Source: an uncultured Clostridia bacterium | GTDB taxonomy: Bacteria > Bacillota > Clostridia > Monoglobales > Monoglobaceae | NCBI GenBank assembly: GCA_947589045.1 | Contig: CANQBQ010000006.1 | Coordinates: 1-64,000, forward strand | Reading direction: 5' to 3' | DNA: 64,000 nt | Shown: one piece after another, positions 1 through 64,000 of the stretch | How positions within the stretch are numbered: the first letter of the stretch is position 1 | Layout: each line of letters opens with the position of its first letter | Position numbers and translations under genes: made by a program | The notes under the pieces: model-generated | Databases searched by the model: none | The model's input: the letters and a program-made list of their open reading frames with translations, nothing else | What the model was told of the DNA's origin: nothing

Positions 1-59
1 TTATGTCAATGCCTTCATCAATGATGGCGAACTTTTTTCTCCAATTTTGTAACACATCA

Positions 60-132
60 TTGACAAACCTACAAATTGTTTTATATAAAATCAAAATTAA
101 ATATTGAAAAATAAATAACAATGTGGTATGAT
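60..132 (+). promoter_or_regulatory. Tandem sigma-A promoters of argG
   Basis: Two promoter-like sites lie before argG. The distal one is TTGACA at 60-65 with a TATAAA-like -10 at 84-89 (18-base spacer). The proximal one is TTGAAA at 104-109, a 17-base spacer and TATGAT at 127-132 with an upstream TG (extended -10). The proximal site would start transcription near 139. I see no convincing ArgR box, although arginine repression would be expected for this operon. Confidence 0.6.
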
Positions 133-173
133 TATTTGAGAATATTATGGAATTTAAAAAAGGAGTTTTTGTG

Positions 174-1391
174 ATGGCAAAAGAAAAGGTTGTTTTGGCT
201 TATTCGGGCGGTCTTGATACTTCGATTATCATAAGCTGGCTGAAAGAAAACTACGGTTATGACGTGGTGTGCGTATGCGGCGATGTCGGACAGGGCAAGG
301 AGACCGACGGACTTGAGGAACGCGCAAAGCGTTCGGGCGCGCTCAAGTGCTATATAGAGGATTTGCGCGACGATTACGTTAAAAATTACATATTCCCGAC
401 TCTCAAATCGGGCGCTATGTATGAGGGCAAGTATCTTTTGGGTACGTCTCACGCGCGTCCCGTTATCGCAAAAAGGCTTGTTGAGATAGCGCATAAAGAG
501 GGCGCGGTCGCAATTTGCCACGGCGCGACCGGAAAGGGCAACGACCAGGTGCGCTTTGAGCTTACGATAAAGGCTCTCGACCCCACGCTTAAAATTATAG
601 CTCCGTGGAGAATTTGGGATATAAAATCCCGCGAGGACGCGGTTGACTACGCCGAGGCTCACGGAATTGAAATTCCCGTGACCAAAAAGGAGCTTTATTC
701 CCGCGACAGAAACATCTGGCATATCAGCCACGAGGGTATGGATTTGGAGGACCCGTGGAATGAGCCTCAGCTTGACAGCCTTTTGAAGCTCGGAGTTTCT
801 CCCGAAAAAGCGCCCGACAAGCCGACCTATGTTACAATAGGCTTTGAAGCGGGTGAGCCCGTTTCGATAGACGGCGTTAAAATGGAGCCCCGCCCGCTGG
901 TTGAGAAGCTCAACGAGCTTGGCGGTGCGAACGGTGTCGGAATTGCCGACATCTGCGAGGACAGACTGGTCGGAATGAAGAGCCGCGGCGTATATGAAAC
1001 TCCGGGCGGAACGATTTTGTATGCCGCAATCGCGGAGCTTGAATATCTCTGCCTTGACCGCGACACACAGGCGTTCAAGAGAATGAGCCAGACGCAGTTC
1101 TCTCAGCTTGTTTACGACGGAAAGTGGTTTACTCCGCTCCGCGAGGCGATGAGCGCAATGTATGATGAAATGGACAAAAACGTAACGGGCGAAGTGAGAT
1201 TAAAGCTCTACAAAGGCTCCTGCACGCCCGCGGGCGCAAAGTCGCCTTATTCGCTCTACAATGAGGATATAGCGAGCTTCGGCGACAGTCACGAGCTTTA
1301 CAGCCACAAGGACGCGGAGGGCTTTATAAACCTGTTCGGACTTCCGCTCAAGGTTCGCGCTCTTATGGAGAAAAAACAAGGGAACAAGTAA
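174..1391 (+). CDS. argG: Argininosuccinate synthase
   Basis: This enzyme joins citrulline and aspartate, using ATP, to form argininosuccinate in the cytoplasmic arginine pathway. The 405-residue protein has the normal family length. The N-terminal ATP-pyrophosphatase loop AYSGGLDTS (residues 9-17) and the [13 protein letters not shown] stretch near residue 115 are diagnostic. I chose ATG 174 rather than the in-frame ATG at 147 because AGGAG at 161-165 lies eight bases upstream and the protein then begins [13 protein letters not shown] as in homologues. argH follows after 55 bases, so the two successive steps of arginine synthesis are probably co-transcribed from the tandem promoters at 60-132. 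Confidence 0.97.
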
Positions 1392-1446
1392 TTTTCGCTT
1401 AAAAATCCGAATTTGGGTATAGGAAACGTTGGAAAGGATATAGGTT

Positions 1447-2829
1447 ATGAAGCTCTGGGGAGGACGTTTCAGCAAGTCGACCGATGCGCTTGTTGACGAT
1501 TTTAATTCATCTGTAAGATTTGATGCGCGTATGTACAGGCAGGATATAGAAGGCAGCCGCGCCCATGCCGAAATGCTCGGCAGGCAGGGGATTATCCCCA
1601 AAGAGGATGCCGATTTGATTGTAAAGACGCTCGGTGAAATCCTTTGCGATATTGAGGACGGCAAGGTGGAGTTCGCGATAGACGCGGAGGACATTCATAT
1701 GAATGTTGAAACAATCTTGATTTCCAGAATAGGCGACGTCGGGAAAAAACTTCACACGGGGCGAAGCCGTAACGACCAGGTCGCGCTTGACATAAGAATG
1801 TATCTCCGCTCCGAGACCGACGAGATTTTAAAACAGCTCACCGAGCTTAAAACCACGCTACTCGATATTGCTGAGGAGAACGTCGAAACTGTTATGCCGG
1901 GTTACACGCATTTGCAAAAGGCGCAGCCTATCACGTTTGCGCATCACGTTATGGCGTATTTTGAAATGTTTTCGCGGGACAGTGAACGTCTTGCCGACTG
2001 CCGCCGCCGAATGAACGTGATGCCGCTCGGAAGCGGTGCGCTTGCGGGGACGACATATAACCTCGACCGTGAGTTTGTCGCCGAAAAGCTGGGCTTTGAC
2101 CGAGTGACGCTCAACAGTCTTGACGGCGTTTCGGACAGGGATTTTGTCCTTGAACTGGCGTTTGACTTATCTCTGATTATGATGCATCTCAGCCGCTTTT
2201 CGGAGGAAATAATTCTTTGGAGCTCCAATGAGTTTGGCTTTGTCGAGCTTGATGACGCATACTCTACGGGTTCAAGCATTATGCCGCAGAAGAAAAATCC
2301 CGACGTGGCGGAGCTCGCACGCGGAAAGACGGGGCGCGTCTACGGCTCGCTTATCGGACTTCTCACGGTTATGAAGGGCATACCGCTTGCGTATAACAAG
2401 GATATGCAGGAGGATAAGGAGCAGATTTTCGACAGCGTGGACACGGTTAAAATGTGTCTGCCCGTGTTTTCAAAAATGCTTGCCACGATGAAGGTTAAGA
2501 AAGAAAATATGCGCTCCGGCGCGGCGCGCGGCTTTACAAACGCGACCGACGTGGCGGACTATCTCGTAAAGCGCGGGCTTCCGTTTCGTGACGCGCACGC
2601 GGTTTCGGGACGTATGGTGGCGTATTGCATTAGTAACAATACAGTTATTGAGGACTTGTCGCTTGATGAGCTTCATTCGTTTTCACCTCTGTTTGAGGAG
2701 GATATTTACGAGGCTATTTCGCTTGAAACCTGCGTAAATCAGAGAAGGCTGATAGGAGGGCCTGCCGCCGATACGGTGCGGCGCGCAATAGCGCTTTGCC
2801 GAGAGAGGCTGGGCGGCGAAAAGTCTTAA
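1447..2829 (+). CDS. argH: Argininosuccinate lyase
   Basis: ArgH splits argininosuccinate into arginine and fumarate, the last step of arginine synthesis. The 460-residue length is typical of the fumarase/aspartase superfamily. The superfamily signature [12 protein letters not shown], which carries the catalytic serine loop, is near residue 275, and the substrate-binding stretch [10 protein letters not shown] is near residue 155. A GGAAAGGA-type ribosome site precedes ATG 1447. It lies between argG and a transaldolase gene on the same strand with short gaps and no terminator before 3542, so the three probably form one transcript. Confidence 0.97.
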
Positions 2830-2874
2830 TAAAAACGAAAAAAATAAAATTTATATAAAAGGAGAAATGTTATT

Positions 2875-3525
2875 ATGAAACTCTTTATTGACACAGCCAT
2901 AGTTGACGAGATAAGAGAAGTCAACGATATGGGCGTAATTTGCGGCGTTACCACAAACCCGTCGCTTATCGCAAAGTCAGGAAGAAAATTTGAAGATGTG
3001 GTAAAGGAGATAACCGGCATCGTTGACGGTCCGATAAGTGCGGAAGTTACTGCAAAGGACCCCGATGAAATGGTAGAGCAGGCTATTCCGCTTACCAAGA
3101 TACACAAGAACATCATTATCAAGATACCGTTCAACAAGGAAGGTCTTATGGCGTGCAAGAAGATGACCGCTCTCGGAATTAAGACGAATGTAACTCTTAT
3201 ATTCTCGGCGGCTCAGGCTCTGCTCGCGGCAAAGGCGGGAGCTACATATGTAAGCCCGTTCCTCGGCAGACTTGACGACATAGGCACCGACGGACTCAGA
3301 CTCATTGAGGAAATCGTTGACGTGTTCGCCGCAGACCCCGATATCAAGACCGAAATCATCGCGGCTTCGATAAGAAATCCCATCCACGTAATCGAAGCGG
3401 CGAGAATGGGCTGTGACATCGCAACCGTTCCCTACGGCGTAATTATGCAGATGCTCAACCATCCCCTTACCGATATAGGTATTGCAAAATTCGACAAGGA
3501 TTGGGAGACTGTACCCAAGCAGTAA
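2875..3525 (+). CDS. Transaldolase / fructose-6-phosphate aldolase family (short form)
   Basis: This 216-residue protein belongs to the short TalC/MipB/FSA family of class I aldolases, which act on sugar phosphates in the non-oxidative pentose phosphate pathway. The family start MKLFIDTA, the GVTTNPSL motif near residue 24 and the Schiff-base lysine in IIIKIPF (about K83) are visible. Short-form proteins may be transaldolases or fructose-6-phosphate aldolases, and I cannot separate these from sequence alone. An AAAGGAG ribosome site precedes the ATG. A strong hairpin terminator follows, making it the probable last gene of the argG transcript. Confidence 0.9.
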
Positions 3526-3541
3526 TAAATAAGCGATATTT

Positions 3542-3590
3542 AAAAGAGCGTATCACAAAGCTAAAGTGTGATACGCTCTTTTGTTTTTGA
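3542..3590. terminator. Bidirectional intrinsic terminator
   Basis: A perfect 16-bp stem (3542-3557 with 3567-3582) encloses a 9-base loop. The arms begin with AAAA and end with TTTT, so U-runs form in both directions. It lies between the converging transaldolase gene (plus) and Clp ATPase gene (minus) and should end both transcripts. Confidence 0.93.
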
Positions 3591-3626
3591 ATATTAAAAG
3601 TAAAACAGAAGTACGGCAAAAGACTT

Positions 3627-6173
3627 TTATACCGCCTTTATTTTAAGCTCTCCGCCGTCCGCCGTGACCTCAGCCGAGCCGCCCGCGTGAAGCTCTCCGC
3701 CAATTAACATCTGCGCGAGCTTATCCTCGATGTGACGCTCTATAAAGCGGCGCATCGGACGCGCTCCGTACTGCGGGTTGTAGCTCTTTTCAAGCACGAC
3801 CTTTTTTGCATCCTCCGAGACTTTAAGCGAAATGCCCTTTTCCGAAAGCCCGTCGTACAGGTCTTTGAGCATCAAATCTATAATTTGCATAAGCTCGCAT
3901 TTCTCAAGTCTTTTGAATATGACCGTCTCGTCGACCCTGTTTAAAAACTCGGGTCTGAAAAGCGACTTTAACGCGCGGTCTATCTTCAGCTCGTCGCCCA
4001 TACTGTCGGCACCGAAGCCCGCGATATTTGACTTTTCACTGCTTCCCGCGTTTGAAGTCATTATGATTATGGTGTTTTCAAACGACACCGTACGTCCGTG
4101 GCTGTCGGTAATTTTTCCGTCGTCAAGGATTTGGAGCAGCATATTAAAAACGTCGGGGTGCGCCTTTTCTATCTCGTCAAGCAAAATTACCGAATAAGGT
4201 CTGCGTCTGATTTTTTCGGTTAGCTGACCCGCGTCGTCGTAGCCGACATAACCCGGAGGCGAGCCTATTAGCTTTGACACCGAGTGCGCCTCCATAAACT
4301 CGGACATATCGAGACGTATCAGCGCGTCCTCGCTGTCGAAAACCTCGCGTGCAATCTGCTTTACAAGCTCGGTCTTGCCGACGCCCGTCGGTCCTACAAA
4401 TATAAACGAAACGGGGCGGCGCTTAAGACTTATTCCGGCACGTTTGCGCCTTATGGCGCGAGCAACCGCGTCCACGGCTTCGTCCTGACCGATAAGGCGG
4501 GAATGGAGCCTCGCTTCGAGGTCGATGAGCTGACCGCTCTCGTATTCCGAAATTCTGCTTACGGGTATATTGGTGCGGTTTTGAATAACAGCCGCTATGT
4601 CCTCCACCGTAAGGCAGGGGGGCGTATACTGCTCGGACATATCTTTTAATATACCTTCGAGACGGCACGCCTGCGTCTTTAAATCTGCGGCACGCTCAAA
4701 ATCCTGCTCCTCGCTGCCGTCCGATAAACCGTCTATCTCGCTTTGAAGCTCGTCAAGTTCTTTCTTTAAGTCTACGATGTCCTTTAATTTGTCGTCCTCC
4801 AGCTTAGCCTTTGCCGCCGCTTCGTCTATCACGTCGATTGCCTTGTCGGGAAGCAGCTTGTCGGTTATGTATCGCTCGGACAGCACTGCGGCGGTGCGCA
4901 GAATATCGCTCGGTATTGCCACGTTGTGGAATTTTTCGTAGTTTTTGCGAAGTCCCTTAAGTATCTCGACGGTCTCGTCGACAGACGGTTCTTCGACAAG
5001 GACGGACTGGAAACGCCGCTCCAACGCCGCGTCCTTTTCTATATATTTTCGGTATTCCTCCAGCGTGGTCGCGCCGATTACGCGTATATCCCCGCGCGAC
5101 AGAGCGGGCTTTAAAATGTTCGCCGCGTTCATCGCGCCCTCTGCGTCGCCCGCCGAGGCGATGGTGTGGATTTCGTCAATTACGAGAATAACATTCGGGG
5201 ATTTAACCACCTCGTCAATCAGTTTCTTCATACGCGCTTCAAACTGACCGCGGAACTGGGTACCCGCCACCAGCGCCGACATATCGAGAAGATAAAGCTC
5301 GGCGTCGGCAAGCTGCCAAGGCACGCCGCCGTTTACTATTTTCAGCGCAAGACCTTCTGCGATAGCGGTTTTGCCCACGCCCGGCTCACCGATGAGACAG
5401 GGGTTGTTTTTTGTGCGGCGCGTCAGAATATGAATTACGCGGGTTATTTCGCGTTCGCGCCCGATTACGGGGTCAATATCTCCGTTTTTGGCTTTCTCGT
5501 TAAGATTTACCGCATACATTTCAAGCGCGCTTTTTTGCTTTCTTTCGCGCTTATCCTTCTTTTTATCCTTTTTGTCCGACTTATCCGAGGCTGAGCCGTC
5601 CTTTTCGCCGCCCGAATGCGAGCCGCCGAAAACCATATTTGTTATATAATCTATCCCCGAACGCAGGTCACCCTCGGACAGCTTTTCGATTATTTCGTCG
5701 TCCAGCTTGCCTATCGGAAAGGCGCATATATTATAGACCGCGCTGTTGCCGTTTTCCGAGATTTCTCCGTCCTCGCCGTCGTCCTCGTCCTCCTCACCCG
5801 GGTATTCCTCCTCAAACTCCCCTTCGGTGTAGAAGCCTTGCGAGTCCTCCAGCCTGCTGTTTATTGTTTCCATAGCGTTGTCTATACTTTCGATGAGCTT
5901 TTCGCGAAATTCTTCCTGATTGTCTCCCGCGTCAATGCTGTCTGAAATATTTTCGCGCATACTGTCGCTGACCTCTTTCATAATTTCCGAAAAGTCAACC
6001 GAATTTCCGAGCGACCTAATCATAGGTTCAAGCGCTTCGGGAGTCAGACCGAATTTTTTGAGCAAATCGCCGCTTCCGCCGATATTGTGCTCCGCCGCGC
6101 ACGGCATACAATATCCCTTATCCCCGATGAATATTACCGCGGGATTTTTATTGCATAATGAACAAAGCTCCAC
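3627..6173 (-). CDS. Zinc-finger Clp/Hsp100 ATPase (ClpE/ClpC-like)
   Basis: This 848-residue AAA+ unfoldase probably feeds proteins to ClpP. The N-terminus has a four-cysteine zinc finger (C4, C7, C22, C25) instead of paired Clp-N repeats, as in ClpE. Then comes an acidic stretch (about 110-150) and a lysine-rich linker (about 200-220). AAA domain 1 has GEPGVGKT near 262. A UVR-like helical segment follows (about 475-520). AAA domain 2 has GPTGVGKT near 594. An AGF tripeptide near 716 sits where ClpC carries its ClpP-binding VGF loop. It starts 22 bases after hydF and shares its strand, so it is probably the third gene of a hydG-hydF-clp transcript. I see no CtsR-type operator nearby. ClpC is the alternative name, and the finger favours ClpE. 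Confidence 0.88.
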
Positions 6174-6195
6174 TTAAAACACCTCTTTTACTTCT

Positions 6196-7392
6196 CTATG
6201 TCAATTTTATGTCGATTTTGTCAAGTATTCCGTTTAGTTTTGCCAATACCACGCCGTAGTTGGTTATGGGTACGCCCTGCGCCTTTGCCGCTTCCACGCG
6301 TGAGAGAAGATATTTTCGGCTGAACATACAGCCGCCGCAATGGATTATCAGGTCGTATTCCGAGAGGTCCTTCGGGAAATCCACTCCCGAAACGATGTCG
6401 ACTTTAAGCCCTTCACCGACTTTTTTCCTGAGCGCACGGGGGATTTTTACCCGACCGATGTCCTCGGCGAGCGGTGCGTGAGTACACGCCTCGGCAATAA
6501 GCACCCTCGAATTTTCGGTGAGCTTGTCGATAGCCGCCGCGCCGTCTGTATATGCCCCTATATCCGACTTGTACGCCGCCATAAGCACCGAAAAAGAGGT
6601 AAGGCGGCTTTCGGACGGTTTGTTTTCATACACATACCCGAAGCACTGCGAGTCGGTTATTATGAGCGCGGGCGGCTGCTTAAGAGCACTCAGCGCGTCT
6701 TGCATATTGTCCGCCGTCGACGAAATTACGATACATTTATTGTCGAGCAAATCGCGTATCGTTTGTACCTGCGGGAGAATAAGTCTGCCCTTGGGTGCCT
6801 GAATGTCCTGCGGCATAATCAGCAGAACCGTATCACCCTCGTTTACATAATCTCCCGTGAGTGAAAGTGCGCCGTAATCTTCCGGAACGCATCTTACGAT
6901 AGCCTCGCGGATTTCCGCCAGACCGTCGCCCGTCACCGAACTGAACGCGATTGGAGAGAGATTTGTTTCGCTCTGTATTTTTCGCAGCAGAGGAGCGGTA
7001 TCCGAAAGGTCGGACTTGCTGACAGCCGCCACAATCGGGACTTTTTTTTCGCGCAGAGCGGCGAGCCAATCTTTTTCATAGCTCAAATCGCCCTCCGAAA
7101 AGAGCATAACCGCAATATCCGTCTTGTCTATAATATTACGCGTTTTTTCAACTCTCATTCCTCCGAGTTCGCCTTCGTCGTCAAAACCCGCGGTGTCGAC
7201 AAACATAACGGGTCCTATCGGATGAAGTTCCATAGCCTTGAACACGGGGTCGGTGGTGGTTCCGGCAAAATCCGAAACAAGCGCGATATTCTGGTTGGTT
7301 ATCGCGTTGATAAGCGAGGATTTTCCGCTGTTGCGTTTGCCGAAAATCGCTATATGAAGTCTGTTTGAAGCTGTTGTATCATTAAGTGACAT
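6196..7392 (-). CDS. hydF: [FeFe]-hydrogenase maturation GTPase HydF
   Basis: HydF is the scaffold on which the diiron subcluster of the [FeFe]-hydrogenase H-cluster is assembled before transfer to the apo-enzyme. The 398-residue protein has an N-terminal Era-like GTPase domain with P-loop GKRNSGKSS (18-26) and DTAGFDD. The C-terminal iron-sulfur motif CxH...HCxxC is complete: C303-H305 and H351-C352-x-x-C355. It starts 15 bases after hydG, consistent with one transcript. The third maturase, HydE, and the hydrogenase itself are not in this window. Confidence 0.96.
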   Translation of the reverse strand: MSLNDTTASNRLHIAIFGKRNSGKSSLINAITNQNIALVSDFAGTTTDPVFKAMELHPIGPVMFVDTAGFDDEGELGGMRVEKTRNIIDKTDIAVMLFSEGDLSYEKDWLAALREKKVPIVAAVSKSDLSDTAPLLRKIQSETNLSPIAFSSVTGDGLAEIREAIVRCVPEDYGALSLTGDYVNEGDTVLLIMPQDIQAPKGRLILPQVQTIRDLLDNKCIVISSTADNMQDALSALKQPPALIITDSQCFGYVYENKPSESRLTSFSVLMAAYKSDIGAYTDGAAAIDKLTENSRVLIAEACTHAPLAEDIGRVKIPRALRKKVGEGLKVDIVSGVDFPKDLSEYDLIIHCGGCMFSRKYLLSRVEAAKAQGVPITNYGVVLAKLNGILDKIDIKLT

Positions 7393-7407
7393 AATAAATC
7401 TCCGATT

Positions 7408-8826
7408 TTAAAATCTGAAGTCGCGCTTGCCGTGCTTTATGTTTTCGATGTATTCTCCGGCAAGACGGCGCACCTTCGGATTTGTAATTTTTTCAAGCTC
7501 CTCCGCAATGACCTTTTCGCCCTTTTCACGGGTGTCGGGGCTTGCGTAGTCCTCCAGATATTCTTTGAGGGTCATAAGCGCGTTGGGGTGACAGCAGTTG
7601 ACTATCTGACCGCTCTTGCAAAGGCTCATAAATCGGTCGCCGGTTCTGCCCTCGCGGTAGCAGGCGGTGCAGAAGCTCGGAATGTGCCCGGTCGAGAGCA
7701 GCCAGTTTACTACCTCGTCGAGCGTTCGGGTGTCGTTTACGTCAAACTGCGCCGAGTTTTCCTCGGGGGTTTCCTCCTCGACATATCCGCCGACCGAGGT
7801 ACGGCTTCCGCCGCTTATCTGAGAAACGCCGCGCTTTAACAGAGTTTCGCGCATTTTTTTACTCTCGCGGGTCGATATGATAATTCCGGTGTAAGGAACG
7901 GCGATACGAAGCACCGCGACCAATTTTTCAAACAGCTCGTCCGAGAGACTGTTGTCAAACTCGTCGGGGTCGATGTCGTCCGCTGGACGTACCCGCGGCA
8001 CGCTTATAGTGTGAGGGCCGCAGCCGTACACCGCTTCCAGATGCTCCGCGTGCATCAGTATGCCCGTGAAGTCGTACTTGTAAAGGTTAAGTCCGAACAA
8101 AACGCCGCAACCCACGTCGTCAATTCCCGCCTGCATAGCTCTGTCCATAGCCTCGGTGTGATATTCGTAGTTGCTTTTCGGTCCGGTCGGGTGCAGACGT
8201 TCGTAAGTCTCTTTGTGGTATGTCTCCTGAAACAGGATATATGTGCCTATTCCCGCCTCTTTGAGCTTTTTATAGTTCTCAATGGTGGTTGCCGCGATGT
8301 TGACGTTTACGCGCCTTATCGCGCCGTTTTTATGTTTTATTCCGTAAATGGTCTTTATGCTCTCCAGCACATATTCGATAGGACATCTTTCCGGGTCCTC
8401 GCCGGTTTCTATCGCAAGACGCTTGTGTCCCATATCCTGAAGCGCGATTACCTCTTTCTCAATTTCCTCCTGAGAGAGCTGCTTGCGCGCAATGTGTTTG
8501 TTCTTGTAGTGATACGGACAGTAAAGACAGCCGTTTACGCAGTAGTTCGAGAGATAAAGAGGCGCGAACATAACTATTCTGTTGCCGTAAAACTTTTGCT
8601 TTATCTCGTCCGCCAAAGCATATATTTCTTCGAGAATTTCTTTGTCCTCGCACTCCAAAAGCACCAACGCCTCGCGGTGGTTGAGTCCCTTACACTCAGC
8701 CGCCTTTTTAAGTATTTCCCTCATAAGGCTCGTGTTGCTTTTATTTTCGGCGGCGTATTTTAGGGTTTCCCTTATTTCGCCGTCGTCTATAAACTCAACC
8801 GCATTTTTACTTTTTACGTCATACAT
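7408..8826 (-). CDS. hydG: [FeFe]-hydrogenase maturation radical SAM tyrosine lyase HydG
   Basis: HydG splits tyrosine with SAM chemistry to produce the CO and cyanide ligands of the H-cluster. The radical SAM motif CxxxCxxC is C96, C100, C103. The C-terminal auxiliary cluster motif (FCTACYREG, then LCKSGQIVNCC) is intact, which separates HydG from ThiH. I chose ATG 8826 over the upstream in-frame ATG 8862: AAAGGAG lies ten bases before 8826, and the resulting 472 residues match the family. A sigma-A promoter at 8871-8899 reads into it. Confidence 0.95.
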   Translation of the reverse strand: MYDVKSKNAVEFIDDGEIRETLKYAAENKSNTSLMREILKKAAECKGLNHREALVLLECEDKEILEEIYALADEIKQKFYGNRIVMFAPLYLSNYCVNGCLYCPYHYKNKHIARKQLSQEEIEKEVIALQDMGHKRLAIETGEDPERCPIEYVLESIKTIYGIKHKNGAIRRVNVNIAATTIENYKKLKEAGIGTYILFQETYHKETYERLHPTGPKSNYEYHTEAMDRAMQAGIDDVGCGVLFGLNLYKYDFTGILMHAEHLEAVYGCGPHTISVPRVRPADDIDPDEFDNSLSDELFEKLVAVLRIAVPYTGIIISTRESKKMRETLLKRGVSQISGGSRTSVGGYVEEETPEENSAQFDVNDTRTLDEVVNWLLSTGHIPSFCTACYREGRTGDRFMSLCKSGQIVNCCHPNALMTLKEYLEDYASPDTREKGEKVIAEELEKITNPKVRRLAGEYIENIKHGKRDFRF

Positions 8827-8870
8827 AGCTCCTCGGCTCCTTTGTTGATTAAATATTTGCATATAAAATT

Positions 8871-8899
8871 ATTCTATCATAATATGCGCTCTTTTGCAA
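8871..8899 (-). promoter_or_regulatory. Promoter of hydG-hydF-clp
   Basis: On the minus strand, TTGCAA (8899-8894), a 17-base spacer and TAGAAT (8876-8871) form a sigma-A promoter with an extended -10 TGA. It lies about 45 bases upstream of the chosen hydG start and back to back with the citrate synthase promoter at 8947. Confidence 0.7.
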
Positions 8900-8946
8900 G
8901 CGGTTTTAATATGTAAATTGAACCTGTGCGCCGACGCGGGCAGGGC

Positions 8947-8975
8947 TTGACATAAAAATCAAAAAATGGTATAAT
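8947..8975 (+). promoter_or_regulatory. Consensus sigma-A promoter of the citrate synthase gene
   Basis: TTGACA at 8947-8952 and TATAAT at 8970-8975 are separated by exactly 17 bases, a full consensus match. The predicted transcript has a leader of about 60 bases before ATG 9041. Confidence 0.88.
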
Positions 8976-9040
8976 AAATTTTCAATTTGAAGTTTTTTAA
9001 AACTTTTGTCGAGTTTTATTCGGCGCAGAGGAGTGAGATT

Positions 9041-10393
9041 ATGCCTAAGAACTTTGATGACTTTGTCAGAATTATAAGGGAGACGCACAAAGAGCGAAAT
9101 GAAATTCCAAGGTCTTTTTTCAGCGAAAGCAATGTTAAGAGGGGGCTGAGAAATGCGGACGGAACCGGCGTTCTGGCGGGTCTTACCACTATCGGCGAAG
9201 TACACGGCTATGTGCTTGACGAGGGCGTTAAATCCCCCGTTGAAGGCAGCTTGCGCTATCGCGGAATAGATTTATACGATATTGTCCGAAACTGTCAGGC
9301 GGAGAACCGTCTGGGATTTGAAGAGACGATTTTCCTTCTCTTGTTCGGCTTTTTGCCTACCCGCGATCAGCTTTCGGTGTTTGTCGGAGTTTTGGAGGGT
9401 ATGCGTGCGCTGCCCGACAACTTTACCGAGGATATGATTTTAAAGGCTCCGAGTAAAAATATTATGAATAAAATGGCGCGTTCGGTGCTTGCGCTTTACT
9501 CATATGACGATAATCCCGACGATTTGTCTCTGCCCAACCTTTTGAGGCAGTGTATGGGGCTTATCGCTAAATTCCCGAGCATTATCGCCTATGCGTATGC
9601 CGCAAAACAGCATTATTACGATAATAAGAGTCTGGTGCTTCACCACCCCAACCCCGACCTTTCGACCGCGGAAAACTTTTTCTATATGATAAGAAGCGAC
9701 CATGAGTATTCGCCTCTTGAAGCGCAGATACTCGACCTCGCTCTGATAATTCACGCGGAGCACGGCGGCGGCAACAACTCCGCTTTTGCAACGAGGGTGC
9801 TCTCGTCGTCGGGAACGGATACATATTCTGCGATTGCGGCGGCTATCGGTTCGCTCAAAGGACCGAAGCACGGCGGAGCGAACGAAAAAATGATTGCGCA
9901 GATGAATGAAATAAAGGCGAATGTCAAAAACTGGGCTGACGAGGACGAGGTTTACGGCTATCTTGTTAAAATACTCAACAAGGAGGCGGGCGACGGCTCG
10001 GGCTTGATTTACGGCGTTGGACACGCGGTTTACACTCTTTCAGACCCCCGCGCGGTTCTGCTTAAAGAAAAAATGCGCGATCTTGCCGAGGTCAAGGGCT
10101 TTAATGAGGAATTCAGCCTCTATGATACGGTGGAAAGGCTCGCTCCGAAGGCGTTTGCCGAGGTCAAGGGCTTTGACCGTCCGCTTTGCGCCAACGTGGA
10201 TTTTTATTCGGGGTTTGTATATCAAATGCTGGACATTCCGCCTGAGCTGTACACTCCTATCTTTGCGATGGCTCGAATTGTCGGTTGGAGCGCACATAGA
10301 ATAGAGGAAGTGCTGACAGGGCAGAAAATCATACGACCCGCGTATAAGTCGATTATCGAGCGCAAGGAATACGTGCCTATCGACAAAAGATAA
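9041..10393 (+). CDS. gltA: Citrate synthase (type I-like, citrate/2-methylcitrate family)
   Basis: Citrate synthase condenses acetyl-CoA with oxaloacetate. In a fermentative clostridium it probably starts the partial TCA branch toward 2-oxoglutarate and glutamate. The catalytic histidines are in HAEHGGG (near 241) and GVGHAVYTLSDPR (near 327), and the aspartate is in NVDFYSG (near 386). I chose ATG 9041 because GAGGAG precedes it; an in-frame ATG at 8987 lacks a ribosome site. The N-terminal 60 residues before the citrate synthase fold are longer than in short bacterial enzymes, as in other clostridial proteins of about 450 residues. A 20-bp direct DNA repeat encodes two copies of AEVKGF (see findings). 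Confidence 0.95.
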   Translation: MPKNFDDFVRIIRETHKERNEIPRSFFSESNVKRGLRNADGTGVLAGLTTIGEVHGYVLDEGVKSPVEGSLRYRGIDLYDIVRNCQAENRLGFEETIFLLLFGFLPTRDQLSVFVGVLEGMRALPDNFTEDMILKAPSKNIMNKMARSVLALYSYDDNPDDLSLPNLLRQCMGLIAKFPSIIAYAYAAKQHYYDNKSLVLHHPNPDLSTAENFFYMIRSDHEYSPLEAQILDLALIIHAEHGGGNNSAFATRVLSSSGTDTYSAIAAAIGSLKGPKHGGANEKMIAQMNEIKANVKNWADEDEVYGYLVKILNKEAGDGSGLIYGVGHAVYTLSDPRAVLLKEKMRDLAEVKGFNEEFSLYDTVERLAPKAFAEVKGFDRPLCANVDFYSGFVYQMLDIPPELYTPIFAMARIVGWSAHRIEEVLTGQKIIRPAYKSIIERKEYVPIDKR

Positions 10394-10396
10394 GCT

Positions 10397-11686
10397 CTAT
10401 TTTTCGACTTCGGAAAATTTTTCGGGAACGGGGTTTTCCTCCCCGACTTCGATTTTTGCGCCGAGCGCGGTCAGCTTTGTAACAAAGCTCTCATAGCCGC
10501 GCTCGATTAAATCGGCGTTTGTTATTTCTGTTGTTCCCTTCGCGCCGAGCGCCGCAATCACGAGTGCGGCGCCCGCGCGAAGATCGGGGGCGTTTACTCG
10601 CGCTCCCTTTAAATATTTTGTTCCCTCTATGACGGCTGTCCTGCCGTCTGTTTTTATTTTTGCGCCCATTCGGACGAGCTGGGGAACGTGCAGAAATCTG
10701 TTTTCAAATATGGTTTCGATGATTATGCTCGTTCCGTCGGTAACGCTGAGGAGCGACGCGAACGGAGCCTGCATATCGGTCGGAAATCCCGGGAACGGCA
10801 AGGTCTTTATATCGGTGTGGCACAGCTTTCTCTCGGCGCACTTCACCGAAACCGTGCTTCGCTTTACCGAGACGTCCGCGCCCATATCGGCGAGCTTCGC
10901 GGTAACCGGCTTTAAATGGTCGGGTATCACGTTTTTGACCGTCACTTCGCCTCGGGTCAGCGCGGCGGCGGCAAGGTATGTCCCCGCCTCTATGCGGTCG
11001 GGGATTATTCCGTATGACACTCTCTTTAATGACTTTACTCCCTTTATCGTTACCGCTCGGTTGTCCTGAGTGATTTTTGCGCCCGCGGCGTTTAAAAATC
11101 CGATGAGGTCGGTTATTTCGGGTTCTGCCGCCGCGTTTTCGATTATGGTAGTACCCTCCGCGAGACAGCCCGCTATTATTATGTTTTCTGTCGCGCCCAC
11201 GCTCGGAAAGTCGAGGTATATTTTTGCGCCCGTGAGGGCGGGACATTTGGCTTCTATATATTCGCCGTTCTGCTTGATTTTCGCGCCCATCGCCGCAAAG
11301 CCTTTTAAATGTAAATCAATGGGGCGCGTACCTATTCTGCAGCCGCCGGGCAGAGGAATTTTTACTTTGCCGAGCTTTGCAAGGAGCGCGCCCATAACCA
11401 GGAACGAACCGCGAAAAAGTCCCGCCGTCTCGTACGGAACGGTGGACTCGCGTATGTTTTCGGTGTTTATAGAAAGCTCGCCCGCGTCGCCCGCCTCCGC
11501 GTCCGCGCCGAGAGCGCGCACGAGCGAAATCATATTGCGTATGTCGGACAGCTTCGGGATATTTTCGAGAGTGGCGCCGCCGTCGCAAAGCAGTGACGCG
11601 GCTATTATCGGCAGGGCGGCGTTTTTTGCGCCGCTTATCGAAACGCTCCCTTTGAGTGACTCGGCAGGGTCTATATAATAAGTCAA
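10397..11686 (-). CDS. murA: UDP-N-acetylglucosamine 1-carboxyvinyltransferase
   Basis: MurA transfers enolpyruvate from PEP to UDP-GlcNAc, the first committed step of peptidoglycan synthesis. The fosfomycin-reactive cysteine is C116 in PGGCRIGTRP, so the enzyme should be fosfomycin-sensitive. The N-terminus SISGAKNAALPI is typical. I start it at TTG 11686, eight bases after AAGGAAG. That gives 429 residues; the frame stays open upstream, but the extra residues look non-coding and include a hairpin. GTG 11695 is the alternative start. The gene faces the citrate synthase gene with a 3-base gap and is preceded by a 24-codon ORF (11751-11825). Confidence 0.95.
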   Translation of the reverse strand: MTYYIDPAESLKGSVSISGAKNAALPIIAASLLCDGGATLENIPKLSDIRNMISLVRALGADAEAGDAGELSINTENIRESTVPYETAGLFRGSFLVMGALLAKLGKVKIPLPGGCRIGTRPIDLHLKGFAAMGAKIKQNGEYIEAKCPALTGAKIYLDFPSVGATENIIIAGCLAEGTTIIENAAAEPEITDLIGFLNAAGAKITQDNRAVTIKGVKSLKRVSYGIIPDRIEAGTYLAAAALTRGEVTVKNVIPDHLKPVTAKLADMGADVSVKRSTVSVKCAERKLCHTDIKTLPFPGFPTDMQAPFASLLSVTDGTSIIIETIFENRFLHVPQLVRMGAKIKTDGRTAVIEGTKYLKGARVNAPDLRAGAALVIAALGAKGTTEITNADLIERGYESFVTKLTALGAKIEVGEENPVPEKFSEVEK

Positions 11687-11717
11687 ATCGGACACTTCCT
11701 TTTTTGTTGGTTTATGT

Positions 11718-11742
11718 ACGGGTGTGTGCTCCACACACCCGT
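11718..11742 (-). other. Hairpin in the murA leader
   Basis: A perfect 11-bp inverted repeat (11718-11728 with 11732-11742) with a 3-base loop lies between the stop of the small upstream ORF and the murA start. No U-run follows in the murA direction, so it is not a standard terminator. It could shape translation initiation or mRNA stability. Confidence 0.6.
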
Positions 11743-11750
11743 GAATTATG

Positions 11751-11825
11751 CTATACCAAAACAGGTACATATACTTTAGAGAGGATAAACGCAATTAAAC
11801 AAAAAATCGGAAGAATATTTTTCAT
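11751..11825 (-). CDS. Candidate 24-residue hydrophobic peptide upstream of murA
   Basis: ATG 11825 follows GGAGG at a spacing of five bases, one of the best ribosome sites in this stretch. The frame runs 24 codons to TAG. The peptide starts MKNILPIFCLIAFILSK and is almost entirely hydrophobic, enough for a single membrane segment. The stop is followed by an 11-bp hairpin and then murA. It could be a leader peptide coupled to murA or an independent membrane micropeptide. I recognise no family. Evidence is limited to the ribosome site, composition and position. Confidence 0.42.
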   Translation of the reverse strand: MKNILPIFCLIAFILSKVYVPVLV

Positions 11826-11970
11826 AGTGACCTCCAAAAATCCAGAGTTCTTAACTATTGTGGTGTTTTTCGATGATTTTTATGTTACAAAATCTTTGGG
11901 GATTGAACCTTAAATTTTAAGTCGCGCTCACAAAAGCGGATTTGCGGATTTTTGGGTGTAAAATTAAAAC

Positions 11971-12005
11971 AAAAAATGCCGTATTGATTTAATACGGCAT
12001 TTTTT
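11971..12005. terminator. Bidirectional intrinsic terminator
   Basis: A perfect 15-bp stem (11971-11985 with 11991-12005) has a 5-base loop and A6/T6 flanks. It follows the stop of the exchanger gene on the minus strand and separates that transcript from murA. Confidence 0.92.
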
Positions 12006-12026
12006 GAAATATTTTAATATTTTATT

Positions 12027-12980
12027 TTATATTATCAAAAATGCGGCGTAGCACGCGATTATTCCGAGAGACACCGCGACGCGCACCCAGGTTTTGCGGA
12101 ATTTCAGATAAACTCCGAAAAGTATGGTCGCCAAAACGCCGAAGAACAGAAGGTTCACCGTTTTCGGGTCTGAAAAGTCGTATATCGCTTTGCCTCCGAA
12201 GTACAGCGCGTCCGCAATAAACAAAATCAGGAAGTTGAACACGCAGCTTCCGATTATATTTCCCGCCGCTATGTTATAATTTTTCATTTTAAACAGCGAA
12301 ACCGAGGAAGCGAGCTCGGGGAGTGAGGTGGCTATGCCCAAAAACAGCGCGCCCGCAAGTCCCGCGCCGAGGTTTAAATGCTCCTCGTCGGCTATTATGT
12401 CGGTTATATAGGTTATCACGATGCTGAAGAAAATCAAACCTATCGAGGATATTACAAATCGGAAAACGATTTGACCGAGCGACAGCGAAATTTCCTCGTC
12501 GCTTTCGCTTTCCTCGCCGTTGTCCTCCATTGTAAAGCGCACGCTCGCGATATAGAGCAAAAGTATAATTATTGACGTGATATTTATATGCGCTATCTGT
12601 ATGTTTAAAATTCCGAAGAAATTTAAAATCATAAAAGCGTAAATTATGATTACGATTACAGTGAGCTTAAACTGCGCGTTTGATATTACCGCGTTTTTCA
12701 GGTCGCGTATTACGAACATCGAAAGCACTCCTATAATCAGCACATCGAAAAAGTCGCTTCCGAGAATGTTTCCTATGCACAGACCCGGCGAGTCGAGCCA
12801 CACGACCGAGGATATACTCGTGAAAAGCTCGGGCAGCGAGGTGACAGCGGCGAGCATAACGCCGCCTATGAACGCGCCCGAAAGATTTGTGCTTTTGTCT
12901 ATCATATCCACATACTGCGCCGCCTTTACCGAAAGCGTCGTAACTATTGCGGCAACCAGCAGATAAAGTACATATATCAT
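12027..12980 (-). CDS. CaCA-family Na+/Ca2+ (K+) exchanger-type membrane protein
   Basis: This 317-residue integral membrane protein resembles YrbG-type members of the cation/Ca2+ antiporter superfamily. About ten hydrophobic segments are visible. The two alpha repeats that form the ion pathway are AAVTSLPELFTS (about 44-56), with GNILGSDFFD, and GIATSLPELASS (about 213-225), with GNIIGSCVFN; both keep the TSLPEL core. An acidic loop (about 152-165) separates the halves. The exact counter-ion cannot be told from sequence. AGGGGAG precedes the ATG. hisF ends 43 bases upstream on the same strand, so read-through from hisHF is likely. Confidence 0.88.
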   Translation of the reverse strand: MIYVLYLLVAAIVTTLSVKAAQYVDMIDKSTNLSGAFIGGVMLAAVTSLPELFTSISSVVWLDSPGLCIGNILGSDFFDVLIIGVLSMFVIRDLKNAVISNAQFKLTVIVIIIYAFMILNFFGILNIQIAHINITSIIILLLYIASVRFTMEDNGEESESDEEISLSLGQIVFRFVISSIGLIFFSIVITYITDIIADEEHLNLGAGLAGALFLGIATSLPELASSVSLFKMKNYNIAAGNIIGSCVFNFLILFIADALYFGGKAIYDFSDPKTVNLLFFGVLATILFGVYLKFRKTWVRVAVSLGIIACYAAFLII

Positions 12981-13023
12981 TTGTTATACTCCCCTTTAAT
13001 ATATTATGGTTTGCTTATCCCGA

Positions 13024-13785
13024 TTAAATTCTTACCGAAACGCCCTCGCTTTTCAAATATTTTTTCAGGTCGTTTATCTCAATCTCTTTGAAGTGGAACA
13101 GCGAAGCCGCCAAAGCCGCGTCCGCTCCTCCGAAGGTCAGAGCGTCTTTGAAATGCTCCATATTTCCCGCGCCGCCCGAAGCAATTACGGGAATGGTGGT
13201 GTTGTCCGCCACCGCACGGGTCAGCTCGTTGTCATAGCCCGCTTTGGTGCCGTCTCGGTCCATCGACGTGAGCAGTATCTCGCCCGCGCCGAGACGGTTC
13301 GCACGCACCGCCCATTCGAGCGCGTCAATTCCCGTGTCTATGCGACCTCCGTTTACAAATACGTTCCAGCCGCTTTTGTCGTCTCTGAGCTTTGCGTCTA
13401 TCGCGACGACCACGCACTGACTGCCGAACCTGTCCGCCGCACGGGAGATGAGATTTGGGTCGCGTATCGCCGAGGAGTTTATCGAGATTTTGTCCGCGCC
13501 CGCGCCGAGCAGAGAGCGGAAGTCCTCAACGGATTTAATTCCGCCGCCCACCGTGAACGGAATGAACACGGTTTCGGCAACCCTCCGCGCCATATCCACG
13601 ACGGTGCCGCGCGCCTCGTGGGTCGCCGTTATGTCGAGGAACACAAGCTCGTCTGCACCCGCCTCGTTGTATATTTTTGCGACCTCTACCGGGTCGCCCG
13701 CGTCCTTTAAATTGACGAAGTTAACGCCCTTTACGACGCGCCCCGCGTTTATGTCAAGACAGGGAATTATGCGTTTTGCAAACAT
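13024..13785 (-). CDS. hisF: Imidazole glycerol phosphate synthase, cyclase subunit
   Basis: HisF is the (beta/alpha)8 barrel that uses ammonia from HisH to convert PRFAR to imidazole glycerol phosphate and AICAR. The 253 residues match the family. The catalytic aspartates D11 (PCLDINAG) and D130 (AIDAK) are present. Its start codon overlaps the hisH stop by one base (TAATG), indicating translational coupling with its partner. No other histidine genes lie in the window, so the pathway is split around the genome. Confidence 0.97.
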
Positions 13786-14399
13786 TATGCGCCGCCTCCC
13801 AGCTCAATGAAATTTTGAAGTATCCTAAGCCCGACGTCGCCGCTCTTTTCGGGGTGGAACTGCGTCGCGAATATATTATCCCGCCATACCGCAACGGGTA
13901 TGCGCTCGCCGTATTCGGTATAAGCCGAAACAACGCTTTCGTCTGCGGGAGCTATGCGGTACGAGTGTACGAAATATACGAACGGGTCGTCTCCGATTTC
14001 TTTGAATATAGGGCAGTTTTTGTCGTACTCGAGAGAGTTCCAGCCGATGTGGGGTATTTTAAGCCCGCAGTCTTTAAGGCGCACGTTTTCGCCCGAAAAA
14101 ATGCCGAGCCCCGCCGCACCTTCGCTCTCCTCGCTCTCGTCAAACAAAAGCTGAAGTCCGAGGCATATTCCGAGAAAGGGCTTTCCGCTGTCTGCCGCGC
14201 CGCGCACCGCGTCGGTAAGACCGAGCGTGCCGAGACTTTGCATACAGTTGCCGAACGCGCCCACGCCCGGAAGTATCACCTCGTCCGCCGAGAGTATCTC
14301 GGATTTATCCGAGGTAATTCGAGCGTCCGCGCCGAGAAATTCGCACGCCTTTTGCACGCTTCTCAAATTCCCCGCGCCGTAATCAATAATCGCAATCAT
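13785..14399 (-). CDS. hisH: Imidazole glycerol phosphate synthase, glutaminase subunit
   Basis: HisH is a class I glutamine amidotransferase that supplies ammonia to HisF. The nucleophile C79 lies in GICLGLQ, and H182 and E184 complete the triad in FHPEKS. Length (204 residues) is normal. A weak GGTGA ribosome site precedes ATG 14399, and a promoter is visible at 14432-14460. It is translationally coupled to hisF. Confidence 0.96.
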
Positions 14400-14431
14400 A
14401 ATTTCACCGTCCGTCGTTTTTTACGAGAGGT

Positions 14432-14460
14432 ATTGTAACACATATTCCGACATTTCTCAA
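14432..14460 (-). promoter_or_regulatory. Promoter of hisH-hisF
   Basis: Minus-strand TTGAGA (14460-14455), a 17-base spacer and TACAAT (14437-14432) with an extended TG. Transcription would start about 25 bases before hisH. Confidence 0.65.
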
Positions 14461-14501
14461 TAGCTTTTTGATTATTTTTGCCAAGTTGACCAAATAAAAT
14501 A

Positions 14502-14530
14502 TGGACAAACCGAATTGCTTGTGATAAAAT
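14502..14530 (+). promoter_or_regulatory. Promoter of the leucine-rich-repeat gene leader
   Basis: TGGACA at 14502-14507, a 17-base spacer and TAAAAT at 14525-14530, with TGA directly before the -10. Predicted start near 14537, leaving about 260 bases of leader before ATG 14797. Confidence 0.65.
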
Positions 14531-14536
14531 AATCTT

Positions 14537-14765
14537 TGCCAAACAATTTCATATTTTAATAACATATGCTGTAAAATTTAAAATAGTGTGAATACGATTC
14601 GCACCGTAGTTTTAATTTGATGATTTCCGCACATTTTACTAAGGTAAAATGTGAACTCTGCCTTAATATTCGTGTGCGGAATTGTTTATGAATATTTGGA
14701 ATTGTTTGGCGACAATGCGGAGTTGCGCTTTTTACAGTGTGCGGCTTCGCGCCGCACATTTTTTT
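14537..14765 (+). promoter_or_regulatory. Structured leader with four mutually complementary segments and a terminal terminator (attenuator-like)
   Basis: This fills the gap of about 400 bases before the leucine-rich-repeat gene. Four copies of one 7-base element occur: CCGCACA at 14627-14633, TGTGCGG at 14673-14679, TGTGCGG at 14738-14744 and CCGCACA at 14752-14758. Pairing 1:2 and 3:4 leaves the terminator at 14738-14765 formed, while 1:3 or 2:4 would disrupt it. A separate 10-bp hairpin (14630-14639 with 14644-14653) competes with segment 1. I recognise no known riboswitch class and no T-box antiterminator sequence. The arrangement is visible in the sequence; the switching function is inferred. 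Confidence 0.45.
14738..14765 (+). terminator. Intrinsic terminator within the leader of the leucine-rich-repeat gene
   Basis: An 8-bp GC-rich stem (14738-14745 with 14751-14758) with a 5-base loop is followed by seven T residues. It lies only 31 bases before the start codon and downstream of the promoter at 14502, so it must be read through for the gene to be expressed from that promoter. Confidence 0.8.
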
Positions 14766-14796
14766 GTTTTAATTTAATTTCGGGGAGGAAAAACAA

Positions 14797-16461
14797 ATGA
14801 AAATGACAGCAAAACTTTTATCGGTGCTCCTTTGCGCGGCTATGCTAATATCGCTTTTGCCGATTACCGTCTCCGCGGCTGTTTTGGGAGACTTGCAGTA
14901 CGAGGTGAAAGACGACCACGTTGTAATAACGCTCTGCAGAAAGACTGCGACTTCGGTGGATATTCCCGCCCAAATAGACGGCTTGCCCGTAACCGAAATC
15001 GGCGGTAGTGCGTTTGAAGAATGCAACTCTCTCAAAAGTGTGACCATACCGAGTAGTGTTACGACCATAGATTACTGGGCATTTGGTAATTGTGATAGCC
15101 TTACTAAGATAATAATACCAGAGGGTGTAACTATTATTGACCGTTCTGCGTTTGACAGTTGTGAAAACCTTACGAGTGTGACTTTGCCTAATAGTTTGAC
15201 GAAAATAGGAGAAACAGCATTTGCATATTGTTATTCTCTTTCCAATATTAAAATTCCGAACAATGTGACAAGTATAGGTTATGAGGCGTTCAATAGATGT
15301 GGATATTACAATAATACGAAAAATTGGAAAAACGGGGTATTGTATATAGGCGATTGGCTGATAGATGCCGACGGAGATACAATTCCGTCAAATTATACCA
15401 TAGCTTCGGGTACAAGAGGTATTGCTGATAATGCTTTTTATCAATGCAAGTGGCTTGAAAGTGTTACTATACCTGATAGTGTGAGCAATATGGGAAGATC
15501 TGTGTTTGGGGATTGTATTAATCTTACAAATGTAAATGTACCAAAATTCATAACCAACATAGGAGAGTATGTATTTTATAATTGTCCCTTCCTCACAAGC
15601 GTTACGATTCCCGACAACGTTACGAGCATAGGCGCGTACGCGTTTTCTGGTTGTTCTGCACTCACAAGTATAACCATACCGAGAAACGTTACGAGTATAG
15701 GTAAGGAGGCATTTTACGGGTGCAACAGTCTTGAACGAGTCGAAATAAGTGATTTAGTGTCTTGGTGCAGTATTGTGTTTGGCGATGCTTACGCCCATCC
15801 GTTTTATTCCTCTGAGTCGGTGGACAGAGGAATTTATATAAACGGAAATAAATTGACGGATATAACCATACCGAACGGCGTTACAAGCATAGGCGGTTAT
15901 GCGTTTTGTGATTGTGTAGGCATTACAAGCGTGACCATGCCGAGCAGTGTTACGAGCATAGGTAGAAGTGCGTTTTCAGGTTGCTATAATCTTGCAACCG
16001 TGTATTACAGCGGTAGCGAAGCGCAGTGGGAAAATATCTATATTAATGGTGGCAATTCCGAGTTGGAGAGCGCAACGATACACTATCTCGGCACTGATGA
16101 GGGCGACCCGAAGCCGCCCGTCATAGAATATCCGTACACTATAAACGGGCTGTCGCTTGTAAGCGTGAGCGGCGAAGCGCTTACCGCGCCGCCGTCCGAT
16201 TCGGCGTTTATGGTAAATGTTGAGCTTGAAAAGACAAAGTCGCGCAGCGCGCAGGACTATCTGTTCGTCGCGGTCTATGATACGCGGGGCGCACTTTTGA
16301 GCCTCAATTATGTTCGGGCAAATTTCACATACAACAGTGGGCTTGAGTTTGGCTTTTACGTTCCGGCGCAGACAAGAAAAATCGGCTCTATAAAGGCTTT
16401 TGTCTGGACTGGGTTTAACACCGAACAGCCGCTTTGCGAGAGCGTTGAAATCAAAAATTGA
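14797..16461 (+). CDS. Secreted BspA-like leucine-rich-repeat protein
   Basis: A 554-residue exported protein. The N-terminal signal peptide (about 1-27) has a hydrophobic core and a likely cut after VSA. Residues about 55-430 are tandem BspA-type repeats of roughly 23 residues (SVTIPDNVTSIGAYAFSGC pattern), with two irregular insertions near 165-205 and 315-350. The C-terminal 100 residues form a GC-richer beta domain ending KAFVWTGFN, a module I associate with clostridial surface proteins. No sortase motif or S-layer domain is seen. Such proteins commonly bind host or partner-cell ligands, but no ligand can be assigned. The middle (15060-15600) is more AT-rich than the ends, suggesting a mosaic. 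GGGGAGG precedes the ATG. Confidence 0.92.
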   Translation: MKMTAKLLSVLLCAAMLISLLPITVSAAVLGDLQYEVKDDHVVITLCRKTATSVDIPAQIDGLPVTEIGGSAFEECNSLKSVTIPSSVTTIDYWAFGNCDSLTKIIIPEGVTIIDRSAFDSCENLTSVTLPNSLTKIGETAFAYCYSLSNIKIPNNVTSIGYEAFNRCGYYNNTKNWKNGVLYIGDWLIDADGDTIPSNYTIASGTRGIADNAFYQCKWLESVTIPDSVSNMGRSVFGDCINLTNVNVPKFITNIGEYVFYNCPFLTSVTIPDNVTSIGAYAFSGCSALTSITIPRNVTSIGKEAFYGCNSLERVEISDLVSWCSIVFGDAYAHPFYSSESVDRGIYINGNKLTDITIPNGVTSIGGYAFCDCVGITSVTMPSSVTSIGRSAFSGCYNLATVYYSGSEAQWENIYINGGNSELESATIHYLGTDEGDPKPPVIEYPYTINGLSLVSVSGEALTAPPSDSAFMVNVELEKTKSRSAQDYLFVAVYDTRGALLSLNYVRANFTYNSGLEFGFYVPAQTRKIGSIKAFVWTGFNTEQPLCESVEIKN

Positions 16462-16475
16462 GGGAACCGACCCAA

Positions 16476-16528
16476 AAAACCGACGTAAATCGAGTGATTT
16501 GCGTCGGTTTTAATATTTTATTAAATTT
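16476..16528 (+). terminator. Terminator of the leucine-rich-repeat gene; copy 1 of a 53-bp repeat
   Basis: Arms 16476-16491 and 16496-16511 form a 16-bp stem with one G-T pair and a GAGT loop, ending in TTTT and an AT-rich tail. The same 53-bp block recurs at 17645-17697 with three differences. Confidence 0.88.
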
Positions 16529-16601
16529 TATAGGTTTGTTAATCTATTGTAAGCCTACGTTTAATTATTTTTGTGATTATTTTTGATTTTTTGCGGACGT
16601 A

Positions 16602-16630
16602 TTGAAAAAAGACGGAGCTTGTGATATAAT
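16602..16630 (+). promoter_or_regulatory. Promoter of the Gfo/Idh/MocA gene
   Basis: TTGAAA at 16602-16607 and TATAAT at 16625-16630 with a 17-base spacer and extended TGA. Predicted start about 37 bases before ATG 16674. Confidence 0.8.
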
Positions 16631-16673
16631 TCTTATATGTTATTTAAAATAATTATTTGCAGGGGAAGATATT

Positions 16674-17636
16674 ATGAAAGTGTCTGTTATAGGAACCGGA
16701 AATATTGCTCATACAATGGCAAGAACGATTGCGGCGACAAGCGAGGCGGAGTTTTACGCGGTCGCGTCAAGAGACCTTGCTTCTGCGGAAAAATTTGCGG
16801 CGGAGTTCGGCATACCCGTAGCCTACGGAAGTTATGACGAACTTATTGACGACCCGAACGTCGGGCTTGTGTATATTTCCACAATTCATCCGCTTCACTA
16901 TCCGATTGCGAAGAAACTGCTCGAAAGAGGGAGAAGCGTTCTGTGCGAAAAGCCTATCACGCTAAACCGCGCTCAGGCGGAGGATCTGTTTAAAACGGCG
17001 CGGGAGAACAATGCGTTTATCTGCGAGGCGGTCTGGACAAGATTTTTCCCGTGGGTGGAAAAAATCAAGGAAATTACAGACGGCGGCGAGATAGGCAAGC
17101 CGATACTTCTGGACGCGAAGTTCGGGCTTAAAAAGGACTCTCCGAGACTTCACAGACCCGAGCTTGGCGGCGGAGCGTTGTTGGACTTGGGAATTTATAA
17201 TATTACCGCCGCCGACCTGCTGCTCGGCAGGGATTTTGAAATTGCCGAAACGTCGGCTATTCTGTCCGAGAGCGGAATTGACACCCACAGCTTTACACTG
17301 CTGAAATATCCCGACGGCAGGTGCGCGTACCTCTCGAGCAGCGTGGATATGGTTTTGGACAGCAAAGTGAGAGTTTATTGCGACGGCGGATATATTGAAA
17401 TAGTAGGTCCTTCAAACTGGAAAAGCGTAAAGGTGTTTAGCAGCAAAAGAGAGCTTATCCGTGAAATCACGCCCGAATTTGTTACGGGGTACGAATTTGA
17501 GCTTAAGGCTTGTATCGAGGCGATAGAGCGCGGAGAAAAGGAGTGCGCGGAGATACCTCACGATACCACTCTGTTTGTTATGGGCGTTATGGACGAGCTG
17601 AGAAAACGCTGGGGCGTTAAATATCCGAACGAATAA
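16674..17636 (+). CDS. Gfo/Idh/MocA-family NAD(P)-dependent oxidoreductase
   Basis: A 320-residue two-domain dehydrogenase of the glucose-fructose oxidoreductase / inositol dehydrogenase family. The Rossmann fingerprint GTGNIA is at residues 7-12. The family lysine is in CEKPITL near 96, and the GGGALLDLGIYN substrate-domain motif is near 164. Members oxidise or reduce sugars, inositols, sugar acids or trans-dihydrodiols, and the substrate cannot be told from sequence. GGGGAAG precedes the ATG. It is a single-gene unit with its own promoter, bracketed by two copies of the 53-bp terminator repeat. Confidence 0.9.
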   Translation: MKVSVIGTGNIAHTMARTIAATSEAEFYAVASRDLASAEKFAAEFGIPVAYGSYDELIDDPNVGLVYISTIHPLHYPIAKKLLERGRSVLCEKPITLNRAQAEDLFKTARENNAFICEAVWTRFFPWVEKIKEITDGGEIGKPILLDAKFGLKKDSPRLHRPELGGGALLDLGIYNITAADLLLGRDFEIAETSAILSESGIDTHSFTLLKYPDGRCAYLSSSVDMVLDSKVRVYCDGGYIEIVGPSNWKSVKVFSSKRELIREITPEFVTGYEFELKACIEAIERGEKECAEIPHDTTLFVMGVMDELRKRWGVKYPNE

Positions 17637-17644
17637 AATTTTTA

Positions 17645-17697
17645 AAAACCGACGTAAATCGAACGATTTGCGCCGGTTTTAATATTTTATTAAATTT
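17645..17697 (+). terminator. Terminator of the Gfo/Idh/MocA gene; copy 2 of the 53-bp repeat
   Basis: Arms 17645-17660 and 17665-17680 with a GAAC loop; one A-C mismatch and one G-T pair weaken the stem relative to copy 1. The AT-rich tail is identical to copy 1. The block abuts the gat promoter at 17702. Confidence 0.82.
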
Positions 17698-17701
17698 GGT
17701 A

Positions 17702-17730
17702 TTGCTAAAAATTTTCGGTTGGTATATAAT
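17702..17730 (+). promoter_or_regulatory. Promoter of gatCAB
   Basis: TTGCTA at 17702-17707, a 17-base spacer and TATAAT at 17725-17730. The leader is only about 30 bases, leaving no room for a T-box riboswitch. Confidence 0.72.
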
Positions 17731-17767
17731 TAAAAATATTATTGTTATGTTTGAGGAGGCATACGAT

Positions 17768-18052
17768 ATGATTACCAAGGAGCAGTTAAATTTGCTGTGC
17801 GAGCTTTCAAAGCTCCGCATACCCGAAGAAAAATTAGAGGGGTACGCAAAGGAAATGGAGGACATTATCGGTCTGATGGACACTATCGGCGAGTCCGATT
17901 TTGAGTATGACCCGATCGATATGTCGAGAGCGGTGCCGTTCGGAGAACTGAGAGACGACGCGGACGAGGTGTTCGGCAATATGAGGGGTATTGTTGAAAA
18001 TTCGCCCAAGACGCGCGAAAATCAGTTTGTAGTTCCCAAGGTAGTGGATTAG
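17768..18052 (+). CDS. gatC: Aspartyl/glutamyl-tRNA amidotransferase subunit C
   Basis: GatC is the 94-residue belt that holds GatA to GatB in the amidotransferase complex. The start MITKEQLNLLCELSKL and the C-terminal residues MRGIVENSPKTREN are characteristic. I chose ATG 17768 over the longer frame because GAGGAGG lies eight bases before it. gatA begins 12 bases after the stop, and the order gatC-gatA-gatB is the usual Bacillota operon. Confidence 0.95.
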   Translation: MITKEQLNLLCELSKLRIPEEKLEGYAKEMEDIIGLMDTIGESDFEYDPIDMSRAVPFGELRDDADEVFGNMRGIVENSPKTRENQFVVPKVVD

Positions 18053-18064
18053 GAGGGCGTCGCG

Positions 18065-19504
18065 ATGAAAACAATAAAAGAATTGAGGGGTATGCTCGAC
18101 AAAAAAGAGGTTTCCTCGGTCGAGCTTACAAAGGAATACTTAGACAGAGCCGACAGTCTGAACGGCGAGGTCAACGCCTACATCACAATCAGCCGCGACG
18201 AGGCGCTCGATGAAGCGGAGCGGGCTGACAAGAAAATTGCGGAGGGCGGCGCGCTCCCTCTCACGGGAATACCGCTCGCCGTAAAGGACAACATCTGCAT
18301 TGAGGGCGTGAGAACCACCTGCGCCTCGAAGATGCTTGAAAACTTTAAGCCGATTTATAACGCGACCGCCATAGAAAAGCTCAACGAGCAGGGGGCGGTT
18401 TATCTCGGCAAGACGAATATGGACGAGTTCGCTATGGGCGGCTCCTCCCAGACCTCGTATTTCGGAGGACCCAAAAATCCTTACGATACCGAGCGCGTTC
18501 CCGGCGGCTCGTCGGGAGGAAGTGCGGCGGCTGTCGCGGCGGATATGTGCGCGGCGGCTCTCGGAAGCGATACGGGCGGCTCTATAAGACAGCCGTCGTC
18601 GTTCTGCGGCGTTACGGGACTCAAGCCGACCTACGGCACGGTGTCGCGTTACGGTCTGATAGCGTTCGCAAGCTCGCTTGACCAGATAGGACCTATCGCG
18701 AACAGCGCGGAGGACTGCGGAATTATTTTAAACGCGATAGCGGGACGCGACAGGCACGACCAGACCTCGCGAGATACCGGAGTTTCGGACTACACCTCGC
18801 TGATTGGGGAGAGCGTAAAGGGCAAAAAAATAGCTATGCCCAAGGAGTTTTTCGGCGAGGGCATAGACGACGAGGTAAAGGAGAGCGTGTTTGCGGCGGC
18901 GAAGTTCTTTGAGGAAAACGGCGCGGAACTTGTCGAAGTCTCAATCCCGACGCTTAAATACGCGGTTTCGTCATACTATCTCTTGGCGTGTGCCGAAGCG
19001 AGCTCCAACCTTGCGAGATACGACGGCGTGAAGTACGGCTATCGCACCGAGGACGCCGAGAGCTTTGACGAACTTATCAAGAGAAGCCGCTACGAGGGCT
19101 TCGGGCGCGAGGTGAAGCGGCGCATACTGCTCGGAACATACGCGCTTTCAAGCGGATATTATGACGCTTATTACAAAAAGGCGATGGCTGTCAGACAGCA
19201 GTTTATAAAAGAACATAAGTCGATATTTGAAAAGTGCGACGTTATGCTTACGCCGACCGCTCCCACGGTTGCGTACAAGTGTGATGAGAATATTGACGAC
19301 CCCGTTAAAATGTACCTTGCGGACATTTGCACGGTCACGTCGAATATGGTCGGTATTCCGACCGTCTCGACCCCATGCGGCTACGACAAAAACGGTATGC
19401 CGATAGGCGTTTCGATTTCGGCGAACCATTTTGAGGACGCAAAGGTAATACAGTTCGCGGACTGTTTTGAAAAGCAGTTTTCAAAACAAGCCGCGAGAAT
19501 ATGA
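18065..19504 (+). CDS. gatA: Aspartyl/glutamyl-tRNA amidotransferase subunit A
   Basis: GatA is the amidase that releases ammonia from glutamine for the transamidation of Asp-tRNA(Asn) and/or Glu-tRNA(Gln). The Ser-cisSer-Lys triad is recognisable: K74 in AVKDN, the glycine-serine loop PGGSSGGSAA near 148-155 and the nucleophile region GSDTGGSIRQP near 168-178. Length is 479 residues, as expected. AGGAGGG precedes the ATG. The gene lies 13 bases before gatB. Confidence 0.97.
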   Translation: MKTIKELRGMLDKKEVSSVELTKEYLDRADSLNGEVNAYITISRDEALDEAERADKKIAEGGALPLTGIPLAVKDNICIEGVRTTCASKMLENFKPIYNATAIEKLNEQGAVYLGKTNMDEFAMGGSSQTSYFGGPKNPYDTERVPGGSSGGSAAAVAADMCAAALGSDTGGSIRQPSSFCGVTGLKPTYGTVSRYGLIAFASSLDQIGPIANSAEDCGIILNAIAGRDRHDQTSRDTGVSDYTSLIGESVKGKKIAMPKEFFGEGIDDEVKESVFAAAKFFEENGAELVEVSIPTLKYAVSSYYLLACAEASSNLARYDGVKYGYRTEDAESFDELIKRSRYEGFGREVKRRILLGTYALSSGYYDAYYKKAMAVRQQFIKEHKSIFEKCDVMLTPTAPTVAYKCDENIDDPVKMYLADICTVTSNMVGIPTVSTPCGYDKNGMPIGVSISANHFEDAKVIQFADCFEKQFSKQAARI

Positions 19505-19517
19505 GGGGGTGGGTCAG

Positions 19518-20951
19518 ATGAGTGAAATTTTTGATACCGTAATAGGACTTGAGGTTCACGCCGAGCTTTTGACAAATTCAAAGGTTTTCTGCACCTGCAG
19601 TGCGGAATTCGGCGGCGACCCGAACACGCACATATGCCCCGCCTGCACGGGTCAGCCCGGCGCGCTTCCCGTGATAAATCACAGAGCGGTTGAGTTTGCG
19701 GTGAAAGCGGGACTGGCGTTTGACTGCGAGATAAACAGATATTCGAGGTTTGACAGAAAAAATTATTTTTACCCCGATTTGCCCAAGGCATATCAGATTT
19801 CCCAGCTTGACCTGCCGCTTTGCATAAACGGCAAGGTGGAGCTTTCGACGGGTACGGTCGTGCGTCTTAACAGGATACATCTCGAGGAGGACGCGGGCAA
19901 GCTGACTCACGACGATTACAACGGCGAGAGTCTTGCGGACTACAACAGATGCAGCGTTCCGCTCATTGAAATTGTTACCGAGCCGGATATAAAGTCGGCT
20001 GAGGAAGCGGCGGAATTTGTTGCGAAGCTCGGACAATATCTCAAATATCTCGGCGTGTGCGACGCCAAGATGCAGGAGGGCTCAATCCGTGCCGACGTTA
20101 ACATTTCGCTCAAGCGAAAGGGTGACGAAAAGCTCGGCGAGCGTGCCGAGATAAAAAACCTCAACTCTATGAAGGCGATTACCAGAGCCATAAAGTTTGA
20201 GGAGGAGCGTCAGGCGGAGATTATTTTGTCGGGCGGCACGGTGGAGCAGGAGACGAGGCGTTTTGACGACAACCAGGGCAGAACCAAGCCTATGAGAAAC
20301 AAGGAAAACGCGAACGACTACCGCTATTTCCCCGAACCCGATATTTTGGCGGTCACGTTTACCGACGAGGACATTGAAAAAATCAGGGCGACAATTCCCG
20401 CGCTCCCGAAAGAGAGAAAAGAGAAGTATATAAACGAATACAAGATAAGCGAAAACGATGCGGAGGTGCTGACGAGCGAGAAGTATATTTCGGATTTCTT
20501 TGACGACACCGTTGCGATATATCCCGAGTACAAAAACGTAGCGAATTTGTTTTTGACCGAGATTATGCGCCGCGTCAAGGAGACCGAGAGCGAGGAGATA
20601 CCGTTCTCGCCCGAAGATTTCGCCGAGGTCGTCAAAATGGCGGACAAAAATACGGTAAACCGTAACGACGCGAAGGACATAATCCGCACAATGTTCGAGG
20701 AGGGCGGCAAGCCCATGGAAATCGCCAAGGCGAAGAATTATCTTGTTGTCGAGGACAACGCCGCGATAGCGGATTTCGTGGAGGCTATGCTTGATGAAAA
20801 AGCGGAGCTTCTCGAACAGTATTTTGCGGGAAAACAAAATATTTTCGGCTTCTTTATGGGTCAGGCAACCAAGGGATTGCAGGGCAAGGCGACACCGCGT
20901 TCTATCAAAGAATATCTTGAAACTGCAATAGAAAAAAGAAAAAATAAGTAA
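19518..20951 (+). CDS. gatB: Aspartyl/glutamyl-tRNA amidotransferase subunit B
   Basis: GatB binds the mischarged tRNA, activates its side-chain carboxylate with ATP and accepts ammonia through a channel from GatA. The start SEIFDTVIGLEVHAEL and the zinc site CTC...CPAC (about 26-46) are typical, and the C-terminal YqeY-like tail domain (about 330-477) is complete. ATG 19518 is chosen over the frame opening at 19467 because GAGGGGG lies just before it. aspS2 follows with its own promoter. Confidence 0.97.
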   Translation: MSEIFDTVIGLEVHAELLTNSKVFCTCSAEFGGDPNTHICPACTGQPGALPVINHRAVEFAVKAGLAFDCEINRYSRFDRKNYFYPDLPKAYQISQLDLPLCINGKVELSTGTVVRLNRIHLEEDAGKLTHDDYNGESLADYNRCSVPLIEIVTEPDIKSAEEAAEFVAKLGQYLKYLGVCDAKMQEGSIRADVNISLKRKGDEKLGERAEIKNLNSMKAITRAIKFEEERQAEIILSGGTVEQETRRFDDNQGRTKPMRNKENANDYRYFPEPDILAVTFTDEDIEKIRATIPALPKERKEKYINEYKISENDAEVLTSEKYISDFFDDTVAIYPEYKNVANLFLTEIMRRVKETESEEIPFSPEDFAEVVKMADKNTVNRNDAKDIIRTMFEEGGKPMEIAKAKNYLVVEDNAAIADFVEAMLDEKAELLEQYFAGKQNIFGFFMGQATKGLQGKATPRSIKEYLETAIEKRKNK

Positions 20952-20958
20952 AAAATTG

Positions 20959-20987
20959 TTGACATACATTTTCTATTGTGCTATAAT
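20959..20987 (+). promoter_or_regulatory. Consensus sigma-A promoter of aspS2
   Basis: TTGACA at 20959-20964 and TATAAT at 20982-20987, 17 bases apart: a full consensus match eight bases after the gatB stop. Confidence 0.88.
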
Positions 20988-21006
20988 GACTGTGTTAATG
21001 AAAACA

Positions 21007-21057
21007 AAGGCGTTTTCGAGGTCGTTCTGGCGGCTCGGAAACGTCTTTTCGTTTTAT
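21007..21057 (+). other. Terminator-like hairpin in the aspS2 leader
   Basis: A 14-bp stem (21007-21020 with 21034-21047, two G-T pairs) encloses a 13-base loop and is followed by TTCGTTTTATT, directly before the GGGAGGG ribosome site. It lies between promoter and start codon, so it could act as an attenuator or a 5' stabiliser. No T-box elements are seen. Confidence 0.55.
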
Positions 21058-21072
21058 TGGGAGGGCAATAGA

Positions 21073-22374
21073 ATGGTATTGTTAAACGGAGATGTAAAAC
21101 CTTATGTCGATATTGATACTCTCAAATCGGCGAAGGAAATCACAATCGACGGATGCGTTCACCGAATTAAGGATATGGGCGCGATAAGCTTCATAATTAT
21201 AAGAACGGGGCAGTTTCTCGTTCAATGTGTTTATGAGGAAGGCAAGGGCGGCTTTGAGATGCCGCAAATCAAGACGGGCGACAACGTCCGCGTGAGCGGC
21301 AGGACAAGGGCTGAAGAACGCGCGGCAAACGGCGTTGAAATCGTTTTGGAGAGCGTGGAGCTTCTCTCGCGTCCCGCGGCGGAATACCCGCTCTCGGTCT
21401 TTAAGAGCAAAATGAATTGCAGTATAGAGACCAATCTTGATTACCGAAGCGTCGCTTTGAGAAACGTCAGAGAGAGGAACATCTTTAAAATACAGCAAGG
21501 CGTTGCGGACGCGTTCCGTGAATATATGAAAAGTCAGAATTTCACCGAAATCCACACGCCGAAAATAGTGGCTCATGGCGCGGAGGGCGGCGCGAACATC
21601 TTTAAGCTGAAATACTTCGGGCAGGACGCGTTTTTGGCGCAAAGCCCGCAGTTTTACAAGCAGACCTGCGTGGCGTTCTTTGACAGAGTTTTTGAGATAG
21701 GTCCCGTTTTTAGAGCCGAGAAGCACAACACCACAAGGCATCTCAACGAGTACACGGGTCTGGACTTTGAAATGGGATATATCGACAATATGTATGACGT
21801 AATGGCTATGGAAACCGCTATGCTCAAATATATGATGAAGTATCTTGAAGAAAATTACTCGCGTGAGCTTTCGCTGGCGCAGGCGGAGCTTCCTAAAATT
21901 GATGAAATTCCGTCAATCACGTTCGACGAGGCGATGGAGATACTGGGCTTTTCCGCTCTCAAGGCAGACCTTGACCCCGACGACGAGGTGAAGCTGTGCG
22001 AGTATTCAAAGGAGAAGTACGGAAGTGACTTCATATTTGTTACCCACTTCCCCAAGACAAAGCGCCCGTTCTATGCGATGGACGACAGAGAAAACCCGAA
22101 AGCCGCGCTCAGCTTTGATTTGCTGTTTAGGGGACTGGAGATAACCACGGGCGGTCAGCGTATTCACGATTACAACGAGCAGGTCGAAAAGATGGAGAGA
22201 ATGGGGCTTGACCCAAGCGACTTTTCGTCGTATCTCGACATACACAAGTACGGCATGCCGCCGCACGGGGGATTGGGAATAGGTCTTGAAAGGCTTGTTA
22301 TGAAGCTTTTAGACCTCAGCAACATCAGGCAGGCGAGTATGTTCCCGCGCGACGCGAACAGGATAACGCCGTAA
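21073..22374 (+). CDS. aspS: Aspartyl-tRNA synthetase, archaeal-type (probably non-discriminating AspRS2)
   Basis: This class II synthetase has 433 residues, the length of archaeal-type AspRS; bacterial-type AspRS is near 590 with a GAD insertion, absent here. An N-terminal OB-fold anticodon domain (about 15-105) precedes the catalytic core with motif 2 FRAEKHNTTRHLNE near 215 and motif 3 GLGIGLERL near 405. Archaeal-type enzymes in clostridia often charge both tRNA(Asp) and tRNA(Asn). Location right behind gatCAB suggests that Asp-tRNA(Asn) made here is amidated by GatCAB to give asparagine. ATG 21073 is chosen for its GGGAGGG site; the longer in-frame opening runs through the leader hairpin. 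Confidence 0.93.
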   Translation: MVLLNGDVKPYVDIDTLKSAKEITIDGCVHRIKDMGAISFIIIRTGQFLVQCVYEEGKGGFEMPQIKTGDNVRVSGRTRAEERAANGVEIVLESVELLSRPAAEYPLSVFKSKMNCSIETNLDYRSVALRNVRERNIFKIQQGVADAFREYMKSQNFTEIHTPKIVAHGAEGGANIFKLKYFGQDAFLAQSPQFYKQTCVAFFDRVFEIGPVFRAEKHNTTRHLNEYTGLDFEMGYIDNMYDVMAMETAMLKYMMKYLEENYSRELSLAQAELPKIDEIPSITFDEAMEILGFSALKADLDPDDEVKLCEYSKEKYGSDFIFVTHFPKTKRPFYAMDDRENPKAALSFDLLFRGLEITTGGQRIHDYNEQVEKMERMGLDPSDFSSYLDIHKYGMPPHGGLGIGLERLVMKLLDLSNIRQASMFPRDANRITP

Positions 22375-22431
22375 ATTATGAAATAAATTAAAGTTTTAAA
22401 ATAAATCATTTTGGAAAGGATTGATTTTACT

Positions 22432-24525
22432 ATGGAGGCAAATGTTACCGAACTCTTTGGTTCAAGCGTGTTCAACGAAGCCGTTATGAGGGAAAGACTC
22501 CCCAAGGACGTGTACAAATCGCTCAAGCGCACGATTGACAAGAAAGAGCATTTGGAAAGCAGCATCGCGGAGGTCGTTGCAAACGCTATGAAGGAGTGGG
22601 CGCTTGAAAAGGGCGCGACACACTATACGCACTGGTTCCAGCCTATGACCGGAATTACCGCGGAAAAGCACGACTCGTTTATTTCGCCGACCTCGGACGG
22701 CAGAGTTATTATGGAATTTTCGGGCAAAGAGCTTATAAAGGGCGAGCCCGATGCGTCCTCGTTCCCGTCGGGCGGACTCCGTGCGACGTTTGAGGCGAGA
22801 GGCTATACCGCGTGGGACCCCAGCTCTTACGCATTCGTAAAAGAGGACACTCTCTACATACCGACTGTATTTTGCTCATATTCGGGCGAGGTGCTTGACA
22901 AGAAAACGCCGCTTCTGCGTTCGATGGACGCTCTTTCGGAGCAGGCGATACGAATTTTGAGAATGTTCGGCAACACGACGTCAAATCAGGTAATCACCAC
23001 GGTAGGACCCGAGCAGGAATACTTCCTTGTAGACGCAGAGCTCTACAAGCAGAGAAAAGATTTAATCTTCACGGGCAGAACGCTTTTCGGTGCGAAGCCG
23101 CCGAAGGGTCAGGAGCTTGAAGACCACTATTTCGGAAACATCAAGGAGCGCGTAAAGAGCTATATGCGCGAGCTGGACGAGGAGCTTTGGAAGCTCGGAA
23201 TTTCGGCTAAGACCGAGCATAACGAGGTTGCCCCCGCGCAGCACGAGCTTGCCCCGATTTTCGACACCTCGAATGTTGCGAGCGACCACAACCAGCTCAC
23301 TATGGAACTTATGAAAAAGGTTGCAAAGCGTCACGGACTTGAGTGCCTGCTCCACGAGAAGCCGTTTGCGGGCGTTAACGGAAGCGGAAAGCATAACAAC
23401 TGGTCGATTTCCACCGACGACGGCAAAAACCTGCTTGATCCCGGCAAAAATCCTGCCGATAATCTCCAGTTTATGACGTTTTTGGCGGCTGTCGTTAAGG
23501 CGGTGGACGATTACTCCGTCCTCATCAGACTTTCGGTTGCGACCGCCGGAAACGACCACAGACTCGGTGCGAATGAGGCTCCGCCCGCAATCATTTCAAT
23601 GTTTGTCGGCGACCAACTCGACGAGGCTATCAACGCAATCAAAAACGACGAGAAGGTAGAGGCGGCAAAGGCGGCTAAGCTCGAAACGGGCGTTGAGATA
23701 CTTCCCGCATTCCGCAAGGATACGACCGACAGAAACAGAACCTCGCCGTTTGCGTTTACGGGCAACAAGTTTGAGTTCAGAATGGTAGGCTCCGCGCTTA
23801 ACATTTCGGGCGTAAACATCGTGCTTAACACGGTTGTTGCGGAAACTCTCAGACAGTTCGCGGATGAGCTTTCGGGTGCGGACGACTTTGAAACCGCAGT
23901 ACGTGCGCTCATTAAAAAGACGTTTAAAGAGCACGAGAGAATTATATTCAACGGCAACAACTATTCGGATGAATGGGTTGAGGAAGCGGAAAGACGCGGC
24001 TTGCCTAACCTCAAAACCTCTTACGAGGCTCTGCCGCACTTTGCGGACAAGGAAAATGTGGCTGTATTCGTGAACCACAAGGTATTCTCGGAGGCTGAGG
24101 TTGTTTCCCGCTGTGAGATACTTATTGAAAATTATATTAAAGCGCTCAACATCGAGGCTCTCACGATGTCGAGTATGGCAAGGAGAGAGATACTCCCCGC
24201 GGTAATCGAGTTTACCGCGAGCATATGCGATGCAATCGCCGCAAAGAAGGCTGTTTCGGACGCGATTGACGTTTCGGCTGAAACAAAGCTCGCCGAAAAG
24301 CTCTCTAAGCTGACCGCTTCGGCTTCGGAAAAGATTGACGCGCTCGACAAGGCTCTTGAAAATGTTGACGAGACGGCGGAGGCGGCTAAGCAGGCGGAGT
24401 ACTACGGCAAAGTGGTTCTCGGCGCTATGGAGGCACTTCGCGCCGACGTTGACGAGCTTGAAACAATGGTTTCTGCGGAGTACTGGCCGATGCCCACATA
24501 CGCGGAGCTTTTGTTCAACGTATAA
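22432..24525 (+). CDS. glnN: Glutamine synthetase type III
   Basis: A 697-residue GSIII (GlnN) enzyme that forms glutamine from glutamate, ammonia and ATP; family length is about 700, well above the 440-470 of GSI. Recognisable features are the N-terminal ELFGSSVFN, the catalytic-core stretch VGPEQEYFL near 192, HNEVAPAQHELAP near 270 and NGSGKHNNWS near 320. A GGAAAGGA site precedes ATG 22432. It follows aspS2 by 57 bases without a terminator, so it may share its transcript; glutamine is the amide donor for GatCAB. A tandem terminator follows. Confidence 0.96.
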   Translation: MEANVTELFGSSVFNEAVMRERLPKDVYKSLKRTIDKKEHLESSIAEVVANAMKEWALEKGATHYTHWFQPMTGITAEKHDSFISPTSDGRVIMEFSGKELIKGEPDASSFPSGGLRATFEARGYTAWDPSSYAFVKEDTLYIPTVFCSYSGEVLDKKTPLLRSMDALSEQAIRILRMFGNTTSNQVITTVGPEQEYFLVDAELYKQRKDLIFTGRTLFGAKPPKGQELEDHYFGNIKERVKSYMRELDEELWKLGISAKTEHNEVAPAQHELAPIFDTSNVASDHNQLTMELMKKVAKRHGLECLLHEKPFAGVNGSGKHNNWSISTDDGKNLLDPGKNPADNLQFMTFLAAVVKAVDDYSVLIRLSVATAGNDHRLGANEAPPAIISMFVGDQLDEAINAIKNDEKVEAAKAAKLETGVEILPAFRKDTTDRNRTSPFAFTGNKFEFRMVGSALNISGVNIVLNTVVAETLRQFADELSGADDFETAVRALIKKTFKEHERIIFNGNNYSDEWVEEAERRGLPNLKTSYEALPHFADKENVAVFVNHKVFSEAEVVSRCEILIENYIKALNIEALTMSSMARREILPAVIEFTASICDAIAAKKAVSDAIDVSAETKLAEKLSKLTASASEKIDALDKALENVDETAEAAKQAEYYGKVVLGAMEALRADVDELETMVSAEYWPMPTYAELLFNV

Positions 24526-24540
24526 TTAAGATTTTTGATA

Positions 24541-24597
24541 AAAGCTGTCGTATAATTACGACAGCTTTTTGTCGTATAATTACGACAGCTTTTTTCT
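24541..24597 (+). terminator. Tandem duplicated terminator after glnN
   Basis: The first stem pairs 24541-24552 with 24557-24568. A 24-bp block (24547-24570) is then repeated exactly at 24571-24594, giving a second, shorter hairpin. Each is followed by a T-run. Confidence 0.9.
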
Positions 24598-24598
24598 A

Positions 24599-24627
24599 TT
24601 GAAATTTTATCCCAAATGTGGTACAAT
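24599..24627 (+). promoter_or_regulatory. Promoter of the sugar-binding lipoprotein gene
   Basis: TTGAAA at 24599-24604, a 17-base spacer and TACAAT at 24622-24627 with an extended TGG. It begins directly after the tandem terminator. Confidence 0.72.
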
Positions 24628-24688
24628 CTATATTATAGCTTATTTATGGTTTGTTTTGACATAAAACATTTAGAGAGGAAGCAGAGTT

Positions 24689-25750
24689 ATGAAGAAGTTT
24701 TTAATTATCTGTATGGCGGCGGCGTGCCTTTTCGCGTTTTCCGCGTGCGGCGGCGATAGCGAAGAAAAGAACGCCTCGGCTATCGTCGGAATTTCCCTGC
24801 ACAGCGACGAGGATACGAGCTGGTACAGGGGCGGCGAGGATTTGAAAAACGGGCTTGCCGAGCTTGGATACGAGGTTATTCTCGAAAACACCGAGGATGA
24901 TGTAACTCGCCAGATAGCGCAAATAGAGGATATGATTCGCATCGGTGCGTCGGTCATTATAGTATCGCCCACCGAACCGTCGGCACTCGACTCTATTTTG
25001 AGCGACGCGCGTGCGGCGGGAATAAAAATAATATCGTTTGACAAGCTGATAACCGACACCGAAAACGTCGATTACTATCTCACCTTCGGCTTTGAGGAGG
25101 CGGGACGTTTGCAGGCGGAATACCTTACGAGCGAGTTGGGGCTTGCGGAGGGCAAAACCGCGTCAATCGAAGTATTTTGCGGCAATCCCGACGAGCTTGC
25201 GACAAAATCGTTCTACAACGGAGTAATGGATAATTTTTACGGCTATATAAATTCGGGCGCGCTGACTATACCGAGCGGCAGAATTAACATAGAATCAGTT
25301 TCTCTCGGCGACGACGATGCGGCACTGGCAAAGGAGAGAATGTCCACGTTTATAGGGCTTGGAATTGAGCCCGACGCGGTGGTGTGTCAGACCGACGGTA
25401 TAGCGCGCGGAGTAATCGAGGCGTATGACGCGGCGGGTGTGCAGAACTATGATTTTCCGATAATAACGGGTCAGAACGCCGAAACATCCGCGGTAAGCTA
25501 CATCGCGGACGGCAAGCAGAGAATGACCGTGTTTAAGGACATACGCACCCTTTCAAGCGAAACGGTCAAGGCTGTGGACACGATACTCAAGGGCGGCGAG
25601 CCGGTATTCAAGCTGACGGTGAACAACGGAAGCGTCGAAGTGCCGACGTGGACCTGTGAGTCTTCGACCGTTGAAAACTACAACTACAAGAGCAAGCTGA
25701 TTGACAGCGGGTACTATACCGCCGAGCAGATAGGCGGTCTGCCCGAATAG
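24689..25750 (+). CDS. Sugar ABC transporter substrate-binding lipoprotein (ChvE/xylose-binding-like)
   Basis: A 353-residue type I periplasmic-binding-fold protein. The signal sequence ends in a lipobox (FSAC, cysteine near 20), so it is a membrane-anchored lipoprotein. The lobes resemble ribose/xylose/multiple-monosaccharide binding proteins (GISLHSD near 34, IVSPTEPSALDSIL near 90, ITGQNAETSAV near 265). The sugar cannot be assigned. No permease or ATPase genes are adjacent, so it must work with a transporter encoded elsewhere or act as a sensor. AGAGAGGAAG precedes the ATG. Confidence 0.9.
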   Translation: MKKFLIICMAAACLFAFSACGGDSEEKNASAIVGISLHSDEDTSWYRGGEDLKNGLAELGYEVILENTEDDVTRQIAQIEDMIRIGASVIIVSPTEPSALDSILSDARAAGIKIISFDKLITDTENVDYYLTFGFEEAGRLQAEYLTSELGLAEGKTASIEVFCGNPDELATKSFYNGVMDNFYGYINSGALTIPSGRINIESVSLGDDDAALAKERMSTFIGLGIEPDAVVCQTDGIARGVIEAYDAAGVQNYDFPIITGQNAETSAVSYIADGKQRMTVFKDIRTLSSETVKAVDTILKGGEPVFKLTVNNGSVEVPTWTCESSTVENYNYKSKLIDSGYYTAEQIGGLPE

Positions 25751-25784
25751 AAATCGGGTATATCGGGCGGAAAGATTAAAGACT

Positions 25785-26396
25785 ATGGAAAAAATAAACT
25801 ATCAGCGCAGACTGGATAAAATACTTGAGAATATCGGCGCGACCGGCGATACGCCGTCTCTGCTTCTGCATAGCTGCTGTGCGCCGTGTTCAAGCTATGT
25901 GCTTGAATATTTGAGCAAATTTTTCAGGATTACGGTGTTTTATTACAACCCCAACATATATCCCGAGAGTGAATACGAAAAAAGAGTGGCTGAGCAGGAA
26001 CGGCTCATAGACGAGTTACCTGCCGAAAACCCCGTGGCATTTATAGCAGAGGGATATGACCACGGCGAATTTTTGAGTATTGCTTCGGGGCTGGAGGACG
26101 CTTTAGAGGGCGGCGAGAGGTGCTTTAAATGCTATGAGCTCAGACTCAGGCGCGCCGCTCGGCTCGCCAAGGCGGGAGGCTTTGATTATTTTACCACCAC
26201 GCTCTCAATAAGTCCGCTTAAGAACGCGCAGAAGCTGAACGAGATAGCGGAGAGGATAGCGGCTGAGTACGGCGTTCCGGCACTGCCCGCCGACTTTAAG
26301 AAGCGGGAGGGCTACAAGCGTTCGATAGAGTTGTCGAATAAATACGGGCTTTACAGGCAGAACTACTGCGGCTGTGAGTTTTCAAAAAGAGATTAA
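25785..26396 (+). CDS. queH: Epoxyqueuosine reductase QueH
   Basis: QueH reduces epoxyqueuosine to queuosine in tRNA wobble positions and is the non-cobalamin replacement for QueG. The 203-residue protein has the cysteine set of the family: C31-C32 and C35 in HSCCAPC, a CFKCYELR motif near 114, and YCGC near the C-terminus; these bind iron-sulfur and metal centres. The TTTLSISPLKN motif near 145 is also typical. It is followed by pyrE after 19 bases. No other queuosine gene is in the window. Confidence 0.93.
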   Translation: MEKINYQRRLDKILENIGATGDTPSLLLHSCCAPCSSYVLEYLSKFFRITVFYYNPNIYPESEYEKRVAEQERLIDELPAENPVAFIAEGYDHGEFLSIASGLEDALEGGERCFKCYELRLRRAARLAKAGGFDYFTTTLSISPLKNAQKLNEIAERIAAEYGVPALPADFKKREGYKRSIELSNKYGLYRQNYCGCEFSKRD

Positions 26397-26415
26397 AAAA
26401 ATACGGAGGACAGAG

Positions 26416-27084
26416 ATGAACAATTACAAACGTGAATTTATTGAATTTATGATGGAGTCGGATGTGCTGCGCTTCGGTGATTTTGTGACCAAGAGCGGAC
26501 GCAACACCCCTTATTTTGTGAACACGGGGAACTACAAGACCGGCAAACAGATAGCAAAGCTCGGCGAATTTTACGCGGAGCTTGTCAACCAAACGGTGGG
26601 CGGCGACTTTGAATGTATGTTCGGACCCGCGTACAAGGGAATACCGCTTGCGACGACGACCGCGGCGGCGCTCTACAACAAATTCGGGATTGACCGCGGC
26701 TACTTTTTTAACCGCAAAGAAGAAAAGGACCACGGCGAGGGCGGTTCTCTTGTCGGTTGTAAGCCCAAGGATGGCGACCGCGTTATAGTTATCGAGGACG
26801 TCATTACAGCCGGAACGGCTGTGCGCGAGACTATGCCGATTTTAAAGAGCGCGGCTAAGGTTTCGGTTGAGCATATGTTTATCTCGGTAAACCGATGCGA
26901 GTATGGCAAGAACCCGGAAAAGACCACGGTTTCGGAGGTTATGGATGAATTCGGAATAAAGGTTCACTCGATTGTCACCGTTGAGGATATTCACGAATAT
27001 CTGAAAGAGAGCGGGGAGTATTCGGACGTGCTTCGACATATGGAGGAGTATATGAAAAAGTACTGCGTGATACAGGGCATATAA
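26416..27084 (+). CDS. pyrE: Orotate phosphoribosyltransferase
   Basis: PyrE joins orotate to PRPP to make OMP in pyrimidine synthesis. The 222-residue protein carries the PRPP loop VIVIEDVITAGTAVRET (about 120-136) and the N-terminal DFVTKSGRNTPYFVN. ATG 26416 follows GGAGGA; the frame opens at 26374 inside queH, but without a ribosome site. It is co-directional with queH and a HAD phosphatase gene and separated from the other pyr genes. Confidence 0.95.
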   Translation: MNNYKREFIEFMMESDVLRFGDFVTKSGRNTPYFVNTGNYKTGKQIAKLGEFYAELVNQTVGGDFECMFGPAYKGIPLATTTAAALYNKFGIDRGYFFNRKEEKDHGEGGSLVGCKPKDGDRVIVIEDVITAGTAVRETMPILKSAAKVSVEHMFISVNRCEYGKNPEKTTVSEVMDEFGIKVHSIVTVEDIHEYLKESGEYSDVLRHMEEYMKKYCVIQGI

Positions 27085-27118
27085 AATTGAATTTTTGTAT
27101 GTCTCAAGAGGTGATTTT

Positions 27119-27907
27119 TTGAGGAATATAGTTTTCTTTGACATTGACGGAACGCTTGTTTCGGACGACGGCGCTCATACCTTTCCCGAAAGCGCGAAGT
27201 CGGCTATCGCGGCGGCGCGAGAGAACGGACATCTTATGTATATCAATACGGGGCGCACTATTGTAAACATAGAGCGCGAGCTTATCGACGTCGGCTTTGA
27301 CGGCTTCGTGTGCGGCTGCGGAACGTATGTGAAATGCGGCGACGAGGTACTGCTCGGCTACACGCTTGACAAAAAGCTGTGCGCCGACACCGCGCGTCTT
27401 ATTCGTGAGTGTGATATAATCCCGCTTTATGAGCGGTATGATACGTTTTTCCTTGACGAAAAGGCGCGCGAAAACAAGCGTCTGCACGATTTGCGTATGT
27501 GGCATATACAGAACAATATCGCGGCGAACACGTCCATCGACTTTGATGAGTTCAGCTTTGACAAGTTTGTTGCGTGGTATGATGATAAAAGCGATATAGA
27601 GCGGTTCAGGCGCGAGCTTGACGACAGCCTCGATTACATAGACCGAGGCGTGGGCTTTTGCGAAATAGTATCCAAAAAATATTCAAAGGGTACGGGTGTC
27701 GATATGGTGCTGAAGCACGAGAAAATCCCGCGCGAAAATTCCTACGCGATAGGCGACAGTATGAACGACTTGCCTATGCTGGAGGCGGTGAACCACAGCA
27801 TAGCGATGGGGAACGGCGGAGTTTTACATAATTATGTTTCATTTGTCACAAAGGATGTCTTGGGCGGCGGAATAAAGTATGCGCTGGAGCATTTCGGAAT
27901 GATTTGA
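27119..27907 (+). CDS. HAD-superfamily hydrolase, Cof type
   Basis: A cytoplasmic phosphatase of HAD subfamily IIB. Motif I is FFDIDGTL (about 5-12), motif II is the threonine in INTGRT near 43, the motif III lysine lies near 195, and motif IV is GDSMNDLPML near 215. The cap domain sits between motifs II and III. Cof proteins act on sugar phosphates, flavin mononucleotide or similar small phosphates; the substrate is unknown. I start at TTG 27119 because AAGAGGTGA lies just upstream and the protein then begins at the core strand. It follows pyrE by 34 bases. Confidence 0.9.
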   Translation: MRNIVFFDIDGTLVSDDGAHTFPESAKSAIAAARENGHLMYINTGRTIVNIERELIDVGFDGFVCGCGTYVKCGDEVLLGYTLDKKLCADTARLIRECDIIPLYERYDTFFLDEKARENKRLHDLRMWHIQNNIAANTSIDFDEFSFDKFVAWYDDKSDIERFRRELDDSLDYIDRGVGFCEIVSKKYSKGTGVDMVLKHEKIPRENSYAIGDSMNDLPMLEAVNHSIAMGNGGVLHNYVSFVTKDVLGGGIKYALEHFGMI

Positions 27908-27933
27908 CGACTGCGCGGATAGGAGTGATTGAT

Positions 27934-28524
27934 TTGACGGTTTTTAAGGGCGTGAGAAGCGTCTGGCTTAATCATATTGTGGCGGTGCTTATTGCGCTTA
28001 TTTGCTCAATCCCGTTTTCGTATATAAGCAGGCTGATACCCACGATTTACAGTTCAATAATGCTGTTTATCTACGTCGCGATAATATACTCGTCGGGCTG
28101 GAATATCGGCAAGAAGGACTCGCGCAGGATACCCGGCTATTACCCGAATGTAAAACGCGCTGTCATAATTGCCCTTGTGTCAACGTCAATAACCGTCGCT
28201 CTGCTTATATTTCGCGTCATAGCCCCGTATATTTTTGACAGGGTATATGTCGCAAATCCCCTGAACGGCTCACAGCTCGAGCTTGCGGACTCCGGCGGTA
28301 TGATTGCCGCAAATGTTTTGTACAGACTGTGGCTCTATCCGTGTGCCGGATTTATGCCGGACGGCAACTTTACCGCTTATGTGTTAATGGGGCTTATAAT
28401 TCCCGTATTTGTTCCGCTGGGCTATATCGTGGGACTCAGGCGGTTCAGCGTGATTGAAAAATTTTATCCCAAGCTGATATATAAGCCGAAGGACAAAGAC
28501 GAAAACAGCGGCGGCAATAAGTAA
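27934..28524 (+). CDS. Small integral membrane protein of unknown function
   Basis: I do not recognise this 196-residue protein. Three or four hydrophobic segments are visible (about 13-33, 36-54, 75-98 and 148-170), with positively charged loops (KKDSRR near 63) and a hydrophilic lysine-rich C-terminus. TTG 27934 is preceded by AGGAGTGA and is a better start than the frame opening at 27904 inside the HAD gene. It is probably co-transcribed with that gene and is followed by a terminator. Confidence 0.75.
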   Translation: MTVFKGVRSVWLNHIVAVLIALICSIPFSYISRLIPTIYSSIMLFIYVAIIYSSGWNIGKKDSRRIPGYYPNVKRAVIIALVSTSITVALLIFRVIAPYIFDRVYVANPLNGSQLELADSGGMIAANVLYRLWLYPCAGFMPDGNFTAYVLMGLIIPVFVPLGYIVGLRRFSVIEKFYPKLIYKPKDKDENSGGNK

Positions 28525-28535
28525 TAAAAAATAAA

Positions 28536-28572
28536 ACCGTTTCATATTTTTTATATGAAACGGTATTTTTTT
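28536..28572 (+). terminator. Intrinsic terminator before the CwlD-like gene
   Basis: A perfect 12-bp stem (28536-28547 with 28553-28564) with a T5 loop is followed by seven T residues. No clear promoter lies between it and the amidase start at 28601, so that gene may depend on read-through or on a promoter I do not recognise. Confidence 0.88.
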
Positions 28573-28600
28573 GCAGTTCTACAAAAAGGAGCTTTAAACT

Positions 28601-29314
28601 ATGTTTTTTACCATAAAACGGCGTACAATAACGGCAGTCCTTATTGCGGCGGTGCTTGCGGCGGGAGCGGGCGCGTTGGCGTGGACTGCGGCACACCAAG
28701 ATGCGCCGGTGTTTGCCCTGCCGTCCGCAAACCGCGTTGTGCTGATTGACGCAGGTCACGGAGGACGCGATGCGGGCGCATCGGACAACGGAGTTATAGA
28801 AAAGGAAATAAACCTTAAAATAGCGCTAAAGCTACAGGAATATATTGAGCAAAGCGGCGGCGTTGCAGTTTTGACGCGCGACGAGGACGAGTCCACCGAG
28901 GACCCGAGCGTCAAGAACGGCGGCTCTTACAAAAAATCGGACTTGACCGCCCGCGTCGAGGCGGCAAAGGAGAACAAGGCGGATATTTATGTCAGCATAC
29001 ATATGAATAAGTTTAATTTGAGCAGCCGCGGCGCGCAGGTGTTTTACTCGGGCAACGACGACAAAAGCCGCATACTCGGCGAGATAATACAGCAGTCGCT
29101 TAAAGATGTTTTGCAGGACGGCAACACCCGCTCGGCAAAAAAGTCGGGCAGCAGTATATTTGTCCTGAAAAACGCAACAGTTCCCGCCGTTCTGGTGGAG
29201 TGCGGCTTCCTTTCAAATAAGGAGGAAGCGCGGCTTTTGGCTGACGACGCTTATCAGGCAAAGGTTGCGTGGGCGATATATCTCGGTATCACAAAATATT
29301 TTGCGGAAAATTGA
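28601..29314 (+). CDS. cwlD: N-acetylmuramoyl-L-alanine amidase, Amidase_3 family (CwlD-like)
   Basis: A zinc amidase that cleaves the bond between muramic acid and L-alanine in peptidoglycan. The 237-residue protein has an N-terminal membrane anchor or signal (about 9-30). All four family metal and catalytic residues are present: H in IDAGHGG near 52, E in IEKEINL near 67, H in SIHMN near 131 and E in VECGFLS near 205. The size, single domain and lack of cell-wall repeats match CwlD, which makes muramic lactam in the spore cortex. AAAGGAGC precedes the ATG. Confidence 0.88.
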   Translation: MFFTIKRRTITAVLIAAVLAAGAGALAWTAAHQDAPVFALPSANRVVLIDAGHGGRDAGASDNGVIEKEINLKIALKLQEYIEQSGGVAVLTRDEDESTEDPSVKNGGSYKKSDLTARVEAAKENKADIYVSIHMNKFNLSSRGAQVFYSGNDDKSRILGEIIQQSLKDVLQDGNTRSAKKSGSSIFVLKNATVPAVLVECGFLSNKEEARLLADDAYQAKVAWAIYLGITKYFAEN

Positions 29315-29336
29315 CGGCTTTTTATATCGTAATCTC

Positions 29337-29368
29337 AAATAAGGCGGCTCGAGCCGCCTTATTTTTTG
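29337..29368. terminator. Perfect 28-bp palindromic terminator
   Basis: 29337-29364 is a perfect palindrome centred on CTCGAG, with A and T flanks. It follows the amidase gene and insulates the hicAB promoter that starts at 29386. Confidence 0.85.
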
Positions 29369-29385
29369 ATAGTATTAAGAAGGGA

Positions 29386-29421
29386 TTGACAAATGCGTAT
29401 TTTATACGTATAATAAATACG
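29386..29421 (+). promoter_or_regulatory. Consensus hicAB promoter with overlapping operator dyad
   Basis: TTGACA at 29386-29391 and TATAAT at 29409-29414 are 17 bases apart. A dyad overlaps the -10: half-sites CGTATTT (29396-29402) and AAATACG (29415-29421) flank a 10-bp palindrome at 29403-29412. This is where a HicB DNA-binding domain would be expected to repress its own operon. Confidence 0.82.
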
Positions 29422-29423
29422 AG

Positions 29424-29606
29424 GTGAGAAAAACGAAACGAACGGATTTGATAAAACTGCTTGAACGGAACGGGTGGTATTTAAAAAGAAACGGAAGCGG
29501 GCATGATATATATACTAACGGAGCGGATAAAGAGACAATACCTCGGCACAGAGAGATAAAAGAAAATTTGGCGAAGGCGATAATCAAAAGAAGAGGACTG
29601 AAATAG
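29424..29606 (+). CDS. hicA: HicA-type mRNA interferase toxin
   Basis: A 60-residue HicA toxin with a double-stranded-RNA-binding-like fold; family members cleave mRNA without needing a ribosome. The catalytic histidine is H27 in GSGHDIYTNG, and the C-terminal ENLAKAIIKRRGL is typical. The start is GTG 29424, about two or three bases from the predicted transcription start, so the mRNA would be almost leaderless. hicB, the antitoxin gene, begins 44 bases downstream. Confidence 0.9.
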   Translation: MRKTKRTDLIKLLERNGWYLKRNGSGHDIYTNGADKETIPRHREIKENLAKAIIKRRGLK

Positions 29607-29650
29607 CGAGCGAGTTTTAACTTTTGAATATTTTTATATGGAGGATTACT

Positions 29651-30043
29651 ATGAAAAATTCATATCCGATTATTTTAATACGTGAGGACAAGGGGTTTAC
29701 GGTATATATTCCCGATTTTGACATCAATACGCAAGGCGACGATTTGACCGAAGCCATTGAGATGGCGCGTGACGCGATAGGACTGATGGGCATTGATATG
29801 CAGGACGATAACGAGACTCTGCCGTCTCCGAGTGTGATAAGTGATATTAAGCTGAAAAGCGGGGAAATATCATCTTTGGTTGACGTGGACTTTGATGAGT
29901 ACAGAAGGAAACACGAGATGCGGAGTGTAAAAAAGAACTGCACTATTCCGGGGTGGTTAAGCTACGAAGCCGAAAAAAGCAATATTAACTTCTCGGCGGT
30001 TTTGCAGGAGGCGTTAATGGAGCGTTTGCATATTACAAAATAA
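29651..30043 (+). CDS. hicB: HicB-family antitoxin
   Basis: The 130-residue antitoxin neutralises HicA. The N-terminal partial RNase-H-like HicB domain (about 1-65) contains YIPDFDINTQGDDLTEAIEMA. The C-terminal 45 residues (IPGWLSYEAEKSNINFSAVLQ region) resemble a ribbon-helix-helix or similar DNA-binding tail, fitting the operator at 29396-29421. GGAGG precedes ATG 29651. A terminator follows. Confidence 0.9.
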   Translation: MKNSYPIILIREDKGFTVYIPDFDINTQGDDLTEAIEMARDAIGLMGIDMQDDNETLPSPSVISDIKLKSGEISSLVDVDFDEYRRKHEMRSVKKNCTIPGWLSYEAEKSNINFSAVLQEALMERLHITK

Positions 30044-30047
30044 AGAT

Positions 30048-30084
30048 AAAATCTGCGCGGTAAAATTTTTGCCGCGCAGATTTT
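30048..30084. terminator. Bidirectional terminator between hicB and nth
   Basis: A perfect 13-bp stem (30048-30060 with 30072-30084) with an 11-base loop and AAAA/TTTT ends serves the converging hicB and nth genes. Confidence 0.9.
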
Positions 30085-30123
30085 CGAAAAGTCGATACGC
30101 ATTGAGACGAAAATATGCGTATT

Positions 30124-30765
30124 TTAAATTATTTTCGGGCAAAATTCGGCAATCGGACATTCGGCGCAGTTGGGTCTGCGCGCATCGCAGTAAGCTCTGC
30201 CGTGATGAACGAGCATATGGCAAAAGCTGCCCCAATTCTCTTTCGGTATGATTTTCATAAGGTCAAGCTCTATCTTATACGGGTCTTTGTTCACCGTAAA
30301 GCCCATACGGTTAGATAGACGGGTCGCGTGGGTGTCAACCACGACGCCGGGTATGCCGAACGCGTCGCCGAGCACCAGATTTGCGGTTTTGCGGCCGACA
30401 CCGGGCAGCTTTAAAAGCTCCTCCATACTTTGCGGCACCTCTCCGCCGAAGTCGTTTATCAGCATACGGCAGCAGCCGATTATATTTTTCGCCTTGTTTC
30501 TGAAAAATCCCGTGGATTTGATGTCGTTTTGCAGTTCAAGCTCGTCGGCGTTCGCAAACGCGTAAACGTCGGGGTATTTTTTGTAAAGAGCAGGCGTGAC
30601 GAGATTTACGCGCGCGTCGGTACATTGAGCCGCAAGCTGGGTCGCAATCAAAAGCTGGAGCGGGTCCTTGTATTCAAGGGTACACTCGCCCCTGCCGTAT
30701 ATATCCTTAAAAACGTCATAAATTTTTTCGGCGCGTTTCTGCTTTGATTTAAGCGACTCTCTCAT
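30124..30765 (-). CDS. nth: Endonuclease III
   Basis: A DNA glycosylase/AP lyase that removes oxidised pyrimidines. The 213-residue protein has the helix-hairpin-helix LPGVGRKTAN (about 113-122) with catalytic lysine, the catalytic aspartate in VVDTHATRL near 138, and the [4Fe-4S] loop with C-x6-C-x2-C-x5-C at the C-terminus (CDARRPNCAECPIAEFC). Length is normal. It is divergent from glyA with a 116-base shared upstream region. Confidence 0.96.
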   Translation of the reverse strand: MRESLKSKQKRAEKIYDVFKDIYGRGECTLEYKDPLQLLIATQLAAQCTDARVNLVTPALYKKYPDVYAFANADELELQNDIKSTGFFRNKAKNIIGCCRMLINDFGGEVPQSMEELLKLPGVGRKTANLVLGDAFGIPGVVVDTHATRLSNRMGFTVNKDPYKIELDLMKIIPKENWGSFCHMLVHHGRAYCDARRPNCAECPIAEFCPKII

Positions 30766-30802
30766 ATCCGACCACCCTTTTTAAAATTTTTAATAATTAC
30801 TA

Positions 30803-30831
30803 TTGCCAAAACACGACAAAAACAGTATAAT
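30803..30831 (+). promoter_or_regulatory. Promoter of glyA-rarA
   Basis: TTGCCA at 30803-30808, a 17-base spacer and TATAAT at 30826-30831, followed by a leader of about 45 bases. Confidence 0.75.
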
Positions 30832-30881
30832 ATAAAATATTGAAAAAGTAAAGCATTATGCTAAAGCAAAGGAGAATAAAA

Positions 30882-32120
30882 ATGTACTCATTTGATTATG
30901 TCAGCAAAACAGACCCCGAAATTGCCGAGGCGATACAGAATGAATTGAACAGACAGCGAAATAAGATTGAGCTTATTGCGTCGGAAAACTTTGTAAGCCC
31001 TGCGGTTATGGCGGCTATGGGTTCCCCGCTCACCAATAAGTATGCGGAGGGTTATCCCGGCAAGAGATATTACGGCGGATGCGAATATGTTGACGTCGTT
31101 GAGGATTTGGCGAGAGAGCGCGCAAAGAAGCTGTTTGGCGCGGAGTTCGCCAACGTACAGCCCCACTCGGGCGCGTCGGCTAATCTCGCGGTATTTTTTG
31201 CGGCTATGGAGCCGGGCGATACGTATCTCGGAATGAACCTTGCTCACGGCGGACACCTCAGCCACGGAAGCCCAGTTAACATTTCGGGTAAGTATTTTAA
31301 CGTCGTCCCCTACGGCGTTGACGACGAAACTCAGAGAATAGACTATGACGCTCTCGAAAAGCTCGCGCTGGAAAATAAGCCGAAGCTAATCTTGGCTGGC
31401 GCGAGCGCGTATGCGCGTGAGATAGATTTTAAAAAGTTCAGAGAAATTGCAGACGAGGTGGGCGCGTATCTTATGGTGGATATGGCGCATATTGCGGGAC
31501 TTGTCGCGGCAGGACTTCATCCCTCGCCTGTTCCGTATGCCGATTTTGTTACGACTACCACGCACAAAACGCTCAGAGGTCCCCGCGGCGGTATGATTTT
31601 GTGCAAGGAAAAGTACGGCGCGATGATAAACAAGGCGGTGTTCCCCGGAAATCAGGGCGGCCCGCTTATGCACGTTATCGCGGCTAAGGCGGTTTGCTTC
31701 AAAGAGGCTTTGTCACCCGAGTTCAAGGTTTATATGACGCAGGTCAAGAACAACGCGAAGGCGCTGTCCGATGCGCTTATCGCAAACGGTATTGACATTG
31801 TTTCGGGCGGCACCGACAACCACCTTATGCTGGTTGACCTTACCAAAACGGGCAAGACGGGCAAAGAAGTTGAGCATTGTCTTGACGAGATTGGAATTAC
31901 CGCGAACAAGAACACCATTCCGAACGACCCGCAAAGTCCGTTTGTCACAAGCGGCATAAGACTCGGAACTCCCGCAGTCACCACGCGTGGAATGAAAGAG
32001 GAGGATATGGCGGAAATCGCCGCTCTTATCACAATGGTTATAAAGGATTTTGAAGGTAACAAGGAGGAAGCGGCAAAGAGAGTAAAGGCTCTTTGCGCGA
32101 AGTATCCGCTTTATGAATAA
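30882..32120 (+). CDS. glyA: Serine hydroxymethyltransferase
   Basis: A PLP enzyme that interconverts serine and glycine with transfer of a one-carbon unit to tetrahydrofolate. The Schiff-base lysine is in [14 protein letters not shown] near 227, and the N-terminal [11 protein letters not shown] is diagnostic. Length is 412 residues. I chose ATG 30882, preceded by AAAGGAG, over an in-frame ATG at 30858. Its last eight bases overlap the start of rarA. Confidence 0.97.
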
Positions 32121-33408
32121 TCAGGGCAGAGATATACCTCTCGCCGACCGCATAAGACCCGCAGCCTTGGATGAGGTTGCGGGTCAAAAACACATACTCG
32201 GCGAGGGCAAAATTTTACGAAAAATTATAGAGAGCGGCAGAATACCGAATATGATATTTTACGGTCCTGCCGGTACGGGCAAGACCACGGTCGCAAATAT
32301 TGCCGCAAAGGCGAGCGGTCGGACACTTTATAAGCTGAACGCGACGAGCGCGTCGGTAAAGGACATAAAAGAAATCATAAACGACTGCGACAGCCTTATC
32401 GGTCAGAACGGTATACTTTTGTACCTCGACGAGATACAAAACTTCAACAAAAAGCAACAGCAATCCCTGCTCGAATACACCGAAAACGGCAAGATAACAT
32501 TGATTGCAAGCACGACCGAAAATCCGTATTTTTATGTTTACAACGCGATACTGAGCCGAAGCACGGTGTTTGAGTTTAAACAGCTCGGAGCGGAGGATAT
32601 AACCGAGGTTTTGGAGCGTGCGCTCGAAATTTTGTCGCGCGAGGATCTTGGCGGTGCGAGAATTTCGGCAGAAGAAAACGTACTGCGCCATATCTCCGAA
32701 AAGTCAGACGGAGACGTCAGAAAAGCGCTTACCGCGCTTGAAATGGCGGTTTTATATTCTGCTCCGTCCCCCGACGGCGGGGTTGACATAACTATGGAAA
32801 TGGCGGAACAATGCACGCAGAAGCACGCGTTTAAGTATGACAAAAACGGCGACAGCCACTACGATATAATAAGTGCGCTTCAAAAGTCGATACGCGGTTC
32901 CGACCCGAACGCGGCGGTGCATTATCTCGCAAGACTTGTCGCCGCCGACGATTTGCCTATCATATGCCGCAGGCTTTTGGTTATCGCGGCGGAGGACGTG
33001 GGACTGGCATACCCTATGGCTATACCGATTGTAAAGGCGTGCGTCGACAGTGCGCTTCAGCTCGGTTTTCCCGAGGCGCGCATACCGCTTGCGGACGCGG
33101 CGGTGCTGCTTGCGACCGCCCCGAAGTCCAATTCGGGATATAACGCGATAAATGCCGCGCTCTCGGATTTGCAGAGCCGCGATACGGGAGAAATACCGCG
33201 TCAGCTCCAGAACAAGCATTACGACGGAAGCGGCAACGAGGTGGTCGGACAGAATTATCTGTATCCGCACAGCTACCCGAACCATTATGTCGAGCAGCAG
33301 TATTTGCCCGATAACATAAAGGATGCCAAGTACTATGTGTTCGGAGAAAACAAAACCGAGCAGGCGGCAAAAGAGTATTGGGACAGAATAAAAGGAAAGA
33401 AAAAATAG
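32113..33408 (+). CDS. rarA: Replication-associated recombination protein RarA (MgsA-type AAA ATPase)
   Basis: A clamp-loader-like AAA+ ATPase that acts at stalled replication forks with SSB. Walker A is GPAGTGKTT near 50 and Walker B is LYLDEIQNF near 104, followed by the sensor STTENP near 130. The C-terminal MgsA oligomerisation domain (about 230-425) is complete, including [18 protein letters not shown]. The start overlaps glyA by eight bases, suggesting translational coupling; only a weak ribosome site is seen. An NSS transporter gene follows after 27 bases. Confidence 0.95.
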
Positions 33409-33435
33409 AAAATATAATTTTGGGAGAGAGACAGG

Positions 33436-34836
33436 TTGGAGAAAAAGAGAAATTCATTTGGAGGTTCTCTCGGTTTTGTGCTTGCCGCCGCGGGAAGTGC
33501 GGTAGGTCTGGGCAACATATGGAGATTTCCGTATCTGGCAGCAAAGGACGACGGCGGTCTGTTTTTGGTAATATATCTGATTTTGGCTTTGACGTTCGGC
33601 TTTACTTTGCTCACAAGTGAAATTGCCATAGGCAGAAAAACCAAGCAGAGCGCGCTTACGGCTTACGGTAAGGTTAGTAAAAATTGGGGCTTTATCGGGA
33701 TTATTGCGTGTTTGGTGCCTTTGCTGATTATGCCGTACTACTGCGCGATAGGCGGCTGGGTGGTAAAGTATTTGATTGGATATGTTTCGGGAGCGGGGAC
33801 TGCCATGGCGGACACCGGCTACTTTACCTCTTATATTTCGGGAGTCTGGGAGCCTATCGTTCTTATGCTGGCGTTCCTTTTTGTCACCTCGTTTATTGTC
33901 GCACGCGGAGTAAACAAGGGCATTGAGGCATCGTCCAAAATAATTATGCCGATACTTTTGTTGCTCGTCATAGGAATAGCGATATTCTCAATCACCATAA
34001 GCCATACCGACGCCGACGGCACTACCCGAACGGGTCTTGACGGCTTGAAGGTGTACGTGGTGCCAAACCTTGAGGGGCTTACGATAAAGACGCTGTTCTC
34101 TGTCATAGTGGACGCGATGGGTCAGCTGTTCTTCAGCCTCAGCGTTGCGATGGGAATAATGATTGCGTATGGCTCATATGTAAAGGATGACGACAATCTT
34201 GTTAAGTCTATCAATCAAATCGAGCTGTTTGATACCATTGTGGCTTTTCTGGCGGGAGTAATGATTATCCCAGCGGTATATACGTTTATGGGAAGGGAAG
34301 GAATGGCTTCCTCGGGTCCGAGCCTTATGTTCATATCTCTGCCTAAGGTGTTCCGGGCTATGGGCAGGATTGGTCCCATAATAGGATTTTCATTCTTTGC
34401 CATGGTGCTTTTTGCGGCTCTGACAAGCGCGGTTTCGATTATGGAGGCTATAGTGTCGAGCTTTATGGATAAGTTCGGCATATCGAGAATTAAAGCCGTA
34501 ATTCTTGAGGCTGTAATCGCTCTGATTTTCGGAACGGCGGTCTGCCTCGGTTACAACAAATTGTACTTTGACGTGACGCTCCCCAACGGAACGCAGGGTC
34601 AAATCCTCGATATTATGGACTATCTCAGCAACAACTGCCTTATGCCTTTGGTTGCGATAGGCACGTGTATTTTGATAGGCTGGATTGCAAAACCGAAATA
34701 TGTAATAGACGAAGTGGAAAAAACGGGCTGCAAATTTTCCCGAAAATGGCTTTATATTGTTATGATTAAAGTAATTGCACCCATTTTGCTGATTATACTT
34801 CTGCTTAAATCGTTAGGTATTTTCACACTGATTTAA
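33436..34836 (+). CDS. Neurotransmitter:sodium symporter family (SNF) transporter
   Basis: A 466-residue secondary transporter of the LeuT/MhsT fold, probably a sodium-coupled amino-acid importer. The N-terminal signature GSAVGLGNIWRFPYLA (about 21-36) forms part of the substrate and sodium sites in TM1. Eleven or twelve hydrophobic segments are evident. Start is TTG 33436 behind GGGAGAGAG. The substrate is not predictable. It follows glyA-rarA on the same strand and is closed by a GC-rich terminator. Confidence 0.93.
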   Translation: MEKKRNSFGGSLGFVLAAAGSAVGLGNIWRFPYLAAKDDGGLFLVIYLILALTFGFTLLTSEIAIGRKTKQSALTAYGKVSKNWGFIGIIACLVPLLIMPYYCAIGGWVVKYLIGYVSGAGTAMADTGYFTSYISGVWEPIVLMLAFLFVTSFIVARGVNKGIEASSKIIMPILLLLVIGIAIFSITISHTDADGTTRTGLDGLKVYVVPNLEGLTIKTLFSVIVDAMGQLFFSLSVAMGIMIAYGSYVKDDDNLVKSINQIELFDTIVAFLAGVMIIPAVYTFMGREGMASSGPSLMFISLPKVFRAMGRIGPIIGFSFFAMVLFAALTSAVSIMEAIVSSFMDKFGISRIKAVILEAVIALIFGTAVCLGYNKLYFDVTLPNGTQGQILDIMDYLSNNCLMPLVAIGTCILIGWIAKPKYVIDEVEKTGCKFSRKWLYIVMIKVIAPILLIILLLKSLGIFTLI

Positions 34837-34853
34837 CGGATTTTCAAAAAATC

Positions 34854-34888
34854 GCGGCGGCATTTTTTGTGCCGCCGCACCTTTTTTG
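34854..34888 (+). terminator. Terminator after the NSS transporter gene
   Basis: A 9-bp GC-rich stem (34854-34862 with 34870-34878) with a T-rich loop is followed by ACC and six T residues. Confidence 0.88.
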
Positions 34889-34917
34889 AAAAATTTTGAA
34901 AAATTTTTCAAAAAAGG
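34880..34917. repeat. 14-bp inverted repeat adjoining the homocysteine synthase promoter
   Basis: Arms 34880-34893 and 34904-34917 are perfect inverted copies separated by ten bases. The right arm ends three bases before the -35 box at 34920. The arm is AT-rich, so it could be an operator, a terminator extension or simply an A/T tract. Confidence 0.6.
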
Positions 34918-34919
34918 TA

Positions 34920-34948
34920 TTGACACATTATAATTCCTGTGGTATTAT
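34920..34948 (+). promoter_or_regulatory. Promoter of the homocysteine synthase gene and its upstream ORF
   Basis: TTGACA at 34920-34925, a 17-base spacer and TATTAT at 34943-34948 with extended TGG. The leader to the main start codon is about 160 bases. Confidence 0.8.
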
Positions 34949-35005
34949 CTATAACATATTAAATACATATGTTTTATAAGTTATTATTTGCGGAAGGTGA
35001 TGGAT

Positions 35006-35068
35006 ATGAAAACGGAACATATCTTTAATATGTTTGACAGCCGAATGTGCGGGATATTCCAAGGTTAA
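35006..35068 (+). CDS. Candidate 20-residue leader peptide upstream of homocysteine synthase
   Basis: A short frame inside the leader has ATG 35006 behind GGAAGGTGATGG. It encodes MKTEHIFNMFDSRMCGIFQG and ends 46 bases before the homocysteine synthase start. Three of 20 residues are methionine and an MC pair is near the end, notable because the downstream enzyme makes methionine/cysteine precursors. No SAM riboswitch or T-box is visible in the rest of the leader. A sulfur-amino-acid-sensing leader peptide is possible but unproven, and no terminator hairpin follows the ORF. Confidence 0.45.
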   Translation: MKTEHIFNMFDSRMCGIFQG

Positions 35069-35114
35069 GTATTAAAAAATAAAATTAAAAAATTAAGAAA
35101 AGAGGAATATTAAA

Positions 35115-36410
35115 ATGTCAAATATAAAAGATACTTCAAAATGGTCGTTTGAAACAAAGCAGTTACATATAGGTCAGGAGAACCCCGATCCCGCGAGCGA
35201 TGCGAGAGCGGTGCCGATATATCAGACAACGTCTTACGTATTTAAGAACTCGGCTCACGCGGCGGCTCGTTTCGGTCTTGCAGACGCGGGCAATATTTAC
35301 GGCAGACTGACGAACTCCACGCAGGACGTTCTGGAAAAGAGGATTGCGGCTTTGGAAGGCGGCGTTGCGGCTCTGGCGGTTTCGTCGGGCGCGGCGGCGA
35401 TAACCTACACGATAGAAAATCTGGCGCAGAAGGGCGACAACATAGTTTCGCAGAAAACCATTTACGGCGGCTCGTACAATCTGCTCGCGCATACGCTCCC
35501 TCAATACGGAATAAGCACGACGTTTGTGGATATTCACAATCTCGACGAGGTTAAGGCGGCGATAAATCAAAATACCAAGGCGATTTTCATTGAGGCTCTC
35601 GGAAATCCGAACAGCGATATTCCCGATGTGGACGCTTTGGCTGAGATAGCCCACGCGAACAAAATACCGCTGGTTATCGACTCGACATTTGCTACGCCGT
35701 ACCTTTTCAGACCGATTGAGCACGGCGCGGATATAGTGGTTCACTCCGCGACCAAATTTCTCGGCGGACACGGTACGACGCTCGGCGGCGTTATAGTTGA
35801 CAGCGGAAAGTTTGACTGGGAGGCGAGCGGAAAGTTCCCGTCCATAGTAGACCCCAACCCGAGCTATCACGGCGTTTCGTTTACAAAGGCGGTAGGCGCG
35901 GCGGCGTTTGTCACCAAAATACGTGCGATACTGCTCCGCGACACCGGCGCGACACTCTCGCCGTTTAACGCGTTTTTGCTCCTTCAGGGCGTGGAAACCC
36001 TCTCGCTCAGAGTGGAGCGTCACGCAGAGAACACCAAGAAGGTGCTTGAGTATCTGTCGAACCACCCGAAGGTTGAAAAGGTAAACCATCCCGCTCTGCC
36101 CGACCACTCCGACCACGCTCTTTATGAGAAATATTATCCGAACGGCGGCGGCTCGATATTTACCTTTGAAATCAAGGGAGGACAGGAGGAAGCGCACAGA
36201 TTTATCGACAGCCTTCAGATTTTCTCACTGCTCGCAAACGTAGCCGACGTTAAGTCGCTTGTAATTCACCCCGCGACCACCACTCACTCGCAGTGCAGTG
36301 AGTCGGAGCTTGCGGAGCAGGGAATTAAGCCCAACACCATAAGACTTTCTGTCGGAACCGAAAACATAAACGACATTATAGCCGATCTCGCGCAGGCGTT
36401 TGACGCGTAA
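35115..36410 (+). CDS. metY: O-acetylhomoserine sulfhydrylase (homocysteine synthase)
   Basis: A PLP enzyme of the Cys/Met metabolism family that uses sulfide and O-acetylhomoserine to make homocysteine. At 431 residues, with the N-terminus WSFETKQLHIGQ and the Schiff-base lysine in HSATKFLGGHGTT near 214, it matches homocysteine synthases rather than shorter cystathionine lyases. AGAGGAAT precedes the ATG. It is a single-gene unit with its own promoter, upstream ORF and terminator, suggesting dedicated regulation. Confidence 0.93.
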   Translation: MSNIKDTSKWSFETKQLHIGQENPDPASDARAVPIYQTTSYVFKNSAHAAARFGLADAGNIYGRLTNSTQDVLEKRIAALEGGVAALAVSSGAAAITYTIENLAQKGDNIVSQKTIYGGSYNLLAHTLPQYGISTTFVDIHNLDEVKAAINQNTKAIFIEALGNPNSDIPDVDALAEIAHANKIPLVIDSTFATPYLFRPIEHGADIVVHSATKFLGGHGTTLGGVIVDSGKFDWEASGKFPSIVDPNPSYHGVSFTKAVGAAAFVTKIRAILLRDTGATLSPFNAFLLLQGVETLSLRVERHAENTKKVLEYLSNHPKVEKVNHPALPDHSDHALYEKYYPNGGGSIFTFEIKGGQEEAHRFIDSLQIFSLLANVADVKSLVIHPATTTHSQCSESELAEQGIKPNTIRLSVGTENINDIIADLAQAFDA

Positions 36411-36452
36411 AAAGTAAGCCATCCATATGTTTTTCAAATATTTTGCCTTACC

Positions 36453-36490
36453 ATTACAACGACCCGTAAATTTTTACGGGTCGTTGTAAT
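36453..36490. terminator. Strong hairpin after the homocysteine synthase gene
   Basis: Perfect 18-bp arms (36453-36470 with 36473-36490). The tail is AT-rich rather than a clean T-run, so termination may be less efficient than the stem suggests. Confidence 0.78.
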
Positions 36491-36568
36491 ATTATTAAAA
36501 AATTTAATATTTTTTCCTTTTTTTGAATACAATAGAACAACAGACAATTTCGGAAAAAAGGAATGAGT

Positions 36569-37048
36569 ATGATGAGCGTTGTAAAAAAGATTGATTGGAA
36601 AGCGTTGATTATAAGCCTTTTGGTGAGCTTTGGCGTTGCGGGGCTGTCGGCGTTTCTGACGAATAAGAATATGGACATATACAAAGACCTTGTTCAGCCG
36701 CCGCTCGCGCCTCCGGGAATAGTGTTTCCGATAGTGTGGACGATCTTGTTCACTCTTATGGGAATATCCGCGTATATGGTCTATAAGTCGGGCGGAGAAA
36801 AAATCGGCAGTGCGCTCGCAATCTACGGCGTACAGCTTGTGTTCAATTTTTTCTGGAGCATAATATTCTTTAACATAAGGAACTATCTGTTCGCTTTTAT
36901 ATGGCTCATTATATTGATAGGGCTGATTGCCGCAATGATAATAAGGTTTTACGACATCAACAAGGCGGCGGGACTTCTGCAAATTCCGTACCTTTTGTGG
37001 GTGCTGTTCGCGGGCTATCTGAATTTGGCGATTTTCCTTTTGAACTGA
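36569..37048 (+). CDS. tspO: TspO/MBR-family membrane protein
   Basis: A 159-residue five-helix membrane protein of the translocator-protein family. Family members bind porphyrins and can degrade or regulate tetrapyrroles under stress; the role in clostridia is unclear. The motifs PPLAPPGIVFPIVWTILF (about 44-61) and QLVFNFFWSIIFF near 90 are typical, as is the C-terminal WVLFAGYLN. AAAAAAGGA lies directly against the first ATG (36563), so I prefer the ATG at 36569; 36572 is equally possible. Confidence 0.92.
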   Translation: MMSVVKKIDWKALIISLLVSFGVAGLSAFLTNKNMDIYKDLVQPPLAPPGIVFPIVWTILFTLMGISAYMVYKSGGEKIGSALAIYGVQLVFNFFWSIIFFNIRNYLFAFIWLIILIGLIAAMIIRFYDINKAAGLLQIPYLLWVLFAGYLNLAIFLLN

Positions 37049-37064
37049 TTTATAAGGTTAACAT

Positions 37065-37109
37065 AAAACCGTTTCCGAGAATATTCGGAAACGGTTTTGC
37101 TTGTTTTTG
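37065..37109. terminator. Terminator between tspO and htpG
   Basis: A perfect 14-bp stem (37065-37078 with 37085-37098) with AAAA/TTTT ends is shared by the converging tspO and htpG genes. Confidence 0.9.
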
Positions 37110-37148
37110 GTGTGGGAGGAGTGACTACATCTCCCGAACCGGTTTAAA

Positions 37149-39059
37149 TTACATAAGCTCGCATACGTTTTTGGTGTACTCGATGGGGTCTTCTATGGGC
37201 AGTCCCTCTATCAGTCTTGCCTGATTGTAGAGAATATCCGCATACTTTCCGAGCTTTTCGGTATTGTTTTCCGCAAAGACGGTTTTGAGCTTTTCAAATA
37301 CGGGATGAGAAGCGTTAAGCTCCAAAATTTTGTCGCTTACGGGCTTTTCTCCGTTGTTGGGCATTGACGCAAGTATTTTTTCCATTTCTATTGACAGCGG
37401 TCCGTCGCTCGACAGGCAGACGGGATGCTCGTTGAGGCGCGTAGAGATTTTTACCTCTTTTACCTTGCCTTTGAGGGCTTCCTTCATCGCGTCGAGCAAC
37501 TCGCGGCTCTCTTTACCCGCGTCCTCCGCGGCTTTCTTCTCCTCCTCGGACTCAAGTTCCAAATCTCCGCTGTTGATGTTTCTGAAGTGCTTTTCCGCAT
37601 ATTCGTGGAGCACTTGAAGGCAAAATTCGTCCACGTCCTCGGTGAGCAAGAGTAAATCGCAGCCCTTGGAGAGCACGGTCTCGGCGGCGGGCAACTTTTC
37701 AAGATGTTCTGTGCTGTCTCCCGCGGCATAGTAGATGTACTTCTGCTCGTCCTTCATATTCTTTACGTATTCGTCAAGCGTTATGAGCTTTTTCTCACGC
37801 GCCGAATAGAACAACAGAAGCTCCTGCAAATTCTTACTGTCCTGACCGTACATATTGTAACAGCCGAATTTTATCTGCCTGCCAAAGTTTTTCCAGAAGG
37901 ACTCATACTTTTCACGCTCGTTGTCTTTGAGCGAAACAAGCTCGTTTTTGATTTTCTTTTCGAGGTTTTTGCGTATTGTGAGGAGCTGTCTGTCGTGCTG
38001 GAGCATTTCGCGCGATATGTTGAGCGACAAATCCTGACTGTCCACAACACCCTTTACAAAGCTGAAGTAATCGGGGAGCAAGTCAGCGCACTTTTCCATA
38101 ATCATTACGCCCGACGCGTATAATTGCAGACCCTTTTCGTATTCCTTGGTATAGTAGTCATAGGGAGCGTGAGAGGGTATGAAAAGCAGAGAGTTGTAGC
38201 TTATCGCGCCCTCGACATTTGAAACTATCACGGCGGACGGGTCGGAGTAGTCCATAAACCTGTCTTTGTAGAAGTTGTTGTATTCCTCGTCGGTAACGTC
38301 CTTTTTGTTTCGCTTCCAAAGAGGTATCATACTGTTTAAGGTTTCAAGCTCGGTATATGTTTCGTACTCCGGCTTGTAGTCCTCGCCCGCGTCGGCGGGT
38401 CTTTCCTTTTGTCTGCTCTTTTGGCGGTACATATTTATCGGGTAACGCACATAGTCGCTGTATTTTTTGACGATGCCTACAATTCGGTATTCGTCCAAAA
38501 ACTCGCTGTATGTCTCGCTTTCGGTGTCGTCTTTTATCGTCATAATTATGTCGGTTCCGACGCTTTCCTTTTCGGTTTTGGTTATGGTATAGCCGTCCGC
38601 GCCCGAGCTTTCCCATTTCCACGCCTCGTCGGAGCCGTATGCGCGGCTTATGACGGTTACCTTGGACGCGACCATAAACGCCGAGTAAAATCCCACGCCG
38701 AACTGACCTATTATATCTATCTCGTCGGATTTGTTGCCGCCGTTTGCGGTCTTGAAGTCGAGACTTCCGCTTCTTGCGATGGTTCCGAGGTTGCTCTCAA
38801 GTTCTTCGGCGGTCATACCTATTCCGTTGTCGGAAAGGGTTATGGTCTTCGCGTCGGGGTCGAGAGTTATGAGAATTTTGAAATCACTTTTTGAAATTTG
38901 CGAGCTGTTGTCGGTCAGACTCTTAAAATATAATTTGTCTATCGCGTCGCTGGCGTTGCTGATAAGCTCTCTTAAAAATATCTCCTTATTTGTATAAATA
39001 GAGTTTATCATCAAATCCATCAACTTTTTGCTTTCTGTTTTAAATTGCTTTTTTGCCAT
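37149..39059 (-). CDS. htpG: Chaperone HtpG (bacterial Hsp90)
   Basis: A 636-residue ATP-dependent chaperone. The N-terminal GHKL ATPase has LISNASDAIDKL (about 32-43), DNGIGMT near 85 and GQFGVGFYSAF near 122. The middle and C-terminal dimerisation domains are complete. AAGGAGAA precedes the start. No CIRCE element is present upstream. A terminator separates it from sigH, which lies 100 bases upstream on the same strand. Confidence 0.97.
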   Translation of the reverse strand: MAKKQFKTESKKLMDLMINSIYTNKEIFLRELISNASDAIDKLYFKSLTDNSSQISKSDFKILITLDPDAKTITLSDNGIGMTAEELESNLGTIARSGSLDFKTANGGNKSDEIDIIGQFGVGFYSAFMVASKVTVISRAYGSDEAWKWESSGADGYTITKTEKESVGTDIIMTIKDDTESETYSEFLDEYRIVGIVKKYSDYVRYPINMYRQKSRQKERPADAGEDYKPEYETYTELETLNSMIPLWKRNKKDVTDEEYNNFYKDRFMDYSDPSAVIVSNVEGAISYNSLLFIPSHAPYDYYTKEYEKGLQLYASGVMIMEKCADLLPDYFSFVKGVVDSQDLSLNISREMLQHDRQLLTIRKNLEKKIKNELVSLKDNEREKYESFWKNFGRQIKFGCYNMYGQDSKNLQELLLFYSAREKKLITLDEYVKNMKDEQKYIYYAAGDSTEHLEKLPAAETVLSKGCDLLLLTEDVDEFCLQVLHEYAEKHFRNINSGDLELESEEEKKAAEDAGKESRELLDAMKEALKGKVKEVKISTRLNEHPVCLSSDGPLSIEMEKILASMPNNGEKPVSDKILELNASHPVFEKLKTVFAENNTEKLGKYADILYNQARLIEGLPIEDPIEYTKNVCELM

Positions 39060-39112
39060 ATTTTGTCATTCTCCTTAGTTCATATTAAAATATGATTTTA
39101 TAATTCTGCAAA

Positions 39113-39152
39113 TAAAAAAGCCGCCCGTCTTGCAGCAAAGCGGGCAAAACGG
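39113..39152 (-). terminator. Probable terminator of the pta-ackA-sigH transcript
   Basis: On the minus strand a GCCCG/CGGGC stem (39145-39141 with 39127-39123) with partial inner pairing is followed by GGC and six T residues. It lies eight bases after the sigH stop. Confidence 0.6.
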
Positions 39153-39160
39153 CAGAAAAA

Positions 39161-39760
39161 CTATTTTCCCATTTTTTTCTTTATGCGTCCGAGCGCATTG
39201 TCGACCGATTTAACGGTCCTGCCGAGCGCTTTTGCGATTTGTGCGTAAGAACAGCCGTCCAGGTATAGCTTTAAAACCTGTTTTTCGAGAGAACTCAGCT
39301 CCGCGTCGAGCCTTAAGTCGAGGGTTTGCATCTGCTCCTTTTTAAGCATAACGTCCTCGGGGCTGAGAGTCATATATTCGGATATGGTGTCGATAAGCGT
39401 CTGATCCGAGTTGTCGTCAAAGCTCGGCTTGCTGAGGGAGATATAGCTGTTGAGGGGCATATGCTTGCGACGCGTGGACGCCTTCACAGCCGATATTACC
39501 TGCCTCTTTACGCAAAGCTCCGCAAAGGAGGCAAACGACACGTTTTTATCGCCGTCAAAATCGCGTATAGCCTTAAAAAGACCTATCATACCCTCCTGTA
39601 GCATATCGTCTCTGTCCGCTCCCGCCAAAAAATAAGTTTTGGTTTTGGAAAGAACGAGATTTTTGTATTTGGAGAGCAGATATTCGGTCGCCGCGGGTTC
39701 TCCCGAGCGAGAAAGCTCCACAATGCTCTCGTCGGACATATCGTCGTATTTGCAAGCCAT
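39161..39760 (-). CDS. sigH: RNA polymerase sigma-H factor (stationary phase/sporulation)
   Basis: A 199-residue sigma-70-family factor of the SigH (Spo0H) type, which drives early sporulation genes. Region 2 (about 25-95) contains DDMLQEGMIGLFKAIRDF, and the C-terminal region 4 helix-turn-helix is CSYAQIAKALGRTVKSVDNA. I chose ATG 39760, preceded by GAAGGAGG, over the in-frame start at 39781. It lies directly downstream of pta-ackA with only a small hairpin between, which is unusual since SigH is generally encoded near translation genes. Confidence 0.93.
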   Translation of the reverse strand: MACKYDDMSDESIVELSRSGEPAATEYLLSKYKNLVLSKTKTYFLAGADRDDMLQEGMIGLFKAIRDFDGDKNVSFASFAELCVKRQVISAVKASTRRKHMPLNSYISLSKPSFDDNSDQTLIDTISEYMTLSPEDVMLKKEQMQTLDLRLDAELSSLEKQVLKLYLDGCSYAQIAKALGRTVKSVDNALGRIKKKMGK

Positions 39761-39780
39761 TGTGAAGCCTCCTTCGCTCA

Positions 39781-39800
39781 CGTCCGCGATTTTGCGGACG
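39781..39800. other. Hairpin between ackA and sigH
   Basis: A 7-bp GC-rich stem (39781-39787 with 39794-39800) lies 15 bases after the ackA stop. In the direction of the genes no T-run follows; the run is on the opposite strand. It therefore probably does not stop ackA transcripts, but could be an RNA-processing or stability element that lowers sigH expression. Confidence 0.55.
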
Positions 39801-39815
39801 TTTTATTTAATTTGA

Positions 39816-41009
39816 TTATTTAACCAGCGCGGCTGTTTCACGCGCAATCATAAGCTCCTCGTTTGTCGGAATAATCAGAACCTTGACCTTTGAGTCGGGA
39901 GTGCTTATCTCCACCTTCTGACCTCTGAGCTTGTTCTTTTCGGGGTCGATTTTTATTCCGAGGAATTCGGTTCCCTCAAGAACTCCGCGTCTTACGTCGC
40001 CCGAATTTTCGCCTACGCCGGCGGTAAATACGATAGCGTCAAGTCCGCCCATCGCAACGGCGTACTCGCCTATGCACTTTTTAACGCTGTACATAAACAT
40101 TTCCAGAGCCAGAGCCGCTCTTTCGTTGCCGCTCTCTGCCGCCGCCTGCAAGTCTCTGAAGTCGCTGCTGACTCCCGATACGCCGAGCACGCCCGACTCC
40201 TTGTTGAGCAGATTGTCCACCTTTTCCAGACTCATATGCTCGCTGTCGGCTATAAACTTAACGATTGCGGGGTCGATGTCGCCCGAACGGGTGCCCATGA
40301 CAACGCCCGCCAGCGGAGTAAATCCCATAGACGTATCTACCGACTTGCCGCCGTCAACCGCCGTTATGCTTGAGCCGTTGCCCAGGTGACAGGTTATGAT
40401 TTTCAGCTCCTCGATAGGCTTTCCGAGCATTTCAGCCGCCTGCGACGAAACGTATTTATGAGATGTGCCGTGGAAGCCGTAGCGTCTGATTTTATCGTTC
40501 TGATAAAGCTCATAGGGGAGCGCGTACATAAACGCTTTGGGGGGCATAGTCTGATGAAACGCCGTATCGAACACCGCAACCTGCGGAACGCCGGGCATCG
40601 ACTTTTCGCAAGCCTCGACGCCTATAATGTTGGGCGGATTGTGGAGCGGGGCAAGCGGGATGCACTCCTCGATTGCCTTTTTAACGGCATCGTCGATTAC
40701 AACCGACTTGCTGAACGCCTCGCCGCCGTGGACAACTCTGTGACCCACAGCCGAAATTTCGCTCATATCCGCTATAACGCCGTACTCCTTGTCGGTAAGA
40801 GCTTCCAGAACCAGCTTTATCGCGTCCGAATGGTCTTTCATCGGTTTCTCGATAATAACCTCGTCCTTGCCCTCGGGGCTGTGCTTGAGGCGTGAGCCGT
40901 CAATTCCTATTCTTTCGCACAAGCCCTTTGCCAAAACCTCCTCGGTTTCAATATCAATAAGCTGATATTTGAGGGAGGAGCTTCCTGCATTGATGACCAA
41001 AATTTTCAT
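39816..41009 (-). CDS. ackA: Acetate kinase
   Basis: AckA converts acetyl phosphate and ADP to acetate and ATP, the energy-yielding end of fermentation. The 397-residue protein starts [16 protein letters not shown] and has VGHRVVHGG near 90, [10 protein letters not shown] near 147, GFHGTSH near 176 and HLGNGSS near 206. ATG 41009 lies nine bases from AGGAAG; GTG 41015 is an alternative. It follows pta by 72 bases on the same strand. Confidence 0.97.
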
Positions 41010-41081
41010 TTTCACAAACTTCCTTCCATATATTTAATTTGCTTTGATATTTGATTTGCTTCAGCTTGATTTATGTATGAA

Positions 41082-42074
41082 TTAAAGCTGTGCCTGAACG
41101 CAGGTGATTGCCACAACGCCCTCTATGTCCTCCGAGCTGCAGCCTCTCGACAGGTCGTTGACGGGCTTCGCCATACCCTGAGTAACGGGACCGTATGCCT
41201 CAGCCTTTGCAAGACGCTGAACGAGCTTGTAGCCGATGTTGCCCGCGTCGAGGTTGGGGAATACAAGCACGTTAGCCTTGCCCGCAACCTTGCTCTCGGG
41301 AGCTTTGAGCTGACCTACTTCGGGGACGAGAGCCGCGTCGAGCTGAAGTTCGCCGTCAAGACTGAGGTCGGGAGCAAGCTCTTTTGCAATCTTGGTCGCG
41401 TTCTGTACCTTTTCAACGTGTTCGCTCTTGGCGCTTCCGTATGACGAATACGACAGCATAGCAACTCTCGGCTCCGCGCCTATGAGAGATTTGAACGACT
41501 GAGCGGACGACAGCGCGATCTGCGCGAGAGCTTCCGAGTCGGGATACTCGTTAAGTCCGCAGTCGGCAAATACAAATGTGCCGTTTTCGCCCAGTTCGCA
41601 GTTCGGAACTATAACAACGAAGAAGGAAGAAACTACCTTTGTGCCGGGAGCGGTCTTTAAAATCTGGAGCGACGGTCTTAAAACGTTCGCGGTAGCGTTT
41701 ATGGCGCCCGCAACCATACCGTCCGCCATACCGGTCTTAACCAGCATAACGCCGAAGTAGAGCGGATTTTTCATTGTTTCGAGAGCCTTTTCGGGGGTCA
41801 TTCCCTTGGCTTTTCTCATCTCGTAGAACAAATCCGCAAATTCGCCGAGCTTATCACTGCTCTCGGGGCTGATGATTTTCGCACCGCTCAGGTCGAGACC
41901 GTTTGCAACCTGCTTGATTTTCTGCTCGTCTCCGAGCAAAATCAGATTTGCGAATCCGTCTCTTAAGATGCCTGCCGCCGCCTTGACGGTCCTCGGCTCC
42001 TCGCCCTCGGCGAGAACGATTGTCTTCTTGTTGCTCTTTGCCTGTGCCTTAATTTTGTCGATAAACTTTTCCAT
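41082..42074 (-). CDS. pta: Phosphate acetyltransferase
   Basis: Pta converts acetyl-CoA and phosphate to acetyl phosphate. The 330-residue short form lacks the N-terminal regulatory domain of enterobacterial Pta. Typical stretches are VLAEGEEPRTVKAA (about 20-33), MVAGAINATANVLRP near 120 and FPNLDAGNIGYK near 283. GAGGTGG precedes the start and a promoter is at 42115-42143. pta-ackA sits head to head with tmcAL. Confidence 0.97.
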   Translation of the reverse strand: MEKFIDKIKAQAKSNKKTIVLAEGEEPRTVKAAAGILRDGFANLILLGDEQKIKQVANGLDLSGAKIISPESSDKLGEFADLFYEMRKAKGMTPEKALETMKNPLYFGVMLVKTGMADGMVAGAINATANVLRPSLQILKTAPGTKVVSSFFVVIVPNCELGENGTFVFADCGLNEYPDSEALAQIALSSAQSFKSLIGAEPRVAMLSYSSYGSAKSEHVEKVQNATKIAKELAPDLSLDGELQLDAALVPEVGQLKAPESKVAGKANVLVFPNLDAGNIGYKLVQRLAKAEAYGPVTQGMAKPVNDLSRGCSSEDIEGVVAITCVQAQL

Positions 42075-42114
42075 ATCCTATACCACCTCAAAAAATTAAA
42101 TTTCAACATTTACC

Positions 42115-42143
42115 ATTATACACCTTTTATATTTTTTAGACAA
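42115..42143 (-). promoter_or_regulatory. Promoter of pta-ackA(-sigH)
   Basis: Minus-strand TTGTCT (42143-42138), a 17-base spacer and TATAAT (42120-42115). Confidence 0.75.
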
Positions 42144-42183
42144 GAGTTATTTTAAAAATTTTAATAAGAAACAAAAGCCCGCC

Positions 42184-42212
42184 TTGCGTTTTTGTGAATT
42201 TCAAAGTATAAT
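42184..42212 (+). promoter_or_regulatory. Promoter of tmcAL
   Basis: TTGCGT at 42184-42189, a 17-base spacer and TATAAT at 42207-42212. The divergent pta promoter starts 41 bases to the left. Confidence 0.72.
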
Positions 42213-42254
42213 AGTCTAAAAAGTCCAAAATCGGTACGGAAAAGAGGGAAAAGG

Positions 42255-43364
42255 ATGAGAGTCGTCGGCATTGTGTGCGAATATAATCCGTTTCACAACG
42301 GACATAAATATCACATAGAGCAGTCCGAAAAAATCTCGGGCTGTGACGCGGCGGTGTGCGTTATGAGCGGGAATTATGTTCAGCGCGGCGATTTGGCTGT
42401 GTTTGATAAAATGTTTCGCGCCGAGAGTGCGGTGTGGGGCGGCGCAGACCTTGTGCTCGAACTGCCCGCGTCATTTTCTCTGCGCCCCGCCGAGCTTTTT
42501 GCGAGAGGCGCGATATATATATTAAATTCGCTCGGCTGTGTCGACGCGCTTTCGTTCGGCGCGGAGGACGATAATATTGACGCGCTCCGAAAGACGGCGG
42601 ATTTTTTGTCGGACGAGAGCGAGGAATATAAAGCGGTCTTAAACCGTGGGCTGGACGAGGGCTTGTCGTTTCCCGCCGCCCGCGGACGTGCGGTGCGCTC
42701 GGTTTTGGGCGTGGAGTACGAGGAGATGCTCAAAAAGCCGAACAATATCTTGGCTGTCGAATATTTAAAAGCGTTAAAATACTTCGGAAGCGATATTGAG
42801 CCGTTTGCAGTCAGGCGGCGCGGCGCTGCTCACGACGGCGGTGCGACGGGCAGATTTGCAAGCGCGGCGCATATACGCGGTATGCTCGCACGGGGTGAGG
42901 ACGCGGGTTGCTTTTTGCCCTACCGCAGCTTCCCCGCGCCCGCGAACACAGAGCTTTTCGGGCGCGCAGTGATCGCGGATTTATGCAAAAAGAGCGCGGA
43001 GGAAATAGCAAATACAGCCGAAGTGAGCGAGGGGCTGGAAAACAGAATAAAGAGCGCGGCTCAGGAGAGCGGCGATTTTGAAGAGCTCGTCGGAAAAATC
43101 AAGACCAAGCGATATACCGAGAGCAAGATAAGGCGCATACTCATATCCTCGTATCTCGGCATAAAAGAGTTCGAGCTTCCGCAATATATTCATATCCTCG
43201 CGTTTAGCGAAAAGGGTCGAGGAATTTTAAACGCCGCAAAGAAAACCGCAGCTTTGCCGATAGTAAAAAATACGAGCCGGGCAAAAAAATTACTTTGCGG
43301 CTCGGCTCGTGAAACGTGGTTCCGTGAGCTTGAATACGACAGAATATATGAAGTGATGAAATAA
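42255..43364 (+). CDS. tmcAL: tRNA(Met) cytidine acetate ligase TmcAL
   Basis: TmcAL (YlbM) activates acetate with ATP and places it on the wobble cytidine of elongator tRNA(Met), forming ac4C34. The 369-residue protein has the nucleotidyltransferase HxGH motif in CEYNPFHNGHKYH (about 8-20), MSGNYVQRGDLA near 37, and SFGAEDD near 98. GAGGGAAAAGG precedes the ATG. It is divergent from pta-ackA, the pathway that produces its substrate acetate. Confidence 0.95.
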   Translation: MRVVGIVCEYNPFHNGHKYHIEQSEKISGCDAAVCVMSGNYVQRGDLAVFDKMFRAESAVWGGADLVLELPASFSLRPAELFARGAIYILNSLGCVDALSFGAEDDNIDALRKTADFLSDESEEYKAVLNRGLDEGLSFPAARGRAVRSVLGVEYEEMLKKPNNILAVEYLKALKYFGSDIEPFAVRRRGAAHDGGATGRFASAAHIRGMLARGEDAGCFLPYRSFPAPANTELFGRAVIADLCKKSAEEIANTAEVSEGLENRIKSAAQESGDFEELVGKIKTKRYTESKIRRILISSYLGIKEFELPQYIHILAFSEKGRGILNAAKKTAALPIVKNTSRAKKLLCGSARETWFRELEYDRIYEVMK

Positions 43365-43374
43365 TAATTAAAAT

Positions 43375-43404
43375 GCCGCGCGTAAGTTTATTCTTACGCG
43401 CGGC
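43375..43404. terminator. Terminator between tmcAL and the M20 gene
   Basis: A perfect 12-bp stem (43375-43386 with 43393-43404), loop of six, with short A/T flanks on both sides, shared by the converging genes. Confidence 0.85.
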
Positions 43405-43427
43405 AAAATTTTAGCATAGTATCAATG

Positions 43428-44648
43428 CTAATCGGCGTTGTGTTGCCCGAGCCAGCGCAGTGCCGAGTAAGCGTACGCCGCGGAACCGCGATATAGCACC
43501 GAGTCGTCAAATCTGACCTTTGGGTGGTGCTGACCGTAAATATATCCGTCGTCCGAACTGCCCGCAATCAAAATCATACTTACGGTGGGAACCTTGTGGC
43601 TCACGAATGCGAAGTCTTCGCTTCCGCCGCCCGGCTTTCCGCCCGATATTACCGAGAGGTCAATGGCTTTTTCACCGAACAAGTCCTTCATATATTTCAA
43701 TACGTCGCCCGAAAGCTCCTCGTTGATAATCATACAGGGGCAAAAGTCGTAAAAATCCACCTCGACCTCGCACCGAAAAGCCGCGCCCACGCCTTTGGCA
43801 ATCTCGGTCATTCGCTTTTTTATAAGCTCGCCGACCTTGTTATCCGGGTCTATCGTGCGAATTGTTCCCCACATTTCCGCCTTGTCGGGGATTACGTTTG
43901 AAGCCTGACCCGCTTCAAAACGTCCGGTCGTGAACACTCCGTAATTATGAGCGTCGATTTCCCTGCTGTTTATTTCGGAAAGCGCAAGATGAATATGCGC
44001 GGCGGCTGTTATCGGGTCAATCGTTTCGTGCGGCACCGAGCCGTGCCCGCCCTTTCCGCGCACCGTAATATGGTATTGCTCGCAGGAGGCTGCGGAGATA
44101 CCGCCGTCCGAGACCATAACGGTGCCCGACGGAACGGGAAGTCCCGCGCTGACGTGTATCATTACCGCCGCGTCAACGTGAGGATTTTCAAGAAGTCCGG
44201 ACGAAAGCATATCGGGCGAGCCTTGGAAAATTTCTTCAGCCGGCTGGAACTCCAGCTTGACCGTGCCTTCTATCTCGTTTTCGTGCTCCTTCAGTATTTT
44301 TGCCGCACCGAGCAGCATCGCCGTGTGCATATCGTGTCCGCAGCCGTGCATTTTTCCGTCTGTTTCACTGCGGTAGTCGATGTCCGCCTCCTCATAAATG
44401 GGCAGGGCGTCCATATCCGCGCGAAGCAGAATGGTTTTGCCGGATTTTTTGCCGCCGCACAGCGCGACAAGTCCGGCTTTGCCGACCTCGGCGGGCGTAT
44501 AGCCGAATTCGGTCAGCTTTTCCTTTACCAGAGCTTTTGTGAACGATAAATCAAACCCTACCTCGGGATGTCTGTGGAGTTTGCGGCGTATCTCTGTAAG
44601 TTCTGCTTGGAGACCCGAAGCCTCCGCCAATATTTTCTCAGTATCCAT
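43428..44648 (-). CDS. M20-family amidohydrolase (M20D, hippurate/IAA-amino-acid hydrolase type)
   Basis: A 406-residue di-metal amidase that releases amino acids or acyl groups from N-acyl amino acids or small peptides. Metal ligands are visible in HGCGHDMHTAM near 108, FQPAEE near 142, and the histidine region near 370-385. The dimerisation (lid) domain occupies about 190-305. The substrate is not predictable. GGAGCGAAAAA precedes the start. It has its own promoter (44704-44732). Confidence 0.92.
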   Translation of the reverse strand: MDTEKILAEASGLQAELTEIRRKLHRHPEVGFDLSFTKALVKEKLTEFGYTPAEVGKAGLVALCGGKKSGKTILLRADMDALPIYEEADIDYRSETDGKMHGCGHDMHTAMLLGAAKILKEHENEIEGTVKLEFQPAEEIFQGSPDMLSSGLLENPHVDAAVMIHVSAGLPVPSGTVMVSDGGISAASCEQYHITVRGKGGHGSVPHETIDPITAAAHIHLALSEINSREIDAHNYGVFTTGRFEAGQASNVIPDKAEMWGTIRTIDPDNKVGELIKKRMTEIAKGVGAAFRCEVEVDFYDFCPCMIINEELSGDVLKYMKDLFGEKAIDLSVISGGKPGGGSEDFAFVSHKVPTVSMILIAGSSDDGYIYGQHHPKVRFDDSVLYRGSAAYAYSALRWLGQHNAD

Positions 44649-44703
44649 TTTTTCGCTCCTTTACATTTATATATTAAGATGTGCTTTTAAGACCCATAAT
44701 ATA

Positions 44704-44732
44704 ATTTTACCATATTTTGCCCGAAATAGCAA
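44704..44732 (-). promoter_or_regulatory. Promoter of the M20 amidohydrolase gene
   Basis: Minus-strand TTGCTA (44732-44727), a 17-base spacer and TAAAAT (44709-44704) with an extended TGG. Confidence 0.65.
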
Positions 44733-44773
44733 CAGAACGAAAACCGAAGTGCAAAGTACGTGCCTTGGCGATG

Positions 44774-45058
44774 TAGGGGCGAACTGTGTTCGCCCGCAAC
44801 GCCCGCGTTTTACGCGGGCAAGATTATGTACTTTTCCCCACGCGGGGAAAAGTACCAAAAGGCGCGTTTAGGGGCTTTGCCCCTAAAAACCCCGCCGCGC
44901 ATAAGACTGATGTCCAAAATGCGCGGCAAAACCCAAGAACGGTAAGGTTGAAACCTGATTTTACCGTTTCTGTTTAAGTTTTCGTATTGGTGCGTCCGCA
45001 AACGGGCGAACACGGTTCGCCCTTACGAACTGAAAAGTTTTCGCATTGGTACATCCAC
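44774..45058. repeat. Island of palindromes and short repeats
   Basis: This accounts for most of the 600-bp gap before the M28 gene. Perfect or near-perfect hairpins sit at 44777-44795, 44801-44819, 44828-44855 (12-bp arms), 44867-44887 (9-bp arms), 44894-44927 and 44939-44966. The GGGCGAAC/GTTCGCCC element recurs in inverted orientation at 45004-45022. A 24-bp direct repeat with four differences occurs at 44976-44999 and 45035-45058. No reading frame here looks coding. Such GTAGGGGCGAAC-type palindromes resemble dispersed repeats of clostridial genomes, but that is from general familiarity only. Confidence 0.75.
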
Positions 45059-45156
45059 GAGCGTGATGTCGAGGGTGCCGTCACGTACAAAAGGATAGCA
45101 CGCCCGTATGGTTGTACGGTGCGGCGTCCTAGACGGTGAAAAATTTAAAAAGGTTA

Positions 45157-45185
45157 TTGACAAACCTTTGTCCACGTGGTAAAAT
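45157..45185 (+). promoter_or_regulatory. Promoter of the M28 peptidase gene
   Basis: TTGACA at 45157-45162, a 17-base spacer and TAAAAT at 45180-45185 with an extended TGG. Confidence 0.8.
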
Positions 45186-45212
45186 GCAATTACTACGATA
45201 TGTAGTAATTGC
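45186..45212. promoter_or_regulatory. 11-bp dyad at the M28 promoter start site (operator candidate)
   Basis: Perfect arms GCAATTACTAC (45186-45196) and GTAGTAATTGC (45202-45212) flank five bases, directly after the -10. The predicted +1 falls within the left arm, so an RNA hairpin would be incomplete and a repressor site is more likely. The CTAC-N5-GTAG core resembles BlaI/MecI-type or GntR-type operators. No such regulator is encoded nearby. Confidence 0.6.
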
Positions 45213-45246
45213 GTTTTGACTTTATTTATAAGGCGGGGAGAATATT

Positions 45247-47817
45247 ATGAGAAGGATTATCGGAAAAATGATGGCGGCAGGGCTGGCTCTTTCCTTGTGT
45301 TTGGGAAGTTTTGCGGGTTACGCGGCGGACTTTACCGTAACGACGGATGAGAGTGATTTTGCGGCGTCGGATATTGAGCTTGAAACCTCAAGACTTCTGC
45401 CGCTTCGCTCGACCGCGGAAAACTACGGCTTTACGGTGACGTGGAACGAGGACGAAAGTATTGTGCTTGAAAAGGATGGCTTGAAAATTCGCCTGCAGAT
45501 TGGCTCGGACGATATTTTTGTAAATGATGAGGCGGTGGATTTACATTACACCCCGCATCTGATTGGCGATAAGACCTATCTGACGCACGGCTTTTACAGC
45601 AGCTTTTTTACAGATTGGTACATAACGCAGACGGCGACATTGACAGAGGGAAGTACCTATATGATAACCGAAAAAACTCCGATAAGTGCGGAAAATATGA
45701 TGAACACCGTGCGGGAGATTTCTCAAATTCCGAGGCATACAACCGATGAAACACATAAAGATGCCGTACAATATGTGACAAACAAATTTGAGGAATACGG
45801 CTATACGGTCACGCAGCAGCCGTTTGAATACAGGTATGTCAACTGGGACACGGAGCAATTTGAAAACGGCGCGGGCGTGAATTTAGTAGCCGTCAAGGAG
45901 GCGGACTTAAATCCCACGGGCGACGTGCTGATACTCGGCGCGCACTATGACGGCGTGGCGGGTATGCCCGCCGCCAACGATAACGGTTCGGGAGTGTCGG
46001 TGCTGTTGGAGCTTGCGAGGGTACTGAGGCACTTGCCGAGCGATACCGAGATACGCTTTGTTGCCTTTGACGCGGAGGAGGACGGACTTTGCGGCTCAAG
46101 CGCGTATGTGAAGCAGTTAACCGACGCCCAAAACGTCATCGGTATGATAAACTTCGATATGCTGGGCGGAGCGAAAGCGGGCGAGGTTAAAATTTACACG
46201 GCTGACGAGCAGGAAAATTTCCTTATTGATATTCTGCGGCAAAGCTACGAATTTTGCGGCGTGGAGCTTGGCTCGAATTTGAACGGCACGAGCGACCATA
46301 TGTCTTTCCCCGCGCGGCTTATTCAGGCGATTGATTTTACCAACGAGACCATTCACGATGAATATCACAACGAAAACGACCTCGCGGAGCATATCAGCGC
46401 GGATATGCTGGAATATGCCGCAAAGGGCGGAGAAGCCGTTGCGACTGCGATTATGAGCAATCTTACTCCGCTGTCCTATCGGGGAATTGCGAAGCCGCAG
46501 GATAACGACGATGTGTTTGAGATAACGCCGCAAACCTATATTCCCACCTACGGCACGGTCGATAAAATACATCGGGAAACCGGCGCGGCACCCGTTCAGA
46601 TTGAATCGGACGATGAAAATATGAAGTACCGAGTGCATATAAAGCTGTTCGGTCTCGACGTTCCTCTCGATATGATATACAGCGGTTACAGCGGCACAAT
46701 GATTAGCCCGTCTGTCAATCTGACCGACAGCGGACTTTCCTACGAAAGCGTAAAAGCGCTTTTGGATGAAAAGATTGGCGGCGGTGAAAAAATACAGGGC
46801 GATGAATACGGCTATTTATACAACAGTGTTTACGGCAACAGGTTTAACCTGTATTACAATCCGGAGGACAGTGAGCGGCGGCTCTTCATCAATATCGGCG
46901 ATTGTTATGACAACGACAAAGAAGCATATGCGCTTAAAAACGGCGAGCTTATCGGAATGGACAGCGCGGAGCTTGAAACGGTATATCAAATCACAAAAAC
47001 AAAGGACGGCGTTTCGGTCACGCAAAACGCGCCGAAGCCTTCTCGCAATTCAGAGGTCTCCGAAAAGGCGCGAAAGTGCTGGGAGAAAATCAAGCCGCTG
47101 ATGACCGAGGAGGAGATAGAGGGCATTTCCTATCTGGTGCTGGAGAGCGACGGCTTCGGCAAACAAAAGATAAGCCTTATGGATTATACCGAGCACTCGG
47201 CAGTCGGAGTGTCAATAGAGGGAACCGATGGAGTGGAAATCCCCGAGGAATACAAAACGCTGCCGCAAAATATACAGCAGACGATAAAATCTATGCTGAC
47301 CCGAGACGCGGGAGAGGGCGTAAGTATGACGCTTAGCGAGAATATGCCCGGAGTACGGCTTACCGTCGATTATAACGACCTTTTGGACGAGCGCGGCGCG
47401 GCATACTCCGACGAGGATTTGCTCAGGGCATACGCCGCCATGAAAGGGCAGAACCTGTTCAGCGCGAAAAACTTTCGTAATCCTGATGCGGTATATCCGA
47501 AAGACGGTACGCCTTTTGAGAAAAACACCTATAATTTAAAGCGTGACAGCGCTATGTACGCCTTTGCGGACAGGTTTTACCGTGATATATACGGCGACGA
47601 GAAATACTATACCCGCGATTTGTTCGGCGAATATCCGAACGAATTTGTGTGCGAGGATGCGGCGTACAGCATAGACGACGATATGGCGTACAGCTTTGCG
47701 GAATTTGTGGCGGGCGACAAGCCCGAAGGCGACAGCGTGACGGAGCAGAAGATAAAATTCTTCTATGACTATCCCGAATATGTCAAAATACGGGAACAGC
47801 TTAGGTCGCGTATTTGA
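45247..47817 (+). CDS. Secreted M28 metallopeptidase with copper-amine-oxidase-N-like domain and unknown C-terminal region
   Basis: An 856-residue exported protein. A signal peptide (about 1-27, cut near GYAAD) is followed by a small domain (about 40-125) resembling Cu-amine-oxidase-N-like modules (LLPLRSTAENYGF). The M28 aminopeptidase domain (about 150-400) keeps zinc ligands in GAHYDG, NDNGSG, FDAEEDG and NFDMLGG and a histidine in DEYHNENDL. Residues about 410-856 are unassigned. The last 100 residues (SFAEFV, KIKFFYDYPEY) remind me of the tail of secreted zincin-like proteins, but no HExxH is seen. The gene has its own promoter with a dyad operator candidate and a terminator. It probably digests external peptides. 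Confidence 0.85.
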   Translation: MRRIIGKMMAAGLALSLCLGSFAGYAADFTVTTDESDFAASDIELETSRLLPLRSTAENYGFTVTWNEDESIVLEKDGLKIRLQIGSDDIFVNDEAVDLHYTPHLIGDKTYLTHGFYSSFFTDWYITQTATLTEGSTYMITEKTPISAENMMNTVREISQIPRHTTDETHKDAVQYVTNKFEEYGYTVTQQPFEYRYVNWDTEQFENGAGVNLVAVKEADLNPTGDVLILGAHYDGVAGMPAANDNGSGVSVLLELARVLRHLPSDTEIRFVAFDAEEDGLCGSSAYVKQLTDAQNVIGMINFDMLGGAKAGEVKIYTADEQENFLIDILRQSYEFCGVELGSNLNGTSDHMSFPARLIQAIDFTNETIHDEYHNENDLAEHISADMLEYAAKGGEAVATAIMSNLTPLSYRGIAKPQDNDDVFEITPQTYIPTYGTVDKIHRETGAAPVQIESDDENMKYRVHIKLFGLDVPLDMIYSGYSGTMISPSVNLTDSGLSYESVKALLDEKIGGGEKIQGDEYGYLYNSVYGNRFNLYYNPEDSERRLFINIGDCYDNDKEAYALKNGELIGMDSAELETVYQITKTKDGVSVTQNAPKPSRNSEVSEKARKCWEKIKPLMTEEEIEGISYLVLESDGFGKQKISLMDYTEHSAVGVSIEGTDGVEIPEEYKTLPQNIQQTIKSMLTRDAGEGVSMTLSENMPGVRLTVDYNDLLDERGAAYSDEDLLRAYAAMKGQNLFSAKNFRNPDAVYPKDGTPFEKNTYNLKRDSAMYAFADRFYRDIYGDEKYYTRDLFGEYPNEFVCEDAAYSIDDDMAYSFAEFVAGDKPEGDSVTEQKIKFFYDYPEYVKIREQLRSRI

Positions 47818-47823
47818 ATTATC

Positions 47824-47858
47824 GGCGGCGTCGATTTTTGTCGGCGCCGCCTCTTTTT
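47824..47858 (+). terminator. Terminator after the M28 peptidase gene
   Basis: A GC-rich stem (GGCGGCG at 47824-47830 with CGCCGCC near 47845-47851, further inner pairing) is followed by TCTTTTTT. Confidence 0.8.
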
Positions 47859-47943
47859 TATGTTTGCGTAGGCGGCTTTTCGGCGTTTGATTTTCTGCTT
47901 GCCTTTTTTCAAACAAAATTTGATTAAAAAGCAACAAAAAAAC

Positions 47944-47972
47944 TTGCATAGTAAAATGTGTTGTGCTATAAT
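47944..47972 (+). promoter_or_regulatory. Promoter of nfnA-nfnB
   Basis: TTGCAT at 47944-47949, a 17-base spacer and TATAAT at 47967-47972 with an extended TGC. Confidence 0.78.
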
Positions 47973-48006
47973 TTTAATGAATATTTGTACGAACCGGAGG
48001 AATAGT

Positions 48007-48852
48007 ATGTATAAAATTGTCAGAAAAGAGGTGCTGAACCCCTCGGTTTCGCTTATCGAGGTCGAAGCACCGTATATAGCAAAAAAGGCTGAACCCGGTC
48101 AGTTTATCATCTTGAGAATTGACGAGAACGGAGAGAGAATACCGTTTACCATTGCCGACTACGACAGAGAAGCCGGAACGGTAACAATTATATTCCAAAA
48201 GGTCGGAAAGACCACATATCAGCTCGACACGCTCGGCGAGGGCGACTTTTTGCTGGACTTTGTAGGTCCGCTCGGAGTCGCGTCGCATTTTGAAAATGTC
48301 AAACGTGCCGCGGTCATAGGCGGAGGCTTGGGAACGGCTATCGCGTACCCTCAGGCTAAGAAGCTCCATTCGCTCGGCGTGGATTTGGACATTATAACCG
48401 GCTTTAGGGATAAGGACTTGATTATCCTTGAAAAGGAATGTGCCGAAAATTCTTCTAATCTCTACGTTATGACCGACGACGGCTCAAACGGCAACAAGGG
48501 ATTTGTCACAAACAAGCTCAAGGAGCTTATAGACGGCGGCGCACAGTACGACGTTGTAATAGCCATCGGTCCTCTCGTTATGATGAAGGCGGTTGCGGAG
48601 CTTACGCGCCCTTACGGAATAAAGACTATTGTAAGTATGAACCCCATTATGATTGACGGCACGGGAATGTGCGGCGGCTGCCGAGTTACGGTCGGTGGCG
48701 AAACGAAGTTCGCGTGCGTTGACGGTCCCGACTTTGACGGTCATCTGGTGGATTTCGACCAGGCTATTCTCCGCTCCAGAATGTTCAAGGAGCAGGAGGG
48801 CTTATCTCTCAAAAATCATCAATGCAGAATGGAGGGGATGAAAAATGCCTAA
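48007..48852 (+). CDS. nfnA: NADH-dependent ferredoxin:NADP+ oxidoreductase, small subunit (NfnA)
   Basis: The 281-residue subunit of the electron-bifurcating NfnAB transhydrogenase, which couples NADPH, NAD+ and ferredoxin. It is a ferredoxin-NADP reductase/PyrK-type protein: an N-terminal FAD-binding barrel with RIPFTIAD near 50, an NAD domain starting AAVIGGGLGTA near 103, and a C-terminal [2Fe-2S] motif GMCGGCRV plus a following cysteine (residues about 220-240). ATG 48007 is chosen for CGGAGG; the frame is open further upstream across the promoter. It overlaps nfnB by eight bases. PyrK and sulfide dehydrogenase subunits are the alternatives, but the partner gene decides for Nfn. Confidence 0.92.
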   Translation: MYKIVRKEVLNPSVSLIEVEAPYIAKKAEPGQFIILRIDENGERIPFTIADYDREAGTVTIIFQKVGKTTYQLDTLGEGDFLLDFVGPLGVASHFENVKRAAVIGGGLGTAIAYPQAKKLHSLGVDLDIITGFRDKDLIILEKECAENSSNLYVMTDDGSNGNKGFVTNKLKELIDGGAQYDVVIAIGPLVMMKAVAELTRPYGIKTIVSMNPIMIDGTGMCGGCRVTVGGETKFACVDGPDFDGHLVDFDQAILRSRMFKEQEGLSLKNHQCRMEGMKNA

Positions 48853-50236
48853 TATGACGCCCAACAAGACCCCGATGCCGGAGCAGGCTCCCGATATAAG
48901 AAACAAGAACTTCGAGGAGGTCGCGCTCGGCTATACCGAGGAAATGGCGGTGAGCGAGGCACAGCGATGTCTCCACTGCAAGAATATGCCGTGCGTCGGC
49001 GGCTGCCCCGTAAATGTTAAGATACCCGAATTTATCGCGCTTGTCGCGGAGGGCAAGTTTGAAGAAGCGTACCTCAAAATAAACGAAACGAGCAGTCTGC
49101 CCGCAATCTGCGGCAGAGTGTGCCCGCAGGAGAGCCAGTGCGAGAAATACTGCGTGCGCGGCATAAAGGGCGAGTCTGTCGGAATAGGACGCTTGGAGCG
49201 GTTTGTCGCGGATTGGTATATGAAGAATTGCAAGTCGACCGCCGCCGATATCAAGCCCAACGGCAAAAAGGTGGCTGTAATAGGCTCGGGTCCCGCCGGA
49301 CTGACCTGCGCGGGCGACCTTGCAAAGCTCGGCTATAAGGTTACGGTTTTCGAGGCTTTCCATACGCCCGGCGGCGTTTTGATGTACGGTATCCCCGAAT
49401 TCAGACTGCCCAAGGACATAGTTAAAAGAGAAATAGAAAATCTTAAAAATCTCGGCGTTGAGATTATGACGAATATGGTTATCGGCAAGGTGTTCTCAAT
49501 AGAAGAACTGCTTACCGAGTACGAGTTTGACGCGGTATTCGTAGGCACGGGAGCGGGACTTCCGAGCTTTATGAAAATAGAGGGCGAGAACCTCAACGGA
49601 GTGTACTCGGCAAACGAGTTTTTGACCAGAATAAATCTTATGAAGGGCTACAAGTTCCCCGAATACGACACGCCGGTTTTCTTCGGCGATAACGTCGTAA
49701 TCGTGGGTGGCGGAAACGTGGCTATGGACGCGGCGCGCTGCGCAAAGAGGCTCGGTGCAAAAAATGTTTACATAGTGTATAGACGAAGCGAGGAAGAAAT
49801 GCCCGCGAGACTTGAGGAAGTACACCACGCCAAAGAGGAAGGCATAGAGTTCAGACTTCTCTGCAATCCGACGAGGATAATCGGAGAGGACGGCTGGGTA
49901 AAGCAGATAGAATGTATCGAAATGGAGCTCGGAGAGCCTGACGCGTCGGGCAGACGCCGCCCCGTTCCGAAAGAGGGAAGCGAGTTTTTGATTGACGCGA
50001 GCGCGGTCGTTATCGCAATCGGTCAGACCCCCAACCCGCTCATCAAGAACACCACGCCCGACCTTGAGACGAACAAGAGAGGCTGTATCGTCGCAAAGGA
50101 GGAGACCGGCGAGACGAGCAAGCGTGGAGTTTATGCGGGCGGCGACGTTGTGACGGGCGCGGCTACCGTAATCCTGGCTATGGGCGCGGGCAAGACTGCG
50201 GCGCAGTCTATCGACGAGTACCTCAGAAATAAATAA
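48845..50236 (+). CDS. nfnB: NADH-dependent ferredoxin:NADP+ oxidoreductase, large subunit (NfnB; GltD-like)
   Basis: The 463-residue subunit holds the bifurcating FAD and two [4Fe-4S] clusters. The N-terminal cysteine-rich domain has CLHCKNMPCVGGCPVN near 42-57 and CGRVCPQESQCEKYC near 88-102. The first nucleotide-binding fold is AVIGSGPAGLTCAGDL near 142 and the second is VVIVGGGNVAMDAA near 285. It is similar to glutamate synthase small subunit (the alternative annotation), but no large glutamate synthase gene is here and the overlap with nfnA supports NfnB. GGAGGGGATG precedes the ATG. Confidence 0.92.
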   Translation: MPNMTPNKTPMPEQAPDIRNKNFEEVALGYTEEMAVSEAQRCLHCKNMPCVGGCPVNVKIPEFIALVAEGKFEEAYLKINETSSLPAICGRVCPQESQCEKYCVRGIKGESVGIGRLERFVADWYMKNCKSTAADIKPNGKKVAVIGSGPAGLTCAGDLAKLGYKVTVFEAFHTPGGVLMYGIPEFRLPKDIVKREIENLKNLGVEIMTNMVIGKVFSIEELLTEYEFDAVFVGTGAGLPSFMKIEGENLNGVYSANEFLTRINLMKGYKFPEYDTPVFFGDNVVIVGGGNVAMDAARCAKRLGAKNVYIVYRRSEEEMPARLEEVHHAKEEGIEFRLLCNPTRIIGEDGWVKQIECIEMELGEPDASGRRRPVPKEGSEFLIDASAVVIAIGQTPNPLIKNTTPDLETNKRGCIVAKEETGETSKRGVYAGGDVVTGAATVILAMGAGKTAAQSIDEYLRNK

Positions 50237-50257
50237 AAACTTATGCAAAATAATTAT

Positions 50258-50286
50258 TTGAAGCCTTGGCTTTGAATTTTTATAAA
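50258..50286 (+). promoter_or_regulatory. Possible promoter of gdhA
   Basis: TTGAAG at 50258-50263, a 17-base spacer and TATAAA at 50281-50286. The leader would be about 16 bases and begin right at the ribosome site. No terminator was seen after nfnB, so read-through is also possible. Confidence 0.5.
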
Positions 50287-50293
50287 TTATTAA

Positions 50294-51655
<1,362 letters not shown>

Positions 51656-51675
51656 TTTGGCTTGACATTTTATTT

Positions 51676-51716
51676 GGATATACCCGACGGAGAGAGCTTC
51701 TCCGTCGGGTGTATCC
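51676..51716 (+). other. 17-bp hairpin between gdhA and nudF
   Basis: Arms 51676-51692 and 51700-51716 pair with one G-T. There is no T-run; the right arm runs straight into the GAGG ribosome site of nudF. It may stabilise the gdhA mRNA 3' end or mask nudF translation. Confidence 0.7.
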
Positions 51717-51728
51717 GTGAGGTATGCT

Positions 51729-52277
51729 ATGATTTTCGAGGAAAAGACAATTTCAACAAAGAGAATATACGAGGGGAAAATAATCAACCTCAGGGTTGAC
51801 ACGGTTGAACTGCCCGACGGCGGCACGGCTCTTAGAGAGCTTGTGGAGCATCCGGGCGGTGTAGGTGTTGTCGCGCTTACCGATGACAATAAGATAATTT
51901 TGGTAAAGCAATTCAGAAAGCCGCTGGAGACTTCAATATATGAAGTGCCTGCGGGAAAGATGGACAAGGGCGACGGTGAAACTCCCGAAAGCTGCGGCAG
52001 ACGCGAGCTGGAGGAGGAGACGGGTTGCCGCGCCGACGAATTTATATATTTGGGATATATGTATCCCTCGCCGGGATTTGTCGATGAGGTCACGCATTTG
52101 TTTTTGGCGCGGGGTCTGCATAAGGGCAAAGCGCACCCCGACGAGGACGAGTATCTCAACATAGAAGAGATAGGCTTTGAAAAAGCTGTCGAAATGACAA
52201 TGAACAATGAAATCAATGATGCCAAAACGGTCTTTGGCATTTTAAAAACGCTTGTATACTTAAATAAGGACAGGTGA
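51729..52277 (+). CDS. nudF: ADP-ribose pyrophosphatase-like Nudix hydrolase
   Basis: A 182-residue Nudix hydrolase that probably splits ADP-ribose to AMP and ribose 5-phosphate. The Nudix box G-x5-E-x7-REx2EExGx is complete at about 78-100 (RRELEEETG core). The N-terminus (FEEKTISTKRIYEGKIINL) is that of the NudF/YqkG group. ATG 51729 is better placed for the GTGAGG ribosome site than GTG 51717. It opens the long co-directional run to mrdA. Confidence 0.9.
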   Translation: MIFEEKTISTKRIYEGKIINLRVDTVELPDGGTALRELVEHPGGVGVVALTDDNKIILVKQFRKPLETSIYEVPAGKMDKGDGETPESCGRRELEEETGCRADEFIYLGYMYPSPGFVDEVTHLFLARGLHKGKAHPDEDEYLNIEEIGFEKAVEMTMNNEINDAKTVFGILKTLVYLNKDR

Positions 52278-52281
52278 TATT

Positions 52282-52737
52282 ATGAAAAATAAATTTAAGG
52301 TCAGGATAAGGGGAATAGAATATACTCTGGTGTCCTCCGAAGACGAAGAGTATGTAAACAGAGTCGCGTTTATGGTAGACAAGAAAATGGCGGAGGTCTA
52401 CGGCGCGAACCCCAAGCTCAGCACCGCTATGACGGCGGTTTTATCTGCGGTAAATCTTGCAGACCAGGTGCTGAAAGAGGAAGAAAACTCGGACAGCCTC
52501 AGGAAACAGCTCTCCGATTACTCGGAGGAACTTAAGAAGCTGAGAGCCGAGCTTACCGAGTGCAAAACCGCGCTTGCGCTCAAGGAGAGTCAGATAGAAA
52601 ACCAGAAAGAGAGCATAAACAATTTTAAGATAGATATAGCGAGAAAAGAGACCGAGATAAACGGTCTTAAAGAGAACAAGAAAGACGGCGGCGCGCCGCG
52701 TTACGGCTCGTCGGGCAGCAGATACGGCAATCAGTGA
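52282..52737 (+). CDS. zapA: Cell division protein ZapA
   Basis: ZapA bundles FtsZ filaments at the division ring. The 151-residue protein has the ZapA head (KVRIRGIEYTL, then EYVNRVAFMVDKKM, residues about 4-40) and a long coiled coil (about 65-130), then a glycine/serine-rich tail. AGGTGA precedes the start, five bases after the nudF stop. Its place upstream of U32, dut, maf and mre genes ties it to cell-shape and division functions. Confidence 0.88.
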   Translation: MKNKFKVRIRGIEYTLVSSEDEEYVNRVAFMVDKKMAEVYGANPKLSTAMTAVLSAVNLADQVLKEEENSDSLRKQLSDYSEELKKLRAELTECKTALALKESQIENQKESINNFKIDIARKETEINGLKENKKDGGAPRYGSSGSRYGNQ

Positions 52738-52763
52738 TAAGCGGTTAAAGGACGATAAATTGT

Positions 52764-54869
52764 ATGATGGAACTTTTAGCTCCCGCAGGAAGCTATGAAT
52801 GTGTGGTTGCGGCTGTGCAGAGCGGTGCGGACGCGGTTTATTTTTCGGGCGAGAATTACGGCGCGCGAAGCTATGCGGAAAACTTTGACCTCTCCGCGCT
52901 CGAAAGAGCGGCGGATTACTGTCGGCTTCGCGGCGTGAAAACTCATATAACCGTAAATACTCTGTGTACCGACAGAGAGCTTAAACAGTGCGCCGAATAC
53001 GTGAGGTTTCTCGCAAAAATCGGGGTTGACGCGGTTATCGTGCAGGATTTGGGCGTGTTTGATATGATTAAACATATATGCCCGTCTATGCCGATACACG
53101 CAAGCACCCAGATGACGGCGCACAATATCGACGGAGTGCTTATGGCGGAAAAGCTGGGCGCGCAGAGAGTGGTTCTGTCGCGCGAACTGTCGCTTGAAAA
53201 TATAAGGGATATTGCGAAAAGCACCAAGGCGGAGCTTGAGGTTTTTGCACACGGCGCGCTTTGTATGTGCTATTCGGGACAATGCCTTATGAGTAGCGTT
53301 TTCGGCGGCAGAAGCGGCAACCGGGGCAAATGCGCTCAGCCGTGCAGACTGAAATATTCGATAAACAACAGTGATGAAAATTATTATCTTAGCCTTAAAG
53401 ACCTGTCGCTGGCAGGTCATATAAAGGAGCTTGAGGCGGCGGGTGTGACCTCGCTTAAAATTGAGGGACGAATGAAGGGTGCGGCGTATGTCGCGGCGGT
53501 CACAAGGGTTTTCAGAGATTGTATTGATTTGGGAAAGCCTCCGTCGCAAAAGGACGAGGAGCTTCTGCGGCGCGTGTTTTTCCGCGACGAGTTTACCGAC
53601 GGGTACTTTACGGGCAGGAGCGGGAAAGAGATGTTTACGCTCGCCAGAGCCGAAAATCCGTATAAGCGCGGGAGCGCGGAGTTGGAGCGGGAGCTTAAAA
53701 ACACCTATAAAAATTCCGAAAACATAAAAAATAAGATAGATTGCAAGGTAAGGATAGCAGAGGGAGAAAAGCCCGAAATTTTTATGAATTGCAGGGGCTT
53801 TTCGGTAAAATATACATCGGACGAGACGGCTGAGACCGCGAAGAGCAGACCATCCGACGCCGAAACGATAAAGGCGCAGATACGTAAGACGGGCGGCGTT
53901 CCGTTTGAGTTTGAAAAAATCGACGTTGAGCTGTCGGACTCGCCGTTTGTGCCGATTTCGGTCATAAACGAGCTTCGGCGCGGCGGAATACAGCTTTTGG
54001 AAGAAAAAATAAAAAATTCCTGCCGCTTAAAAACAAATTCATTTGAGTTTGTCGGTGGGGCAAGGCGCACGCCCGATGAAATAAAGCTCACGTGTTCGGT
54101 TTTCAATTCGGAACAGCTTAGGGCGGCATTGAATTTCATCGAAAAATTTTCGAGGATATATGTTCCCGTATATGTCGCCGAAAAAAATATAAAGCTGCTT
54201 GACAGCTACGGTAAATACCGAGAAAAAATTGTGCTTTCTCTGCCCGCGATTTCAAGAGGGCAGGCGTTTAAGACCGCCGTTTCGTCGCTCGGCGAGGCGG
54301 GGTATAACAATTTGCAGGTGAACAACATTTCACATATGATGTACTCGGAGGACGCGGACAAAAATCTGTTCGGCGGGTTCAGAATGAATGTGTTTAACAG
54401 TGAAGCCGTGCGGGTTTGTGCGGAGAACGGGCTTAAGAGCGTGTGCCTGTCGCCCGAGCTTAATTTGGTGCAGATACGCTCAATTTCAAAATGCGTCGAG
54501 TGCGAAGTTATAGGCTACGGACGACTGCCGCTTATGGTGACCGAAAACTGCCCCGCTCAGGCGGCGGCGGGTTGCGCGGGCTGCAGGGGAGTTAATATTA
54601 TAACCGACCGCAAGGGTGCGAAGCTCCCTGTTGCCAGGGATGGCGCGGACTGCGAGGGCGGCGAACGCTCATTCGTCATTTTAAATTCCGCGCCGATTTT
54701 TACGGCGGATAAGACGGACGAGCTTAGAGCCGCGGGCGTGTCAGCCGTAAATCTGTACTTTACGGTCGAAACTCCTTCGGAGTGCGCCGAGGTATGCGAA
54801 ATGTATTTTGAAAATAAGAAACCGAACTTTGATTATACGAGAGGACATTTTAACAAGGGGGTAATTTGA
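52764..54869 (+). CDS. U32-family peptidase-like protein with C-terminal extension (RlhA/YdcP type)
   Basis: A 701-residue U32 protein. The N-terminal half is the U32 domain: ELLAPAGSYECV start, HASTQMTAHN near 112, and cysteines in HGALCMCYSGQCLMSS and GKCAQPCRLKY (about 168-200) that bind an iron-sulfur cluster in this family. The C-terminal half matches the length and layout of the DUF3656 extension of RlhA, which hydroxylates 23S rRNA cytidine 2501 in E. coli. Despite the name, protease activity is doubtful for such members. rRNA hydroxylation is inferred by family. The stop overlaps the dut start by one base. Confidence 0.88.
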   Translation: MMELLAPAGSYECVVAAVQSGADAVYFSGENYGARSYAENFDLSALERAADYCRLRGVKTHITVNTLCTDRELKQCAEYVRFLAKIGVDAVIVQDLGVFDMIKHICPSMPIHASTQMTAHNIDGVLMAEKLGAQRVVLSRELSLENIRDIAKSTKAELEVFAHGALCMCYSGQCLMSSVFGGRSGNRGKCAQPCRLKYSINNSDENYYLSLKDLSLAGHIKELEAAGVTSLKIEGRMKGAAYVAAVTRVFRDCIDLGKPPSQKDEELLRRVFFRDEFTDGYFTGRSGKEMFTLARAENPYKRGSAELERELKNTYKNSENIKNKIDCKVRIAEGEKPEIFMNCRGFSVKYTSDETAETAKSRPSDAETIKAQIRKTGGVPFEFEKIDVELSDSPFVPISVINELRRGGIQLLEEKIKNSCRLKTNSFEFVGGARRTPDEIKLTCSVFNSEQLRAALNFIEKFSRIYVPVYVAEKNIKLLDSYGKYREKIVLSLPAISRGQAFKTAVSSLGEAGYNNLQVNNISHMMYSEDADKNLFGGFRMNVFNSEAVRVCAENGLKSVCLSPELNLVQIRSISKCVECEVIGYGRLPLMVTENCPAQAAAGCAGCRGVNIITDRKGAKLPVARDGADCEGGERSFVILNSAPIFTADKTDELRAAGVSAVNLYFTVETPSECAEVCEMYFENKKPNFDYTRGHFNKGVI

Positions 54870-55306
54870 TGCCGGAAATCAAGATTAAATTTTTGTCGGA
54901 CAATATAAAGATGCCGGAGTACGCGACCGAGGGAAGCGCGGGAATGGATTTGAGCGCGGCAATAAAAAAGCCCGTGCTGGTAAGGCCGGGAGAGCGCACG
55001 CTAATTCCCGCGGGAATAGCTCTGCAAATTCCAAAGGGATATGCGGGCTTTGTGTTTGCGAGAAGCGGTCTTGCTCTCAGGCAGGGCTTGTCGCTGTGCA
55101 ACGGCGTGGGCGTTATTGACAGCGATTACACGGGAGAGATAAAAATAGGCGTTGTGAATTTGTCGAATAAGGAGTACACCGTAAATCCGGGCGACAGAGT
55201 GGCGCAGCTTGTTATTATGCCTGTTGCGTGCGCCGAGTTTACAGAGGTGGACGAGCTTGAACGCACAGCCAGAGGCGGCGGCGGTTTCGGCTCTACCGGC
55301 AAATGA
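54869..55306 (+). CDS. dut: dUTP diphosphatase
   Basis: A trimeric dUTPase that keeps uracil out of DNA and supplies dUMP for thymidylate. All five motifs are visible in 145 residues: AGMDL near 25, RSGLALRQGLSL near 67, GVIDSDYTGE near 83, RVAQLVI near 111 and the C-terminal RGGGGFGSTG. AAGGGGGT precedes the start, and TGATG couples it to the U32 gene. The stop overlaps the next gene by ATGA. Confidence 0.97.
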   Translation: MPEIKIKFLSDNIKMPEYATEGSAGMDLSAAIKKPVLVRPGERTLIPAGIALQIPKGYAGFVFARSGLALRQGLSLCNGVGVIDSDYTGEIKIGVVNLSNKEYTVNPGDRVAQLVIMPVACAEFTEVDELERTARGGGGFGSTGK

Positions 55307-55680
55307 CGACGCGGGCGGACAGGTTTATAATAGTGTTTTTTTTGCTCGGCGCGGTATTTGCGTTGATTTTCCTCAACCTTGCGGTTTACTCGGTCGAGCC
55401 GAGCGCAATCGTGATTTCGGTTGACGGGCGCGAATACGCAAGATATACTCCCGACGAGCTTGGCGAGCCTCGGCAGGTAGAGGTTAGGAGCGAGTACGGA
55501 TATAATCTTGTGGAGGTTTCGAGCGAGGGCGCGAGGGTATTGGAAGCGTCCTGCCCCGACAAGTCGGACGTACACAGCGGTATGATTTCAAAGAGCAATC
55601 AAGTCATCATATGCGCGCCGAACAGAGTTTCGATAAGAATTGTCGGAGGCTCGGACGATGTTGACGGGGTGGCGTACTGA
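55303..55680 (+). CDS. Membrane-anchored NusG domain II-like protein
   Basis: A 125-residue protein with one N-terminal transmembrane segment (about 8-28) and an extracytoplasmic beta-rich domain (about 35-118) with the pattern of NusG_II proteins: SAIVISVDGREYARY and SKSNQVIICAPNRVSIRI. The cysteine pair (SCPDK, ICAPN) is a family hallmark. The function is unknown; it is often next to a Gx-transporter gene in clostridia. ATGA overlaps tie it to dut and to the next gene. Confidence 0.83.
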   Translation: MTTRADRFIIVFFLLGAVFALIFLNLAVYSVEPSAIVISVDGREYARYTPDELGEPRQVEVRSEYGYNLVEVSSEGARVLEASCPDKSDVHSGMISKSNQVIICAPNRVSIRIVGGSDDVDGVAY

Positions 55681-56195
55681 TGAATATTAAGACGAGTAAA
55701 AGGCTTACGATTATGGCGATGTTCACCGCGATAGGTCTGGTGCTTCAGCTCATTGAGAGTATGCTCCCGATTTTCACGTCTGTGCCGGGCGGCAAGCTGG
55801 GTCTGGCAAACATAGTGTCTATTATAAACATATCGTTTTTCGGCGGCGCGAACGCGCTTTTGATTGCGACGCTTCGCTCGTTTATAGGCAGTATGCTCTA
55901 CGGCGGAGCTATGGCTGTGCCTTACAGTGTAAGCGGCGCGGTTTTGAGCACTATTGTAATGTGGCTTGCGAGAAAGTATGCGGGCGGCAGACTCAGCGGC
56001 GTCGGAGTGGGCGTTCTGGGGGCGGCCGCGCATAACACGGCGCAGATTTTGACCGCGAGCATAATATTCGGGAACGGATATATATGGACGTATCTCCCCG
56101 TGCTTATAATAATAGGCACTCTTTCGGGCGCGGTAGTGGGCTTTGCGGCTGAGACGGTGCTTCGCAAAACTCCGATAACCAAGATTTTAAACTGA
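55680..56195 (+). CDS. Gx transporter family membrane protein (heptaprenyl diphosphate synthase component I-like)
   Basis: A 171-residue protein with about five membrane segments. It matches the family labelled heptaprenyl diphosphate synthase subunit I or Gx transporter (MAMFTAIGLVLQLIESMLP start, GGKLGLANI near 40, RSFIGSMLYG near 64). This fold resembles ECF-transporter S-components, so a transport role is more plausible than prenyl synthesis. One-base overlap with the previous gene. Confidence 0.82.
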   Translation: MNIKTSKRLTIMAMFTAIGLVLQLIESMLPIFTSVPGGKLGLANIVSIINISFFGGANALLIATLRSFIGSMLYGGAMAVPYSVSGAVLSTIVMWLARKYAGGRLSGVGVGVLGAAAHNTAQILTASIIFGNGYIWTYLPVLIIIGTLSGAVVGFAAETVLRKTPITKILN

Positions 56196-56212
56196 TTTCA
56201 GAGGCGGTAGGA

Positions 56213-56794
56213 TTGAGAAAAATAATTTTGGCGTCGGGCTCTCCGAGACGGCGTGAGCTTTTGACCGATTTGGGAATAAAATTTGAAATAATGGTCGATA
56301 ATTCTTCGGAGGTAACTCCGAAGAATGTATCTCCCGACGAGGTGGTTATGACGCTTGCGAAAAATAAGCTGCGCAACGTCGCGAAAAACGCGCCGGGCGA
56401 CAGGTTGATAATTGCGGCGGACACCGTGGTGGCGTGTGACGGACGTATCCTCGGCAAGCCGAAAGACGAGGCGCAGGCGTTTGAAATGCTGTCGGCTCTT
56501 AGCGGAAGGCGGCACAGCGTCTATACCGGCGTAGCCGTTGGAGACAACAAAACGGGTAAAACCGTCTGCGAATTTGAAAAGACGGACGTGTTTTTCAGAA
56601 AACTTGAAGCTGATGAAATAAAGAGATATATCGCGACAGGCGAGCCTATGGATAAGGCGGGCGCGTACGGAATACAGAATTTGGGCGCGCTGTTTGTCGA
56701 GAGGATAGACGGAGACTATTTCAACGTGGTGGGTCTGCCGCTTTGCAGGCTCGGAAAAATTTTAAAGAATGAATTTGAACTAAAGATTGTTTAA
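56213..56794 (+). CDS. maf: Maf-family nucleoside triphosphate pyrophosphatase
   Basis: Maf hydrolyses non-canonical or pyrimidine nucleoside triphosphates. The 193-residue protein starts with the signature LASGSPRRRELL (about 5-16) and has the catalytic aspartate in IAADTVVACDGR near 69 and SGRRHSVYTGV near 96. Start is TTG 56213; a GGTAGGA site is only three bases away and AGAGGCGG is farther, so initiation is probably weak. maf directly before mreB is a standard clostridial arrangement. Confidence 0.95.
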   Translation: MRKIILASGSPRRRELLTDLGIKFEIMVDNSSEVTPKNVSPDEVVMTLAKNKLRNVAKNAPGDRLIIAADTVVACDGRILGKPKDEAQAFEMLSALSGRRHSVYTGVAVGDNKTGKTVCEFEKTDVFFRKLEADEIKRYIATGEPMDKAGAYGIQNLGALFVERIDGDYFNVVGLPLCRLGKILKNEFELKIV

Positions 56795-56811
56795 CTTAGG
56801 AGGTTTTTTAT

Positions 56812-57819
56812 ATGGCAAGATGCCTTGGACTTGATTTGGGAACGACTTCTACACTGATTTACAGCGAGGGTCAGGGGATAATTTTTAACGAGCCGTCGGT
56901 TATCGCGGTCAACAGTATGACGAACGCACCTTTGTCGTTCGGAAACGAGGCGCGGGAGATGCTCGGCAGAACGCCCGAGAGCATCGAGGCGTTCAGCCCT
57001 CTCAAATACGGGGTTATAGCGAGCTTCGATATGACGGTCGCAATGCTTAAAAATTTTATCGGAAAGGTAGTTAAGTCGAGCTTTATAAAGCCGAAGGTCA
57101 TAGTTACCATTCCGTCTAAGGCGACCGAGGTGGAAAAGCGCGCGGTCGTGGACGTTGTGCTGAAGGCGGGCGCGAAAGAGGTATGTATGATAGAGTCGCT
57201 TATGGCGGCGGCGATAGGAGCGGGCATCGAGGTGTCCGAGCCGACGGGTTCTATGGTCGTAAATATCGGCGGCGGAATAACCGAGGTCGCGGTCATCTCT
57301 CTCGGCGGTATAGTTACCTCAAATTCGATTGAAACGGCGGGTAACGAAATTGACAACGCCATAGTGCAGTACCTGAAAAAGAAGCACAACATTATGACGG
57401 GCGAGAGAACTGCCGAAGAAATAAAAATGACAATAGGCTCGGCTTACGGTCCCAAAGATACGACTACAATGGAAATAAAGGGCAGAGATATGGTGTCGGG
57501 ACTTCCGGTTATAAAGAGGATTTCGGCAGATGAGGTGAGAACCCCTATCTTCGAGTGTGCAAACCTTATTGTGGACGCGATAAAGGTCACTCTTGAGCAG
57601 ACTCCCCCCGAGCTTTCGTCGGACATTATGACCAACGGAATTGTTTTGACGGGCGGCGGCGCGCTGCTGAAGGGCTTGGGCAGACTTATAAACGCCAGCA
57701 CCGAAATACCCGTTTATATTGCGGAAAACCCGATTGAGTGCGTAGCGATAGGCGCAGGCTCCGCGCTTAATATAGCGGCGGTCAAGCGCGCCTCTATGAT
57801 AACGAGAAAAAAGAGATAA
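56812..57819 (+). CDS. mreB: Rod-shape-determining protein MreB
   Basis: An actin-like ATPase that forms membrane filaments guiding lateral wall synthesis. The 335-residue protein has phosphate-1 GLDLGTTSTLI (about 5-15), the connect segment with VTIPSKATEVEKRA near 100, phosphate-2 VNIGGGITEVAVI near 150 and GIVLTGGGALLKGL near 276. A strong AGGAGG precedes the start. It is first in mreB-mreC-mreD-mrdA. Confidence 0.96.
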   Translation: MARCLGLDLGTTSTLIYSEGQGIIFNEPSVIAVNSMTNAPLSFGNEAREMLGRTPESIEAFSPLKYGVIASFDMTVAMLKNFIGKVVKSSFIKPKVIVTIPSKATEVEKRAVVDVVLKAGAKEVCMIESLMAAAIGAGIEVSEPTGSMVVNIGGGITEVAVISLGGIVTSNSIETAGNEIDNAIVQYLKKKHNIMTGERTAEEIKMTIGSAYGPKDTTTMEIKGRDMVSGLPVIKRISADEVRTPIFECANLIVDAIKVTLEQTPPELSSDIMTNGIVLTGGGALLKGLGRLINASTEIPVYIAENPIECVAIGAGSALNIAAVKRASMITRKKR

Positions 57820-57835
57820 AGGAGCGTCGGTTTAG

Positions 57836-58687
57836 TTGAGGCGTTTTTTCAAAAATAAAATCGCGGTCATGATTTCGGCTTTGACTCTGATAATTATTGT
57901 GCTTGCCGTAATTTTAAATTCCGCCGCGCCGAACGCGCCGTTCGTTCAAAATTCGGTCGGAGTCATCATAACTCCGGTACAGCATTTGTTTTCGGGAGCG
58001 AAAAACGGCATACAGTCATTCTTTTCAAGGTTTGGTGACGCGGCGGCTCTCAGCGAGGAAAATCAGGCTTTAAATTCCGAAATTGCCTCTTTGAGAAACG
58101 AGATACGCGAGCTTCAGAGCGTTGAGGACGAGAACACCGGGCTTCGCAAAATGCTCGGTCTTAAAGAGGCAAACCCCGAGCTTGAGCTTGAGGGCGCGAA
58201 CCTTATCGCGACAGACCCGACAAACTGGTACAGCACTTTTACGATAGACAAGGGCTCGAAGGACGGGATAAGCGTAAATCAGGCTGTTATAAACTCGGAC
58301 AAGTACCTCGTCGGACGTATATATGAGGTCGGCACAACCTGGTCGAGAGTGATAACGCTTTCGGACCCCGAACATTCGGCGGGATGTATCATTTCGCGCT
58401 CGCGCGACCCGGGCGTCGCGGAGTGCGACAGCGAGCTGGCGTCGCAGAGGAAGTGCAGAATATCGTATCTCGCGCAGGACGCGGACGTAATAGTCGGCGA
58501 CTATGTTGAAACGTCGGGCATAGGCGGCATATATCCTGCCGGACTTCAACTCGGCAAAATCGTTGAAATACACGAGGAAACGCCGAGTATGTCAAAGTAT
58601 GCTATTATGGAGATTTCGGCGGACATAGACCATTTGACTCAGGTGTTCGTGGTTAAAAATAACCCGAGCTCTCTGCCCGACGAATAA
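57836..58687 (+). CDS. mreC: Rod-shape-determining protein MreC
   Basis: A 283-residue bitopic protein linking MreB to PBP2. It has an N-terminal membrane helix (about 9-29), a periplasmic coiled coil (about 64-105, EENQALNSEIASLRNE) and the double beta-barrel core (about 110-275) with GSKDGISVNQAVI. Start is TTG 57836 with AAAGGAG 11 bases upstream. It lies 16 bases after mreB. Confidence 0.94.
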   Translation: MRRFFKNKIAVMISALTLIIIVLAVILNSAAPNAPFVQNSVGVIITPVQHLFSGAKNGIQSFFSRFGDAAALSEENQALNSEIASLRNEIRELQSVEDENTGLRKMLGLKEANPELELEGANLIATDPTNWYSTFTIDKGSKDGISVNQAVINSDKYLVGRIYEVGTTWSRVITLSDPEHSAGCIISRSRDPGVAECDSELASQRKCRISYLAQDADVIVGDYVETSGIGGIYPAGLQLGKIVEIHEETPSMSKYAIMEISADIDHLTQVFVVKNNPSSLPDE

Positions 58688-58723
58688 TTCGGAAAAAGAT
58701 TATGAAAAACGGAGGTAAATCCC

Positions 58724-59230
58724 GTGATTATACCGTTTTACGGCGTTTGGCTTTTGATTATAACAGCCGTTCAGTCCACGCTTTTAAAAGGTATTGAAAT
58801 ACTTTCGGTAAAACCGAATTTGTTTTTGATATTCACGCTTATGACGGCGCTGCTTCGCGGGCGCAAAGAGGGTATGGTCGCGGGCGCGCTGTTCGGACTG
58901 TTTCTCGACATTTCGGCGGGACGTCTCATAGGCGCATACGGAATACTGTATCTTTATATGGGTTTTGCGGTCGGCATTATATCGGAGCGTTTTATAAGCC
59001 GGGCGCATTTTGCCTTTTCGCTTATACTCACGTTTATATTTACGGTTTTGACCGAGTTCGTATATTTTCTGCTGACGCTGACCGTTTTAAACGGCGCGGA
59101 TATGGGATATTCGCTGCTTCATATAATACTTCCCGCGGCGGTTTATAATACGGTTGCGGCGGCGGTTGTGTATTTTGCGGTTTTGAAGTCGCTTAAGTTT
59201 ATAGGCGGTGTCAAGATAGACGAGTATTAG
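58724..59230 (+). CDS. mreD: Rod-shape-determining protein MreD
   Basis: A 168-residue membrane protein with five or six helices, part of the elongasome. The profile is typical of MreD, with ARG-type loops (RGRKEGMVAGALFGLFLDI near 45-63). Start is GTG 58724 behind ACGGAGGT. It is flanked by mreC and mrdA. Confidence 0.9.
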   Translation: MIIPFYGVWLLIITAVQSTLLKGIEILSVKPNLFLIFTLMTALLRGRKEGMVAGALFGLFLDISAGRLIGAYGILYLYMGFAVGIISERFISRAHFAFSLILTFIFTVLTEFVYFLLTLTVLNGADMGYSLLHIILPAAVYNTVAAAVVYFAVLKSLKFIGGVKIDEY

Positions 59231-59254
59231 ACTTTGATTTAAGGGTGATTTTCT

Positions 59255-61294
59255 TTGAGGCGTGATAACAGCTCTCTTAAATATATAATTTCATATATCG
59301 TAATCGGGATATTCGCGATTTTTTGCGTTTGCAGGCTTATAAATCTGCAAATCGTCAAAGGAAACGATTACCGCGAGCAGGCGGAAAGCCGCCTTGTCAG
59401 AACCTATGCCGTCAAAGCGCCCAGAGGAGAGTTCCTCGACAGATACGGCCGTCCGCTCATTTCAAACAGAATGGGCTTTTATATCCAGTGCTCAAAGACT
59501 TCGGCTTCAAACGATGAGCTGAACCGCACCATACTGCGGCTTATCAATATCGTGAGCGAGGAAAACGGAGAATATATCCGCGAGCTTCCGATAGAGGGCT
59601 ATCCGTATGAGTTCAATTTTACCGATGATTCGAGCGAGAGCAGGGACGCCAAGATAGGCAAGTGGAAATCCGAAAATAAGTTTGACGGCAACGCGAGCGC
59701 GAGCGATGTTATGGATGAGCTTAAAGAAAGATATGAAATTTCGGACGATTACACGGAGCAGGAGCAGGGCGACATAGCGGCTGTTCGCTACTCCATGGAG
59801 CAAAAGAGCTTTAACGCCAACAATCCTTACACATTTGCGAGCGACGTAAGTATGAACGTGGTCCAAAAGGTAAAGGAGCAGAGCAATTCGCTCGTCGGCG
59901 TGAATATAGAGGTCGAGCCTATAAGAAGCTACGACTGCGGAAGTCTTGCAGCGCATATACTCGGCAGAACCGACGTTATATACAAAGAGGAGTACGAGGA
60001 GCTTAAAGAGGAAGGCTACGGAATGAACGACCTTATCGGCAAGGACGGTCTTGAGAAGGTCTTGGAAAAGTATCTCAAAGGCACCGACGGATATAAGAGC
60101 GTCGAGCAGACAAAGAGAGGTAATGTTTCTTCGGTACTCGGAAGCCGCGATGCAATTCCGGGCAATTATGCGGTGCTGACGCTGGACAAGGAGCTTCAGA
60201 AAACCACCGAGGAGTCGCTGGCGAAAAGGCTCGGCGAGGCACGGAGCTCGCTCGGCGCGGAGGCGTACAGCGGCGCGGCGGTGGCGATTGAAATTTCGAG
60301 CGGCGACATACTCGCCTGCGCCACCTATCCGACCTACAACCCCGAGGAGTACACCGAAAAGTACAACGATTTGTTAAATGACCCCACAAAGCCGCTGTTT
60401 AACAGAGCCTTGGACGGTATTTTCACGCCCGGCTCGACATTTAAGCCGCTTGTGGCGACGGCGGCTCTTGAGGAGGGCGTCATAACTCCCGAAACGCGTA
60501 TTTACGACAACGGAATTTATATGTATTACGCACCGTCCTATACACCGACCTGTCTGGCGTATAAGAGCGGGTATTCACACGGAAATATAAATGTTTCGCA
60601 GGCTATCGCGGTGTCCTGCAACTACTTTTTCTATGATATAGGACGAAGGACGACCATTGAAACCATCAACAAGTATGCGGACTATTTCGGCTTGGGCAAG
60701 GCGACCGGCGTGGAACTTCACGAAAATGAGGGAATAGTCGCGGGACCGGAATACCGAAAACAGCACAATATGGAATGGCAGCCCGGCGACACAATCCAGG
60801 CGGCGATAGGTCAGTCGGACAATATGTACACGCCGCTTCAGCTCGCGAATTACATCGCCGCGTTTTTAAATCACGGAACGCGCTACAAGCTCCACTTTGT
60901 AAAAGAGGTTCGCGACTATGAAACGGGCGACGCGGTGTTTAAAAACTCGCCTCTCGCGGAGTCCGAGACCGAAATCAGCGACTCCACGTTTGAGGCGGTC
61001 AAAAAGGGGATGCTCGGCGTTACGGAGGACGGTACCGCGAGGAACGTCTTTGCGGATTTCCCCGTGGAGGTCGGCGGAAAGACGGGTACCGCCGAGGTCG
61101 GAACAGGCTCGGACAACGTGCTGTTCGTGGGCTTTGCTCCGTATGACAACCCGCAGATAGCGGTTGCGGTCGTGCTGGAGCACGGAAAGTCAAGCTCGTA
61201 TGCGTCCGCCGTTGCGAGAGATATTTTTGAAAAATATCTTGAACTTGACGAGGTGGAGGACGATGTTCGACCGTTTAACAAGCTGCTGCCTTGA
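59255..61294 (+). CDS. mrdA: Penicillin-binding protein 2 (elongation transpeptidase)
   Basis: A class B PBP of 679 residues that cross-links lateral-wall peptidoglycan. An N-terminal membrane anchor (about 9-30) is followed by the pedestal domain (AVKAPRGEFLDRYGRPL near 52-68). The transpeptidase has the active-site serine in TPGSTFKPL near 392, the SCN motif near 451 and KTGTAEV near 610. Start is TTG 59255 behind AAGGGTGA. The usual clostridial order continues with minC, minD, minE and rodA, of which only minD follows here. Confidence 0.94.
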   Translation: MRRDNSSLKYIISYIVIGIFAIFCVCRLINLQIVKGNDYREQAESRLVRTYAVKAPRGEFLDRYGRPLISNRMGFYIQCSKTSASNDELNRTILRLINIVSEENGEYIRELPIEGYPYEFNFTDDSSESRDAKIGKWKSENKFDGNASASDVMDELKERYEISDDYTEQEQGDIAAVRYSMEQKSFNANNPYTFASDVSMNVVQKVKEQSNSLVGVNIEVEPIRSYDCGSLAAHILGRTDVIYKEEYEELKEEGYGMNDLIGKDGLEKVLEKYLKGTDGYKSVEQTKRGNVSSVLGSRDAIPGNYAVLTLDKELQKTTEESLAKRLGEARSSLGAEAYSGAAVAIEISSGDILACATYPTYNPEEYTEKYNDLLNDPTKPLFNRALDGIFTPGSTFKPLVATAALEEGVITPETRIYDNGIYMYYAPSYTPTCLAYKSGYSHGNINVSQAIAVSCNYFFYDIGRRTTIETINKYADYFGLGKATGVELHENEGIVAGPEYRKQHNMEWQPGDTIQAAIGQSDNMYTPLQLANYIAAFLNHGTRYKLHFVKEVRDYETGDAVFKNSPLAESETEISDSTFEAVKKGMLGVTEDGTARNVFADFPVEVGGKTGTAEVGTGSDNVLFVGFAPYDNPQIAVAVVLEHGKSSSYASAVARDIFEKYLELDEVEDDVRPFNKLLP

Positions 61295-61333
61295 TTTTGC
61301 GGGATTTTTTTATACAAACTGTATAAAAATTGT

Positions 61334-61362
61334 TTGACTTTGACACTTTCTTATGGTATATT
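61334..61362 (+). promoter_or_regulatory. Promoter of minD
   Basis: TTGACT at 61334-61339, a 17-base spacer and TATATT at 61357-61362 with an extended TGG. The leader is about 23 bases. Confidence 0.72.
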
Positions 61363-61391
61363 TTAAGTAGATGAATGTGGGAGTTGTGATA

Positions 61392-62183
61392 ATGGCTCAG
61401 GTAATTGTTTTCACATCAGGTAAAGGCGGGGTCGGAAAGACCACTCTTTGCGCGAATGTCGGTTTTTGCCTTGCTTCTCTCGGAAAACGGGTTTTGCTGG
61501 TGGATACGGACACGGGTCTCAGGGATTTGGACGTATTGCTCGGCGTCGGAGATAAGGTGGTATATGACATTTGCGATGTGATATATGACAAGTGCGAGCC
61601 TTCGGAGGCTCTTGTGAGCTATGGAGGAGCGACCTCGGATGTAGGGCTGTTCCTGATTTCGGCTTCTCAGACAAAGACGCAGGAGGATATTCCCGACGAC
61701 GGTATAAAGCGGGTCTGCGCCCTGTTTTCGGATAAATTCGACTATATATTGCTCGACTGCCCCGCAGGTATCGAGCGAGGCTTTAAGAATGTTATTACGG
61801 CGGCGGATATAGTCATAATAGTTGCCACGCCCGACATAGTTTCGATAAGGGACGCCGAGAAAGCGGTGTATGAAGCGGAACGCCTGAGCGACGCGGCTTG
61901 TTATCTTGCGATAAACAAATTTTCGCCGTCTTTGGCAAAAGAGGGAGCCGCCGCAAGTATAGAAAACGTGGTCGATTTTCTGAACATCGACCTGATTGGC
62001 GTTGTCCCGAGCGACGATGAGGTTATAGCCTGCAACAACAAGGGTTATCCGTTTGCGTCAAAGAAAGATTGCTTTGCCGCAAAAGGGGTTGAAAATTTAA
62101 GCAGGAGAATTACGGGCGAGACGGTTCAGCTTATGGACTTTGAGAAAAAACGCGGTTTTTTGAAAAAATTGTTCGGTAAATAA
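61392..62183 (+). CDS. minD: Septum site-determining protein MinD
   Basis: A ParA-like membrane-cycling ATPase that positions the division septum. The 263-residue protein has the deviant Walker A GKGGVGKTT (about 10-18), switch II near LLDCPAGIE (about 118-126) and a C-terminal amphipathic tail FEKKRGFLKKLFGK, which is the membrane-targeting helix. ATG 61392 follows GGGAG; an earlier in-frame ATG at 61371 has no ribosome site. MinC and MinE are not adjacent. Confidence 0.93.
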   Translation: MAQVIVFTSGKGGVGKTTLCANVGFCLASLGKRVLLVDTDTGLRDLDVLLGVGDKVVYDICDVIYDKCEPSEALVSYGGATSDVGLFLISASQTKTQEDIPDDGIKRVCALFSDKFDYILLDCPAGIERGFKNVITAADIVIIVATPDIVSIRDAEKAVYEAERLSDAACYLAINKFSPSLAKEGAAASIENVVDFLNIDLIGVVPSDDEVIACNNKGYPFASKKDCFAAKGVENLSRRITGETVQLMDFEKKRGFLKKLFGK

Positions 62184-62237
62184 AAATAAAATAGAAATAT
62201 ATGACATAATTTTGTTAGACAGGGAGATGAAAAAAGC

Positions 62238-62642
62238 ATGAACATCGCGTTGATAGCACATGACAAGAAAAAAGAATTGATGGTTGATTTTTGTATAGCG
62301 TACAGCGGAATTTTGAAAAAGCATAAGCTGTGCGCGACGGGTACGACGGGAAAGCTCGTCGCCGATGCGACGGGTCTTGATATTGATATGTTTTTGGCGG
62401 GTTCGCAAGGCGGCGACCAGCAAATAGGGGCGCGCATAGCGTACAACGAGATTGATTTGCTGCTGTTTTTCAGAGACCCTCTGACACCGCAGACATATGA
62501 ACCGTCGATATCCTCGCTGTTCAGACTGTGCGACATACATAATATACCGCTCGCTACCAATTTGGCAACCGCGGAGGTTATGATAAAGGGACTGGAGCGC
62601 GGCGATATTGACTGGCGCGACATAGTAAATCCCAAGAAATAG
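62238..62642 (+). CDS. mgsA: Methylglyoxal synthase
   Basis: MgsA converts dihydroxyacetone phosphate to methylglyoxal as a phosphate-recovering bypass of glycolysis. The 134-residue protein has [11 protein letters not shown] at the start, GTTGKL near 35, and [16 protein letters not shown] with the catalytic aspartate near 57-72. CAGGGAGA precedes the ATG. It ends the mre-min run and converges on the M50 gene with a gap of only two bases; its terminator is inside that gene. Confidence 0.95.
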
Positions 62643-62644
62643 CT

Positions 62645-63532
62645 CTAAACCTCATCCATTGTAATTAAAACGCCCTTTTCCACAAGGGCGTTTATTATTT
62701 CGCTCTCGGTCACGGCTTTTTTGATTTTTGTGCTTTCGTCCATAACCACAGCCACATAATATCGGCTGAAGTTTATTTTTTTCAGTATGAGCCTCGCGGG
62801 AGTTTTGCCTCGCACCGCGACCGACGTTATATTTACCGCCTTGCCGTCTATTTTGCTTTCGGAGGATATAAACTCCTTTACCGCCGCCGCATTTATCGCG
62901 CGGTGCTCGTAGGAGAGGTTGCCGAGCATAAATACTCCTATTAAAATAAGAGAAAAGTTGAAGTCGGACGTGAGCAGAAGAAATACCGCCGCGCCCAAAA
63001 TCAGGAAAATCAGAACGCGGCTCAGCTTCAGCGAGGTGTTGTACGCCCGCACCGTGCCGCAGAATTTTGAAAGCGAGGCTTTGAAAATTCTGCCGCCGTC
63101 GAGAGGCAGGGCGGGAATTAAATTTACGGCGCACAGAGCGGCGTTGATTTCGGCGGCGTACCTGAGATGTTCCGCCGCGCCCGCAAAGTAAAAGCATCTC
63201 TGCACCGCAAAGATTGCCGCCGCGGCGGTCAGGCTGAACGCGGGTCCCGCGGACGCAATCAGAATTTCGCTTGTCGGATTTTTGATTATGCTGTCGGACA
63301 GCTTCGCGCTTATGCCGAACGGCATAACCTCGACGCGCGATACCGTAACGCCGAGCCGCTTCGCCGTCAGTATGTGCGCGGCTTCGTGGAGCGCAGCGGA
63401 TATGTACGACACGGCAAAAATCTCAAGAAATCCGTATATGTATGAACAGACGAGCAGGGCGGGAAAGCCTATGCTTATTTTAAGGTGCCTGCCGAGCCTT
63501 ATGTATAATATTTTATTCAAAGCTGCCCGCAT
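62645..63532 (-). CDS. M50 site-2 protease (SpoIVFB-like)
   Basis: An intramembrane metalloprotease of 295 residues. The zinc motif HEAAH is near 48-52 and the second ligand motif is ALPLDGGRI near 137; about five hydrophobic segments surround them. The C-terminal 75 residues form a CBS-like domain, as in SpoIVFB, which activates pro-sigma-K in the mother cell. I chose ATG 63532, six bases from AGAGG; it overlaps the upstream gene by 20 bases. The position after mgsA and next to a small membrane protein fits spoIVFB of other clostridia. Confidence 0.88.
   Translation of the reverse strand: MRAALNKILYIRLGRHLKISIGFPALLVCSYIYGFLEIFAVSYISAALHEAAHILTAKRLGVTVSRVEVMPFGISAKLSDSIIKNPTSEILIASAGPAFSLTAAAAIFAVQRCFYFAGAAEHLRYAAEINAALCAVNLIPALPLDGGRIFKASLSKFCGTVRAYNTSLKLSRVLIFLILGAAVFLLLTSDFNFSLILIGVFMLGNLSYEHRAINAAAVKEFISSESKIDGKAVNITSVAVRGKTPARLILKKINFSRYYVAVVMDESTKIKKAVTESEIINALVEKGVLITMDEV
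62668..62700 (+). terminator. mgsA terminator embedded in the 3' end of the M50 gene
   Basis: A 10-bp stem (62668-62677 with 62684-62693) and a T-rich tail lie opposite codons near the end of the minus-strand M50 gene. It is correctly placed 25 bases after the mgsA stop. Confidence 0.75.
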
Positions 63533-63875
63533 TTTCATCCTCTGTCGATACGGCTTGTGTTTCGTCCTGCTCGTTTTGTTCGTTTTGTGCGTTTTCATCG
63601 GCATTTTGTCCGCTCTTTCCGAAAAACGCGCTTATGCCGTCCACCGCCCACTCGATGTCGGGCTTATAGGTTATCGCGCTTTTAACGTATTTCGCCGCGC
63701 TCTGCGCCGCCGGGTTTGCGGAGGAGGAAACGGCGACTGCCGCCGCGAGTATTGCCGCCGACCACAGCGTCTGCCTGAAAAGTCCCGCCAAAAATCCCCT
63801 GCGTGCGCTTTTGCCTCCGCCGACATACTTTGACTTTGCCGACGTCCTTCTGTATTTTCCGCGATATTCCTCCAT
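63513..63875 (-). CDS. Small bitopic protein in the spoIVFA position
   Basis: A 120-residue protein without a recognised domain. It has a basic N-terminus (about 1-30, KYRRTSAKSKY), one membrane segment (about 33-53, WSAAILAAAVAVSSS), a short outside segment with SAITYKPDIEWAVDGI, and a glutamine/glutamate-rich tail (about 90-120). SpoIVFA proteins, usually encoded directly before SpoIVFB, share the basic-helix-outside layout but typically continue into an M23 peptidase domain, which is absent here. AAAAGGGGG precedes ATG 63875. It overlaps the M50 gene by 20 bases. Confidence 0.72.
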   Translation of the reverse strand: MEEYRGKYRRTSAKSKYVGGGKSARRGFLAGLFRQTLWSAAILAAAVAVSSSANPAAQSAAKYVKSAITYKPDIEWAVDGISAFFGKSGQNADENAQNEQNEQDETQAVSTEDENAGSFE

Positions 63876-63945
63876 TTTTGAAGCCCCCTTTTTTACCGAA
63901 TACAGCCGTATATTTAAGTTTATTTGAGAGTTGTCCGTTTTATGC

Positions 63946-64000
63946 TTGAAAAATTTGCGGTTTTGGTTTATTATAGTGGCACGGAACAAAATTTCGGAGG
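63946..64000 (+). promoter_or_regulatory. Promoter and ribosome site of a gene beyond the window
   Basis: TTGAAA at 63946-63951, a 17-base spacer and TATTAT at 63969-63974 are followed by CGGAGG at the last six bases. A plus-strand gene should start within about ten bases of the window edge, divergent from the M50 pair. Confidence 0.72.

Follow-up and report, generated by a model that had tools for sequence, protein, structure and literature searches.

Riboswitches of the terminator/antiterminator type, and orphan riboswitch candidates, are 5' leaders in which a sensor domain and mutually exclusive helices are combined with an intrinsic terminator before a gene. T-box leaders of Firmicutes are large 5' leaders that likewise choose between a terminator and an antiterminator. 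Surface and adhesion genes of Clostridia are among the targets of c-di-GMP riboswitches (GEMM-I and GEMM-II). The name 'mobile attenuators' has been given to related attenuator-like units that lie in front of unrelated genes (PMC2965389), and 3161 unnamed structured-RNA candidates have been reported from human microbiomes (PMC8040213).

We analysed the leader of a leucine-rich-repeat (LRR) gene in a 64,000-nucleotide stretch of DNA from an uncultured Clostridia bacterium (the window). We found that this leader is very probably a cis-acting transcription attenuator that belongs, as a diverged copy, to a large and unnamed RNA family in Clostridia. As in a riboswitch, a conserved folded domain in the 5' leader is joined to an expression platform. 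Unlike described riboswitches, the family has no match in Rfam 15, its outer stem begins at the predicted first transcribed base, the promoter belongs to the conserved unit, and some genomes carry about 10-20 copies, mostly before genes for secreted or unknown proteins. It differs from T-box leaders in that there is no Rfam T-box match and the downstream genes are not related to amino acids.

A first-pass annotation of this DNA had suspected that the leader belongs to no known riboswitch or T-box class, and the Rfam searches agree. No Rfam 15 family reached its gathering cut-off in the window. At E values up to 10, the leader gave chance-level matches only; the best of these, SL2, scored 29.9 bits against a cut-off of 41, and we rejected this identity as chance. 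A scan of 16 loci with family members also placed no Rfam family on the element. Our literature search found no description of the family. It may be among the unnamed candidates of PMC8040213, which are alike in being structured, intergenic and from gut bacteria; this comparison was made from the main text of that paper, which does not allow identification.

The features of the leader and its gene are listed in Table 1. The LRR protein has a signal-peptide-like N-terminus and BspA-type LRR_5 repeats. On the other side of the leader lies a divergent 204-aa open reading frame (13785-14399), which we read from its sequence as a putative hisH.

Table 1. Predicted features of the leader and downstream gene (positions in the window)
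Feature	Position	Strand	Remarks
Promoter	14502-14530	+	-35 TGGACA 14502-14507; extended -10 TGATAAAAT (TG 14522-14523, hexamer TAAAAT 14525-14530); spacer 17
P1 5' strand GCCAAACAATT	14538-14548	+	At predicted RNA 5' end; 11-bp outer stem
Side hairpin	14586-14604	+	8 bp, 5' side
Inner stem (P2-like) 5' strand TTCCGCACA	14625-14633	+	Contains the first-pass 14627 segment
P3 hairpin CACATTTTAC/GTAAAATGTG (segment 0 : segment 1)	14630-14653	+	Perfect 10 bp, 14630-14639/14644-14653
Segment 1 AAAATGTGAACTCTGC	14646-14661	+	Pairs with segment 0, alternatively with segment 2
Inner stem (P2-like) 3' strand TGTGCGGAA	14673-14681	+	Contains the first-pass 14673 segment
P1 3' strand AATTGTTTGGC	14700-14710	+	Followed by conserved linker GACAA
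Segment 2 GCGGAGTTGCGCTTTTTAC	14717-14735	+	Pairs with segment 1 or segment 3
Intrinsic terminator (segments 3:4) and U tract	14736-14765	+	10-bp stem
Segment 3 GTGCGGCTTCGC	14739-14750	+	Terminator 5' arm and loop; 12-bp antiterminator with 14717-14728
Ribosome-binding site GGGGAGGA	14782-14789	+	
Regulated gene, secreted BspA-type LRR protein	14797-16461	+	554 aa; LRR_5, E = 2.3e-88

Several elements had been read correctly in the first pass. The repeats CCGCACA (14627-14633 and 14752-14758) and TGTGCGG (14673-14679 and 14738-14744) can be read directly from the sequence, the promoter and terminator lie where they had been placed, and the additional 10-bp hairpin pairs perfectly. What had been overlooked was P1, the two complements of 14717-14735, and the same architecture in related genomes. 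The leader folds more stably than all 200 of 200 dinucleotide shuffles (z = -4.6; z = -3.9 for 14615-14770 alone). Segment 2 has two overlapping long complements, segment 1 upstream and the terminator 5' arm. Both alternative helices are present in the window, with duplex energies of -15.3 kcal/mol (1:2) and -17.4 kcal/mol (2:3), each better than the mean with non-cognate partners.

When the DNA of 60 relatives was searched directly, the right half of the leader gave short matches, and around them the same order of parts recurred. It begins with TG-n-TATAAT, 6-7 bases, GCCAAACAA... and a variable inner stem. Next come a hairpin that has an A-rich 3' strand (GGTAAAAATGCA-GCTCT), then the 3' strand TTGTTTGGC and GACAA-CGGAG-GCGTTTTT; a terminator stands between this sequence and the ribosome site with its start codon. 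We built a covariance model, R1, from 11 relatives, leaving out the window sequence. R1 found the element in 39 of the 60 sampled genomes, with up to 21 copies per genome; 35 of the 37 genomes in this sample that belong to the window's own family contained it. At class level, 79 of 391 sampled Clostridia genomes (46 of 219 genera) had the element. Among 299 genomes sampled across the phylum, R1 matched the window's own genome only, which indicates that chance matches are rare. An exact 20-mer of the element, TTGTTTGGCGACAATCGGAG, occurred in at least 120 genome-contig stretches; the 80 that were listed are Clostridia-type bins, mainly from ruminant, rabbit and other gut samples.

The window copy is a weak member of this family. 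R1 matched it at 14538-14732, through P1, P3 and segment 2 (37.0 bits, E = 1.2e-4 over 117 kb). When the whole genome was searched, the score covered just a trimmed portion of this copy (22 bits, E about 1); we therefore also base its membership on the shared promoter spacing, the identical ends of P1 and the two alternative helices. The copy is diverged, with about 60 extra bases on the 5' side, including the side hairpin; several long family members also have an extra hairpin at that position. It retains the whole cassette, with an extended -10 at the family distance from P1 (7 nt from the hexamer), a terminator that adjoins segment 2, and behind it a ribosome site and gene.

We found that the promoter is coupled to the RNA. 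Of 143 elements, 130 have a gap of 6 nt (110 elements) or 7 nt (20 elements) between the -10 hexamer and P1. An extended -10 in which five or more of the six positions match is present in 115, compared with 3.8 expected in shuffles. Given this fixed spacing, transcription very likely starts at the first base of P1 or its neighbour, and promoter, sensor and terminator make up one portable unit. At several loci such units occur as tandem pairs, each with its own promoter. We rejected a switch by promoter inversion between inverted repeats: the repeats do not enclose the promoter, and they form P1 of a covarying RNA.

Both alternative folds show compensatory change. Relatedness among the sequences inflates the covariation counts and pairing scores that follow, and part of segment 2 is fixed in one helper set that had been picked by the exact 20-mer. 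Among 95 distinct sequences, P1 was 99.1% paired, and 10 of its 11 pairs had changed on both sides. Helix 1:2, which is not part of the R1 model, was 91.8% paired in the same sequences, with seven pairs compensated. Together, P1 and helix 1:2 had 246 doubly changed cells, compared with 65.5 +/- 6.5 in shuffles, and with the helices slid out of register pairing dropped to 36-56%. P2 and P3 were supported as well; the counterpart columns of P3, a helix included in R1, were 88-94% paired. Helix 2:3 was 86.4% paired in 137 tails, with 40 doubly changed cells compared with 9.8 +/- 8.1 in shuffles. Cognate segments paired better than swapped ones. Over all elements, z was -16.8 for 1:2 and -12.7 for 2:3; when two groups were analysed separately, it was -10.4 and -9.9 for 1:2, and -9.8 and -4.4 for 2:3. 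Individual copies illustrate this. In one copy from the window's own genome (C1:119521), segment 2 reads TAAAATCTAAGCC and the terminator arm GGCGTAGATTTA, and segment 1 is altered to match. The copy that precedes the closest LRR homologue (L032) has TAAATCAC as segment 2 and GTGATTTA as the arm. These two are clear independent cases of coordinated triple change.

The first-pass annotation had offered a different scheme, in which cross-pairing of the 7-mers sets the stem 14627:14673 against the terminator 14738:14752. These 7-mers are exactly complementary in the window. Across the family, the leader body, which contains this stem, and the terminator of the same element paired no better (-14.12 kcal/mol) than those of unrelated elements (-14.22 kcal/mol), and 1436 of 2000 permutations were at least as good as the cognate arrangement. 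We consider this scheme highly improbable. Since this pairing is not conserved, the case for switching runs through other segments: the comparisons indicate that the conserved competition is that of segments 1:2, 2:3 and 3:4. Support thus extends to the earlier idea that the leader is of the attenuator type, with folds that exclude one another, and precedes a gene for a secreted BspA/LRR_5 protein; it does not extend to the particular alternative pairings. The test suggested with it, conservation of the leader in relatives with covariation in both alternative folds, gave a positive result with these other segments.

In 143 of 144 non-redundant elements, segment 2 is followed by a terminator that has a U run; the median energy is -15.4 kcal/mol. 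When either the terminator or the antiterminator was enforced, the two folds differed by a median of -0.3 kcal/mol, with 81% of elements within 5 kcal/mol and the window at +1.0 kcal/mol. Such near-equal energies are how a bistable device with helix 1:2 as the tie-breaker should look.

Sequence comparison establishes the predicted cassette, P1, P2, P3, both alternative helices (1:2 and 2:3), the terminator and where the gene lies. We infer that the fold really switches, and in the following direction. With transcription starting at the first base of P1 or beside it, P1, P2 and P3 would fold as a self-contained sensor domain. P3 contains segment 1, and segment 2, on emerging, would choose its partner. 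In the OFF state, segment 2 would invade P3 and take segment 1; segment 3 could then join segment 4 in the terminator, and the RNA would end at about 14765. In the ON state, segment 2 would pair with segment 3 as an antiterminator, and polymerase would enter the LRR gene. A signal would switch the gene on by stabilising P3, and off by opening P3 or stabilising helix 1:2.

In 119 of 167 elements, segment 2 is followed after 44-128 nt by a start codon with a ribosome site. LRR_5 (BspA-type) domains were matched in 32 of 103 downstream proteins and MazE/MraZ-type families in six; others were zinc-ribbon or unknown proteins. By coordinates, many copies lie just upstream of LRR matches (e.g., G033:C1, G033:C5, G006:C24, G013:C3 and G025:C1). 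By a simple hydropathy rule applied to the protein start, 65 of 102 downstream proteins had a secreted or membrane-like N-terminus, compared with 62 of 270 background open reading frames (odds ratio 5.9, p = 5.5e-13). The element appears to be built to halt or permit transcription of mostly secreted proteins.

The element could instead be a free-standing small RNA gene, with the LRR gene transcribed by chance readthrough or from another promoter. Promoter, RNA and terminator do travel together at fixed spacing, tandem copies each have a promoter, and 48 of the 167 copies have no nearby same-strand start codon, so some copies may act otherwise. However, most copies have a ribosome site and start codon close behind, the downstream genes have a common function (secreted or LRR), and a conserved antiterminator that breaks the terminator would have no purpose in a simple small RNA. 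We regard a small RNA gene as unlikely.

It is more improbable still that the element is a transposon-derived terminator cassette, spread by transposition like the mobile attenuators of PMC2965389 and without regulated switching. Many copies precede unrelated genes, and P1 resembles a terminal inverted repeat. Against this, copies within one genome differ widely and keep their pairing by compensation, searches of phage and plasmid collections with the RNA element gave no match, and the exact 20-mer TTGTTTGGCGACAATCGGAG was found in no viral contig. The family thus differs from mobile attenuators in its compensatory structure across many genera and in that no mobile element was found with it. 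A transposon end was judged unlikely, given the lack of any match in the phage, plasmid and viral collections.

Returning to the attenuator reading, we considered what signal it might sense. The family differs from the c-di-GMP riboswitches GEMM-I and GEMM-II in having no Rfam match and in that several copy-rich hosts show no GGDEF domains: genomes with 21 (G029), 19 (G003) and 12 (G019) copies had no GGDEF match, some of the genomes being incomplete. We rejected c-di-GMP as a general signal because of the missing Rfam match and because GGDEF content and copy number disagree in these three genomes and in G021. The last, a near-complete genome of the same family on a single contig of 2,757,678 bases, has 14 GGDEF domains and, unlike its congeners, no copy of the element.

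The signal could plausibly be an RNA-binding protein acting on the same attenuator in place of a small molecule. A protein could suit the size and mixed functions of the regulon and the short stretches of unpaired bases that are conserved; the usual candidates, however, are missing. CsrA was found in none of the 37 genomes of the window's family, nor was a BglG-type RNA-binding domain, and each of the 37 has a single NusG and hence no LoaP paralogue. Control by CsrA, BglG/LicT-type proteins or LoaP was accordingly rejected as a general signal. The conserved unpaired stretches are AAUA after P1, UUU after CUCU and ACAA after P1, and these bases might mark binding spots for a ligand or protein. 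Leader open reading frames of at least 8 codons with a ribosome site occurred in 68 of 144 elements, compared with 42 in shuffles; among those listed, both place and peptide vary.

We tentatively suggest a new riboswitch class, with some metabolite or messenger as ligand, that would coordinate the surface and secreted proteins in many gut and rumen Clostridia. Each genome would do this with about 5-20 portable promoter-sensor-terminator cassettes, of which some are arranged in tandem. An abundant regulatory RNA family outside Rfam appears to control many secreted and LRR proteins in these uncultured bacteria. It provides a testable handle on how they choose what to display on the surface, and on a signal that is apparently not c-di-GMP. 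The R1 model and the covarying helices make a hunt for the ligand or protein practical now.

Some downstream regions have features of their own. In several genomes the gene directly after the element encodes a recurrent small protein of ~50-65 aa (M-DYKKLYHKLFNDITDVIEELQ...) with no assigned family (L225, L236, L246, L282, L296, L301, L306, L308 and L264). Many copies (L226, L228, L238, L261, L265, L269, L277, L292 and L315) are followed by short AbrB/MraZ-like proteins, several with C-terminal CxxC pairs; these are possible regulators in the same circuit.

Gene-less copies L287, L275, L288, L290, L297, L307 and L310 have, directly after the terminator, a second complement of the P1 3' strand plus segment 2. 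The predicted duplexes are about -26 to -37 kcal/mol, and a convergent open reading frame adjoins many of these copies. Those with this second complement are maybe a non-coding or sponge form. Three copies in the window's own genome (L311, L312 and L313, at G000:C1:48909, C1:81093 and C23:12983) have a common post-terminator stretch, GGATATATCC ... AAAAGGAGGGATATT ..., and seem to face a convergent open reading frame. They are possibly a separate type of non-coding RNA.
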